Origin: a virus
Strand: one strand, 5' to 3'
Length of the DNA stretch: 39,697 nt
Virus record (IMG/VR): IMGVR_UViG_3300033147_000236
Location: 1-39,697 of that record
The translations under genes and the position numbers were made by a program. Below the pieces are notes generated by a model. That model ran no database searches, was not told where the DNA came from, and saw nothing but the letters and a program-made list of their open reading frames with translations. Positions 1 to 39,697 of the stretch are shown here, piece by piece (positions within the stretch are counted from its first letter, which is position 1; the number at the start of each line of letters is the position of its first letter).

Positions 1-114
1 TATAGTGACCCATGGCCGTATCAGGCGATTGACCCCGTTAACTACCCCGTCGACGATAGGTAAGCCAGAATTTGCTGGTTTATCGTGCTGTCGCGCTGAA
101 TCAATTGCCCGAGC
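1..114. repeat. Terminal direct repeat (left copy)
   Basis: These 114 bases are identical to 39584-39697, so the contig closes into a circle of 39,583 bp. The repeat lies inside a holin-like gene that reads correctly only across the junction, so the ends are probably an assembly overlap on a circular or circularly permuted map. A true T7-like terminal repeat inside a gene is less likely but cannot be excluded. Confidence 0.95.
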
Positions 115-267
115 AACGAATTCATTGACCTCCATCGCCATTTCATGGTTCTTGGCGTCACCCGGTTTCCAACGTTCAACGATATTTGACACGCCTTCTG
201 CCACATCCATAACCGCGCCCGATGTGCCTCCTAAGAAAAAATCTTTTATTCTTGTTCCAACTCCCAT
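1..267 (-). CDS. Holin-like membrane protein, N-terminal part (runs off the left edge)
   Basis: This is the 5' part of a 141-aa gene whose 3' part is at 39425-39583 once the circle is closed. It starts at ATG 267-265, which shares one base with the TGA of the upstream endolysin (TGATG), behind a GGGAG ribosome site. The N-terminal half is polar and amphipathic; the part across the junction has two hydrophobic stretches (near residues 86-98 and 111-127). The length, layout and position next to an M15 peptidase fit the three-helix holin family found in gene transfer agents and podoviruses (GTA_holin_3TM type). The role would be timed permeabilisation of the inner membrane. The family call is from pattern memory only. 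Confidence 0.7.
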   Translation of the reverse strand, partial: MGVGTRIKDFFLGGTSGAVMDVAEGVSNIVERWKPGDAKNHEMAMEVNEFVARAIDSARQHDKPANSGLPIVDGVVNGVNRLIRPWVTI

Positions 268-611
268 CACATTCTCCCATTATGAATTAGCGAATAGTGA
301 TTACCATCATCTTCGCCCGGTTCCCCGGGGTGATCATCTTTGTCCCAATTCCCGCCCCAGCGACAAAGATCGTGACGAGATTCCCATTTCTCGCCAGATT
401 TGCGGTGCCCCTCTGCTGTGATGATGAATTCACCATCAATGAATAAGTTAATATCACCAGCCAGTTTCTTATAGTGGTTGCTGCCCGGTCGATGCCCCGT
501 TGATGCAAATACATCGCCAAGTCGAGTTTCCACGCCCGGTAATGAATGCAACCACACCAAATGCTCAGCATACAATCTGGCGAATAATTCTTGCTTTTCA
601 CCCAATCTCAT
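267..611 (-). CDS. M15-family peptidoglycan endopeptidase (endolysin)
   Basis: A 114-aa single-domain zinc peptidase that would cut peptide cross-links of the cell wall at lysis. The M15/VanX-like metal site is readable: SNHYKKLAGD supplies His46 and Asp53 in the family spacing H-x6-D, followed by the usual NLF strand. A C-terminal WGGNW and GNHYS give the third ligand, His105. There is no signal peptide or wall-binding domain, so export would need the adjacent holin. The start overlaps the end of the upstream coiled-coil protein by 14 bp, and the stop overlaps the holin start, giving a compact lysis cassette. The family is clear; the exact bond cut is not. Confidence 0.88.
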   Translation of the reverse strand: MRLGEKQELFARLYAEHLVWLHSLPGVETRLGDVFASTGHRPGSNHYKKLAGDINLFIDGEFIITAEGHRKSGEKWESRHDLCRWGGNWDKDDHPGEPGEDDGNHYSLIHNGRM

Positions 612-993
612 GATCGTGGCCCTGTTCAGATACCAAAGCGGTCATAGCTAACCGTAAACTCTCAAGTTCTATCTCAAGATCAGCTAGGTATAGGGCATCA
701 TCCGATGTCCAATCCTCACCACGTCGTTGGCGGAACTTAAGTGCGGCTATGTCCTTACGGACCTTGTTGATGTCCCGTTGCAGTAACGCCACAAAAGCAT
801 TGTTAATGGGCTTTACTTGGTGTTGAACTGCCTCGGTGATATTGCCAGCCATAGCAACACTAACCGATTTTACAATGACTGGCTCAGCGAATAACCACAA
901 TAGAGCAATAACCGAAGCCGATGAGATAAAGCCGCTCAATGACATGCGAAAAACATGATCTTTAGTTATTGCGGTGTTCAATTTGTCTGACAT
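598..993 (-). CDS. Membrane-anchored coiled-coil protein, candidate i-spanin
   Basis: A 131-aa protein read from ATG 993, chosen because AAAGGA precedes it at good spacing; an upstream in-frame start at 1086 has no such site. Residues about 17-40 form one hydrophobic helix. The rest is charged and helical with heptad-like Leu/Ile spacing, ending in a His/Glu-rich tip. One N-terminal membrane anchor plus a coiled coil next to an endolysin is the layout of inner-membrane spanins (Rz), which fuse the membranes of Gram-negative hosts. I could not find a partner o-spanin lipoprotein nested in or near it. A holin or a simple structural membrane protein remains possible. Confidence 0.55.
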   Translation of the reverse strand: MSDKLNTAITKDHVFRMSLSGFISSASVIALLWLFAEPVIVKSVSVAMAGNITEAVQHQVKPINNAFVALLQRDINKVRKDIAALKFRQRRGEDWTSDDALYLADLEIELESLRLAMTALVSEQGHDHEIG

Positions 994-1004
994 TGATTTG
1001 TCCT

Positions 1005-1565
1005 TTAAGTGAATCTGTATACATTTGTCATTCTGCCAAAGATGTCGCCTGTCGCAACCTCTCTGAATTCTACTTCCCCGATACATTCATCTTTTGCGCC
1101 CGTTGTTGTATGTAGGGCAAATCGCACTGTAGAAGAAGCCCCTGCCCAAACATCCTCGGCGGTATACCCCGTCCCGGTATATAGTGGGGTGCCGCTTAAC
1201 CGATGGAATTTGACCTCGAAATCGTTTGTCTCATTGGTGGTAACTGGCCCACCTTCATACCACCATGAATGAAATACATCAGTATTCTTGTGTTCGTACA
1301 AAGCACCAGTTGGCCCTATTAATATTCCTACCCTTCTAGTAAACCCAAATGCACTCTCGTTTTCTACAACAAGATCGGCTTCACCGACATCATCAAAGGG
1401 TAACTGTATTGGTGAGTCGGAAAAGGAAGAAGAACTACCATCATTAATAGTGGGGGGGTAAGAGGTGATTATTAAGCCACCACTACTCGGTAATTCCGAC
1501 ACATTGTCCACAATTTCTTTGACCAATTGAGCAGGGGCAATGAAACCGCTAGGCAAAGGACTCAT
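1005..1565 (-). CDS. Hypothetical virion-associated protein
   Basis: A 186-aa protein of unknown function. The start at ATG 1565 forms an ATGA overlap with the stop of the fibre-adaptor gene upstream. The sequence is Ser/Thr/Gly-rich with alternating hydrophobics and many aromatic residues, suggesting beta structure, and has no membrane segment or enzyme motif I recognise. Its place between the fibre-adaptor gene and the lysis cassette, and its tight coupling, suggest a tail-tip, fibre or fibre-associated structural protein. That is inference from position only. Confidence 0.6.
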   Translation of the reverse strand: MSPLPSGFIAPAQLVKEIVDNVSELPSSGGLIITSYPPTINDGSSSSFSDSPIQLPFDDVGEADLVVENESAFGFTRRVGILIGPTGALYEHKNTDVFHSWWYEGGPVTTNETNDFEVKFHRLSGTPLYTGTGYTAEDVWAGASSTVRFALHTTTGAKDECIGEVEFREVATGDIFGRMTNVYRFT

Positions 1566-2242
1566 GATGGAATATTGCCCAATAAGACCCAATTGTTAAT
1601 TTCTTCCTGGACAAGGGTGGCTGTACCAAACTGCCTAGCTATTTGCAACTGGCCCGGGGCATCAATATTTACCCCAACTCCCCCTACAAAGCTAAGTGTT
1701 GAGGTGCCTTTCTGTTCAAACGATACTTGCGTACCTTTGGCAAAAGGCACATCGGCAAAGGGAGGTACAGTCACTTCTTGGGTGCCCCCATCGTCGATGG
1801 ATTTTAACATCTTGTACGCGTCGATATCCGAAAGGGTTCGATCCCCATTAAAAGATATGAATTGCCACGCAAAATTGGAATTGATCGTAAGTTCAAGACC
1901 AGCGATCTGTAATAGTAGGTCCTGAATAATCATCGTTAATCTATCGAGCGCGCCCTCATTGGCCTCGGAATCAAATGAGTCATAACGGGAATAGTCCATT
2001 TCCTGTGTGATTGGTACTAACCGCCCGACAGTGATAATTTGGCCACTAAGAGGGGCCACTGAATACTCAATAGTTCCCCCGGGGGTGTCGTCTTGATCGA
2101 CATACAAATCGATGCTGGACAGGTTATCGGTGAAGTTGAGAATAACCCAAGACACATCATCGACTCGAAAATTAAACGGGAAACTTACCTGTACACCCCC
2201 GGCTGTGAATTCGGCTATTGGTACCACGTTCTGAACAGTCAT
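1562..2242 (-). CDS. T7-gp17-like tail fibre/adaptor protein, copy 1
   Basis: A 226-aa virion protein. Residues about 1-115 match the pattern of the T7 tail fibre N-terminal domain: an F-x-F-x-F strand start, a GxIxYxxxP segment, the I-T-V-x-R-x-x-P-x-T-Q element, then a helix with E-x-A-L-D-R-L-T-M-x-I-Q-D. In T7 this domain docks the fibre onto the tail. The C-terminal part ends in a small beta domain (about residues 150-226) of the kind seen at the ends of fibre proteins. It is far shorter than T7 gp17 (553 aa), so it probably acts as an adaptor or a short fibre. A paralogue sits at 5051-5740. Confidence 0.75.
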   Translation of the reverse strand: MTVQNVVPIAEFTAGGVQVSFPFNFRVDDVSWVILNFTDNLSSIDLYVDQDDTPGGTIEYSVAPLSGQIITVGRLVPITQEMDYSRYDSFDSEANEGALDRLTMIIQDLLLQIAGLELTINSNFAWQFISFNGDRTLSDIDAYKMLKSIDDGGTQEVTVPPFADVPFAKGTQVSFEQKGTSTLSFVGGVGVNIDAPGQLQIARQFGTATLVQEEINNWVLLGNIPS

Positions 2243-2250
2243 ATTACACC

Positions 2251-4005
2251 TTATGTTACGATAAACAGTCGTTTACGTGGGTCAGTGGAAACTGCAAGAG
2301 GGGCATAAGCAGTGATGGTCAATGGTGCCGATGGTAATTGACTGATGTGTTTTTCGGTCGTAATTACTTGGGGCACGTACCCGGTGACGGTCAACGATGC
2401 TGATGGCAATTGGCTGAAATTACTGGCCGCGCTTATAGCTAATGGCACGTACCCGGTAACGGTTAATGATACTGATGGCAATTGGCTGGTATTCGGATCA
2501 AATGTTACGATAAGCGGCACGTACCCGGTAACGGTCAATGACACCGATGGTAATTGGCTGAAATTATTCTCAGTCGTGATTACTTGGAGCACGTACCCGG
2601 TAACGGTCAATGATGCCGATGGCAGTTCACTGGCGTTGCCTAATCCGCCCTCAGTGGTGGTAATAGTGGGCACATACTTAGTGAAAGTCAACGATACTGA
2701 TGGCAATTGGCTGGTATTCGGATCAAAAATCTCTACCGTTGGTACGTACCCGGTAACGGTTAACGATACTGATGGCAATTGACTAGTATTTGGATCAAAA
2801 ACCTCTACCGTTGGTACGTACCCGGTAACGGCCAATGACGCCGATGGGAGGTTCACAAACTGACTATCGCCCTCCGATGTAATAGCTTGGGGCACGTACC
2901 CGGTAACGGTCAATGATGCCGATGGTAATTCACTAATGTTCTTTTCAGTGGTAACTGCCGTTGGTACGTACCCGGTAACGGCCAACGATGCTGATGGCAG
3001 TTCACTGATATTCTTCTCAGTGGTAATTACCGTTGGTACGTACCCGGTAACGGTCAATGATGCCGATGGCAATTGACTAAAGTTACTGGCCGCTACCACA
3101 ATCTGTGGCACGTATCCGGTCACGGTTAATGACACTGATGGTAATTGACTGAAATTGTTTTCAGTGGTAACTGCCGTTGGTACGTACCCGGTAACGGTCA
3201 ATGATGCCGATGGCAATTGACTAATATTCTTTTCAGTGGTGATTGCTGTTGGAACGTACCCGGTAACGGTCAATGATGCTGATGGTAATTGGCTGAAATT
3301 ACTGGCCGCTACTACTGCTTGGGGCACGTACCCGGTAAAGGTCAATGACACCGATGGTAATTGACTGGTATTCGGGTCAAACGTTACTATGAGCGGCACG
3401 TATCCGGTAACGGTCAATGATGCCGATGGTAATTGACTGATGTTATTAGAGTCAGCTGCAATCGTAATTGTTGGAACTGTATCAAATGGAATATCGGTAA
3501 AGATCGGATCGATCGTTTCCATATTATACCGAAATGTGATTACTGCTCCAGCAGATACCTGCGCTGAATCTGCTGTGAGACAATATTCATATTCAGTAGT
3601 ATCATCAGTCCATGTTTGATTTGTTGGCAACGATGACTCAAGCCCTTCCATCCAAGTTGTTTGATAGTCGATTGCCGCACCAATGCGCGTTAATCGTTGG
3701 GTTGGATCATTGTCCTTGTTAGCAAAGTTCGATGAGGCGGCATATTGAACTGCAGAACTCGCTGTGACATCTGCAAATGATCCGCCATCGATAGCGAACT
3801 GTAAAGTTAAGGCAGCACTAACATTTTCATCAGTGGAGGAAGCTTGATCACTAAAATTGACGCGTAGCCGAAAATTCTCATCAAGTGCTTGACCTGTGAC
3901 AGCGACATCTTCAGCGGCTTTAGCGGTAGCCACACCAAGTCCAGCATCATCGTCATGGAAACGAAAATTCTGCCCTTTCCATACCGGGACGACGGAATGG
4001 GTCAT
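2251..4005 (-). CDS. Repeat-rich structural protein (16 copies of a 24-aa repeat)
   Basis: A 584-aa protein between the two fibre-adaptor genes. Residues 1-189 form a non-repetitive N-terminal domain, beta-rich by appearance, containing WKGQNFRFHDDD near the start. Residues 190-584 are 16 tandem repeats with the core LPSASLTVTGYVP and a variable 8-10-residue linker such as TTEKNI or FDPNT. Most units are exactly 24 residues; units 8 and 11 carry small insertions. The C-terminus ends in KRLFIVT. Similar PSASLxxTGYxP repeats occur in other phage virion proteins. A stalk, decoration or host-adhesion role is likely but not shown. Its start overlaps the stop of the gene at 4002-4343 by 4 bp. Confidence 0.75.
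   Translation of the reverse strand: MTHSVVPVWKGQNFRFHDDDAGLGVATAKAAEDVAVTGQALDENFRLRVNFSDQASSTDENVSAALTLQFAIDGGSFADVTASSAVQYAASSNFANKDNDPTQRLTRIGAAIDYQTTWMEGLESSLPTNQTWTDDTTEYEYCLTADSAQVSAGAVITFRYNMETIDPIFTDIPFDTVPTITIAADSNNISQLPSASLTVTGYVPLIVTFDPNTSQLPSVSLTFTGYVPQAVVAASNFSQLPSASLTVTGYVPTAITTEKNISQLPSASLTVTGYVPTAVTTENNFSQLPSVSLTVTGYVPQIVVAASNFSQLPSASLTVTGYVPTVITTEKNISELPSASLAVTGYVPTAVTTEKNISELPSASLTVTGYVPQAITSEGDSQFVNLPSASLAVTGYVPTVEVFDPNTSQLPSVSLTVTGYVPTVEIFDPNTSQLPSVSLTFTKYVPTITTTEGGLGNASELPSASLTVTGYVLQVITTENNFSQLPSVSLTVTGYVPLIVTFDPNTSQLPSVSLTVTGYVPLAISAASNFSQLPSASLTVTGYVPQVITTEKHISQLPSAPLTITAYAPLAVSTDPRKRLFIVT
2254..3438 (-). repeat. Tandem 72-bp coding repeats
   Basis: Sixteen units, mostly exactly 72 bp, encode the 24-residue repeats of the 584-aa structural protein. 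On the plus strand each unit shows the conserved block CACGTACCCGGTAACGGT with synonymous changes between copies. The reading frame is kept throughout, so copy number could change by recombination without breaking the gene. Short-read assemblies of this segment may collapse or expand units. Confidence 0.92.
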
Positions 4006-4343
4006 TGCTTGCCTCGATGCTCAGGGTGAGCCGCAAACCAATGCTCTTTGGCTTTGGTCATGGCCATCCGCCATTCAGAATTAGACAACATACGTCCCCA
4101 AAACGGGCACGGCAAGCGACAACGAATTAAATGATCGTTTCGCCCCTCAAGATCGGTAGGAGAAAACCCACCAGACGATTCCTCATAATAAAAATAATCC
4201 TGCCCGTGGGACACAAAAAACCGCTTACTCTCGTTATTGGGTAACGCCTCGATGATGACTTGCACACCGAGCCGAGGCGCATCCCACGGCTCGCCATCAT
4301 CGCTGGTGAATACGCTACCAACGTAATATATCGCCCATTGCAC
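4002..4343 (-). CDS. Conserved hypothetical phage protein
   Basis: A 113-aa protein rich in aromatic residues (YYY/FYYEE around residues 45-55) with a cluster of Cys, Arg and Trp near residues 75-85. It starts at ATG 4343, which is 4 bp from the stop of the gene upstream, and ends in a 4-bp overlap with the repeat-protein gene. I do not recognise a domain. The position inside the tail-fibre block suggests a fibre assembly factor or minor virion component. No signal peptide or membrane segment is visible. Confidence 0.6.
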   Translation of the reverse strand: MQWAIYYVGSVFTSDDGEPWDAPRLGVQVIIEALPNNESKRFFVSHGQDYFYYEESSGGFSPTDLEGRNDHLIRCRLPCPFWGRMLSNSEWRMAMTKAKEHWFAAHPEHRGKQ

Positions 4344-4347
4344 GGAA

Positions 4348-4806
4348 CTACACTCCAGGCATTGCTGCTTCGGTGTAACCGCTAGCGTTGACCTGTACTG
4401 TCAAAGTATTGGTGTCCGTCGTTGTGACATCCGCCGGGGTATCATCCAGCAACCCGTAGAAGCACAACATGTCGAGCGGAGTCGTGGAGGCGTCATTAAA
4501 CAACCACCAGAACCGCGCAACAATGGACCCACCCGTTGCGGTAAATACCGGATCATTGGAGTCGAAACGCCATGTTCCAGCCACTGGCTCTGTTAAAGTC
4601 ACACCTGCCAAGGTCTGACGGGCGTAACCACTGCCTGATACTTCGTTGGTGATATCCGCCAATGCTTCATGAGTTGCCTTGTTAGGCGCATACGCTGATG
4701 TGCTGAGGCCCATGATAAAGGTATCAGCATCGATTTCAACGTTCTTGTTGTGCAATTCCCGACCATAGGAATCGAAAACATTTAAGGTCCCGGTTGTTGT
4801 AGCCAT
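4348..4806 (-). CDS. Putative virion structural protein
   Basis: A 152-aa protein, Thr/Ala/Asp-rich with short alternating strands, ending in TEAAMPGV. The composition is typical of small beta-sandwich virion proteins. It starts at ATG 4806, sharing a base with the TAA of the preceding gene (TAATG), so translation is probably coupled. There are no catalytic motifs. The two most likely roles are a head or tail decoration protein and a tail-fibre accessory protein; the sequence alone does not separate them. Confidence 0.6.
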   Translation of the reverse strand: MATTTGTLNVFDSYGRELHNKNVEIDADTFIMGLSTSAYAPNKATHEALADITNEVSGSGYARQTLAGVTLTEPVAGTWRFDSNDPVFTATGGSIVARFWWLFNDASTTPLDMLCFYGLLDDTPADVTTTDTNTLTVQVNASGYTEAAMPGV

Positions 4807-5051
4807 TAAAATTTCCTCAGTTCAGTTACGTTAGTGTCGATCATTGTTGCCCCGTCCCACTGGTGCGCCCAAGCCCATGTTTCTGCGGCCTTGTCCTTCA
4901 TTACCCCAAAAGGAGCGGACAGGATCAATTGCTCCTCAGGGGGCATTTTGTCAACAGCTTCCCGATCTTTTGGCGACAGTAATATTGCAATCGCCTGTTT
5001 AGTTGAATCAAATTCGAACGTCTGGTCGTTGTGTTTTACCTTAACTAGCAT
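4806..5051 (-). CDS. Small hypothetical protein of the tail-fibre block
   Basis: An 81-aa protein with an N-terminal KVKHNDQTFEFDS strand pair and a central PPEEQ turn. It contains Trp-rich WAWAHQW at about residues 63-69. It is coupled to both neighbours: ATG 5051 touches the stop of the fibre-adaptor paralogue upstream, and its TAA overlaps the next ATG. No family is recognised. A small virion or assembly protein is the likely class. Confidence 0.55.
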   Translation of the reverse strand: MLVKVKHNDQTFEFDSTKQAIAILLSPKDREAVDKMPPEEQLILSAPFGVMKDKAAETWAWAHQWDGATMIDTNVTELRKF

Positions 5052-5740
5052 TATGGCAACTCCTCGGTATATCTTATTGTTATATGTACCGTGTTAACAG
5101 TGCCGCTTTGTGCGGTGGTTTCTAGCCAGATGAAAGAATCAGCTGGAATGGAGGGTTCATCGATCACTGTTATGTCGTCCCCCGTGTTAGTATCAGTGGT
5201 AGTATTTCCGCCAGTGATAACCTCTGTTCCTACTGCGTCCCTATCTGGGTCATATCGTAGAGTCCAGCTGACAGACGGATTAGTAACACCCCGAAGAACG
5301 GCCCGAATCTCAGATATCGTTAATGCTACCGGGGTGAAAAACAGGGTAACATCCTCGGATGAATCTGGACTCTCAATGGTAACAGATTTTGATTTCTGCG
5401 CCGTGTTGCGGTCCCGATCCTGGATGGCCATGGTCACTTTATCGAGAGCCGTTTCATGGGATTCCGAATCAAATGGCCCGTGCCTAGTATAGTTCATAAG
5501 TTGGGTCAGAGGCACGTTCCTAATTATAGTGATTTGTTGGTCCAACGGCGGCGCAACAGTGTACTCAATGGACCCACCGGGGCTACCCTCCTGATCACCA
5601 TTCAGTAATATTTGATCAAAATTCGTTAGATAGGATAAAGTCAGCCATGCGATATCATCGCACCTGAATGAAAACGCGAAACTAGTTGTTGCGCCATTGC
5701 CAACAAACGTCTCTTCTGATGTCACATCTTGTACTGTCAT
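5051..5740 (-). CDS. T7-gp17-like tail fibre/adaptor protein, copy 2
   Basis: A 229-aa paralogue of the product of 1562-2242. It has the same MTVQ-V opening, the F-x-F-x-F and GGxIEYxVAP segments, the QxITIxRxxPxTQ element and the helix ending ETALDKVTMAIQDRDR. The two copies diverge completely after residue 120. Here the C-terminal half is a Thr/Asp-rich beta domain. Two docking domains with different C-termini suggest two fibres or a branched fibre on one tail. The ATG forms an ATGA overlap with the stop of the 1570-aa ejection protein. Confidence 0.75.
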   Translation of the reverse strand: MTVQDVTSEETFVGNGATTSFAFSFRCDDIAWLTLSYLTNFDQILLNGDQEGSPGGSIEYTVAPPLDQQITIIRNVPLTQLMNYTRHGPFDSESHETALDKVTMAIQDRDRNTAQKSKSVTIESPDSSEDVTLFFTPVALTISEIRAVLRGVTNPSVSWTLRYDPDRDAVGTEVITGGNTTTDTNTGDDITVIDEPSIPADSFIWLETTAQSGTVNTVHITIRYTEELP

Positions 5741-8700
5741 GGCTTAAAGAACTCCGGCCCTTCGGTGGGTTTCTTGATAATATACTGTTTCTGCTCGTCT
5801 GTTAATTCTACGCCTTCCTTGCGCACCGATTCTCGTAGACGGATGTATTCATCAACGCTAACGGGGTGGTGGATCAAGTACGGCATTTTCTTGCCATCTG
5901 GACCTATGCGGGAGTAAGTATTGTTATCCCCGCTGTGGTCAATTAAAAAGCCCAGCATTTCCAACCTACCAAATTTGCTGCCCAGCCCCAGAGCTTTACG
6001 CAAGGCATAATCACCATCCGAGCCGGGGCCAATATTATTTTCCTCCACTAATTGCGCCCAAAAGGGGGTTTCCATCAAAGTTTTGATGGCCCGATTCCTA
6101 TTTTTACCCATGGCCTTTTGGTATTCATCATAGATGTACCCTTGACCGTTGTCCATGGCAAATAAATCAATAGCATCACCCTGCCCCCCGGGCCACGCTA
6201 TGGTCTTGTTGGGGATGGATATCGGGATTCGAGAATAGGCTAAGGCCATACTGGCCGCATCAGCTTTGCTGGGGTCCTTCACGTTAAAAGGAATGATTGC
6301 ACGATGATAGGCATTGCCGAAATAGTTTTTAGGCTCGCCCTTCCAATCACGCGCAGGGGGTAGTTCATCGGAGTGCCAAGGCGAAGCATTCATCGCCTGT
6401 TTATACACTTGATCCAAAAGATTGGTGCTAGTGGTGCTGCGCATCTGCTTATCTGCAGGTCGGCGCAAATCACGTAACAGGTTAGGCACAAATACCGAGG
6501 TAATTGTACTAGACCCCGTTGACCTCATACGGGCCTCTTCCTTCGAGGAAATGGCTGTAACTACATCCATCGCCGTAGATAAATAAGATTCATCGAGAAT
6601 CATATCCGCAGTATATAATAAACCCGCACCTATCCATTCCATCGCGGGTTTTTCCTGCTGTTGGGTCATGGCATAGTAATCGAATATAGATGCTATTGTT
6701 GCCAATGATTGCCCAGCTGGAGCCGCTCGGTCCAGCGCCACCCAATTACCGTGAATTTCTCCCGAATTAGGTTGCCACCCAGCAGCCTCCCAGACTTTAC
6801 GCTCCTCCCAATTAGTGGGGCCAGTGCCAGTGATTTCACCGTTTTGATGCATTTCCGCCACCATTAACCATACGCCCGCAGCCACCGTAAGACGGGCCAG
6901 TGCTTCCTGACTCTCTTGCGCACTACCATGCATGATAGAATTATACGTCTTTCCCGGGGACAGTACGGTATTGGCCCCGATCATTTCCATCGAATAACTC
7001 ATCAAATTAGCTGGAGTACGCACAAAAGGGATGATCATATTGACAGCTAGATTTTTATTTTGAGCTTTGGACACACTTTCAGCTAGCACCGACAGTATGC
7101 CCCCGTATATGTTAGGGTCATTAGTATACGTCTGCTTGGCAGCAAAATCTCGGGCTGCCCGTTCAGCGGCACCACCCAACTGATCAGGATTATCTAGGTA
7201 GTGCTGATATCGCTCTTTGTAGTTTTTGCCGTTGTGCACTTCATCAGCACGTGCCCTCATACTCGCAATTTCATGCATCTTGGAATTGTAGTACTGATTC
7301 TTGAAAAAGGCGTCCCCGGCCTCAAGTGCACGAACAGGGGTCGTAAGAGTTTTGCCCACCGCTGTTTCAGGCACGTTGATAACATTATACCGAAGGCCGA
7401 GTTCATTCCATACCTTGCCCTCGCCAATATCGCGGCCCATCAAAATCTCTTTGGCCAACATCAAACTATCCCGGGCACCCGAATAATGACCACGAATTTC
7501 AGCCGCCCATTGATGCCGAGTTAGCCGATCAGCGGGGTCAGGTACCGGGCCATATTTAGTATCCGGAGCAAGCTTGGACCAAGCCAACTCCCGCATATAT
7601 TGTAAATTGTTAATGCCCATTTTTACCGGACTAACCATCAAATGGTGATAAACACCCGACGCGGAATTGCCGAAGAAATTGAAGAAGTGAGTTCTCCAAC
7701 TAGACAGCATCATATTGTATCGAATATTTAACAACATCGCAGCTGTTGGATTTCCCCAGATGTTTTTACTGATGCCTGTTAGCGTCTCAATCTTCTGTTT
7801 AGTGCCCCGAGTATGTTTTGGGTTGGCGAATTGGGCCATCATGGTGATAGCCCGTTCAGTATTAGCACGACCACCTTGAACCCCAATTGAGTCCATGATA
7901 GCTTGGCTAAAATCATACACCCCACTTGTGGGTTTAGATCGAAGAATATTCAGCTGGCGGGCAGCATTACCAGACACTCCATAAAATAAATCCCGGGTGG
8001 CCACAAACATAGAGTGGGCATTATTAAACCTAGCCAGATCACTATCAAGCACCCGGCCCTCATTCCGAATTTTGGACTCCAACTGACGGGCCAAATCCAT
8101 CATCCCTATTGCTTGATGATCGTATGTGTCCCTAAGGTACATGACCTCTGCCGGGGTCCAATGGGCCGACAACTCTTTGGCAGTAATGTCAACACCCAAT
8201 TCCTGCAACTCTTTCACCAAAGCCGCTTGTTCCCTGTGGGTAGTTGTTACCGCTTTTAATTTACCCGACACCACTTGCTCATTCATATGAATGATCTTAG
8301 CAGCTGTTTTGCTAAATGGGTCTAGTTCCATCGGGCCAGCTTTTCGGGGTGCAGGGGCCTTCTCAACCACTTCAAAACTCTTGCGGCGCATGCTCTTTTC
8401 ACGCCCGAGATTATCACGTACCCTATACCAACCGTTCTTTGTACGACCCACTAGCTCGTACTGTTCGCCAAGCTCGTCCACAAGTTTACTGCCCGGGCGA
8501 CCATCGGTGCGCACAACAACATCGCCCCTCTCTAATTCCTGCAGTTCCAGAATTTTCTGGGCGAGTTTTTGAGATTCTTCATTGGCGATATTCGGCACAA
8601 AATCATCATTGGCCACTTTGGCCCGTCTATCCCATTCCATTGCGAATTTTTTGGCATCATCGGTGTTCTTAAACTGGTAGATTACCTCATCGCCCTCGCC

Positions 8701-10449
8701 TAAAATGTCCATAATTTCAATATCAAGCTCACCAGCAAGAGATTCAACATCGGCTTGGTGAACGGGATCCTCAATGTCGTCCACGAATCTGACTTCTGTG
8801 CCGCCTTGATTTATGGGTACAACGTCCCCGCCCAACTCATCAGCAAATTTGGCCATGGCTTCTGGGTCGCCTCGGGCCACAATATACTCTGATATGTCTA
8901 TCTGATCACCTGGAGCGTTAGGGAAGGCATCGCCCTCTACCTTTATGCCCGCTTTATCGGCAGCCGTTTGGATTTTATCAATTTGTGTATCTGGCATTCC
9001 GGCCAAGTCAAATAGGACATCCCCTTCCTCGCCCATAATGGGTTTATATCCCGCTTGCTCGATGGTTGCAATAACACTAGCTGGGCTGTCCTCCGCTTTG
9101 CTCATTCGCCGCGCTTGCTGCTGCTCAAGTGCGTGTTCAGCATTCACATCCTTCATGTGGCCGATCATAGCCCCAAAATCCATACTACCATCTTCTAACC
9201 GAGGAATTTGCCCATCGTTCCCTAAGATACGTTTAGCCATCTTGGCGTCTAAATCTGGTTTCTCTACCCTGCCACTTGCTTCTGATGAAGCTTGAAGCAT
9301 TTCCATCAATTCTTTTTCACCCAACTCTTGACCAGCCCTCTCATCAAGGAAAATATCCCTGGCTTTAGTCTCAGCTTTAAAATCTGCCATGGCCTTAAGG
9401 AATTTGTCCGCTTTCCTGCCCACGTAAGCGCCACCAGCCCCGCCAAGCAAAGTCCCTAACGCCACGCCCGCACCAGTGGCCATAGCAGTTCTACCAGCAT
9501 CAATATTCTCTCTGGCCCCAGCCTCTTGTTCGATGTTTTGTACCGACAGGTCAAATCCGCCAGCCAATGTGCCTCCTTCAACGGCACCACCAGTTCCGCC
9601 CACTATGGCAAGTTGAATTGCCTTCTTGAGTCCAGACTTGGCCGTAGCCTTAGTAACTCCCTTAGCGGCAAGACCGCCAACGCCAAGTCCAAAATATGTG
9701 GTCGGATCAGTTGCAACTTCGCCCAATGCCCCGGCAAAATCCATCGCTGACCCGTCTGAATGATCATACATATTAATAAGATTCAAAAAGGCCAATGCCA
9801 CCTTAGGGTCGTCAGCACTCATGATCTTTTGGGCGTAATTCACGGTGTTCATCACATTCCAATTGAACCCGGATAATTCGTTACGCGCCCACTCACCCAA
9901 TTCATCATCAGATAATTTTTTCGGCTTCTTGCCATCATCGCCCATGAACCCGCCATACACAACACTATGCCCGGTAGGCTTGCCCGGTGGATTCATAAAC
10001 TCGTGAATGACACGGGCATTGTCAAGCCAATCCTTAGATCGGCTCATTTGATACGTCGAAGGCTCCTCATAATTCTCTATCTCGGCTTCCGGGGGCGGTG
10101 TCCACATGCCCTCCACAAGTTCGAGCGCGGCGGGGTCTCGATCCTCGCCTTGAGATATATCTCCGGCCTCATCGGGACTACCTCCATCGTCGTCGGGACC
10201 GGGGGTCGGTATGGTGGTGTCGCCATCGATTTCCGCCCCACCCGTGGACACGGAGAGCCTCCCCTGTTGAGCGGCATCTTCAATCTCCTGAGATTTTATG
10301 AACAGTTCATAAGCCTCATTCTCGGGGATATCCGGATCAGGCATTGTTTCCCGCCACAAATCATATTGATCCGCAATGCCAGCCGCCTCCAACCTAGATC
10401 GTCGGATTTGCCGCGCTTCTTCTTGAACCCTATCGCCCGCGCTACTCAT
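5737..10449 (-). CDS. Large internal virion (ejection) protein, gp16-like position
   Basis: At 1570 aa this is the largest protein of the genome. It sits where podoviruses encode the large core protein that is ejected into the cell to build the DNA channel. No lysozyme or transglycosylase motif is visible, unlike T7 gp16. Residues about 260-345 contain Gly/Ala-rich hydrophobic stretches (GGTGGAVEGG, GVALGTLLGGAGGAYVG) that could insert in membranes. A small SH3/KOW-like segment lies near 650-710 (GDVVVRTDGRPGSKLVD). A segment resembling other large phage core proteins lies near 940-970 (NIRYNMMLSSWRTHFFN). The N-terminus overlaps the preceding gene by 8 bp. The role is inferred from size, position and these patterns. 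Confidence 0.75.
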   Translation of the reverse strand: MSSAGDRVQEEARQIRRSRLEAAGIADQYDLWRETMPDPDIPENEAYELFIKSQEIEDAAQQGRLSVSTGGAEIDGDTTIPTPGPDDDGGSPDEAGDISQGEDRDPAALELVEGMWTPPPEAEIENYEEPSTYQMSRSKDWLDNARVIHEFMNPPGKPTGHSVVYGGFMGDDGKKPKKLSDDELGEWARNELSGFNWNVMNTVNYAQKIMSADDPKVALAFLNLINMYDHSDGSAMDFAGALGEVATDPTTYFGLGVGGLAAKGVTKATAKSGLKKAIQLAIVGGTGGAVEGGTLAGGFDLSVQNIEQEAGARENIDAGRTAMATGAGVALGTLLGGAGGAYVGRKADKFLKAMADFKAETKARDIFLDERAGQELGEKELMEMLQASSEASGRVEKPDLDAKMAKRILGNDGQIPRLEDGSMDFGAMIGHMKDVNAEHALEQQQARRMSKAEDSPASVIATIEQAGYKPIMGEEGDVLFDLAGMPDTQIDKIQTAADKAGIKVEGDAFPNAPGDQIDISEYIVARGDPEAMAKFADELGGDVVPINQGGTEVRFVDDIEDPVHQADVESLAGELDIEIMDILGEGDEVIYQFKNTDDAKKFAMEWDRRAKVANDDFVPNIANEESQKLAQKILELQELERGDVVVRTDGRPGSKLVDELGEQYELVGRTKNGWYRVRDNLGREKSMRRKSFEVVEKAPAPRKAGPMELDPFSKTAAKIIHMNEQVVSGKLKAVTTTHREQAALVKELQELGVDITAKELSAHWTPAEVMYLRDTYDHQAIGMMDLARQLESKIRNEGRVLDSDLARFNNAHSMFVATRDLFYGVSGNAARQLNILRSKPTSGVYDFSQAIMDSIGVQGGRANTERAITMMAQFANPKHTRGTKQKIETLTGISKNIWGNPTAAMLLNIRYNMMLSSWRTHFFNFFGNSASGVYHHLMVSPVKMGINNLQYMRELAWSKLAPDTKYGPVPDPADRLTRHQWAAEIRGHYSGARDSLMLAKEILMGRDIGEGKVWNELGLRYNVINVPETAVGKTLTTPVRALEAGDAFFKNQYYNSKMHEIASMRARADEVHNGKNYKERYQHYLDNPDQLGGAAERAARDFAAKQTYTNDPNIYGGILSVLAESVSKAQNKNLAVNMIIPFVRTPANLMSYSMEMIGANTVLSPGKTYNSIMHGSAQESQEALARLTVAAGVWLMVAEMHQNGEITGTGPTNWEERKVWEAAGWQPNSGEIHGNWVALDRAAPAGQSLATIASIFDYYAMTQQQEKPAMEWIGAGLLYTADMILDESYLSTAMDVVTAISSKEEARMRSTGSSTITSVFVPNLLRDLRRPADKQMRSTTSTNLLDQVYKQAMNASPWHSDELPPARDWKGEPKNYFGNAYHRAIIPFNVKDPSKADAASMALAYSRIPISIPNKTIAWPGGQGDAIDLFAMDNGQGYIYDEYQKAMGKNRNRAIKTLMETPFWAQLVEENNIGPGSDGDYALRKALGLGSKFGRLEMLGFLIDHSGDNNTYSRIGPDGKKMPYLIHHPVSVDEYIRLRESVRKEGVELTDEQKQYIIKKPTEGPEFFKP

Positions 10450-12178
10450 TGTCTGGTATCATCTGTTGGAACTGCCTGTATAAAGGATCATCTGGTTCAA
10501 GCATAAGTGCACCATTGTCTGGCGCGATCCCTTGACCCCGATAATACTGATTAAACAAAGCTGAAACGGCCTCATACCTTTCTGGGCCTAGCGTGCCTCG
10601 ATTATCCGACAGCCACAGCAAAAAATTCTGTTGGCCCGCGCCATCAAACTCGTATTCTTTAGCCTTTACCTGAGAGATATACGGCTCAGCTTGGGGCACC
10701 TGACTCAAGAATCGCCCATTAATGCCGCTAGAGAAGTTCCGTGGATCATATGCGCCCTTGTTAGATTCAAAAAAGTCAACTGGCTTAGCATCAATACCAT
10801 AGGTATTCATGTAATTATCCAATGCCTTCTTAAATGCTACAGCTGCCTCTACCTGATTTTGATCGCCCCCAAATCCTGTTACAATCTGGCCCTCAAGATC
10901 AAGCTTAGATCGCGTCCACACCAACAATGAATCTAGGGCATTCTTATATTCTTCATTTTCTGTGGCTGCTTTGATTGCAGTATCAATATCCTTATTAAGG
11001 GTAAAAACATCTGTGCCAGAAATAGAGGCTGGTTGACCCGTAGGGGTACCGTTAGGATTAAGGCCCATAGACCCACGGGTGATCGCAAGTTTAAGCAACT
11101 TAGCCTTGTCCATCATCCTCATGTTGTCAGGACCGCCGACAAATTGAAGCCTAGATATCTCACCCCTGAACCTGCTTAAGGTCCACGGGTCAGACGCCTT
11201 GGTAGTAGTGCCCTTATTCAAGCCGTTAAGGAATGTCCAACCCGCTTCTCGGGTAATATCGTCACGCGTAACTGCTGCCGATACTTGCTCATCGGTCAAA
11301 TTGCCCTCAACATACGCACCGAACATTTTGTCAGCCGTTGCGGTCTGACGTTCATTCCGCTCAGCAATAAAATCCCTGCGTTTTGAATCCATCTGTGAGG
11401 ACATTGTGCGCATTTGCTCTGGAGTCATACGGCTTGCGCCGGACCACATTCCCTCTTCAATCAAATCAACTTCATCCGCAGATTGCGCTGCTAAAATCAT
11501 GTTCTGGGTGTCAAATTGATCAATCTTTGGGCCAATCGCGGCTATGGCTATTTGAACCTGTGTAGGATCAGCACCATGCATCAATTGCCTTGAAAGTATT
11601 TCTTTCGCCTGTCCCTCACGTTGTTCAGTAGGCCCAATACTAGACAACACATCCGATACAGACCTCTGCGCAATAGCCCAGTTATGCGTGCGTCTTTTAA
11701 TGTTACTTGATTTATTAACGGCAAGTGTACCTGGAGCACCGTACCGTTCAAGCATTTCATCCGTGAATTTATCACGGGCAGCTTTACTTTTAATATTGCC
11801 CGCGTATTTGTTTATTATCGCACTGCTCTGCGTCTCCCACCATTGCTCCGCCACTTCATGGGTAAAAACAATGGGCATATCAATCTCTATTTCCTCGCCC
11901 TTTTCATCCGTGATCATTTTAGTGGCGTTAAATTCGATACCATCTGGTACTTCATCCGCTGGCAAAGAGTTAGTGCTCACTAATTTTGCCCGCAATTCAG
12001 ACAATTCTTGGGCAGCTTCACCCGTAGCAGTTGATATGTCTGTATCAACTTCCATAAACTTGTTAGCGGCTGCGGCAACATCACCTAAAGCATCACCAAC
12101 AGCTGCAGCGTTGGGTCTAGGCAAATTAGACGCATGGTATCTGCCTACACCGGGGGTTGCTATCGCAGGTAATTTCAT
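10442..12178 (-). CDS. Internal virion protein, gp15-like position
   Basis: A 578-aa, mostly helical, charged protein between the 127-aa and 1570-aa core proteins. This is the position of T7 gp15, the middle component of the ejectosome. No enzyme motif is seen. The N-terminus is Ala-rich (residues 20-40) and the middle is dense in amphipathic helices with QREGQAKEILSRQL-type segments. It starts at ATG 12178, overlapping the TGA of the previous gene. Function is inferred from gene order and composition. Confidence 0.7.
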   Translation of the reverse strand: MKLPAIATPGVGRYHASNLPRPNAAAVGDALGDVAAAANKFMEVDTDISTATGEAAQELSELRAKLVSTNSLPADEVPDGIEFNATKMITDEKGEEIEIDMPIVFTHEVAEQWWETQSSAIINKYAGNIKSKAARDKFTDEMLERYGAPGTLAVNKSSNIKRRTHNWAIAQRSVSDVLSSIGPTEQREGQAKEILSRQLMHGADPTQVQIAIAAIGPKIDQFDTQNMILAAQSADEVDLIEEGMWSGASRMTPEQMRTMSSQMDSKRRDFIAERNERQTATADKMFGAYVEGNLTDEQVSAAVTRDDITREAGWTFLNGLNKGTTTKASDPWTLSRFRGEISRLQFVGGPDNMRMMDKAKLLKLAITRGSMGLNPNGTPTGQPASISGTDVFTLNKDIDTAIKAATENEEYKNALDSLLVWTRSKLDLEGQIVTGFGGDQNQVEAAVAFKKALDNYMNTYGIDAKPVDFFESNKGAYDPRNFSSGINGRFLSQVPQAEPYISQVKAKEYEFDGAGQQNFLLWLSDNRGTLGPERYEAVSALFNQYYRGQGIAPDNGALMLEPDDPLYRQFQQMIPDNE

Positions 12179-12561
12179 TATGTGCTCATTGCCCCAATGC
12201 CCCTGCTAATTGAACCAAGTACACTGGCATTGCGCCTCAATCCAGACGCATCATGTCCCAATTTTCTGGACTCCATGGCAAAATTCCTCATGAAGTCGAT
12301 CTCTCTGGCAAATTGATCAGCCATCGTGTCCAAAAATCCTTGCGCGGTGGACCCACCTGAGTGAAGCACACCCGAATTTTCGCTAAACGCTTTAGCAGTG
12401 CCTTGGATCGTTTGGTGCTCAAATTTCTTTCGACGGATGTCCTCAAGGTTTGATTTATACTCTAATTCAACCCGATCGTCGTCGATGTCCTTTTGATACC
12501 CGGCCCCGACAATGCCAGTGCCCATCTGAAACATGCCTAATGCTTTGGACATGAATTCCAT
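12178..12561 (-). CDS. Small internal virion protein, gp14-like position
   Basis: A 127-aa helical protein. A hydrophobic Gly/Met-rich N-terminus (LGMFQMGTGIVGAGYQ) is followed by a long charged helix and an NSGVLHSGGSTAQGF turn. That pattern (helix, then G-x-x-x-S-G-S, then helix) is common in gp14-like core proteins of T7-type phages, which reach the outer membrane first during DNA ejection. Gene order (gp12-like, gp11-like, this, two larger core proteins) supports the role. The first ATG is used, coupled to the gene upstream. Confidence 0.7.
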   Translation of the reverse strand: MEFMSKALGMFQMGTGIVGAGYQKDIDDDRVELEYKSNLEDIRRKKFEHQTIQGTAKAFSENSGVLHSGGSTAQGFLDTMADQFAREIDFMRNFAMESRKLGHDASGLRRNASVLGSISRGIGAMST

Positions 12562-13151
12562 TATCGCTTCCTCACGCCTGTTAACCTGCTGCTGCTAATT
12601 ACTTCAGTTCTGCCTTGGCTACCATCGGCATAAACCGCATCCGCCAACTTGGATTCGTATCTGGCTTCCATCCTCTCCTCAAGTTTTATGTTCTCGGTGA
12701 GAGTTATACATGTATCTGCCGCCATCCTTGCCGCTAAGGCATGCACATACCCCGGTGAAAATAAATTGGGATCTGTAACTTTCATGATGAAATGTGCCCA
12801 CACCGCTATCTCTTCCGCAACGATGTATTTACCCTCCCGGACCCACCGAGCGGATATAAATTTGTTTGATTGTGAGTTGGTGGTTGGCCTGTATACCCGC
12901 CACACCCTTAATGCACCGCTGGGAATCAAAAACTTATTGCCCGTCCCGAACTCCGGAGCGTCAGAAGTAGGAGCCAATATTTGACGGTCCAGAGCAAATG
13001 ACCATGCATGATCGGCCAACACTTTATCCCGGGACAATTCATAGTTGGAGTCCATCACGATGGCCCTGTTTTGATTATCCCTGAAAGAGTTGATCCTATC
13101 CTGCCCAAGCCAAGACAAGGCAAGATTTGCAATTTGCACCGGATTGGCCAT
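12561..13151 (-). CDS. Tail tubular protein A, gp11-like adaptor
   Basis: A 196-aa head-to-tail adaptor. The N-terminal IANLALSWLGQDRINSF and the DHAWSFA motif after an Arg-rich helix are the recognisable pattern of T7 gp11-like tubular proteins (compare ALxxLGxxxI and the H-x-W-x-F-A strand). The central part has the usual LRVWRVY strand and the C-terminal helices are rich in Ala, Glu and Arg. It joins the portal ring to the nozzle. Its ATG overlaps the stop of the nozzle gene (TAATG), giving stoichiometric coupling. Confidence 0.85.
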   Translation of the reverse strand: MANPVQIANLALSWLGQDRINSFRDNQNRAIVMDSNYELSRDKVLADHAWSFALDRQILAPTSDAPEFGTGNKFLIPSGALRVWRVYRPTTNSQSNKFISARWVREGKYIVAEEIAVWAHFIMKVTDPNLFSPGYVHALAARMAADTCITLTENIKLEERMEARYESKLADAVYADGSQGRTEVISSSRLTGVRKR

Positions 13152-15580
13152 TATATCTCCTTAGAACTCAATTTACCAAATATGGCAAGAACTTCCGAAA
13201 TCAAAGGTCTATCCTGCGATATCAACAATTCACCTTGACCGGACCCCAATTCAGTGTATCTAACATCCTTTGCCCCCAACACTTCACCTTGTCCCATAGG
13301 TGTAGCAGGGGCACGATCACGAGGGTATTCACCATCTACTAATGGCACCGATGAATTTTCCCCCAAACGCAGGTATACTTCATTCCACCTACGTTTAGAT
13401 GATTGAGAAGTGCCCCTAGCACTAACCCCTTCGACCGGAAGCAGCTGAAAATCATTATCGAAGAAATGGCCAATATAGGCTGTCTGTCCCCACGCCCAAT
13501 TTTGGAGGGCACCAGTAACCCCTGCCGCTACTGTTACAGCAGGATGAATGGCGTATGACAATCCACCAGTAGTGGGATCAGTGACCTCAACCACTACCTC
13601 TACATCTTGACCCGTAAGATGGTCTAGGCCCGAACACGTGCCATCCGCTAAAGAAATACCTTTAGCTAAGCACGAATCCAACGCAACCCTAGAATTCTGC
13701 TTAAACGTGATGGACTCATAATTTGGTAAAGTTGTCCCTGAGAACCCCACTCTATTGATCATCATGACCAACTTAGAGCCTGTTGAGGTATCAACTGGAG
13801 TGATGGACATCACCCTGTTCGAATTTTGTGATGGCGAATCATTATATGCGGTAGAAAATCTCCACCACCCTATAACTTTCTCCGGGTAATAATAAGTGGC
13901 CATTGCCATGGTGCCATCGGACAATAAAAATGCCACTTGGTAAGCTGGTTCATCCAAAAATACCATTTCCCGTACAGAACTTCCAAATATATCCTCGGCC
14001 ACCAGACTAAGTTCTATACCATCCCAACCATTGACGCTATCGCCACCATCGGCAAAAGTCCTAATAATTTTCCGAGTAGCCGAGGTATAAACCATGTCCT
14101 TACCAACCAACACAGGCTGAACACAATTAGAACCCCAATCGGTCTGTTTAGGGAAAGAGAAATCATCAAATGATATCACGCCTTGGACAGATGTACCTAT
14201 CACTTCTGATATATCTGTTAAAACAACCAAAACCTTTCTGCTGGTTATCGTCTGAATTTTACCCGCAGACGATAACGGAAACAGCAATGGATCAGATTTA
14301 TCGGCAGGGGTGACATTATCAAAATTTTGGTAATCACCCGATGCTGATGCCCACAATGTAGAAGATTCCACACTAGCCCCACCGAGCCACAGCCTGCCCT
14401 CATGGTATGCGCAAGCCCTAGGGTAATTACCTGCTGCCCAAGGATTAGGAGTAGGGGCAACAAAACTGGACGGGGACGTTATGGCCGACAACGTCTCAAA
14501 TGTCCATTCACCGTTTAAAAACCGCAAGCGGCGTGGTTCTGCATCCCCCTCAGTGAACATCATTACTTGTTCACCGGGGTCCATAGCCACGCTCAAACAT
14601 TCAATTTGGGCGACGTCCCATGGGGATGCAAATTCAACAGGAGTGCCTGAACCACCCGTTAGTGGTGTCGTTAATGAATGGACACCCGTGACTACACCAA
14701 AACCTTCCGGGACAAGGCCCGCTGGTATTGCCCCAGGCCCCACCCACATTAACCCTATTTCCAGGAAAAGTTTATTGTTACCAGCGCCCGGTGTGAAATT
14801 GATTATGGTATTGGCCCATGTGTTCGGGTCGTCGATGTTGAAATTGGAGTCAAGAACATCCCCAGCCCCCGATGATGTTCCAACCCTTACGCGAAATTTC
14901 ATGTCCGTTAGTGGAGCAACAGATGGGATCAGACCGCCAAGTAAAATCCAGTTGGCCAATGACATCTGCGCTTGCCATCTGATATCAAGCACGTTCAGTA
15001 ATAATTCAGAACCTGCGGGTATGTCAATTCCGGCTGGCCCGGACCTCCACGTGCCCGTCAACATGCCCTGCGGCACGTCCTGTACTGGACCAGTGATTTG
15101 AAAATATGCATCCGGAGTGCCAGCGAAAAAAGGCCCAATCTGGGCGTAGCTACCCGCTGGGTCGGTACCAAATAAAAATTCGTCGTGATCGAATACCCAA
15201 TTATTGCTCCCATCCGCGTAATCAGAGTTGGGGATCAGATTGCCCGTTACACCCCCGACTATTTGGGCGCCAGTATTAGAATCTCGGAGAACAATATCAG
15301 TTTCACCGACCTCGACAATTACATCCTCATTTAAACCGCGCCGGAAAGTAAAAGCCCTGACACCACTACTGCTAGTGTCACCAGCTGCCCAATTGGCAGC
15401 ATCAACTTGGCCCATATACTTAGAACCATCACGCAGACGGATAGGGCCTTGAACAGTGGGCATCCAATTTCTTGCCCGTCCAAGGCCCTGTTTGTATACG
15501 TCAGTAGAAACTCTACCTCTAATGTTTTTGGATATTTCACCAGAGGCAAAGGATTCCTGAATTGGCGATACTCTAGCCAT
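13151..15580 (-). CDS. Tail tubular protein B, gp12-like nozzle
   Basis: An 809-aa beta-rich protein matching the T7 gp12 nozzle in size (T7: 794 aa) and in its opening pattern: SFASGEISKNIRGR, then YKQGLGRARNW, then PIRLRDGSKYMG, the usual F-x-x-G-E-x-x and N-x-x-x-x-x-x-G-P-x-x-R-x-G signature. A middle segment has the typical ACAYHEGRLWLGGA propeller blade motif. It forms the tail tip closing the DNA channel, with gp11-like and fibre proteins attached. It follows the 96-aa gene by 2 bp and overlaps the adaptor gene start. Confidence 0.88.
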   Translation of the reverse strand: MARVSPIQESFASGEISKNIRGRVSTDVYKQGLGRARNWMPTVQGPIRLRDGSKYMGQVDAANWAAGDTSSSGVRAFTFRRGLNEDVIVEVGETDIVLRDSNTGAQIVGGVTGNLIPNSDYADGSNNWVFDHDEFLFGTDPAGSYAQIGPFFAGTPDAYFQITGPVQDVPQGMLTGTWRSGPAGIDIPAGSELLLNVLDIRWQAQMSLANWILLGGLIPSVAPLTDMKFRVRVGTSSGAGDVLDSNFNIDDPNTWANTIINFTPGAGNNKLFLEIGLMWVGPGAIPAGLVPEGFGVVTGVHSLTTPLTGGSGTPVEFASPWDVAQIECLSVAMDPGEQVMMFTEGDAEPRRLRFLNGEWTFETLSAITSPSSFVAPTPNPWAAGNYPRACAYHEGRLWLGGASVESSTLWASASGDYQNFDNVTPADKSDPLLFPLSSAGKIQTITSRKVLVVLTDISEVIGTSVQGVISFDDFSFPKQTDWGSNCVQPVLVGKDMVYTSATRKIIRTFADGGDSVNGWDGIELSLVAEDIFGSSVREMVFLDEPAYQVAFLLSDGTMAMATYYYPEKVIGWWRFSTAYNDSPSQNSNRVMSITPVDTSTGSKLVMMINRVGFSGTTLPNYESITFKQNSRVALDSCLAKGISLADGTCSGLDHLTGQDVEVVVEVTDPTTGGLSYAIHPAVTVAAGVTGALQNWAWGQTAYIGHFFDNDFQLLPVEGVSARGTSQSSKRRWNEVYLRLGENSSVPLVDGEYPRDRAPATPMGQGEVLGAKDVRYTELGSGQGELLISQDRPLISEVLAIFGKLSSKEI

Positions 15581-15582
15581 CT

Positions 15583-15873
15583 TTAGTCGATTTCGTCCTC
15601 GTTGTCCGGGCCATCATCCCCCGGATCAATTTCTTCATACTTCGCCAACCGCGCCTGTAATTCCGCATTCTCCGTCCGCAGCGCCTGAACATCAGCATTG
15701 TCCTCGATTTCGAGGATTACTTCATCCCGCTCGTCGATGAAAGCGAGGATGTGTTCCAACGATTGTGGTGTCATACCAATCGCCGCAGAAATCACATGAG
15801 GAGGAATACCCTCCGCATGCATTTTCTTGATTCTGGCGTGTTGTCGAGCATTGGCTCCTACTCTTTGGGCCAT
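15583..15873 (-). CDS. Small HTH-like, acidic-tailed protein
   Basis: A 96-aa protein. Residues about 8-45 could form a helix-turn-helix (RIKKMHAEGIPPHVISAAIG, the pattern of recombinase-like HTH domains). Residues 56-80 are a Leu/Glu coiled coil, and the tail is strongly acidic (DPGDDGPDNEDEID). It sits between the capsid-linked gene and the nozzle. A head-completion or packaging-linked DNA-binding role is possible; no function is established. Confidence 0.6.
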   Translation of the reverse strand: MAQRVGANARQHARIKKMHAEGIPPHVISAAIGMTPQSLEHILAFIDERDEVILEIEDNADVQALRTENAELQARLAKYEEIDPGDDGPDNEDEID

Positions 15874-15883
15874 TATTATTCTC

Positions 15884-16300
15884 CTAGGTAAATTTCAAGA
15901 TTTGCTCCTGAAATGTTTCAATGAGCCGATCAATGTGAGCGGCGAAAAGATGAGAATTACCCTCGGAGTAGAATGTGCCCCCATAGGCAATGCACACTTC
16001 GTCTTCGGTAAGAGCGGGGATAGCCGCCGCGTTACCCACGGTAACCCCAGGCTTACCATCAGGTGGGGTTACATAGGCATAATTGTCTGCTGCTGCGCCA
16101 TCAGGGAAAAGATTTTCCCTCAAAGCGTCGCGAAGTTGGTGCAACGCCGATATGCATCGGGTTTGATTAACCGCTTTAACGCCAGTGCCGATGAAAATAC
16201 CAAGCTGTCCATCCAAAACGGACAATGTAGCCGCAGCTTCGGCGGCCACGACATGGTCGGGCTTGCCCTCGTCGATGTTGGCAACAGTAATTTTATCCAC
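15884..16300 (-). CDS. Hypothetical virion protein downstream of capsid (GTG start)
   Basis: A 138-aa protein. The reading frame opens farther upstream, but an ATG at 16333 lies inside the terminator hairpin. GTG 16300, preceded by AGGAGAAG, is the best start. The Gly/Ala-rich body with a VTPPDGKPGVTV turn looks beta-rich, and the C-terminus is an amphipathic helix (HIDRLIETFQEQILKF). No family is recognised. Position directly after the major capsid suggests a head decoration or head-tail joining protein. Expression would need read-through of the terminator or the large late transcript. Confidence 0.6.
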   Translation of the reverse strand: MDKITVANIDEGKPDHVVAAEAAATLSVLDGQLGIFIGTGVKAVNQTRCISALHQLRDALRENLFPDGAAADNYAYVTPPDGKPGVTVGNAAAIPALTEDEVCIAYGGTFYSEGNSHLFAAHIDRLIETFQEQILKFT

Positions 16301-16314
16301 GAAACTTCTCCTGT

Positions 16315-16342
16315 AAAAAAGGGGTCCCGACATCGGGACCCC
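16315..16342 (-). terminator. Rho-independent terminator after the capsid gene
   Basis: A perfect 10-bp stem (GGGGTCCCGA paired with TCGGGACCCC) with a 2-base centre is followed on the minus strand by six T residues. It lies 25 bp past the capsid stop. Together with the promoter at 17395-17424 it makes a one-gene transcription unit. Confidence 0.85.
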
Positions 16343-16366
16343 AACACACTTCGCCAGAAGTACGGG

Positions 16367-17251
16367 TTAAATCGTGTCAGCCAGTTGCACCTGAACGATA
16401 TGCTCGTCCTCAACGCGAACCGCGCCGATTGTCATGAACGAGTAGATACGCCACGCGAAACTGATTGACGGGTCTTCCGCCACTCGCGCTGAAACGTCGC
16501 GATCAACCATGAGGCCAATCGCCTTACGCGTCATTGCGAAGCAGTCGATATCCGTTCCCGGGGCCGTTGGGTGGTTCAATCGGGTCGAGACGATCCAATC
16601 GAAGCCCATCCAACCCTCAACGTAGCCCTTAGACTGCAAGGGACGCAGAGCGTTGTAGTCGGCGTTGGTGGCTTCCGTCAGCTGCAAGAGCTTCCGGGCC
16701 TGAACCGGGCCAATGACAAAACATTTCGGCTCGTCCGGATCGATGTCATTGGCAAAGAACTGTTCGACGACCTGGGTAATCAGGTCAAAGTTCAATGCAG
16801 CATCATACACATCGACTGTGGTTCCGAACACTTTTTGCCCATCAGGGAAAGCCCCAGCGGCACCAAGGCCAGTGAGCGCTGTGCCAGTGGCGGCGGCAAT
16901 GATTTCATCATCAAACCCTCGACGCATCGCGTTGCCCTGCGACTGCGACAGATTCGAGTTTGGATCGACGATCATCTGTACAACGTCTTCCTGCTCGGTT
17001 GAATCACCAACGTCGTATGTTTGGGGGACCGATACGCGTCTTGACCACGGAAAATCCTGAACAGGCGTGGCTTGCAACCGGGTTGATTTGATCTGCGCTT
17101 CCGCAGTGCCCAAACGTTCCCAATTGTGCTTTTCGGAGTTTACGCCCCGCTCCGTGACCTTGCCACGAAGCCTTGAAGGCTGTTGCTGCGCCAGATGGCG
17201 CAAAATGCTTTCGTATGTTTCAACGAAAACGTTGTCGACAGTGTTAACCAT
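16367..17251 (-). CDS. Major capsid protein
   Basis: A 294-aa protein with the layout of the short HK97-fold capsids grouped as Phage_capsid_2. The N-terminal helix is VDNVFVETYESILRHLAQQ. A KHNWERLG segment and a PWSRR followed by VPQTYDVGD are typical of the N-arm and E-loop region. A central Gly/Ala-rich ATGTALTGLGAAGAFPDGQ loop, an A-domain core, and a final SFAWRIYSFMTIGAVRVEDEH strand are also present. No protease or scaffold domain is fused; a separate scaffold lies upstream. It has its own promoter, a 5' leader hairpin and a terminator, matching the need for hundreds of copies. The start ATG 17251 follows TAGGAGCC. Confidence 0.88.
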   Translation of the reverse strand: MVNTVDNVFVETYESILRHLAQQQPSRLRGKVTERGVNSEKHNWERLGTAEAQIKSTRLQATPVQDFPWSRRVSVPQTYDVGDSTEQEDVVQMIVDPNSNLSQSQGNAMRRGFDDEIIAAATGTALTGLGAAGAFPDGQKVFGTTVDVYDAALNFDLITQVVEQFFANDIDPDEPKCFVIGPVQARKLLQLTEATNADYNALRPLQSKGYVEGWMGFDWIVSTRLNHPTAPGTDIDCFAMTRKAIGLMVDRDVSARVAEDPSISFAWRIYSFMTIGAVRVEDEHIVQVQLADTI

Positions 17252-17350
17252 TACAGGCTCCTACACAAAGTTAAAAGATAAAGTTTGCGCTTGGAGCAAC
17301 CCGGTTAACCGGACCCTCAGCTTACAGCGTTCGTGCTGTCAACCGGAGGC

Positions 17351-17379
17351 GGTGGGGGACCGTTAGGCAACCCCCCACC
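17351..17379 (-). other. 5' leader hairpin of capsid mRNA
   Basis: GGTGGGGG pairs with CCCCCACC (8 bp) starting about 16 bases after the -10 box of the capsid promoter. It sits near the 5' end of the message, as at most early promoters here, and would stabilise the mRNA. The rest of the 179-base gap 17252-17430 holds the promoter and a CCGGTTAACCGG palindrome. Confidence 0.65.
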
Positions 17380-17394
17380 TGTCTCATTCCTAGG

Positions 17395-17424
17395 AGTATA
17401 CCACACCAGAGGTACTCCTGTCAA
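17395..17424 (-). promoter_or_regulatory. Capsid promoter
   Basis: -35 TTGACA (17424-17419), 18-bp spacer, -10 TATACT (17400-17395) with extended TGG. It differs from the early promoter at 30904-30933 at one base only. It drives the capsid gene separately from the main late transcript. Confidence 0.88.
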
Positions 17425-17430
17425 GCCCTC

Positions 17431-18234
17431 TCAACGTCCGGCTGCTGCCGCCTTATTAAGATCAACAACCCGCTGCACATATTCTTTGTGCTGCGGATGA
17501 GCAGGATCCCAATATGGGCCAGCGGAATCATCCATAATTTCCTTAGACCGCGCCCGGGCTTCGGATGGGGCAAGACGAGTCGAGTCAGCATCATCAAAAT
17601 TAATGCCCTCCGTGCCCAACTGGATGCCAATGTTATAGAGCCACTTGCGCGATTCAGCCGACAATGTGCCCGACGCCGCCATTTCCATCATTTCAGCGGG
17701 AGCTTTAGTCCCTTTCATGACGGAATTGACCAGCTGGAGGTTATCCTCGTACACGATGCCCCACTCTTGCTTAAGTGCGCGTTCAGCGGCCACGAAAGCA
17801 TCGTTAGCGGCATCTGTTTTCTCAGTTGTGAACTCCACCAAAGAGGACAACATGCCACTGTATTGAGTCTTTGTCAACCCTAAGCTGTGGGCTAACTTTG
17901 CAAAATCGGCCATTTGTGTGGCATCGACCCCCTCAGGATGATCATACCCAATGGCATCTTCCGGACGACCCATCCTACTGTACAGGGCATTCATCGTCTC
18001 CGCATTTTCCGGATCAGGAGTGGGTATTAACCCGGGCACCTTATCCGTTAATTTAGTGTGAAATGCCGCCCTTGCCTCGTCCCCGGCATCGGGACCTGGA
18101 ATGCGGATCATTTGGCCTTGAACGGCCATAGTATCCACAAAACTTTTAGCGAGTCCACCCACGTCCTTGATGTCTTTCAACGTGGCGTGGTCCTTTAGCT
18201 CTTCGGGGAGACTATCCCTCCATTCTTCTGGCAT
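17431..18234 (-). CDS. Scaffolding protein
   Basis: A 267-aa, acidic, highly helical protein just upstream of the capsid gene. The N-terminal pattern WRDSLPEELKDHATLKDIKD, then LAKSFVDTMAV, then PGPDAGDEARAAF is typical of podovirus scaffold proteins. These also carry the PEDAIGYDHPEG segment and end in long Ala/Glu-rich helices. It would guide prohead assembly and then leave. Its start overlaps the Bbp19-like gene by 23 bp. No protease motif is seen. Confidence 0.82.
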   Translation of the reverse strand: MPEEWRDSLPEELKDHATLKDIKDVGGLAKSFVDTMAVQGQMIRIPGPDAGDEARAAFHTKLTDKVPGLIPTPDPENAETMNALYSRMGRPEDAIGYDHPEGVDATQMADFAKLAHSLGLTKTQYSGMLSSLVEFTTEKTDAANDAFVAAERALKQEWGIVYEDNLQLVNSVMKGTKAPAEMMEMAASGTLSAESRKWLYNIGIQLGTEGINFDDADSTRLAPSEARARSKEIMDDSAGPYWDPAHPQHKEYVQRVVDLNKAAAAGR

Positions 18235-18463
18235 TGTCTTCGTACCTTATTAGTTGTGTTATGTAGATAAAAGCATCACGTCTCCCGACGTTATACGCGG
18301 TTTTGTCCGGGCTTATCGCTATCAACGTGTCCGGATTCAACTCCATTTCTAAATCTTTCAAAACTTTCTCACCGTCTGGCGAAGTAAACAACCGATGAAA
18401 TCGTCTTGCCTTTTCTATTAGCGCTTCTTTTGCTGCTTCACTAAGCTGCTTTTGATTTGCCAT
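18212..18463 (-). CDS. Bbp19-like conserved phage protein
   Basis: An 83-aa protein. The pattern F-x-R-L-F-x-S-P-D-G-x-x-V-L-x-D-L in the first half and GRRDAFIYITQLI near the end is that of the Bbp19-like domain encoded between portal and scaffold genes of podoviruses. Function in the family is unknown. Start ATG 18463 follows TAGGAGA at good spacing. Confidence 0.75.
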   Translation of the reverse strand: MANQKQLSEAAKEALIEKARRFHRLFTSPDGEKVLKDLEMELNPDTLIAISPDKTAYNVGRRDAFIYITQLIRYEDNARRMEG

Positions 18464-18472
18464 TTGAATCTC

Positions 18473-18589
18473 CTACTTTTTCTTTTTTGGCTTCTTCTTG
18501 CCTGTTTGTGCTCGATCAACTGCCCGATCAATCCTGGAGCGGCGGTTGCCCTTAAGTTTAGGGGATATTCTCTTATACTTTTTAGCCAT
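18473..18589 (-). CDS. 38-aa very basic peptide
   Basis: A tiny gene. ATG 18589 overlaps the portal TAA (TAATG), and its TAG lies just ahead of the next gene's AGGAGA site. The product has a net charge above +12 (MAKKYKRISPKLKG opening, GKKKPKKKK ending). Lys/Arg-rich peptides of this kind bind nucleic acid or acidic proteins. A role in DNA packaging or scaffold binding is possible. The overlap chain is the main evidence that it is real. Confidence 0.7.
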   Translation of the reverse strand: MAKKYKRISPKLKGNRRSRIDRAVDRAQTGKKKPKKKK

Positions 18590-20244
18590 TACGCCGCCTC
18601 TTGCCCAGGTATTTCTGATATCGCCGCTGCGCCTTTGCCTTGGGCTTCTGCTGCCGCCCCTTCTTCTTGTTGTAGGGCCGCTTCTTGCGCCCGTTTTTCT
18701 GCGTCTTCACGCTTGCGACGAATTTTCTTGATCGTCGCCACGTCATTCATTAACTTAGCCGGAACTCCTTCCAACGAGCCGAGTTCCTGAGCGATTGCAT
18801 CCCAATCCGGGATGTCCAAAACATCAGGCCTAATTTCACCCAACTCGGCAAGACTGGCGACCCAACGCGTGACACCTTGAGCAATATCGGCTCTTTGCGC
18901 TCGTACCAGCGGTCCTGTATATATAATGTCAAGCTCGCCGGAACTGTCGAAGATAATTTCAGGGGCCTCTCCAAGCTGACCTGCACGATACAGTATATTG
19001 AACGTACGCTGTACGAGCGGGTCAAGATAATCCGATTGGAGCCTACCAAGCGTGGGACCCAAGAGCCTTTGCATAAGTTCATAGCGGGTTTGAACCTCCG
19101 TCGCGGTCATTGCAGGGGACTCTTTAAGCTCCAATTGATCCACGTAGAAAATCGAGCGAATGGACTGTTTAAGCTGTTCCCTTTGCAGCTGCGACACATC
19201 AAACCTTGCCCCAGATTCATATGGTTCCATACTGTCCATTGTGCGAACAACAGTCATGCCAGCTGGTTCCAAGTCGATGTCGGACAATAGGCCCCGCTCC
19301 GTTACTTTTGTCGGGGGGTCGACAACCTTCTCTGTCGCTTTAAGAATAAGCTCCACGAGTTGATTGATTGTCAGTATATCCGGCAGGGCTATCATTGCTG
19401 GGCCGTGGCCCCACATCGACTTGGAGGTTTTGCGCCACCGAGGAATAAAAGAGGGATTCTCGTAATACCCGCCCTCTTCACCAAGCTCGGTAGAGTCTTT
19501 ATGCAGTACGTGTTTCATCCCAAAAGGCCGCTCTTCCGGGGCCAGTACCTTCGAAACATCGGCATCGGCTTTGTCTGAACGTGGGTAGATGCACATAATT
19601 ACATCATACCGCTTGTCCATACCCTCGGGGGTTTTAGATTGATCAAGGATAGTTTGAGGTACTCCTTCCGGACCAAATTTTGACACTATCTGGACAGTGG
19701 TCCACTTGTACCTACGGTAGGACCTAATTGCTTGTCCCTTGTGATCCTGCTCAAACCACATTTCCTCAACAGGGACAGATTGAAAATTGAGGTTCTGGAA
19801 CTCACCATTCTTCTCTTCAACCTCCTCGACAATCATCGATGTGCCATAGGCAACCAAGTCGAGATAGGTTTCATTGGCTTCGAGGTTGAAGTTGGAATCC
19901 TGTAACGCCATGAAACATTTTTCGGCGGCGGCTTCAAGCCATGCCTTAGCTTCTTTGGTGCTGTTTAGTTTATCGTCCCTAAAAGCCAACTCAAACCAAC
20001 GTATAGCGGGGCTAGTAAGAGAACCATGTATAGAAGCAGCAAGAGTGTTACAAGCGTCGACTGCAGTCGAATCGAAAATCTCACGATTATCTCTCCATGT
20101 GACAGCATGTTCCGAGCTAACATCCGAGAAAAAGTCTCCACGGAAAGGCACAACTAGATGGTTAATGGCTTCCCATACGCCTTCGACTGTCTTGCGCTGG
20201 GTAACGAGTGCATCAAACCGTTTCTTGATTTCTGAGGCGTCCAT
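18589..20244 (-). CDS. Portal protein (head-tail connector)
   Basis: A 551-aa protein of the podovirus head-to-tail connector family (Head-tail_con type). Readable marks are the N-terminal W-x-x-I-x-x-x-V-x-P segment, the DSTAVDACNTLAASIHGSLTSP helix region, the W-F-E-x-x-F strand, and the long clip/wing part with GHGPAMIALPDI. It forms the twelve-fold vertex ring through which DNA enters and leaves. The start is ATG 20244, which follows GGAAGGG; a TTG 15 bases upstream opens the same frame but is less likely. The C-terminus is Glu/Ala/Lys-rich and helical. It is coupled to the 30-aa gene upstream and the 38-aa gene downstream. Confidence 0.92.
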   Translation of the reverse strand: MDASEIKKRFDALVTQRKTVEGVWEAINHLVVPFRGDFFSDVSSEHAVTWRDNREIFDSTAVDACNTLAASIHGSLTSPAIRWFELAFRDDKLNSTKEAKAWLEAAAEKCFMALQDSNFNLEANETYLDLVAYGTSMIVEEVEEKNGEFQNLNFQSVPVEEMWFEQDHKGQAIRSYRRYKWTTVQIVSKFGPEGVPQTILDQSKTPEGMDKRYDVIMCIYPRSDKADADVSKVLAPEERPFGMKHVLHKDSTELGEEGGYYENPSFIPRWRKTSKSMWGHGPAMIALPDILTINQLVELILKATEKVVDPPTKVTERGLLSDIDLEPAGMTVVRTMDSMEPYESGARFDVSQLQREQLKQSIRSIFYVDQLELKESPAMTATEVQTRYELMQRLLGPTLGRLQSDYLDPLVQRTFNILYRAGQLGEAPEIIFDSSGELDIIYTGPLVRAQRADIAQGVTRWVASLAELGEIRPDVLDIPDWDAIAQELGSLEGVPAKLMNDVATIKKIRRKREDAEKRAQEAALQQEEGAAAEAQGKGAAAISEIPGQEAA

Positions 20245-20336
20245 TAGTATCCCTTCCAATCAGCATAGGCAACTATAGCCCCAAGAAGGACTATTACGAA
20301 TATGATAGTGTATATAGCTTGTAAGATAAAATCCAT
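20244..20336 (-). CDS. 30-aa single-helix membrane peptide
   Basis: ATG 20336 overlaps the TAA of the large terminase gene and its own TAA overlaps the portal ATG, so three genes are chained by TAATG. The product is one hydrophobic helix (QAIYTIIFVIVLLGAIVAY) followed by DWKGY. The double overlap and in-frame coding argue that it is translated. Its job is unknown; a tiny membrane peptide among packaging genes is unusual. Confidence 0.72.
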   Translation of the reverse strand: MDFILQAIYTIIFVIVLLGAIVAYADWKGY

Positions 20337-21739
20337 TACAAATTCCCTTCAACCAACCATGGATATAATTCTGCTACCGACTGCTTCTGGCGTTGTCTTG
20401 CTTTTCCCGCGACTGCTGGTTTAACTCCAAACTGTTGAGCGGCACTATACCTTCCTTGGACCCCGTAATCATGCCACCCAACACTGAGATAGCGCATAGC
20501 ATCTGCGGGGTGAGAGGCCCAATCATGAAATGGCTTATCACGGAACAATTGCGTTCGATCATCATACTCCCGCCTGTAAGAATACAGGCCATCGAGTAGT
20601 CTTCCAACTTTTGATTCATTAAATCTCGCTACTCGAATAATCGCCCGGGTCGCATCGATCCCATCCTGAACCGGGAGCTTTGGTACAATTTCGAACGCAA
20701 AGTTGAGGCCAAGCGCGAATTCTCGCCTTGTCTTCCCGGTCGTCCAATCGGTATTTTCGAGGTCAAACGGTCCGTAGTGGTCTTCCCAATCATAAGGGAG
20801 GGAGCGGATGTCCCGAATCCACTCGTCAAGAGCTTTGTTTCGCGCTTCGAGGTAGTCGATGATGATCGGCTTGCCATCGTCCCCGCGCTGCGTAATAATA
20901 ATTGCTGTGGCATCCCTAAATCCTATGTCCCACCATGATTGGCACTGTTTGGCTGGGTCGTGGGGGAACGATCCAATCCGGCCTTCTTTTTCCGCGATGT
21001 TGAGTTCATTAGTATAGAACGCACCTTCCATCCCAGCTTCGAACGAGCAGAAATACTCTTGAAGTATCTTCTCCTCAGACATGCCCTCAGCACGTTCCTC
21101 TTTAATGATGTCGGGGCCAATGACGTGAGTGCCATCTGGCCGGAAGGTGTCGTCGACAGTAAGCATACTGGAGTACCAGCGAGGGTTACCCACAGCCATG
21201 TCAAAAAGTTTCTTCCCGTGGTTTTTACCACGAGGGGTGTATATAAATAATGCCCACCCGCCGTTTTCTGCCAAGATCGGACGAATATAGTCCCAAGCCT
21301 TAGGGTCTGCAACCGCGTACTCAGAGAATATAACCCCAACCGGGTTTGTACCAACAAGCGAGTCATAATTATCTGACCCCACTACTTGGTATATTGAACC
21401 GTTCCGCATGCGAATTTGCATGTCGGAGTTGTTGATCGGGTTCTCGGCCTGTCGCATTTCCTTGGGGAATGCTTGATCGATCATTCTGCGACCATCCCTG
21501 TCGATGCCGTCCCATATTACTCGTCGTCCCTGTTTAAGTGTTGGCAGCATATGCCAAATCGTGCCAACTCGCATTTGCGAAGCGACAGAGGACAGTTGGA
21601 GACAACACGAGTCTTTACCGCACCGTCTGTGCCATACAACAGCTGCACGTTTCCGTTCAAGCCCCCCTTCGAACATGTATCCGAAGAGGGGGGCTTGGTA
21701 TTCACGCGCTGCCCATTCATTAGGGAGGTCAAGAGCCAC
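20336..21739 (-). CDS. Terminase large subunit
   Basis: A 467-aa packaging motor. The ATPase has a variant Walker A, HRRCGKDS (residues 37-44), a hydrophobic Walker B strand ending VIFSEYA (136-142) and the coupling motif TPRG (168-171). The nuclease domain opens with WDIGFRDATA, giving the first metal ligand Asp271, and ends with HPADAMRYL. Length and domain order are normal. The start is GTG 21739, overlapping the TAG of the 70-aa gene upstream (TAGTG). It would work with the small subunit at 21944-22486 and the portal at 18589-20244. Confidence 0.92.
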   Translation of the reverse strand: MALDLPNEWAAREYQAPLFGYMFEGGLERKRAAVVWHRRCGKDSCCLQLSSVASQMRVGTIWHMLPTLKQGRRVIWDGIDRDGRRMIDQAFPKEMRQAENPINNSDMQIRMRNGSIYQVVGSDNYDSLVGTNPVGVIFSEYAVADPKAWDYIRPILAENGGWALFIYTPRGKNHGKKLFDMAVGNPRWYSSMLTVDDTFRPDGTHVIGPDIIKEERAEGMSEEKILQEYFCSFEAGMEGAFYTNELNIAEKEGRIGSFPHDPAKQCQSWWDIGFRDATAIIITQRGDDGKPIIIDYLEARNKALDEWIRDIRSLPYDWEDHYGPFDLENTDWTTGKTRREFALGLNFAFEIVPKLPVQDGIDATRAIIRVARFNESKVGRLLDGLYSYRREYDDRTQLFRDKPFHDWASHPADAMRYLSVGWHDYGVQGRYSAAQQFGVKPAVAGKARQRQKQSVAELYPWLVEGNL

Positions 21740-21951
21740 TACGCTGCTTCGAGCTTAGCCTTCTTGGCGTCTGCAAGTGACATGCCCTCACAATCTTGAT
21801 CTTCTTCGATCGTGTACTTGCAAGGTCGACCTGCTTCCTCGGCGGCGGCAAGTGCTTCGTCATACTGCTCTTGAGAAATTCGCATACGCGAAGTGGGCGC
21901 TGCCTTGTCCGAACTGGATGCAGCTTTTACTGTAACAAGAATATCAGGCAT
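21739..21951 (-). CDS. Small Ala/Lys-rich protein between terminase subunits
   Basis: A 70-aa protein starting MPDILVTVKAAS at ATG 21951, behind AGAGGAAG. It begins inside the end of the small terminase gene (8-bp overlap) and its stop overlaps the large terminase GTG. The C-terminal half is helical and charged (ISQEQYDEALAAAEEAG, ADAKKAKLEAA). No domain is known to me. A packaging accessory role is suggested by position. Confidence 0.65.
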   Translation of the reverse strand: MPDILVTVKAASSSDKAAPTSRMRISQEQYDEALAAAEEAGRPCKYTIEEDQDCEGMSLADAKKAKLEAA

Positions 21952-22486
21952 TGTCTTCTTCCTCTGAGGGGTTAATAATTTCCACGGACTCACCCTCGAC
22001 GGTAATGCCGAGGGCTTTATGATTAATGTTGATGGTGAGGCCACCCTTGACAACTTCTGGGGCAGTGAAACCGCTATGTTTGGCCATCAGATCGATACCC
22101 TTGCCATATGCGGCCATATTTGTGACGTTCCCGGAAAATTGCATGCCACCCCGATCCACTCCATGTACGGTTATTTCACCCTTAGCCATGGGTAGATACT
22201 CATGGAGAATCTCATGTTGGACCATTTCTCGGGTGATAAGGGATTCCGCGACAAGCTCATCGGATAAAAGGCGGATAAAAGAGACAACTGTAGGCTTCTT
22301 GAGCAAGCGTATGGCTACGCTCTTACTTAAACCTACCTCCTTCCCTGCTTTTGTCGCGTTGTAGTAAGTCAGCCAGTGATAGCAGAACAGACGCTCTTGT
22401 GGTTCAAGTGCCTGTTCTGCTAATTGGAGTTCGCTTGACTGCTGCGACAATTCTGGGGCCAGGGCGATCTCTTGCTCGCTTGACAT
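21944..22486 (-). CDS. Terminase small subunit
   Basis: A 180-aa protein. Residues about 30-75 carry the Terminase_2/HTH pattern: ERLFCYHWLTYYNATKAGKE, then VGLSKSVAIRLLKKPTV (compare F-x-x-x-Y-x-x-x-x-N-A-T-x-A-A and the A-x-x-x-L-L-x-x-P-x-V helix). A helical oligomerisation part and an acidic tail (NPSEEEDNA) follow. It would recognise phage DNA and load the large subunit. It is the first well-supported gene of the late operon, about 107 bases downstream of the late promoter. Confidence 0.82.
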   Translation of the reverse strand: MSSEQEIALAPELSQQSSELQLAEQALEPQERLFCYHWLTYYNATKAGKEVGLSKSVAIRLLKKPTVVSFIRLLSDELVAESLITREMVQHEILHEYLPMAKGEITVHGVDRGGMQFSGNVTNMAAYGKGIDLMAKHSGFTAPEVVKGGLTININHKALGITVEGESVEIINPSEEEDNA

Positions 22487-22549
22487 CCTTCATCCTTTCG
22501 TTAAGTATGTAGATGCGCTCTTCAAGAACAAAGTCTTGATTCAATCCTT

Positions 22550-22568
22550 CTGCCGTTAAAGGCGGCAG
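22550..22568 (-). other. 5' leader hairpin of the late transcript
   Basis: CTGCCG pairs with CGGCAG across 7 bases, in the 107-base leader between the late promoter and the small terminase gene. A second short inverted repeat (TCAAGA/TCTTGA) follows. Confidence 0.5.
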
Positions 22569-22599
22569 GGTTCTGAAAAGCGATTCTCTCATGTGACCG

Positions 22600-22629
22600 A
22601 GTATATCACATCGAGGTACCCCGTGTCAA
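22600..22629 (-). promoter_or_regulatory. Main late promoter (leftward)
   Basis: -35 TTGACA (22629-22624), 18-bp spacer, -10 TATACT (22605-22600) with extended TGA. It drives the terminase-to-lysis genes. It is sigma70-like, so late expression does not need a phage RNA polymerase. The spacer contains GGGTACCTC, close to the GAGTACCTC of two other promoters. Confidence 0.85.
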
Positions 22630-22910
22630 CCCCCGGATAACGCGCCCGCGTACGCGGAAAAAGAAGAATCGGCAAGTCTCGCGGCTCAATGGCGCGGAGA
22701 AGAAAAGAGGAAGCCCGCGCGGAACCCCTATGAACGCGGAACAGCGGGTCCTCCGTGTCGGGGGGTACTCCCCACATAAGAACCGCGCATATATACGTCT
22801 TCCTTTTTCTGAGGAACTCATTGCCCCCGGAACCGGGGCGCGGCGAGCGGCCCGAGCGGGGCAACGCGTCTCGCCCAGACCCCGCTAGGAACGGGTCATT
22901 AACGCGACAC
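22630..22910. other. Divergent intergenic control region
   Basis: These 281 bases lie between the leftward late promoter and the first rightward promoter. There is no credible gene. The DNA is GC-rich with repeated GCGGAA words and the inverted pair CCCCGG/CCGGGG (near 22824-22840). GGTACTCC at 22764-22771 is the reverse complement of the GGAGTACC found inside two promoters. It may be the early/late switch or part of the origin. Confidence 0.5.
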
Positions 22911-22939
22911 TTGACACGGCGATCGCCCTGTGTTTTAAT
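22911..22939 (+). promoter_or_regulatory. Early promoter P1
   Basis: -35 TTGACA (22911-22916), 17-bp spacer, -10 TTTAAT (22934-22939), extended TGT. It opens the first rightward operon. Confidence 0.8.
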
Positions 22940-22944
22940 GGGGG

Positions 22945-22968
22945 TCTGGTGAGGGGCGGCTCACCAGA
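22945..22968 (+). other. 5' leader hairpin of P1 transcript
   Basis: TCTGGTGAG pairs with CTCACCAGA (9 bp) over a 6-base loop. It begins within a few bases of the expected start of transcription, so the message would open with a closed stem. Confidence 0.8.
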
Positions 22969-23000
22969 ACCCTAAACCCCGCCCAACACAGGAGCACGAC

Positions 23001-23402
23001 ATGGGTAACAAAGCGAAGCAGGTGGAGCGAGTCTCCGAAGAGAAGTTGGCCACGGAAGTGGAAGGCACGCCGAAGCGGTCCAAGAGCGAACAGCTCAAGC
23101 AGTACAAAGCCGGATACGAGACGTATCAGGGACCGAACGGCAACCTCAGCATGGACAACGGCGACCCGGTTGCCTTGGTTCTGCGAGGGGCAAGCCCGGA
23201 AGCAGTGATGGCGGCAGCTGAGAAGCTCAAGGGCCTGGAAGCCGGGACGCTGGCAACGCGGTACATCGACCGCAACAACGGGGCCAAGCGGATGAACAGC
23301 GGCAACATCATCCGAGGCCTCGTGAAACGCGGCGACGTCACCCCGGCGGCGGTCACCAAGGCAATCAAGGCCGCCAGCAAGGTCCTGAACGCCGCAAGCT
23401 AG
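23001..23402 (+). CDS. Early basic protein, paralogue of 28680-29180 product
   Basis: A 133-aa basic protein, first gene of the P1 operon, behind ACACAGGAGCA. Its core shares a pattern with the product of 28680-29180: ETYxGxxG, then GDPVALVLRG, then RYIDRNNGAKRMNSGNIIRG. The paralogue reads KYGHLNVGMQRMNLGNRIRG there. The N-terminus is Lys/Glu-rich. I do not know a function; similar small proteins recur in phage early regions, and basic charge plus early timing suggest DNA or RNA binding. GC content is visibly higher than in most of the genome. Confidence 0.75.
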   Translation: MGNKAKQVERVSEEKLATEVEGTPKRSKSEQLKQYKAGYETYQGPNGNLSMDNGDPVALVLRGASPEAVMAAAEKLKGLEAGTLATRYIDRNNGAKRMNSGNIIRGLVKRGDVTPAAVTKAIKAASKVLNAAS

Positions 23403-23414
23403 CGGCAACCACCA

Positions 23415-23438
23415 GCCCCGGGCAATCCGGCCCGGGGC
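23415..23438 (+). other. Intergenic hairpin
   Basis: GCCCCGGG pairs with CCCGGGGC over 8 bases, between two P1 genes and 19 bases before the next start. It is of the same class as the hairpins at 24580, 24825 and 26127. No T-run follows, so it is not a terminator. Confidence 0.75.
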
Positions 23439-23457
23439 AACCACAGAGGAACACGAC

Positions 23458-23619
23458 ATGAGAACACGAATCACGGCCATTGGGGCTGGAATCATCCTCT
23501 TCACGTACTTCAACGCGTTGATAGCGGAATCGGTCAGCACCGTCCAGCTGGAACGCGCCTACACCTGCTCAGTGAAACAGGTGACCTGCAAGCCCTTCGG
23601 GTTCATCAGGCCGCAGTAG
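23458..23619 (+). CDS. 53-aa small membrane or exported protein
   Basis: Starts at ATG 23458 behind AGAGGAACACGAC. The product opens MRTRITAIGAGIILF with a short hydrophobic helix (residues 5-23) after two Arg residues, then has two Cys (37 and 44) in the tail. This could be a signal anchor or a cleaved signal with a disulphide-bonded peptide. It is the second and last gene of the P1 operon, followed within 10 bases by a strong terminator. Function is unknown; early host-envelope interference is one possibility. Confidence 0.65.
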   Translation: MRTRITAIGAGIILFTYFNALIAESVSTVQLERAYTCSVKQVTCKPFGFIRPQ

Positions 23620-23628
23620 GAACACATC

Positions 23629-23657
23629 GCCCGGGCCGTTACCAGCCCGGGCTTTTC
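23629..23657 (+). terminator. Rho-independent terminator of the P1 operon
   Basis: GCCCGGGC is repeated as its own reverse complement (23629-23636 and 23645-23652), forming an 8-bp stem with an 8-base loop, followed by TTTTC. It closes the first early operon. Confidence 0.85.
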
Positions 23658-24281
23658 TGTGTCTGCGTTCCCGGAACACGTTGTACGAACGCGTCTACTG
23701 CACCCGAGCAGAATGCATTACTAAGTGAACTTGCCGAACGCATTGATGAACGCGTCTCAAGGGCCGAAGGCGTTACTAAGTGAACTTGGAACGTGCTTCG
23801 AGGCCCGAACGAGTTGCAGAGCGAACTTCGGAACAGGCAACGGCGCGAAGAACGCGAAGCACGAAGCGCGGACGGGGAAGCGGGCGGCCCCAGGCCATTT
23901 GGAAGACCCACCGAGCGAGCAGTTCCGGGGCCGCGACCCTTTGGCGGTCCTTCCGGTCCTGGAAGGACTGTCGGTCGGGCGAACCACGACGAAGAGAGGA
24001 GTATCCCCCCGCCGAACCCCCTCCCCCTTCTCTCTCTCTTTCGTCATTTTTTAGAGAGAAGGACCGGAGGGACCGGAGGGACGAACCCCCGAACGACGCG
24101 GCATCCGACGTCTTGCACCAGAAGGACCAGTCCTCCTCGTCCTCCTCGCTATTACCTCCAAACCCGAGTACCTCCCCGGGAGGTATCCCTATTGCCACGA
24201 TGAATGTTTTTCGTGCAACTCTGAGAAGGACCGAGGCAACTGAGAAGGACCGCGCAACACGCTCCCATGATAAATAAGTAC
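23658..24281. other. Noncoding GC-rich repeat region, candidate origin
   Basis: About 620 bases without a gene I can support; the long open frames here overlap on both strands and lack ribosome sites. Contents: a 16-bp direct repeat TTACTAAGTGAACTTG at 23718 and 23773; GAACGCGTCT at 23687 and 23748; GAGAAGGACCG at 24056, 24223 and 24242; a polypyrimidine/polypurine inverted repeat CCTTCTCTCT/AGAGAGAAGG (24026-24062); and a perfect palindrome with arms TACCTCCC/GGGAGGTA at 24169-24185. Such repeats between two early operons fit a replication origin or a regulatory RNA. No transcript start is visible within it. Confidence 0.5.
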
Positions 24282-24310
24282 TTGACAGAGAGGCTCGGAT
24301 GTGAGATAAT
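24282..24310 (+). promoter_or_regulatory. Early promoter P2
   Basis: -35 TTGACA (24282-24287), 17-bp spacer, -10 GATAAT (24305-24310), extended TGA. The bases before the -35 (ATAAATAAGTAC) are shared with P3 and nearly with P4. Confidence 0.85.
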
Positions 24311-24319
24311 GGGGGGTCC

Positions 24320-24338
24320 GCCCGGGGCCTGCCCGGGC
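24320..24338 (+). other. 5' leader hairpin of P2 transcript
   Basis: GCCCGGG pairs with CCCGGGC over 5 bases, starting 10 bases after the -10 box. Confidence 0.8.
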
Positions 24339-24359
24339 ATTTAGCAACAGGAGTAACAA

Positions 24360-24572
24360 ATGAGGATGTTCAGGAACGTCCAACCGGGCCATCCCGGGAG
24401 GCAAGTCACAAGAATCGAGGTAAGCATAGCCGATCCAGCAAGGGCGGGGGTCATTTTGTATGATGTTAAGTATTACGACCTCAGGGATCGTTACATCGGC
24501 GGCGTTAGCAACACCATGGACCCAATCAGGGTAATTAACGAGGAAATCACCTGCAACGATACAGGGCGGTGA
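24360..24572 (+). CDS. Early hypothetical protein
   Basis: A 70-aa protein behind AACAGGAGTAAC, first gene of the P2 operon. It has an alternating strand pattern (IEVSIADPARAGVILYDVKY, then YYDLRDRYIGG), suggesting a small beta fold, and no known motif. No function can be assigned. Confidence 0.65.
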   Translation: MRMFRNVQPGHPGRQVTRIEVSIADPARAGVILYDVKYYDLRDRYIGGVSNTMDPIRVINEEITCNDTGR

Positions 24573-24579
24573 CCGCGCA

Positions 24580-24603
24580 TTGCCCCTTCCAACGAGGGGG
24601 CAA
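24580..24603 (+). other. Intergenic hairpin, repeat family
   Basis: TTGCCCC pairs with GGGGCAA around a loop containing CCAACG. It is nearly identical, including flanks, to the hairpin at 26127-26150 and related to 24825-24850. Each lies 20-40 bases before a start codon. No T-run follows. Confidence 0.8.
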
Positions 24604-24637
24604 TTCGGGAATCATCCCACAACAAGGAGCAGTAAAG

Positions 24638-24817
24638 ATGGAAAATATCGAAATGAGCATGGATGGTAACATCCTCACCTTACGCATTGACCTGACCCAT
24701 GAGGCGGGTTTGTCCGCAAGCAAAAAGAACATGATCATTGCCTCTACCAAGGGCAATGTCAAAATCCCCGGCACTGATGCAAGCATGGGCGTAAACGTTT
24801 ACAAGAAGCCTGAGTAA
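24638..24817 (+). CDS. Small conserved early phage protein
   Basis: A 59-aa protein read from ATG 24638, behind AAGGAGCAG; the longer frame starting at 24569 has no site. The pattern MSMDGNILTLRIDL, then KNMIIASTKGN, then GVNVYKK is one I recall from many unrelated phages and prophages, always as an uncharacterised small beta protein. Function is unknown. Confidence 0.72.
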   Translation: MENIEMSMDGNILTLRIDLTHEAGLSASKKNMIIASTKGNVKIPGTDASMGVNVYKKPE

Positions 24818-24824
24818 AACCCAC

Positions 24825-24850
24825 TTTGCCCCTGCTAATCCGGGGGCAAA
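24825..24850 (+). other. Intergenic hairpin, repeat family
   Basis: TTTGCCCC pairs with GGGGCAAA over 10 bases. It is a diverged member of the TTGCCCC hairpin family, 24 bases before the next start codon. Confidence 0.8.
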
Positions 24851-24874
24851 TTAGATCTTACACAGGAGCAGGAA

Positions 24875-25045
24875 ATGGGGTGGAAAACATACACAGTTGA
24901 ATTTCAACAAACCATTTATACTAGAATAGATGTTAAAGCCAGAAATAAAGATGAAGCATTTAGCAAGGCCATGGAAAAACAAGATGATGCTGAATATCAT
25001 CGTTGTGGCGATCTGGATATTAACACCGTTTTAGAAACACTATAG
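24875..25045 (+). CDS. 56-aa hypothetical early protein
   Basis: Starts at ATG 24875 directly behind ACACAGGAGCAGGAA. The product (opening MGWKTYTVEFQQTIYTRIDV) has a strand-strand-helix pattern with ARNKDEAFSKAM. This resembles small alpha/beta phage proteins in which a beta hairpin is followed by an ARNxxEA helix. No function is known. The ribosome site and frame make it convincing. Confidence 0.7.
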   Translation: MGWKTYTVEFQQTIYTRIDVKARNKDEAFSKAMEKQDDAEYHRCGDLDINTVLETL

Positions 25046-25055
25046 GGGCAAGAAA

Positions 25056-25292
25056 ATGCAAGTATGCTTTATTCACCCGAATGAACCAAAAACTGGATGT
25101 CCTAATTGTGAACAGGAGCAAACCATGAAAGAATATAGCCTAAATTTAGTCAACCGGGAAACTGGTGAAATAATCTATGAGGAGGAGTTAATCCTCACCA
25201 GAACCCCCCACACAGGGGTTTTTATTGAAAATCTCATTCACACCATATTCGCACAATTCGAAACGGAGATTGATAAACATGAATCCAATTGA
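25056..25292 (+). CDS. Small protein with N-terminal zinc-ribbon-like motif
   Basis: A 78-aa protein. Cys4, His7, Cys15 and Cys18 (C-F-I-H ... C-P-N-C) could bind zinc, which is why I keep the start at 25056 (GGGGCAAG ahead). A second in-frame ATG at 25125 has a better site, ACAGGAGCA, and would give a 55-aa product without the Cys cluster. Both forms may be made. The rest (ETGEIIYEEELILTRTPHTG) looks like a beta hairpin followed by a helix. Confidence 0.62.
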   Translation: MQVCFIHPNEPKTGCPNCEQEQTMKEYSLNLVNRETGEIIYEEELILTRTPHTGVFIENLIHTIFAQFETEIDKHESN

Positions 25293-25431
25293 GAGAAGGG
25301 AGTTTAAAGAACTCTGTGTGCGATACCCAAGGATGAACAGGAAAATCTTGGAAGCACAATTCGCGACCGAACTCCATCAACGCAAAATAGCTCTGAGGCA
25401 AACTTTCAAGGACACGGGGAAACCGATATGA
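25279..25431 (+). CDS. 50-aa basic hypothetical protein
   Basis: Read from ATG 25279, behind GGAGATTGATAAAC, overlapping the previous gene by 14 bp; the stop overlaps the next start (ATGA). It is helical and charged (RREFKELCVRYPRMNRKI). No family is recognised. Confidence 0.62.
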   Translation: MNPIERREFKELCVRYPRMNRKILEAQFATELHQRKIALRQTFKDTGKPI

Positions 25432-25610
25432 GTACAATCGTATCCGAGAAGGTGTGGATTAAGTTTAAGGTAAACGAAGAAATCAAAAGTTTACTAATTG
25501 ATGCGCTTCCTGAAGGGGCGACAGCAAATGATTTTGAAGTGGTTGAAGTAAAGCATGCCATGCAAGATCACTTAATTGAAAGTGTAACGTTTGGAGTGAA
25601 GTTATTATAG
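25428..25610 (+). CDS. 60-aa hypothetical protein
   Basis: Last gene of the P2 operon, with an ATGA overlap to the gene before it. A V-W-I-K-F-K-V strand, a helix with LLIDALPEGATANDFEVVEV and a final V-T-F-G-V-K-L-L strand suggest a small alpha/beta fold. Function is unknown. Confidence 0.62.
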   Translation: MSTIVSEKVWIKFKVNEEIKSLLIDALPEGATANDFEVVEVKHAMQDHLIESVTFGVKLL

Positions 25611-25635
25611 GGGAGTTCTCATAATAAATAGGTAC

Positions 25636-25664
25636 TTGACAGCGGCCCCCGGGTATGCTAAAAT
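25636..25664 (+). promoter_or_regulatory. Early promoter P3
   Basis: -35 TTGACA (25636-25641), 17-bp spacer, -10 TAAAAT (25659-25664), extended TGC. Upstream ATAAATAGGTAC matches P2 with one change. Confidence 0.83.
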
Positions 25665-25675
25665 GGGGGCTGGGC

Positions 25676-25691
25676 GTCCCGACGTCGGGAC
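25676..25691 (+). other. 5' leader hairpin/palindrome of P3
   Basis: GTCCCGACGTCGGGAC is a perfect 16-bp palindrome starting 12 bases after the -10. Its arm GTCCCGA is the core of the hairpins at 16321 and 32430. It could be an RNA stem or a protein-binding dyad. Confidence 0.75.
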
Positions 25692-25711
25692 ATTAAACAC
25701 AGGAGCAAGAA

Positions 25712-26119
25712 ATGAATGTATTACACCAAAGTATAAAAACCGATCTAGTATCAGAGCAGGAGTTAATGACGGCAAGAGCGTCATTTTATCACCAAAATAA
25801 ACATCACATTATCGAAGTAGCGTCAGCGATCAAAAAGATCGAAATTCAGAACGCAAAACTTGACAATTACCAGTGTGTTGATCTGAACATAGCGGGTGAT
25901 AAGCACGTCCTAAAAGCAGTCTTCTCTGTTTTTCGTAAATTGAAATACGAACCCTCAACTCGACCAAAAGAAAAACCTGAATCCTCATTCACTTGCTTTT
26001 GGTCCCGGGATGGTCAAGAATTACGATTTTACCTCTGCTTTACGTCGAGCAAATGCAGCCGAGTTCAAATCGGTACAAAGATGATTGAGCAGCCGATCTA
26101 CGAAACAGTCTGCGAGTGA
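25712..26119 (+). CDS. Early hypothetical protein, 135 aa
   Basis: First gene of the P3 operon, behind AACACAGGAGCAAG. It is a mixed alpha/beta protein with an N-terminal helix (VSEQELMTARASFYHQN) and a C-terminal beta-rich part containing several Cys and Trp residues (SSFTCFWSRDG, YLCFTSSKCSRVQIG). Four Cys in the last 50 residues could bind a metal, but spacing does not match a known finger. Function is unknown. Confidence 0.68.
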   Translation: MNVLHQSIKTDLVSEQELMTARASFYHQNKHHIIEVASAIKKIEIQNAKLDNYQCVDLNIAGDKHVLKAVFSVFRKLKYEPSTRPKEKPESSFTCFWSRDGQELRFYLCFTSSKCSRVQIGTKMIEQPIYETVCE

Positions 26120-26126
26120 CCGCCGT

Positions 26127-26150
26127 TTGCCCCTTCTAACGAGGGGGCAA
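26127..26150 (+). other. Intergenic hairpin, repeat family
   Basis: TTGCCCC pairs with GGGGCAA. The hairpin and its flanks, up to the ribosome site CACAAGGAGCAG, are nearly the same as at 24580-24636, although the genes that follow are unrelated. Confidence 0.82.
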
Positions 26151-26175
26151 GTTGGGAATCACACAAGGAGCAGCA

Positions 26176-26349
26176 ATGAAAAAGCCTAAATTCATCCGCA
26201 AAGGGCGGATAATTACCACCCTCGGTAAGACTAAAGCCGAGAACACACACAAAGCCCACCGTTTTGAGAATGAAGCAAAGCGGGCCTCACACAGGCTGCA
26301 AATGCTTAACGATGGTGCGCTTGGCCGTGGAACGGTAAAGGTGATCTGA
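26176..26349 (+). CDS. 57-aa basic hypothetical protein
   Basis: Starts at ATG 26176, behind CACAAGGAGCAGCA. It is very basic (KKPKFIRKGRIITTLGKTK) with a central helix (FENEAKRASHRLQML). It may bind nucleic acid; no family is recognised. Its TGA overlaps the next ATG. Confidence 0.65.
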   Translation: MKKPKFIRKGRIITTLGKTKAENTHKAHRFENEAKRASHRLQMLNDGALGRGTVKVI

Positions 26350-26513
26350 TGGCTAAGAGATTAACAAATGCGGAGATTACAGCCGCCAAAGAGCATGTAA
26401 GATGGTTAATTATGCTGGCCGATGATTATGAAGCAGCTGAGTTTGTATCAACCGCCGAAGAGTTCAGGAGGGCGGCTCAAAAGCATGCAGGCTTAATTAA
26501 AAGGGTAACCTGA
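26349..26513 (+). CDS. 54-aa helical hypothetical protein
   Basis: ATG 26349 overlaps the previous stop (TGATG). The product is helical throughout (NAEITAAKEHVRWLIMLADD, then TAEEFRRAAQKHAGLIKRV). Both ends are coupled to neighbours. Function is unknown. Confidence 0.62.
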   Translation: MAKRLTNAEITAAKEHVRWLIMLADDYEAAEFVSTAEEFRRAAQKHAGLIKRVT

Positions 26514-26623
26514 TGAGCGCTTGCGCTGTAATAATCATTTTATTGACTGGCTGCCTTGGGGCCATAATGGGCGCTGTGGTAGCCGATTGCTGGTATTCAG
26601 AAAAGGATGGAAAAAATGGCTGA
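26513..26623 (+). CDS. 36-aa small membrane protein
   Basis: ATG 26513 overlaps the previous TGA. A hydrophobic stretch runs from residue 4 to 24 (CAVIIILLTGCLGAIMGAVV), followed by DCWYSEKDGKNG. LTGC at 11-14 looks like a lipobox, but the N-terminus has no basic residue and the hydrophobic run continues past the Cys, so a plain membrane helix is more likely. Confidence 0.55.
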   Translation: MSACAVIIILLTGCLGAIMGAVVADCWYSEKDGKNG

Positions 26624-26744
26624 CAAAATACCTTTCCTTTGTAGAATAGGCATACACAGGTGGTTTGGCTGGAGTCACCACTCTGGCGTTATCTATTTTA
26701 GATGCAAAAAGTGTGGCAAGGAGTCTAAACCTTATGACTGGTAA
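26616..26744 (+). CDS. 42-aa zinc-ribbon-like protein
   Basis: Starts at ATG 26616, behind AAAGGATGG, overlapping the previous gene by 8 bp. Cys9, His14, Cys30 and Cys33 (C-x2-C in RCKKCGK), with Trp16 and Trp19, fit a tiny zinc-binding fold common among small phage proteins (opening IPFLCRIGIHRW). Function is unknown. Confidence 0.6.
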   Translation: MADKIPFLCRIGIHRWFGWSHHSGVIYFRCKKCGKESKPYDW

Positions 26745-26934
26745 AACACCGTTAGTGGGGAACATCGACGGTTACACTGTGTCCGTTTTTAAAGCGGACC
26801 CAGACAAAACCGTAATCGTGGACGAATTCGACCTGAAATTAAGTAGGGTTGGAGGCGCTCGCATAACAAATCCGGAGTCCTTGATCGCGCAACTAGAGGA
26901 CGCTGTATTTAAGCAGGAAGAAAAGGACAGATAA
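26734..26934 (+). CDS. 66-aa hypothetical protein
   Basis: Read from ATG 26734, preceded by AAGGAGTC; it overlaps the end of the zinc-ribbon gene by 11 bp. The N-terminal half has a strand pattern (DGYTVSVFKADPDKTVIVDE) and the C-terminus is an acidic helix. Its TAA overlaps the next ATG. No family is recognised. Confidence 0.6.
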   Translation: MTGKTPLVGNIDGYTVSVFKADPDKTVIVDEFDLKLSRVGGARITNPESLIAQLEDAVFKQEEKDR

Positions 26935-27074
26935 TGTACGACATCATTTATCAGGCGGTGGAGTTGGCAATAGCCTTCGCCATCATTGCTTTAATCATTA
27001 AATCCATTGAACTTTTGGAGAAACACTATGGGAAATACATCAAACAATTCTGGAAAATCTTCATCGAGTGGTAA
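26934..27074 (+). CDS. 46-aa single-span membrane protein
   Basis: ATG 26934 overlaps the previous TAA (TAATG). One hydrophobic helix (ELAIAFAIIALIIK, residues 10-23) is followed by a charged, Lys/Trp-rich tail. It overlaps the next gene by 47 bp. Short membrane proteins of this kind are frequent in phage early regions; function is unknown. Confidence 0.55.
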   Translation: MYDIIYQAVELAIAFAIIALIIKSIELLEKHYGKYIKQFWKIFIEW

Positions 27075-27795
27075 GGAGCTGGCGACAGTCGATAACGAGC
27101 TAAAGAGGGTCGCTAAAGAAATAAACGACACGGTTGAATCGACTATTAACGCGGTCGCCGCCAGCAAGATCAAGGTTGGTGAAGCACTGCTTGAAGCAAG
27201 GGCGTTAATTGGTGACGACACCAAATTCGGGGATTGGCGACAAAATGAGACGGTGGTCAAGTCCAAGCAACATGCCCACTACTTGATGCAAGTCGCCAAG
27301 AAATTCAAGGATGTGCCAAAGTTGGTGGCGTCAGTGAACTACAGCACACTGCAAGAGTTGGTGCTGGCCGATGAAGTCGCCATCAAGTGGGTCCAAGAAA
27401 AGGTGGCCGAGGGCAAGCCGCCAACCATCAAAGAGACACGGGCAAAGGTCAAGGAGACCCAAGCCGAGCGACTTACGCCCAAAGGCACCAGCAAGAAGGC
27501 TAACGTGCAACAACCCTCGAAGATTATCAGTCCCAACGCCAGCTTGAATGAAATCGTCCAAATGAGCCTTACCCGGCGCATTAACGAGGTCAACGGCAGG
27601 ATGATTACCGGGCCTGAGGGGGCCTTCATTGTTTTAGGGATGGACCCAGACCCACAAACGCCGTGTCACCCGCATTCATTGTTGGCGATCGGTGATTATT
27701 GGAAAGAGAGGGCGGAAACCGAGATCGAATTAGATATGGTTGAACAGGCCATCGAGGTCGTTGAAGAGGAGTTCAAGGCATGGGACGCAACGTAG
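27028..27795 (+). CDS. DUF3102-like protein
   Basis: A 255-aa protein read from ATG 27028, behind TTTGGAGAAAC. The first half resembles DUF3102: a long helix (AKEINDTVESTINAVAASKI), then VGEALLEARALIGDDTKFGDW and SKQHAHYLMQVAKKFKDV. The family is found in phages and plasmids, sometimes with ParB-like DNA-binding parts. The middle is Lys-rich (about residues 135-170) and the C-terminus is a Glu-rich helix. A DNA-binding or replication-accessory role is possible, not shown. Confidence 0.65.
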   Translation: MGNTSNNSGKSSSSGKELATVDNELKRVAKEINDTVESTINAVAASKIKVGEALLEARALIGDDTKFGDWRQNETVVKSKQHAHYLMQVAKKFKDVPKLVASVNYSTLQELVLADEVAIKWVQEKVAEGKPPTIKETRAKVKETQAERLTPKGTSKKANVQQPSKIISPNASLNEIVQMSLTRRINEVNGRMITGPEGAFIVLGMDPDPQTPCHPHSLLAIGDYWKERAETEIELDMVEQAIEVVEEEFKAWDAT

Positions 27796-28094
27796 CCGGG
27801 GTAGAAATTACCCAAAAGCAGCTTGAGGACTTAATGAATGAGTATGGTCCTTTGGCCTTATCAATCATCGGGAGCGTGATAGATGTTTGTGTGGAAAAGC
27901 GGGCTAGCCCCGTTATTGCACTAATGACATTGGTAGAGGCCATCGAGTTAAGCCTCAATGCCAATCGCCCCGTATTGCCGGAAGTCATAGAAACCGATGG
28001 TTGGGACGCGCTCAGGCAACGGGTAAAAACAATCGTAGCCACAAGTGCAGTGTCCACCAAGGATGTTTTCATTGATAATGCACCACTTCATTAA
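27780..28094 (+). CDS. Helical hypothetical protein, 104 aa
   Basis: Overlaps the end of the DUF3102-like gene by 16 bp. It is all-helical in appearance with a hydrophobic core segment (GPLALSIIGSVIDVCVEKRA, then IALMTLVEAIELSLNAN). It is too polar to be a clear membrane protein. No family is recognised. It is followed by a gene lacking a standard start. Confidence 0.6.
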   Translation: MGRNVAGVEITQKQLEDLMNEYGPLALSIIGSVIDVCVEKRASPVIALMTLVEAIELSLNANRPVLPEVIETDGWDALRQRVKTIVATSAVSTKDVFIDNAPLH

Positions 28095-28109
28095 CACAGG
28101 GGTAAAGTA

Positions 28110-28331
28110 ATACCGAGCAATAACATATCACCCAGCCACCATAAAGCTAACCTACTCGATTGGTATGCTTACAGGCATGTTGATGGTGGCTTGCACATTA
28201 AACGGTACCTTGGTGACATGGGGGACGTGCGTGAAGCGGCCCAATCATCATTCGTATCACGGGTAACAGGGCCGTTTGAGGCCAAGAACAAAATTGAGGC
28301 GCAAGATATAGCAATAGCTAGGTTGCGCTAG
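28110..28331 (+). CDS. Conserved phage protein with apparent ATA start
   Basis: An open frame of 73 codons encoding a protein with LLDWYAYRHVDGGLHIKRYL, then REAAQSSFVSRVTGPFEA, a pattern (WYAYRHxDGxxxxKRYxxD ... PFEAxxxxEA) that I recall from many phage proteins. No ATG, GTG or TTG lies near the expected N-terminus. The well-placed site ACACAGGGG is 7 bases before ATA 28110. Internal GTG 28227 would remove the conserved part. Either ATA is used, or the ATG was changed by a mutation or sequence error. Confidence 0.6.
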   Translation: MPSNNISPSHHKANLLDWYAYRHVDGGLHIKRYLGDMGDVREAAQSSFVSRVTGPFEAKNKIEAQDIAIARLR

Positions 28332-28340
28332 GAGGACAAA

Positions 28341-28469
28341 ATGATCGGCAAATACAAATCACGGAAAAACAGAAAACGGGCGCTTGGCCTTGGTCACACC
28401 TACAGTGGTGTGACCTACATTCGGCCAGTGCAATCAGACCGCAAGCGATTTATACCTGAAACTCGATAA
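28341..28469 (+). CDS. 42-aa basic protein, possible 5' half of a frameshifted gene
   Basis: ATG 28341 follows GGAGGACAAA. The product is basic (IGKYKSRKNRKRALGLGHTY) and ends RKRFIPETR. One base fewer around 28455 would continue RFI directly into LKLDKGSYYPEG of the next frame, giving a protein of about 85 aa. So this may be an intact small gene overlapping the next, or the front of a broken or frameshift-read gene. Confidence 0.5.
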   Translation: MIGKYKSRKNRKRALGLGHTYSGVTYIRPVQSDRKRFIPETR

Positions 28470-28599
28470 GGGTAGTTATTACCCCGAAGGAAGTCACGGT
28501 AAGATCGGTGTAGCGAACATAAGGACAGGCAGATTGTCCTTTGTTTGTTCGGATCGTGAAGTGATTCACATCCCCGCCGAAGTCTGTACCGACGAATAA
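28456..28599 (+). pseudogene. Conserved small-protein fragment without a start codon
   Basis: The frame 28414-28599 encodes LKLDKGSYYPEG, then KIGVANIRTGRLSFVCSDRE, then VIHIPAEVC, which looks like a conserved small phage beta protein. It has no ATG, GTG or TTG; the only near-cognate is CTG 28456, without a ribosome site. A one-base change would fuse it to the 42-aa frame upstream. Options are programmed frameshifting, true decay or a sequence error. Confidence 0.45.
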
Positions 28600-28607
28600 A
28601 CAGGTAC

Positions 28608-28636
28608 TTGACAGGAGGTCCCAGATGTGGTATACT
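28608..28636 (+). promoter_or_regulatory. Early/middle promoter P4
   Basis: -35 TTGACA (28608-28613), 17-bp spacer, -10 TATACT (28631-28636), extended TGG. Upstream AATAAACAGGTAC matches P2 and P3. No clear leader hairpin follows here. Confidence 0.87.
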
Positions 28637-28679
28637 AGGGCCTCACATCCACCCCACGCCAGAAGTAAGGAGAATTACA

Positions 28680-29180
28680 ATGGCAAAGACCGACGCAAAA
28701 CCAGCAGCAAAAGAAGAAGACAAGCCAGTACGGATCAAACCCAACCTGGAAACGTATGTCAATGGCGTAAGCGGCTCGGGCAAGAAGACCAAACGGTCCG
28801 ATCACCCGGTTGCGAAGGCCCTTGATGGATTCACGCTCGACGAAACGTACCAAGTCGCCAGCAAAATGTGCGATATCTCGGTGAAAGGCCTGCAAAACAA
28901 GTACGGTCACTTGAACGTTGGCATGCAGCGGATGAATCTGGGTAACCGTATCCGTGGCGCAGTACAGCGTCTGGACAAGGCGCACGAGGCCGACTCCAAG
29001 GTCGTCCCGGGCCTCAAGACGCTGGACCTTGAGTGCGCCTCACCGCGAGCCGCCGTGGCTGAGCGTGTGGACGCCAAGACCAAGGCCGACAAGATCAAGG
29101 CCGATGCAGCCGCCAAAAAGGCAGATGCCAAGGCCAAGGCCGAAGCAGCAAAGAAGGACCCGAAGTCTAAAGCCGCGTAA
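28680..29180 (+). CDS. Basic protein with histone-H1-like tail
   Basis: A 166-aa protein read from ATG 28680, behind TAAGGAGAATTAC. The core (residues 20-100) is paralogous to the product of 23001-23402: ETYVNGVSG, then DHPVAKALDGF, then KYGHLNVGMQRMNLGNRIRG. The last 35 residues are almost only Lys, Ala and Asp, like bacterial histone-H1-like tails (AKTxADKIKADAAAKK pattern). Such tails bind DNA loosely. Placed first after P4 and directly before a helicase, it may coat or bend phage DNA. Function is inferred. Confidence 0.72.
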   Translation: MAKTDAKPAAKEEDKPVRIKPNLETYVNGVSGSGKKTKRSDHPVAKALDGFTLDETYQVASKMCDISVKGLQNKYGHLNVGMQRMNLGNRIRGAVQRLDKAHEADSKVVPGLKTLDLECASPRAAVAERVDAKTKADKIKADAAAKKADAKAKAEAAKKDPKSKAA

Positions 29181-29181
29181 A

Positions 29182-30666
29182 GTGGCTCGCTTCAAGTTCA
29201 AACTCCCTCCAATGGGCCACCAAACGGTGGCCCTGCGGAAGGCTTGGCCCCTCCGTGAATTTGCCCTTTTCCATGAAATGGGAACAGGTAAAACTTTCAC
29301 CACTATAAATCTAGCCGCCGCCCGATTCCAGGCGGGCCAAATCAACGGGCTAGTAATAATTTGCGACACCCCCATTAAATCCGTTTGGTATACCGGGCGC
29401 GGAACATGGTATGATGAAGACGGAAAATTGCAGGGGTCAGAAATCGAAAAATGGTGCCCTGTCGACTATTCGGTATGGGTCTGGGAATCAGGCGACAAAA
29501 TAGATAGGCGTTGGTTCTATGAACAAAAAGACGAACTCAAAATCCTTATCGTGGGAGTTGAAGCCCTATCAATCAAGAATGGTGCGGCTATTAAAGCAAT
29601 CGAATACTTCCAAAGGCACCACACGATTATGTCTGTCGTTGATGAGAGTGAATCGATCAAGAACTGGAAGGCTGCTCGCACTAAAAGCGTTGTTAATGTC
29701 GGGGGGTGGTCTGATTATCGCCTCATCCTCACTGGAACACCAATTACGCAAGGACTTGAAGACTTATTTGGACAGTTTTTATACCTGAATGCAGATATCA
29801 TTGGGTGCAAGAATTATTATGTATTCAGGAATAAGTACTGTGTCATGGGCGGATTCCAAGGCAAGAAGGTACTAGGGTACCAATTCCAAGATCACTTAAT
29901 GGACAAAATACGTCCTTATGTAGATTATGTGACCAAAAAGGAATGCCTGGATTTGCCTGAGCAACTCTACCCCGAATCGATAATCGTAAGACCCACTGCA
30001 GAACAGAAGCGCGTAATGGCGCAGCTTAAAGCGGAATACTCGATGGAAGATCAGGGTAAAGAAATAACGATCAGTACTGTTTTGGAGCGAACTTTACGCT
30101 ATCAACAGGTTATAGGTGGTACCTTCCCATTTGAGGAAGAGGATGGCAGCTATAGCACTATCCCAATAAGCGGCGCTAACCCCAAGATTGATGCAATGGT
30201 GAAGTATATTTCAGGGCTTCGACCTAACGCTAAGTGTATCGTTTGGGCTAGATTCATACCGGAAATACACTACATTATCAATGCCCTAACCGAGTTATAC
30301 GGTGAAGAGGCAATAGTAGCATTTTACGGGGCTGTGGACAAAGCGCAACGGGTAAAGAACACCCAAAGATTCCAGGAAGACCCAACATGTCGATTCATGG
30401 TGAGCAACCGGGTCGGCAGTAGGGGCCAAACGTGGACCGCAGGTACTTATAGCTTTTACTACTCTAATACCTTTTCCTATTCGGATCGGTATCAATCGGA
30501 AAGTCGACCCCATCGCAAAGGGCAAGAATTCAGCGTAACGTATCAGGACGTTGAAATGAGCGTACCGCAGGACAGAATGATCCTAATGGCGGTAAGAAAG
30601 AAAAGAGACTTGGCCGAAGAGGTCGAGGAAAGTTTAACACAGGAGAAAGGAAATGTCACCACTTGA
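29182..30666 (+). CDS. SF2/SNF2-like DNA helicase
   Basis: A 494-aa helicase. Motif I is MGTGKT (33-38) after FALFHE, motif II is the DEAD/H variant DESE (154-157), motif III is LTGTP, and the C-terminal lobe has FYSNTFSYSDRYQSESRPHR-type motif V/VI ending RPHRKGQ, as in SNF2-like phage helicases. It would unwind or translocate on DNA during replication or repair. The start is GTG 29182, two bases after the previous stop; the open frame extends far upstream inside the previous gene but that part is its shadow. ATG 29212 is an alternative start. Confidence 0.85.
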   Translation: MARFKFKLPPMGHQTVALRKAWPLREFALFHEMGTGKTFTTINLAAARFQAGQINGLVIICDTPIKSVWYTGRGTWYDEDGKLQGSEIEKWCPVDYSVWVWESGDKIDRRWFYEQKDELKILIVGVEALSIKNGAAIKAIEYFQRHHTIMSVVDESESIKNWKAARTKSVVNVGGWSDYRLILTGTPITQGLEDLFGQFLYLNADIIGCKNYYVFRNKYCVMGGFQGKKVLGYQFQDHLMDKIRPYVDYVTKKECLDLPEQLYPESIIVRPTAEQKRVMAQLKAEYSMEDQGKEITISTVLERTLRYQQVIGGTFPFEEEDGSYSTIPISGANPKIDAMVKYISGLRPNAKCIVWARFIPEIHYIINALTELYGEEAIVAFYGAVDKAQRVKNTQRFQEDPTCRFMVSNRVGSRGQTWTAGTYSFYYSNTFSYSDRYQSESRPHRKGQEFSVTYQDVEMSVPQDRMILMAVRKKRDLAEEVEESLTQEKGNVTT

Positions 30667-30907
30667 AATACACTGTTTGTTAGAAATATACGCGTTAGGT
30701 AGTCCCACCAATGATGGGAATTACCAACAAAAAATGGCGCACGATACGCTAGAGGACAATGGCCTGATCCGCAAGCAGAATCAACCGGGAGGGGGTTATT
30801 TATACAAGATCACCGCCAAGGGCCAAGCGCACGTTGACAACCTTTGTGACCTTCATTTCCCGGTCAAAGAGACACGGTGGGTTATGCCAGAGGGAACTAG
30901 GACTTGA
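30653..30907 (+). CDS. Small winged-helix-like protein
   Basis: An 84-aa protein behind AACACAGGAGAAAGG, overlapping the helicase by 14 bp. The pattern LEIHCLLEIYALGSP, then AHDTLEDNGLIRKQ and GYLYKITAKGQAHV is that of a winged helix domain (last helix plus beta wing) seen in small phage proteins. It may act as a regulator or architectural DNA binder. Promoter P5 begins inside its last codons. Confidence 0.65.
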   Translation: MSPLEIHCLLEIYALGSPTNDGNYQQKMAHDTLEDNGLIRKQNQPGGGYLYKITAKGQAHVDNLCDLHFPVKETRWVMPEGTRT

Positions 30908-30933
30908 CAGGAGTACCTCCGGTGTGGTATACT
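30904..30933 (+). promoter_or_regulatory. Middle promoter P5
   Basis: -35 TTGACA (30904-30909), 18-bp spacer, -10 TATACT (30928-30933), extended TGG. It differs from the capsid promoter on the other strand by one base. It probably drives the replication and Z-genome genes. Confidence 0.88.
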
Positions 30934-30941
30934 GGTGGACT

Positions 30942-30959
30942 AGTGGGGGCACGCCCGCT
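30942..30959 (+). other. 5' leader hairpin of P5 transcript
   Basis: AGTGGG pairs with CCCGCT (one G-T pair) over 6 bases, close to the expected transcript start. Confidence 0.6.
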
Positions 30960-30976
30960 TTAACAGGAGAACAACA

Positions 30977-31435
30977 ATGGACGAACGAGAAGCTCGTAGT
31001 GAGGCCATCAAGGCCACACTCGACGGGGCCACGTATAATGAACTAGTGGCCGCGATGCTTGCAACCGCGCAAGCGCACCAAGACCTCAAAGACAAAACGG
31101 CTGAATCATGGGCCGATTTGTGCGTGATCACACGCCAGATTATCCCTGAGCGATTTGAGACGGACCAAATCCAAAACATCACGGTAATTTTGCCGAATGG
31201 GAGCAAGAAACAACTTCTTGTTATCCCTCAGGTATCGGTCAAGACACCAAAAGACAAGAAGCAGGAATTGTGGGAGTGGTTGCGGGATAACGAAGCAGCC
31301 GAGATTATCACTGAAACGGTGAACTCCTCGACACTAGCGGCATACGTACGGACGCAAATGAAGGCGGGTGAACCCTACCCCGGTGAAATTTGTGAAGTAT
31401 CCATGTACGATGTTGCATCCCTTCGCAAAGCGTAG
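30977..31435 (+). CDS. Hypothetical protein, 152 aa
   Basis: First gene after P5, behind AACAGGAGAAC. The pattern is helical N-terminus (ELVAAMLATAQAHQDLKDK), central beta part (ITVILPNGSKKQLLVIP), then a helical end with W-E-W-L-R, E-T-V-N-S-S-T-L-A-A-Y-V and G-E-P-Y-P-G-E-I. I recall similar proteins in phage replication/recombination regions, often beside ssDNA-binding proteins, without a known function. Confidence 0.65.
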   Translation: MDEREARSEAIKATLDGATYNELVAAMLATAQAHQDLKDKTAESWADLCVITRQIIPERFETDQIQNITVILPNGSKKQLLVIPQVSVKTPKDKKQELWEWLRDNEAAEIITETVNSSTLAAYVRTQMKAGEPYPGEICEVSMYDVASLRKA

Positions 31436-31638
31436 CTACTGCTCCTGTGTACGCGGCGTCGCCTAGCCGTAGCGATCAAAGGGCCGGACCTTCCCCTGAG
31501 GGTCCGTCAAATTAGAAATGGGGTGACTAGGATTAAGAGTCACTGCTGGGCGCGATAAATGTATGCCCGCTGGAGCCACCCCAGACAATGACAGGAGGGA
31601 AAGACCCCAGAACTGATGTTAACTTTGGAGATAAGAGA
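31436..31638 (+). other. Structured noncoding leader
   Basis: These 203 bases contain no supported gene. They hold several possible stems: GGACCTTC/GAGGGTCC (31486-31505), GTGACT/AGTCAC (31523-31543), GGGC/GCCC (31548-31568), and an outer GGGG/CCCC pair (31520-31523 with 31579-31582) enclosing the last two. No promoter or T-run is seen. It lies in front of the 260-aa gene, so it could be a processed leader or a regulatory RNA. No known riboswitch pattern is recognised. Confidence 0.45.
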
Positions 31639-32421
31639 ATGGCTAGGAAAGGTAAAGAAGTAACGGCACCAGCCGGAACGGACGTGGCAGAACGCCCTGA
31701 TTACATGGGCGATCAAGAACGCGGATCGGAAAAGGTAACGATCAATGATCTTACCATCCCGCGACTGTCAATGATCCAGGACCTGAGTCCTCAACGCAAG
31801 CAAAACAAGCCCGAGTACATTGAGGGCGCGGAAGAGGGTATGTTGTTCAACACGGTGACGAATGAGCTTTATTCAGACTTCGTGTTGTTCGTCCCGGTCT
31901 ATTTTCGGCTTGAGTGGGTAGTTTGGAAGCATCGCGATGCTGGCGGCGGTTTTCTTGGGGCGTTCGCGGCCCAAGACGAAGCGGTCGATTTCGTTGCTAG
32001 CCATCCGTTGGCGGGACAGGAAACCGAGAAAGGTGACCCTGTCCTTGATGTTCAAGACACGGCTCAGCATTTCGGGCTATTGTTGGACCCCAACTCCTCG
32101 CTAGAAGACCCACGTGCCGCCGAAATCGTCATTTCGATGTCAAGGTCGCAGTTGAAACCCAGCCGTCAATTTAACAGCCAGATCAAATTGGCTGGCGGCG
32201 ACCGTTGGGAGCGTTACTACAAGCTCGAAGCGGTTACCGTGGAAGGCGGTAAGGGTGATTATTTCAACTGGAAGGTACAGCAGCTTGGGTTCGTATCCGA
32301 GGCGGTGTACAAGCAGGCTGAGACGCTCTATGAAGCTGTAAAGGCAGGACAACGCGACGTAGATCGCGGTGATCCCAAACCCGAGCAGGACACAAGTGGA
32401 GCCGACGACGAGAAAATGTAA
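31639..32421 (+). CDS. Conserved phage replication-region protein (possible ssDNA binding)
   Basis: A 260-aa protein read from ATG 31639, behind TTTGGAGATAAG. The features are L-T-I-P-R-L-S-M-I-Q-D-L-S-P-Q-R, an F-N-T-V-T-N-E-L-Y segment, then VLFVPVYFRLEWVVW. This arrangement recurs in uncharacterised phage proteins coded next to DNA polymerase genes. The C-terminus is acidic (DTSGADDEKM), as in many ssDNA-binding proteins. I infer a DNA-binding role with low certainty. Confidence 0.6.
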   Translation: MARKGKEVTAPAGTDVAERPDYMGDQERGSEKVTINDLTIPRLSMIQDLSPQRKQNKPEYIEGAEEGMLFNTVTNELYSDFVLFVPVYFRLEWVVWKHRDAGGGFLGAFAAQDEAVDFVASHPLAGQETEKGDPVLDVQDTAQHFGLLLDPNSSLEDPRAAEIVISMSRSQLKPSRQFNSQIKLAGGDRWERYYKLEAVTVEGGKGDYFNWKVQQLGFVSEAVYKQAETLYEAVKAGQRDVDRGDPKPEQDTSGADDEKM

Positions 32422-32429
32422 GCCAGTTT

Positions 32430-32451
32430 GGGGTCCCGATATCGGGACCCC
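32430..32451 (+). other. Intergenic hairpin (GGGGTCCCGA type)
   Basis: A perfect palindrome with arms GGGGTCCCGAT and ATCGGGACCCC, the same stem as the capsid terminator but without a T-run on either strand. It is 28 bases before the next ATG, matching the hairpin-then-start layout of the early genes. Confidence 0.8.
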
Positions 32452-32478
32452 ACTTTCACGGGACAACAGGAGCAGGAA

Positions 32479-32748
32479 ATGGCATTTGAACACAAGCCTA
32501 ACACAGGGTCGTTATTCAAAAACGGGTACAAGACTCAGGATAAGCACCCTGATCACCAAGGTGCATGTAAAGTGGTCTGCGAGAAATGCGGCCATGAAAC
32601 TGAACTCAAAATCTCAGCGTGGATCAACCTCCAGAAGGACAACGTGACCCGCTATTTCGGCTTGGTCTTTAGTAAGCACCAAGCTAAAGAACAATCTAGC
32701 CCGGTTGTAGACAATCGAGAAGATTTCGACGACGATATCCCGTTCTAA
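32479..32748 (+). CDS. Small protein with bacterial SSB C-terminal tip
   Basis: An 89-aa protein read from ATG 32479, behind AACAGGAGCAGGAA. The body has NTGSLFKNGYK, a HPDHQG turn, C-E-K-C (34-37) and a strand pattern KISAWINLQKDNVTRYFGL, a design seen in small ssDNA-binding or SSB-like phage proteins. The last eight residues, DFDDDIPF, are identical to the tip of E. coli SSB that recruits many repair and replication proteins. It therefore probably binds host or phage SSB partners, or mimics SSB. Confidence 0.75.
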   Translation: MAFEHKPNTGSLFKNGYKTQDKHPDHQGACKVVCEKCGHETELKISAWINLQKDNVTRYFGLVFSKHQAKEQSSPVVDNREDFDDDIPF

Positions 32749-32943
32749 ATGGCTGATGTAATCCCTGCACGGGATTTGGACCCCGATGCATTGAGGGAGG
32801 AAGCCATAGAACTGTTGTCTAAAATAACAGCAGAATTTCGATCTGATCCGCTCTCGGTCCAATGCTTTGATTTACGGATTGTGCGTAGAGCAGTAGAAGT
32901 CTCTACGGAATATGAATTTCGTAGAGACAGATCAATTTTTTAA
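32749..32943 (+). CDS. Small hypothetical protein preceding the polymerase
   Basis: A 64-aa protein directly after the previous stop; its TAA overlaps the polymerase ATG (TAATG). It is helical (DPDALREEAIELLSKITAEF). The last codons form the hairpin described at 32899-32928, so this gene also carries a possible control element of the polymerase. Function is unknown. Confidence 0.6.
   Translation: MADVIPARDLDPDALREEAIELLSKITAEFRSDPLSVQCFDLRIVRRAVEVSTEYEFRRDRSIF
32899..32928 (+). promoter_or_regulatory. Hairpin just upstream of the DNA polymerase start
   Basis: GTCTCTACG pairs perfectly with CGTAGAGAC over a 12-base loop. It ends 14 bases before the polymerase ATG and covers the only GAGA-like ribosome site; TTTTTT follows at 32936-32941. 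It may control translation of the polymerase (as in T4 gene 43) or act as an attenuator. Confidence 0.55.
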
Positions 32944-34781
32944 TGTACCCCGATCTTCGTAAATATCCGTACTTTGCGTACGACACGGAGGCCACCGGAT
33001 TACGATACAAAGTTGATAAGGTATTCGCCTTTTCGATAGCGGTCCCCGGTGGGCAGTCGTGGTATTATGATTTTCGGCGTCAGCCGAAGGCGCATGACTG
33101 GTTGAATGATCAATTTTCCGCCTTGAGGAAAAGTGCCCCCGGCACTACTTGTATCATCTGCCATAACGCTCCCTTTGATGCTTGCATGTCGGCTGACGTC
33201 GGGATTCACATCCCTCTACATTTGCTCGATGATACGGTCAACCGGGCATGCCTTATCAACGAGCACGAAGCCTCTGTGTTCCCTTGGAATAAAGGGCGCA
33301 AACCGGGCGGCTATAGCCTGGATTACCTCTGTCGAAAATACCTCAAGAAAGGCAAAAAGGAAATCGACATCGAGAACATTGCCGACCTTCCGTTTGAGGA
33401 GGCAGCCGAGTATGGCGCTTGGGACACGGTATTAACCCTCGAGCTATGGGAATGGCAGCAAAGGGAAATTGAAAAGCACAACTTATATCAAATTGCGGAG
33501 CTTGAACGTCGCACTATGCCCGTTATTATTGATTCTCAAATGAGGGGAATTCGCGTTGACCTCGATGAAGCTGAACGCGCAATGGTGGCAATGACTCCGC
33601 ACATTGGTAATTTGCAGGGACAAATGAACAAACATGCCGGGTGGGACTTCAATACCAATTCACCCAAGCAGATGATTAAGTTATTTGAGCCTACCCGCAC
33701 CAACAAGAGTTGGTATGTCGGTGGATTAAAGATCGGCACAACTGATAAAGGTGCCCCTTCATTCAAAAAGGAATATCTTGAGGAGTTAGCAGAACATGAC
33801 CCACGCGCTCGATTGGTTACAAACATCCGATCCGCACTCAAGACCCGCGACACTTTTTTAGCCAAACACATCCTTGAACACGCTATCGACGGGAAAGTAT
33901 ATCCCACTATCAACCAGACAGTGCGGGAAACAGGCGGCACTAAGTGGGGCCGATTGTCGTATGTGAACCCCGCGATGCAGCAGATACCGAGCCGCGATAA
34001 AATCACTGCGGCCATTGTCAAGCCCTGCTTTCTCCCAGATGAAGGTCAAGTGTGGGTTGACTATGACATGGCCAGTTTCGAGGTTCGGGTATTCGCGGCA
34101 TTGGCCGGGATGTATAATCCCTACCTAGTCAAACTCTACCAAGAGGACCCAAAACTGGACCTGCATCAATGGGTCGCAGACACAATGGGCATTATACGCA
34201 ATGCCGAGTTCGGTGGCCAAACTAACGCTAAACAGCTGAACTTGAGTATGATTTTCAGCCAAGGTAAAGGAGCCACCGCTGCAAAGATGGGCATGAACAC
34301 AACGGATGCGGAGTTTACAGATGAATACGGAGACACCATCAAATACCAGAAGGCAGGAAGCGATGCGGACCAAATCATTGCCCGATATCATTCAAGAGTT
34401 CGAGGAGTACAGCAACTTGCCGACAATGCAAAAAAGATCGCAGTTAATAGGGGGTACATTCGAACAAAATACGGTAGGCATTTGCGCTTCCCCCGGGGAT
34501 ATAAAGCGTATAAGGCTTCAGGAATACTCATACAGGCTACTTCTGCTGATATTAACAAAGAAAATTGGTGTATCATTGATGAAGCTTTGGATGGGCGGGG
34601 AAGGATCGCCTTAAACACGCACGATAGCTACAGCTTAAGCTGTGACGAGGACAAATGGGAAGCAGCTGGCGCGGATGTTAAGGCTGCCGTTGAGCGAGAA
34701 TTTTTAGGGGTGCCGTTGTTGTTAGACTTCAACGGCGTTGGGCGGAACTGGTGGTCTGCCTTAAAGAATGAAGGGATATGA
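32943..34781 (+). CDS. dpoZ: Family A DNA polymerase of the Z-genome type
   Basis: A 612-aa polymerase with 3'-5' exonuclease. Exonuclease motifs: DTE (14-16), HNAPFD (74-79) and YGAWD (157-161), all intact. Polymerase motif A is VDYDMASFEVR (372-382; Asp375, Glu380, Arg382), motif B has Lys430 in NAKQLNLSMIFSQG, and motif C is THDSYSLS (His560, Asp561). Motif C lacks the Glu of the common HDE. There is no 5'-3' exonuclease domain. In Z-genome phages such as phiVC8 this enzyme, DpoZ, copies DNA with dZTP in place of dATP. The symbol rests on the family plus linkage to purZ, mazZ and datZ. Confidence 0.85.
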   Translation: MYPDLRKYPYFAYDTEATGLRYKVDKVFAFSIAVPGGQSWYYDFRRQPKAHDWLNDQFSALRKSAPGTTCIICHNAPFDACMSADVGIHIPLHLLDDTVNRACLINEHEASVFPWNKGRKPGGYSLDYLCRKYLKKGKKEIDIENIADLPFEEAAEYGAWDTVLTLELWEWQQREIEKHNLYQIAELERRTMPVIIDSQMRGIRVDLDEAERAMVAMTPHIGNLQGQMNKHAGWDFNTNSPKQMIKLFEPTRTNKSWYVGGLKIGTTDKGAPSFKKEYLEELAEHDPRARLVTNIRSALKTRDTFLAKHILEHAIDGKVYPTINQTVRETGGTKWGRLSYVNPAMQQIPSRDKITAAIVKPCFLPDEGQVWVDYDMASFEVRVFAALAGMYNPYLVKLYQEDPKLDLHQWVADTMGIIRNAEFGGQTNAKQLNLSMIFSQGKGATAAKMGMNTTDAEFTDEYGDTIKYQKAGSDADQIIARYHSRVRGVQQLADNAKKIAVNRGYIRTKYGRHLRFPRGYKAYKASGILIQATSADINKENWCIIDEALDGRGRIALNTHDSYSLSCDEDKWEAAGADVKAAVEREFLGVPLLLDFNGVGRNWWSALKNEGI

Positions 34782-34782
34782 A

Positions 34783-36978
34783 ATGCTGTTGCCAATAAAT
34801 GAAGTAAAGGTGATCGAATCGATCACCGATTTCAACACACGAATACATCAAGCGGCTAGGTTATATGCAAGTCAGGGAATACCAGTCGTTCCGCTTAGGC
34901 CAAATGAAAAAATATTGCCCAAGAAAGAAACGGGTATCAATTACTTTTCAAATTCAACCAACATATCCACCATGGACAAATGGTTCGGACCCAAGGGCAA
35001 GTACCGGGGCTGGAACATTGGCATAGTTTGTGGCCACGAGATATTTGTAGCGGACCTGGACTTACATGGCCGTGAAAATGGCATCGAGAATTGGGATAAA
35101 TTTGCCAATGGGAGGGAATTAAAATGTCCCGTCCAGCAAACCCCTACCGGGGGGCGGCACTTAGTTATGCGGTGGAGGGAGAATCTTACTAGTAGTTCAG
35201 GAAAGCTGACGAGGGGCGTCGACACCCGGGGCGGTGACGGTAGGCCCCGCTCTCACATCGTAGCATGGCCCTCGGTCACGGAAGACGGGGCGTACAGCTG
35301 GGTGAACGGGGGCGACATACCCGACGCGCCTGAGTGGATCAGTACAGCTATGGGTAGGTCGTGGGCGACGAAGGCCCCGGGCCGAGGAAATGAAGAGGTA
35401 GAAGGTCATGAAGAGTTTCAGCACAGCTTGTCACAGGTCGCCGCAATGTTGGACCATGTTGACCCCAATATACTCTCGTACGAGGAATGGTTGTTTATCG
35501 GACAAGCAATTAATTCACAACACCCCAATGAGGATGGTTTACAGCTTTGGGATGCTTGGAGCGCGCCCGGTGAACGGTATATACAGGGCGAGTGTCATAA
35601 GCGGTGGACCGGATTTAACCCCGCTGGAACCATTCGAATGGGGTCGCTCGTTTATTTTGCTAAGCAGGGCGGTTACAAGCCATCTGCGGACTCTGCACGA
35701 CAGGGCGATTTCAATGAAGTAATTGAAAGGATGAACGAAAGCAACGCCGTACTCTTAATAGGGGGTAAGGTTAGGATCGTTCATAAGGACAAACGGGATA
35801 ATATCCATATTATGGGCACTCAGGACTTTAATACCCTGATGTATAACCGTAAGATAACCATCCCAGCTACCGGGCCAAAGGGTAGCCCCAAAGTAATAAC
35901 AGAGGCCGAAGTTTGGATGGGCCATGAAGATAGGCGCGAATGCGTAATGGGCATGGGATTTTTCCCCGATAAACCATTATGGCACGATGGTTATGTTAAT
36001 ATCTGGCAGGGGTGGGGGGTCAAGTCCGAAGAGGGCAATTGGCAAATGTTTAATGATCACATTCGAGACGTGATTTGCAATAAGGACGAAAAATTACACA
36101 AGTACGTGTTAGATTGGATGGCCGACATGGTTCAAGACCCAATGAACCCCAAAGGCACCGCAATAGTGATGCATGGTAAAGAGGGAACGGGAAAGGGAAC
36201 TTTCTGCCAGTTTATGGGCAAGATTATTGGGCAGAAGCACTACAAGCACGTGACGAATGAACGTCACCTGACAGGCAATTTTAACTACCATCTTATGGAT
36301 GGGTTGTTGATCTTTGCAGACGAGGTAGTTTATGGCGGGTCAAGGAGTACGGCAGGTATACTTAAGAGCATGGTCACTGAAAAGGAATTGGTTTGTGAAC
36401 GTAAGGGAGTGGACTCCTTTATGTACGAGAACCGAGCAAGACTTGTTGTGGCCAGCAATGAGGACTGGTTTATCCCGGCTGGTCCCGAATCTAGACGATG
36501 GCTTGTACTGGAGGTAAACGATACTAAGGCTAACGATAAAAGATACTTTGACCTCATGTATGAGCAGATGAATACAGGCGGATACGAAGCAATGATGTTC
36601 GACCTACAGAGGCAGGTGATATCAAGTAACTTAGGCGTAGCACTAGTCACCAAGGGCCTTGAGGCCCAACGATCGATTTACAAAGCCACTGGCGATTCAG
36701 TCGATATTTGGTTCGATCGGTGCGTGGGATTAAGAAATTTAGGCGTTCTCGATGAAGGCGAGGGGGAATGGCCCGATGATTGTGATAGGCAAAGACTCTT
36801 TGAAGCATACCAAAAATGGCTAAACGAAAACAATGGTATGCGGTCAAAGGGAGTGGCACATTTTTATAGAAAGGTAGAAGGATATGGGTTCGTTAAGCAC
36901 AGACCAGCATCAGAAGGCGGCATCAGAAGGTGGCGCTACAAAATCCCTTATTATGGCCAGTTTACACCCGAAGGTTGA
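34783..36978 (+). CDS. PrimPol-helicase (primase/polymerase with SF3-type ATPase)
   Basis: A 731-aa fusion. The N-terminus is a bifunctional primase-polymerase domain: ARLYASQGIPVVPLRPNEK, then NIGIVCG and catalytic DLD (91-93), then GGRHLVMR. Next is a PriCT_2-like part (YEEWLFIGQAIN, GLQLWDAWS). The C-terminus is a DUF5906/D5-like ATPase: Walker A GKEGTGKGT (465-473), Walker B LLIFADE (508-514) and sensor VVASNE, ending in R-R-W-L-V-L-E. It would prime and unwind at the fork. The start is ATG 34783, with GAAGGG ahead and one base after the polymerase stop; 34768 is less likely. It ends inside purZ (26-bp overlap). Confidence 0.88.
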   Translation: MLLPINEVKVIESITDFNTRIHQAARLYASQGIPVVPLRPNEKILPKKETGINYFSNSTNISTMDKWFGPKGKYRGWNIGIVCGHEIFVADLDLHGRENGIENWDKFANGRELKCPVQQTPTGGRHLVMRWRENLTSSSGKLTRGVDTRGGDGRPRSHIVAWPSVTEDGAYSWVNGGDIPDAPEWISTAMGRSWATKAPGRGNEEVEGHEEFQHSLSQVAAMLDHVDPNILSYEEWLFIGQAINSQHPNEDGLQLWDAWSAPGERYIQGECHKRWTGFNPAGTIRMGSLVYFAKQGGYKPSADSARQGDFNEVIERMNESNAVLLIGGKVRIVHKDKRDNIHIMGTQDFNTLMYNRKITIPATGPKGSPKVITEAEVWMGHEDRRECVMGMGFFPDKPLWHDGYVNIWQGWGVKSEEGNWQMFNDHIRDVICNKDEKLHKYVLDWMADMVQDPMNPKGTAIVMHGKEGTGKGTFCQFMGKIIGQKHYKHVTNERHLTGNFNYHLMDGLLIFADEVVYGGSRSTAGILKSMVTEKELVCERKGVDSFMYENRARLVVASNEDWFIPAGPESRRWLVLEVNDTKANDKRYFDLMYEQMNTGGYEAMMFDLQRQVISSNLGVALVTKGLEAQRSIYKATGDSVDIWFDRCVGLRNLGVLDEGEGEWPDDCDRQRLFEAYQKWLNENNGMRSKGVAHFYRKVEGYGFVKHRPASEGGIRRWRYKIPYYGQFTPEG

Positions 36979-37939
36979 CGTTGTAGTTGATTTACAATTT
37001 GGCAGTACAGGAAAGGGCCTGTTTTGTGGGTATTTAGGCGATACCAAGGATTATGACATGGTGATGTCGGCCAATATGCCGAATGCGGGTCATACCTATA
37101 TTGATAAGTACGGCAATCGTTATATGTTTAAGGTGCTGCCATCGAGTGCTGTGGGTAAGTCAGTCAAGACAGTGATGATTGGCCCCGGGGCTGTGTTCCG
37201 CATAGGCAGGTTAGTCGAAGAAATGGTCTTTTTGCGGAAAGATCAGACGTTGAGAATCCACCCTAATGCGATGGTGCTGTCACCGGACCACCCGGTGCAG
37301 GAGGCCAAGCGGCTTCGGCACATATCAAGCACACTGCAAGGGTCAGCGGCGGCGGTGATCGATAAAATGTGGCGATCTGGTAATGCCCCCATCGCCAAGG
37401 ATGCACTACGAGGCACTAAATTTGAAAAGTATGTTTGCAGCCACGACGAATGGAAAATTCGATTATCGATGGCTGATGCCGTGTTGGCCGAAGGTTCGCA
37501 GGGGTACAGTCTTGGAATAAACACCCAATTCTATCCCTTCACCACCAGTCGGGATTGTACCCCTGCGTCCTTCCTTTCAGCTTGCGGCGTACCTTTAAAA
37601 ATGCTTAATAGGGTCTATGGCACCTGCCGCACCCTGCCCATAAGGGTCGGGGGTCCAAGTGGTGACTACTACCCCGATCAGGATGAGTTATCCTGGGAGG
37701 AATTAGGGTTGCCCGAGGAAAGAACCACCGTGACCAACAAGATACGGCGAATTTTCTCCTACTCCAAGCTACAGATCGAGGAGGCAATTTGGCATTGCAA
37801 CCCCGATGCGGTCTTCGTTAACTTCGCCAATTACATTGACAAAGATTACATGCACAACATCGTTGCCCATATTGACCAGTATAGCAGCGTGCAGTGGGTC
37901 GGGCATGGTCCAACATTCAATGACATAGGAGCGGTATAA
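36953..37939 (+). CDS. purZ: PurZ, aminodeoxyadenylosuccinate synthetase
   Basis: A 328-aa PurA-family enzyme that joins aspartate to dGMP, the first committed step to 2-aminoadenine (Z). The P-loop reads QFGSTGKG: PurA has GDEGKG, and replacement of the catalytic Asp by Ser (Ser18) is the accepted mark of PurZ. His47 in NMPNAGHTYI matches the PurA general acid. The size is smaller than bacterial PurA (about 430). The start is uncertain: ATG 36953 places the VDVVVDLQ strand at the usual distance but has a weak ribosome site. ATG 36884, with AAAGG ahead, would add 23 residues. The stop overlaps mazZ (TAATG). The product needs host PurB and kinases to become dZTP. Confidence 0.93.
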   Translation: MASLHPKVDVVVDLQFGSTGKGLFCGYLGDTKDYDMVMSANMPNAGHTYIDKYGNRYMFKVLPSSAVGKSVKTVMIGPGAVFRIGRLVEEMVFLRKDQTLRIHPNAMVLSPDHPVQEAKRLRHISSTLQGSAAAVIDKMWRSGNAPIAKDALRGTKFEKYVCSHDEWKIRLSMADAVLAEGSQGYSLGINTQFYPFTTSRDCTPASFLSACGVPLKMLNRVYGTCRTLPIRVGGPSGDYYPDQDELSWEELGLPEERTTVTNKIRRIFSYSKLQIEEAIWHCNPDAVFVNFANYIDKDYMHNIVAHIDQYSSVQWVGHGPTFNDIGAV

Positions 37940-38280
37940 TGCACATAGAGGAATTGCAGGGATACATTTATCAATGGGCACAGGGAATAATGCCCAATCG
38001 GGTTCCGGCTGATGCCATTAAGAAGTTATCAATGGAAGAAGTGCCAGAATTATGGAGAGCGTTAAAGGAAAATGGGCATATTGACGAGGGCGAAATAGCC
38101 GATATTTTAATCCTTGCCCTTGATATTTGTGCTATGTCATGCATAGATGCAGGGGAGGCGATCAAAAAGAAAATGGCAATTAACGAGGCCAGAAATTGGA
38201 AATTTGAATATGGGGTATTACAACATGAAGACGAGTCATTAGCAAGGGAACTTGCGGAATTAGAGGCGGATAAAAAATGA
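37939..38280 (+). CDS. mazZ: MazZ, MazG-like dGTP pyrophosphohydrolase
   Basis: A 113-aa single-domain all-helical NTP pyrophosphohydrolase. The MazG metal motif is complete: E-E-V-P-E (Glu33, Glu34, Glu37), then E-I-A-D (Glu52, Asp55). In Z-genome phages MazZ converts dGTP to dGMP, feeding PurZ with its substrate. It is fused in the operon by TAATG to purZ and by an ATGA overlap to datZ. The assignment rests on the motif and this linkage; a general MazG housecleaning activity is the alternative. Confidence 0.88.
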   Translation: MHIEELQGYIYQWAQGIMPNRVPADAIKKLSMEEVPELWRALKENGHIDEGEIADILILALDICAMSCIDAGEAIKKKMAINEARNWKFEYGVLQHEDESLARELAELEADKK

Positions 38281-38777
38281 AGATCAATGATATTTTACGC
38301 GCATCCGGCGTTACCCGATGGCACATTGTTAGGATGGTTAGACCACAATCCCTGGCAGAACACACATTCGATGTGGTAATGATTGCCCGGGCGATCGCCA
38401 GCATTGCAGCGGTAGACGATTATGAAATCATTAAAGCAGCCCTATTGCACGACCTCGACGAGATCATTACGGGAGACATACCAACTCCTACTAAAGCTCG
38501 GGCTAGGGAGAACGGCTGGGAACTTAATGAACTCTACAAGTCTATCACCGGGCGAGAAATTACACCAGATGAGGCGCTTATTGTCCAATTGGCGGACAAA
38601 TTGGCCGATCTCTATTGGCTGTGGACTCATGCCTTGGGGCCTCATTCAAACGCAGTATACGAAAAGATGGCCGAGACGTACAATGAATTTGTGCGCTCTG
38701 AATCCATACCAGACAACATTCGCGAGGCTGCGTTGGATGTACAGATGCAAATGCTCTCAGAGGACTTTTTAATATGA
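38277..38777 (+). CDS. datZ: DatZ, HD-domain dATP triphosphohydrolase
   Basis: A 166-aa YfbR-like HD phosphohydrolase. The metal ligands are His29 in QSLAEHTF, His58-Asp59 in LLHDLDE and Asp107 in QLADKLADL. The RW pair (14-15) before QSLAEH fits known DatZ enzymes. DatZ removes dATP so the phage polymerase inserts Z and not A. It overlaps mazZ and the nuclease gene by 4 bp each. A general 5'-nucleotidase is the alternative, but the purZ-mazZ-datZ order makes that unlikely. Confidence 0.9.
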   Translation: MKINDILRASGVTRWHIVRMVRPQSLAEHTFDVVMIARAIASIAAVDDYEIIKAALLHDLDEIITGDIPTPTKARARENGWELNELYKSITGREITPDEALIVQLADKLADLYWLWTHALGPHSNAVYEKMAETYNEFVRSESIPDNIREAALDVQMQMLSEDFLI

Positions 38778-39268
38778 GCGGCGAGAAGAAGATGTGGAAT
38801 TATCTAGGCCCCAAGCTACGATTTGCTGGGCATTTCGAAAGGATTGAATCCCATGAAACGGCGATCGGTACCCCGGATGTTGGCTATTGCATCCGGGGCT
38901 ACAACAATCACATGGAGCTTAAATACACCGAGAAAGAGAATGGGTGTATATTAAGGCCCAGCCAGTGTGCGTGGTTCAAGAAGCGGGTCAAAGCCAAGGG
39001 CCAGCCGTGGCTACTACTACAAATGAAAATCAGGGACACAAGGGGCTGGGCACTTATCCCGGGCTGCGATGTCCCGCCCTTGGTACACACCAAAAATGTC
39101 ATTGAATGGATGCAAGCAGGAGTAGTGGTATGGAAGAATCAAATAGTAATCGAGGAACTGATCCATTACTTGAGTTCGTACTTAGTAGTGGAGGAAGAAC
39201 GGCCAAGTGGGACGTCGGGAAAAGAATCCTCTGGATTGATATTGCCGTCTCACATAAGGAGGAATTAG
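38774..39268 (+). CDS. PD-(D/E)XK nuclease, VRR-NUC-like
   Basis: A 164-aa protein. The nuclease core is GTPD (32-35) followed by ELK (48-50), with Gln64 in RPSQ after the last strand, the standard VRR-NUC/Holliday-resolvase pattern. Such enzymes resolve branched DNA before packaging or degrade host DNA; a nuclease acting only on A-containing DNA would be helped by a Z genome, but that is speculation. The last 45 codons lie inside a different gene on the same strand (39130-39465) and look less constrained, so the true fold probably ends near residue 130. Confidence 0.78.
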   Translation: MSGEKKMWNYLGPKLRFAGHFERIESHETAIGTPDVGYCIRGYNNHMELKYTEKENGCILRPSQCAWFKKRVKAKGQPWLLLQMKIRDTRGWALIPGCDVPPLVHTKNVIEWMQAGVVVWKNQIVIEELIHYLSSYLVVEEERPSGTSGKESSGLILPSHIRRN

Positions 39269-39465
39269 TCTGGATAAGTGACTTAATGGAAAAACACGCA
39301 CCCTGTGTTGCCATGGTACGTGTTCACCAAGTTATCTGGACCTATTACACTGGGCAAGCGGTGCTTCAAGCAGAGTATCATCTTACATCAATCGGACGAG
39401 TTTGGTATGATTTGATGAAAGAAGCTATCGTATCAAAGTCTTTATTCCTTGAGGTATGTCCTTGA
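39130..39465 (+). CDS. Terminal early gene, hypothetical, long overlap
   Basis: A 111-aa protein read from ATG 39130, behind AGGAGTAG, in another frame of the nuclease gene (139-bp overlap). It has a strand-rich N-terminus (GKRILWIDIAVSHKEEL) and a helix/strand middle (CVAMVRVHQVIWTYYTG). No family is recognised. Its 3' end also overlaps, on the opposite strand, the end of the holin gene by about 41 bp, so early and late transcription meet here without a visible terminator. Confidence 0.55.
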   Translation: MEESNSNRGTDPLLEFVLSSGGRTAKWDVGKRILWIDIAVSHKEELVWISDLMEKHAPCVAMVRVHQVIWTYYTGQAVLQAEYHLTSIGRVWYDLMKEAIVSKSLFLEVCP

Positions 39466-39697
39466 CAAGGAGTCTGCCGCCAAACCAGAAGGCAAGAATG
39501 ATCTTGGTGATCGCCCAATATTGGGGGTCGATACTCTCTGGTGGCGGCAGTTCCCAATAGCCGAAAAGTGAACCTAATACAGTTATAGTGACCCATGGCC
39601 GTATCAGGCGATTGACCCCGTTAACTACCCCGTCGACGATAGGTAAGCCAGAATTTGCTGGTTTATCGTGCTGTCGCGCTGAATCAATTGCCCGAGC
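39425..39697 (-). CDS. Holin-like membrane protein, C-terminal part (runs off the right edge)
   Basis: This is the 3' part of the 141-aa gene whose 5' part is at 1-267; 39584-39697 duplicates 1-114. Hydrophobic stretches WVTITVLGSLFGYWEL and YWAITKIILAFWFGG are separated by PPPESIDPQ, giving two membrane helices joined by a short turn, and the end is DIPQGIKTLIR. This fits the C-terminal hairpin of three-helix holins. The stop is TAG at 39427-39425. Confidence 0.7.
   Translation of the reverse strand, partial: ARAIDSARQHDKPANSGLPIVDGVVNGVNRLIRPWVTITVLGSLFGYWELPPPESIDPQYWAITKIILAFWFGGRLLVKDIPQGIKTLIR
39584..39697. repeat. Terminal direct repeat (right copy)
   Basis: Identical to bases 1-114. 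Joining the copies restores one continuous holin-like gene, which supports circular closure at 39,583 bp. Confidence 0.95.

Follow-up and report, generated by a model that had tools for sequence, protein, structure and literature searches.

The datZ-mazZ-purZ trio of cyanophage S-2L suffices to put 2-aminoadenine (Z) into the DNA of E. coli, and Z-DNA is resistant to restriction enzymes that target adenine (PMC8342488). S-2L has no DpoZ and uses PrimPol as its polymerase (PMC8065100, PMC8599892). In vibriophage phiVC8 (and in VP2, VP5 and K300), the genes stand in the order dpoZ, primase, purZ, mazZ, datZ, and phages with a phiVC8-like DpoZ have been stated to all carry datZ (PMC8599892). The MazZ of phiVC8 is MazZ-2, and that of Acinetobacter phage SH-Ab 15497 is a DUF5664-DUF550 fusion (PMC12884076). 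Here we describe IMG/VR virus record IMGVR_UViG_3300033147_000236, analysed as one stretch of 39,697 bases (the window), in which a Z operon belongs to a clade that departs from these phages in its polymerase and, in some members, in datZ.

On gene order and similarity, the window combines an operon of the phiVC8 type with a MazZ of the S-2L type. Its gene order is that of phiVC8, to which DpoZ is 53% and PurZ 50% identical, but its MazZ is of the MazZ-1 type, unrelated to that of phiVC8, and residues 144-160 of phiVC8 DpoZ are missing from its polymerase. S-2L has the same type of MazZ (42% identical, with the guanine-pocket residues conserved) and more distant versions of PurZ (37%) and DatZ (29%), whereas the window adds a DpoZ. 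SH-Ab 15497 is like the window in having PurZ, a DUF550 MazZ domain, an HD DatZ and DpoZ, but its MazZ is fused to other domains and no primase-helicase lies between dpoZ and purZ. The sequence-only reading had assigned this set to phiVC8, SH-Ab 15497 and S-2L alike; the set differs among the three through the missing DpoZ of S-2L, the MazZ-2 of phiVC8 and the fused MazZ of SH-Ab 15497. The named phage found to share the phiVC8-type operon with MazZ-1 is Stenotrophomonas phage BUCT555 (MW291508), of the same genome size class, with DNA polymerase I, a 2.27-kb "integrase", purZ, a DUF550-type MazZ-1 and an HD protein in the same order (PurZ ~48%, DpoZ 48% and DatZ 31% identical to the window), so the combination alone is not new. 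Unlike the window, BUCT555 retains the E1/E2 segment of DpoZ and Lys116 of DatZ.

The operon order is common to the window, phiVC8, ZP6, BUCT555 and many IMG/VR contigs. A single-sequence PurZ scan of viral contigs gave no matches, whereas an alignment-based scan of IMG/VR gave 393 contigs with PurZ relatives; most of the best 80 of these 393, which were the ones examined, combine dpoZ, purZ, a mazZ and datZ, in many cases with a primase-helicase between. PurZ-like matches were found in 206 named phage records. The Z system itself is widespread and already known. In bacterial and archaeal genomes, a scan for PurZ turned up no more than distant relatives, all from metagenome-assembled genomes and none above 44% identity, and a megablast of the operon region against phages returned no matches.

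Genome and operon layout

A direct terminal repeat of 114 bp, exact at both ends of the window record, indicates that the genome is complete, with a unit of 39,583 bp. The layout is one of two arms, as in a small podovirus-like phage: the capsid protein (PF19821) and head-tail connector (PF12236) are encoded on the - strand, and the replication genes on the + strand. No tRNA genes were found in the window. Five overlapping + strand genes, for DpoZ, a PrimPol-PriCT-DUF5906 primase-helicase, PurZ, MazZ and DatZ, occupy positions 32943-38777 (Table 1). The sequence-only reading had placed a Z system with near-continuous overlap at exactly these positions, and the names it gave to all five genes proved correct by family models, structure matches and residues. 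The scores of these matches, given below, are much too high to arise by chance. The overlaps are 14 nt between dpoZ and the primase-helicase gene, 26-95 nt between the latter and purZ (depending on the purZ start), 1 nt between purZ and mazZ (TAATG), and 4 nt between mazZ and datZ (ATGA). The PHROG 2165 family, to which the gene 3' of datZ belongs, is annotated as DNA helicase or nuclease in relatives; phiVC8, too, has a gene with this annotation after its Z genes.

Table 1. Positions of the terminal repeats, genes and sites discussed in the text.
Feature	Position	Strand	Remarks
Direct terminal repeat, left copy	1..114	.	Exact repeat
Direct terminal repeat, right copy	39584..39697	.	Exact repeat
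Probable ssDNA-binding protein, 5' of dpoZ	32428..32748	+	Weak matches, PHROGs 18154 and 7364, E ~3e-5
dpoZ, family A DNA polymerase with 3'-5' exonuclease domain	32943..34781	+	612 aa; phiVC8-like, without helix E1
Junction of 17-residue deletion, residues 138/139	33354..33359	+	Corresponds to phiVC8 DpoZ 144-160
Primase-helicase: PrimPol, PriCT_2 and DUF5906	34768..36978	+	736 aa; PF09250, PF08707, PF19263 above cut-off
purZ, predicted 2-aminodeoxyadenylosuccinate synthetase	36884..37939 (alternative start 36953)	+	351 or 328 aa
Ser codon in place of PurA catalytic Asp	37004..37006	+	Aligned to S23 of S-2L PurZ
mazZ, S-2L-type (MazZ-1, DUF550) MazG-like predicted dGTP pyrophosphohydrolase	37939..38280	+	113 aa
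datZ, HD-domain predicted dATP triphosphohydrolase	38277..38777	+	166 aa; PHROG 7076
Gln codon at S-2L DatZ Lys116 position	38586..38588	+	87-row alignment
Gene 3' of datZ, 4-nt overlap with datZ	38774..39268	+	PHROG 2165

PurZ, MazZ and DatZ

PurZ passes the NCBIfam model NF038379 narrowly (303.4 bits, cut-off 300) and matches the phiVC8 PurZ structure 6fm1 at E 3e-101. In the alignment it reads GSTGKG where E. coli PurA has GDEGKG, in agreement with the earlier observation of a PurA homologue with Ser in place of the catalytic Asp, and most of the residues that have been listed for the dGMP pocket of S-2L PurZ (PMC8342488) are conserved, with a few substitutions. In the catalytic column, Ser is present in 93 of the 93 PurZ, PurZ0 and PurZ-like rows with a residue there, and Asp in the three PurA rows. 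A FastTree phylogeny of 97 rows, PurZ0 and PurA included, places the window protein within the phage PurZ clade (83 rows, local support 0.986), separate from PurZ0 and PurA; the phylogenetic check that the sequence-only reading had proposed, run here on PurZ, thus came out in its favour. A PurZ0-type reading (with DutZ and DmtZ) was rejected, given this position of PurZ outside the PurZ0 group and the absence of any match to the dUTPase or nucleoside-transferase families among the ten replication-module proteins scanned.

MazZ had no match in Pfam or NCBIfam and was placed by similarity and residues: it matches the S-2L MazZ structure 7ody (E 6e-14), and the metal ligands E35, E38, E50 and D53 and the guanine contacts I56 and D60 are all identical, which confirms the EExxE/ExxD motif reported for it before. 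DatZ was placed by similarity, residues and fold. It matches the S-2L DatZ structure 6zpa by sequence (E 3e-11), the same structure is the best PDB match of its predicted model (pLDDT 90.8, TM 0.81), and the HD metal ligands, R19, W20, I22, P79 and K81 are present, so that the H...HD...D hydrolase motif seen earlier holds as well. One position calls for comment. Lys116 of S-2L DatZ neutralises the triphosphate and was reported to be strictly conserved in the DatZ proteins known at first; in OxsA, a related HD phosphohydrolase, Glu stands in its place (PMC8065100). The window protein has Gln. Lys occurs in 62 of the 87 DatZ rows, with Q, H, E, R or A in the rest, and K116 is therefore unusable as a defining feature of the family. 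The idea that K116Q marks a dead DatZ was set aside, as the position varies across these rows and every other catalytic residue on the list is intact.

A clade of DpoZ without helix E1

DpoZ scores 700 bits against NCBIfam NF038380 (cut-off 500) and matches the phiVC8 DpoZ structure 7pbk by sequence at E 2e-193; the same structure is the best PDB match of its AlphaFold model (41 sequences, pLDDT 91.9, TM 0.91). The residues L455, F459, G548 and S583, which mark the phiVC8-like DpoZ group (PMC8599892), are identical to those of phiVC8 in the alignment, as are the catalytic residues checked in both the exonuclease and the polymerase domain, and all three polymerase-domain insertions are there. 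With these residues in place and the DpoZ cut-off exceeded, the earlier assignment to family A polymerases stands. The E1/E2 element, a feature of phiVC8-like DpoZ whose extended exonuclease helices are conserved in that group (PMC8599892), is a different matter, and the clade of the window is an exception to that description. Twelve rows of the PurZ tree, those of the window and of the contigs nearest to it, make up this clade, which has bootstrap 100 in the concatenated tree (rooted on L042/L045) and is known from metagenome contigs only. The 17 residues deleted from DpoZ include helix E1 in full (145-155 in phiVC8), which is part of the mobile exonuclease element, and the stretch that links it to E2. 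In the alignment, the segment measures 28 residues in all nine distinct clade contigs covering it, window among them, versus 44-47 residues in all 65 other rows, none of which has the deletion. In the predicted model, a helix (126-134) is followed by a loop, a short helix (143-148) and a further helix (151-178). The protein departs from the pair of extended helices, E1 and E2, described for phiVC8-like DpoZ (DpoZ-2), and on this alignment it is a variant and atypical member of that family.

What the loss of E1 may do can be approached from phiVC8, where changing R161 and M165 of the neighbouring helix E2 abolished significant primer degradation (PMC8599892). Wild-type phiVC8 DpoZ has mid-points of 449 uM dATP and 15.6 uM dZTP, and R161A/M165A has mid-points of 342 (dATP) and 1.9 (dZTP) (PMC8599892); the dATP/dZTP ratio that we computed from these values goes from ~29 to ~180. 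No single element of phiVC8 DpoZ was found to account for the discrimination between Z and A (PMC8599892). Together, Gln116 in DatZ and a DpoZ without E1 may mean that the dATP filter or proofreading of this phage differs from that of the model phages.

Relatives without datZ

The window retains datZ. For three other clade members, L028 (record G007), L017/L029 (G004) and L018/L034 (G005), the records were searched at the protein, PHROG and Pfam level, and no DatZ was found. G004 and G005 are partial records; for G007, a terminal repeat of 141 bp shows that its 40,822 bp are the complete genome. In G007, a 73-aa DUF7220 protein is encoded between mazZ and the nuclease-like gene, and a DUF7220 gene (70-77 aa) lies directly 3' of mazZ in all three datZ-less records. 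Neither the window nor any of the six clade records with datZ that were searched has a DUF7220 gene, and none was found at any other Z locus examined. DUF7220 is present in 48 phage records from many host genera, and its occurrence is thus not limited to Z phages; none of the papers searched mentions it, and with this size and distribution it is unlikely to be an enzymatic replacement of DatZ.

In the concatenated tree, L028 joins datZ-carrying contigs and L029 joins L030 (datZ present), each at bootstrap 100, which places the exchange of datZ for DUF7220 on at least two branches. This pattern suggests repeated replacement, or recombination across the flanks. Absence of datZ is seen in 3 of 12 clade contigs versus 2 of 63 other loci (Fisher p 0.027, relatedness ignored); the latter two are L062, which is without DpoZ, and L103, with only 2.3 kb of downstream sequence. 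To judge from these records, the relatives bear on two published statements, one pairing datZ with phiVC8-like DpoZ and the other putting mazZ between datZ and purZ (PMC8599892, PMC8342488). A 2026 survey of PurZ phages worded the matter as such phages "mostly" encoding DatZ (PMC12884076), and datZ-less exceptions are therefore compatible with it.

Base composition of the virion DNA

The evidence in hand is gene content and order, a complete genome, catalytic and specificity residues, the PurZ clade, and the predicted folds of DpoZ and DatZ; enzyme activities, base composition and protection we infer from characterised relatives. In the pathway that we propose, MazZ would convert dGTP to dGMP, PurZ would join dGMP and aspartate, with ATP or dATP used, to give dSMP, and host PurB and host kinases would take dSMP to dZTP, while DatZ would strip the phosphates from dATP. 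DpoZ would then copy the genome with a preference for dZTP, with priming and unwinding by the PrimPol-DUF5906 protein. A supply of dZTP, removal of dATP and a polymerase that prefers dZTP would together yield a genome with Z in place of A. We are highly confident that the operon is a functional Z-DNA system and that the genome is wholly or almost wholly Z for A, and the virion DNA is very likely made of Z. Such a genome would be protected from adenine-reading restriction enzymes. The sequence-only reading had extended this protection to some CRISPR nucleases, a claim that we find unsupported, as in the sources consulted the resistance of Z-DNA concerns only restriction enzymes that target adenine (PMC8342488). 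Palindrome avoidance offers a further clue. The observed/expected ratio of A-containing 6-bp palindromes is 0.82-0.92 in seven Z phages (0.83 in the window) versus 0.46-0.80 in six non-Z phages, the controls being hand-picked and hosts confounded. This weaker avoidance backs the Z reading, weakly so because the sample is small and the hosts differ. The ratio of GC-only to A-containing palindromes was also tried as a Z signature and dropped, as it did not separate Z from non-Z phages.

If dZTP were made but A and Z were both incorporated, the DNA would be only partly Z, and the K116Q change of DatZ, the deletion in DpoZ and the three close relatives without datZ would all fit such a mixed genome. 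We consider it unlikely, however, because DatZ is intact at its other listed residues and roughly one in four DatZ rows varies at K116, the DpoZ signature residues are all retained, and mutation of E2 in phiVC8 DpoZ raised, rather than lowered, selectivity for Z over A (PMC8599892). PurZ is after all a homologue of PurA (PF00709), and MazG-like and HD proteins are also found in ordinary phages; one could imagine an ordinary adenine genome, in which the PurA-like protein boosts adenine nucleotides and the other two only adjust pools. The Ser in place of the catalytic Asp, the placement in the PurZ clade, the score against the DpoZ model and the presence of the whole set in the known Z order make this very improbable.

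The source of the window is a metagenome contig, in which the Z genes of one phage might have been joined to the genome of another during assembly. The terminal repeat is clean, other contigs show the same order with collinear flanks, and a complete relative matches genome-wide, gene by gene. By comparison with these collinear relatives, a chimera appears largely refuted, and we give it hardly any credence.

Implications for Z-genome phages

As the Z system is known, the novelty, as read from these sequences, is the clade, with its DpoZ without helix E1 and its close relatives in which datZ is replaced. The two features could be joined in one explanation, which we put forward tentatively and regard as rather doubtful, the link between E1 deletion and datZ loss being a correlation within one clade: loss of E1 would weaken proofreading and sharpen the choice of dZTP, destruction of dATP would become dispensable, and datZ would drift, with K116 lost, and be swapped for DUF7220 on at least two branches. 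If this is true, there would be Z-genome phages without any phage dATP hydrolase. How DpoZ discriminates between Z and A, and how far removal of dATP is needed, is relevant to the engineering of cells with ZTGC DNA. The clade is in this sense a natural experiment, with a DpoZ without E1, relatives with or without datZ, and one datZ-less genome that is complete, and measurements of Z content and Z/A selectivity in it could tell apart what the polymerase contributes and what the dATP hydrolase contributes.

DatZ and relatives without detectable datZ

Lys116 of DatZ, the predicted dATP triphosphohydrolase of the 2-aminoadenine (Z) operon, has been described as strictly conserved (PMC8065100); in our alignment, roughly one quarter of the 87 rows have another residue (Q, H, E, R or A) at this position. 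Searches of the records by protein, PHROG and Pfam did not detect datZ in the Z-phage relatives L028 (record G007; 40,822 bp, with a 141-bp direct terminal repeat), L017/L029 or L018/L034 (the last two pairs from partial records), and in all of these the position directly 3′ of mazZ is taken by a DUF7220 protein (PF23858) of 70–77 aa.

Genome layout

The exact 114-bp direct terminal repeat indicates that the window record is a complete genome. The junction of its two transcription arms has few genes and a GC content of 0.54–0.64, versus 0.49 for the genome. A 584-aa protein encoded between tail-region genes contains ~16 repeats, each roughly 24 residues (LPSASLTVTGYVP...), and had no match in the PHROG search.

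Coordinates of the features discussed
Feature	Location	Strand
DatZ codon at Lys116 position	window 38586-38588	
584-aa repeat protein	window 2251-4005	-
DUF7220 gene of L028/G007	L121:3176-3397	
Direct terminal repeat	window 1-114 and 39584-39697	
Junction of transcription arms	window 22500-24350	

Other contigs with PurZ or PurZ-like proteins

PurZ-like proteins are encoded in L107 and L109–L112 (Woesearchaeota, Aenigmatarchaeota and Nanoarchaeota MAGs) and in L108 (a MAG labelled Hespellia), contigs that are for the most part DPANN archaeal. These proteins have Ser in the catalytic column and are placed outside the phage PurZ group in the tree, and DpoZ, MazZ and DatZ are all absent from the stretches examined. 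The 120-kb contig L062 carries purZ of phage type, with neither dpoZ, mazZ nor datZ within ~6 kb of it. L113, a MAG contig labelled Candidatus Gottesmanbacteria, encodes PurZ, a polymerase resembling DpoZ and a protein resembling DatZ, and is possibly a Z phage infecting a candidate-phyla bacterium.

Follow-up and report, generated by a model that had tools for sequence, protein, structure and literature searches.

The window, the whole contig of 39,697 bases analysed here, contains a complete Z-DNA gene set comprising DpoZ, a primase, PurZ, MazZ and DatZ (Table 1). The order of the genes is that of phiVC8 and Alteromonas phage ZP6, and the 3' end of the primase gene overlaps the start of purZ. 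The MazZ protein retains the S-2L metal ligands E34, E37, E52 and D55 as well as the guanine contacts I58 and D62, and the HD residues are retained in DatZ. The MazZ of the window (37939-38280) is of the S-2L-like MazZ-1 type and sits amid a PurZ, a DpoZ and a gene order that resemble phiVC8, which suggests that mazZ has been exchanged between Z-phages.

Table 1 Features of the Z-gene cassette and of the purZ active site (positions in the window).
Feature	Position	Strand	Basis
dpoZ, aminoadenine-incorporating DNA polymerase, 612 aa	32943-34781	+	NCBIfam NF038380, 700.3 bits (cut-off 500)
Primase-polymerase/helicase, 736 aa	34768-36978	+	PF09250, PF08707, PF19263; PHROG 1156 DNA primase
purZ, succino-2-amino-deoxyadenylate synthetase, 328 aa	36953-37939	+	NCBIfam NF038379, phmmer, AF2 model
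GSTGKG glycine-rich loop, Ser18 in place of PurA Asp13	37001-37018	+	Alignment
NAGHT motif, His47 aligned with PurA His41	37082-37096	+	Alignment
TTVT loop, Thr258-Thr261	37724-37735	+	Alignment; Asp-substrate contact in PurZ
N290 F291 A292 N293 Y294, (d)ATP-side adenine recognition	37820-37834	+	As in phiVC8 PurZ; PMC8342488
mazZ, MazZ-1/DUF550 type, 113 aa	37939-38280	+	39% identity to S-2L MazZ
datZ, HD-domain dATP triphosphohydrolase, 166 aa	38277-38777	+	PHROG 7076, E 2.4e-32; YfbR-like, E 1.3e-17
Small nuclease-like ORF 3' of datZ	38774-39268	+	phrog_2165, E 1.1e-20; position of the ZP6 nuclease gene

Identical stretches of 114 bases at the two ends of the contig (1-114 and 39584-39697) make it probable that the phage genome is complete, with either terminal redundancy or circular assembly behind the repeat. 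The structural genes are located on the opposite strand and include a head-tail connector, a major head protein, tail proteins and the terminase small subunit. Adjoining the tail genes, positions 2254-4005 (minus strand) encode a protein of 584 aa in which a 24-residue unit of the form SQLPSASLTVTGYVP recurs many times; the protein has no match in PHROGs and only a sub-threshold match in Pfam. No near-identical DNA was found when half of the window was compared to phage records by megablast.

Read from the ATG at 36953, the purZ product starts with MASLHPKVDVVVDLQFGSTGKGLFCGYLGDTKDYDMVMSANMPNAGHTYI... and agrees with the N-termini of its relatives. The start codon is uncertain: an alternative ATG at 36884 has a better upstream AAAGG and would give a protein of 351 aa, with the 23 extra residues encoded within the primase overlap. 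The 328-aa protein passes the NCBIfam PurZ model NF038379 narrowly (303.7 bits, cut-off 300). Among solved structures, the closest in sequence is that of phiVC8 PurZ (6FM1), a full-length phmmer match (E 5.5e-101) with 50% identity. An AF2 model computed from the window sequence together with 29 related loci has a mean pLDDT of 92.4, and its best structural match is phiVC8 PurZ bound to dGMP, Asp and AMPPCP (6TNH; Z 50.0, 1.2 Å, 326 residues). S-2L PurZ with dGMP and dATP (7ODX, Z 44.6), Pyrococcus horikoshii PurA (5K7X, Z 38.4), PurZ0 (7VF6, Z 37.4) and E. coli PurA (1CG4, Z 34.7) follow. In the tree, the protein is placed inside phage PurZ, grouped with phiVC8 and ZP6 and away from PurA (support 100/99). 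The sequence K300 carries a wrong PurZ0 tag in this tree, which does not affect the topology.

An ordinary metabolic PurA, making adenylosuccinate from IMP, would have the same predicted fold and the same Pfam family, PF00709, which the window protein matches with 90.2 bits. However, the protein falls far under every PurA equivalog cut-off in NCBIfam (117.4 vs 368 and 89.7 vs 395.6 bits), carries Ser18 where PurA has Asp13, branches with phage PurZ and has DpoZ, MazZ and DatZ as its gene company, and we consider this assignment very improbable. The identification of the enzyme in the earlier note, a PurZ making the precursor of Z, is well supported by the family model, the structure comparison, the tree and the gene neighbours, with the catalytic step itself being expected by analogy to relatives that have been solved or assayed.

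The glycine-rich loop and the catalytic histidine were placed in a 14-sequence alignment, in which the window protein is compared with E. coli PurA, nine PurZ of phages and three PurZ0. There, Ser18 occupies the column of the catalytic E. coli residue Asp13, and His47 that of His41. Asp13 of PurA is the base acting on IMP. The loop, in the context FGSTGKG, is encoded by GGC (G17), AGT (S18, 37004-37006) and ACA (T19), followed by G20, K21 and G22, and His47 is CAT at 37091-37093. The alignment with PurZ, PurA and PurZ0 thus confirms that GDEGKG has become GSTGKG with the NAGHT histidine kept, as had been noticed from the sequence. The change is not limited to the aspartate, since Asp and Glu are both replaced (GDE to GST). 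Both motifs had been assigned to 36953-37060; the loop is inside this interval, while His47 and NAGHT are just beyond it. A chance origin of GSTGKG is excluded because the motif occupies the homologous position of a full-length PurZ match.

The remaining substrate contacts were taken from the S-2L PurZ crystal structure (PMC8342488) and mapped by alignment. The residues contacting dGMP and (d)ATP are mostly kept: S18, N44, A45, H47, T48, T127, R141, Q183, R231 and V232, as well as T258-T261, R265, N290, F291 and N293. Differences from S-2L in the dGMP pocket are S125 for G130, F196 for Y203 and T197 for C204; F16 is found at S-2L Y21, and N293 at S-2L Q308, with Asn as in phiVC8. The TTVT loop corresponds to T273-T276 of S-2L PurZ (PMC8342488), and E. 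coli PurA has G-A-T-T at the same alignment positions. On the (d)ATP side, the N, F and N/Q of the phiVC8 and S-2L structures are present as N290, F291 and N293.

These features also bear on whether the enzyme could be a PurZ0, the kind known from actinobacterial phages. Serine is present there too, in the GSEAKG of the three PurZ0 sequences examined, but the window loop is GSTGKG, the ATP-side residues N290, F291, N293 and Y294 are of the PurZ type, the neighbours are DatZ and MazZ and not DutZ/DmtZ, and the tree places the protein within phage PurZ. A PurZ0 is the least probable of all the assignments we weighed, and hardly credible. We conclude, with a probability of about 0.95, that the window enzyme belongs, as an ordinary phage PurZ, to the phiVC8/ZP6-related clade and converts dGMP to dSMP, with Ser18 as one of several changes.

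In characterised relatives, PurZ joins dGMP and Asp with the use of (d)ATP to give dSMP; host enzymes then lead to dZTP, while MazZ feeds dGMP, DatZ removes dATP and DpoZ prefers dZTP (PMC8342488, PMC12884076, PMC8599892). By analogy, the window PurZ would use L-aspartate and dGMP, with ATP or dATP, to form N6-succino-2-amino-dAMP (dSMP), which host enzymes would carry onward to dZTP. The window MazZ would supply PurZ with dGMP from dGTP, DatZ would remove dATP and DpoZ would be expected to build Z into the phage DNA.

It had been proposed that PurZ owes its acceptance of dGMP to the replacement of Asp by Ser. In its strongest form, the proposal is that this single change turns IMP use into dGMP use and alone marks a Z-maker. 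In the crystal of S-2L PurZ the serine is indeed next to the 2-amino group, but its hydroxyl is 3.7 Å from N2, a distance judged too great for the hydrogen bond that had been postulated, and 15 residues are listed as unique to PurZ (PMC8342488). The literature searched, with the Science 2021 PurZ papers outside the search, yielded no mutational test of the PurZ serine. For these three reasons we regard the serine as one contributor: a role in dGMP acceptance is plausible, while the distance and the 15 PurZ-specific residues speak against a sole cause. Most likely, Ser18 is one of several PurZ-specific changes that let the pocket tolerate the 2-amino group, and not a lone switch.

The invariance of the serine in phages is a further point in favor of the single-switch proposal. 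We scanned viral sequences with a query restricted to the C-terminal part of the protein (alignment A5), and the loci were thus selected independently of Ser. Among the 80 loci obtained, 69 have DatZ nearby and 64 have DpoZ, and Ser occupies the Asp13 position in all 77 readable motifs. This agrees with published analyses, in which Ser is found in 147/147 (100%) phage PurZ/PurZ0 (PMC12884076) and in every PurZ modelled (PMC8515928). A single-sequence scan of the viral contigs gave zero matches, its patterns being too strict. Thr follows the serine in 165/166 readable phage PurZ rows, with some contigs recovered twice. The only variant of the form GSCGKG, with Cys for Thr, is a PurZ found beside DatZ and DpoZ in CALMGO010000442.1 (L175).

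The serine is, however, not confined to phages. In a scan of prokaryote genomes, 72 of the 75 readable chromosomal homologs from bacteria and archaea carry Ser, mostly as GSEGKG, and three carry Gly; since one of the two patterns of the alignment used (A1) requires Ser, this share is biased upward and we rely only on the existence of the paralogs and on their gene company. Three loci (L174, L175 and L177) contain the Z-gene set and look phage-derived, and were set apart. No convincing DatZ, MazZ or DpoZ was found near the cellular homologs; the only matches were three very weak profile matches of 19-23 bits. A separate, full-length canonical PurA is present in 8/8 tested genomes that carry Ser-type paralogs, and most of these paralogs are apart from phage PurZ in the tree. 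Because Ser-type cellular paralogs exist without Z-gene neighbours, the serine is common to a wider branch. It is therefore shared by all phage PurZ yet not specific to them, which contradicts the view in the earlier note that no other single feature of the sequence points so strongly to an enzyme making Z and not AMP.

What sets phage PurZ apart from PurZ0 and the cellular paralogs is the neighbouring change from Glu to Thr: Glu follows the serine in 72/75 cellular homologs, as opposed to Thr in phage PurZ. The ATP-side pattern N-F-x-N/Q-Y likewise separates the phage enzymes from the cellular homologs. The GST double change, the ATP-side NF-N-Y and the neighbouring genes together are a better mark of phage PurZ. 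Taken with the crystal distance and the 15 PurZ-specific residues, the cellular homologs make it quite unlikely that the serine alone switches the substrate.

It is also conceivable, although we find it rather doubtful, that Ser is an old trait of a wider PurA branch, of which PurZ is an offshoot, and that the cellular GSEGKG paralogs produce a modified nucleotide, be it a 2-amino-purine or some other. The paralogs at issue adjoin dCTP-deaminase-like or DUF7002 genes. In four loci (L189, L201, L194 and L226), GSEGKG paralogs of about 330-350 aa are encoded directly 5' of a dCTP-deaminase-like gene (PF22769; the match is sub-threshold in two of the loci); this pair is seen in Thalassolituus (L189), Agrobacterium, Sphingomonas and a halobacterial archaeon. 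Longer proteins of 530-600 aa (L217:3455-5065, L225:3251-5047, L240:3455-5056) carry, N-terminal to a Ser-type PurA-like domain, an additional domain of roughly 180-250 aa, with a weak adenylate-kinase-like match in L217. In the Pseudomonas (L217) and Sorangium (L225) loci, the long fused gene is followed by a DUF7002 gene. In Pelobacter and relatives (L207, L233 and L237), the Asp13 position is Gly (GGEGKG).

The replacement of Asp by Ser is already published as an invariant hallmark of the PurZ family, and the site is therefore real but ordinary. The gain is one well-supported Z-DNA phage genome, probably complete and with no near-identical DNA among the phage records compared, and the correction of a rule of thumb: Ser for Asp is insufficient to call a PurZ, and annotation should therefore rely on GST, the ATP-side motif and the neighbours.

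Among known systems, phiVC8 PurZ is alike over its full length, sharing half of its residues and the GSTGKG, NAGHT, TTVT and NF-N-Y motifs, and the order DpoZ-primase-PurZ-MazZ position-DatZ is the same; the protein at the MazZ position of phiVC8 is, in contrast, MazZ-2-like (21% identity). Alteromonas phage ZP6 has a PurZ of 47-48% identity and the same gene order, including the nuclease gene downstream, but another type of MazZ (26% identity). The cyanophage S-2L (7ODX) shares the serine at the same place in a PurZ of 37% identity and a MazZ-1 type partner (39%), and differs in that it has PrimPol but lacks DpoZ, carries Q308 at the position of N293 and has a longer C-terminus. E. coli PurA shares the fold, His41 and the frame of the glycine-rich loop at 22% identity, while Asp13, the GTP-side residues and the larger size distinguish it. 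Among the metagenomic relatives in IMG/VR, the phage IMGVR_UViG_3300010412_000033 (L017) has a PurZ of 73% identity and the same cassette, with a MazZ of the MazZ-1 type.
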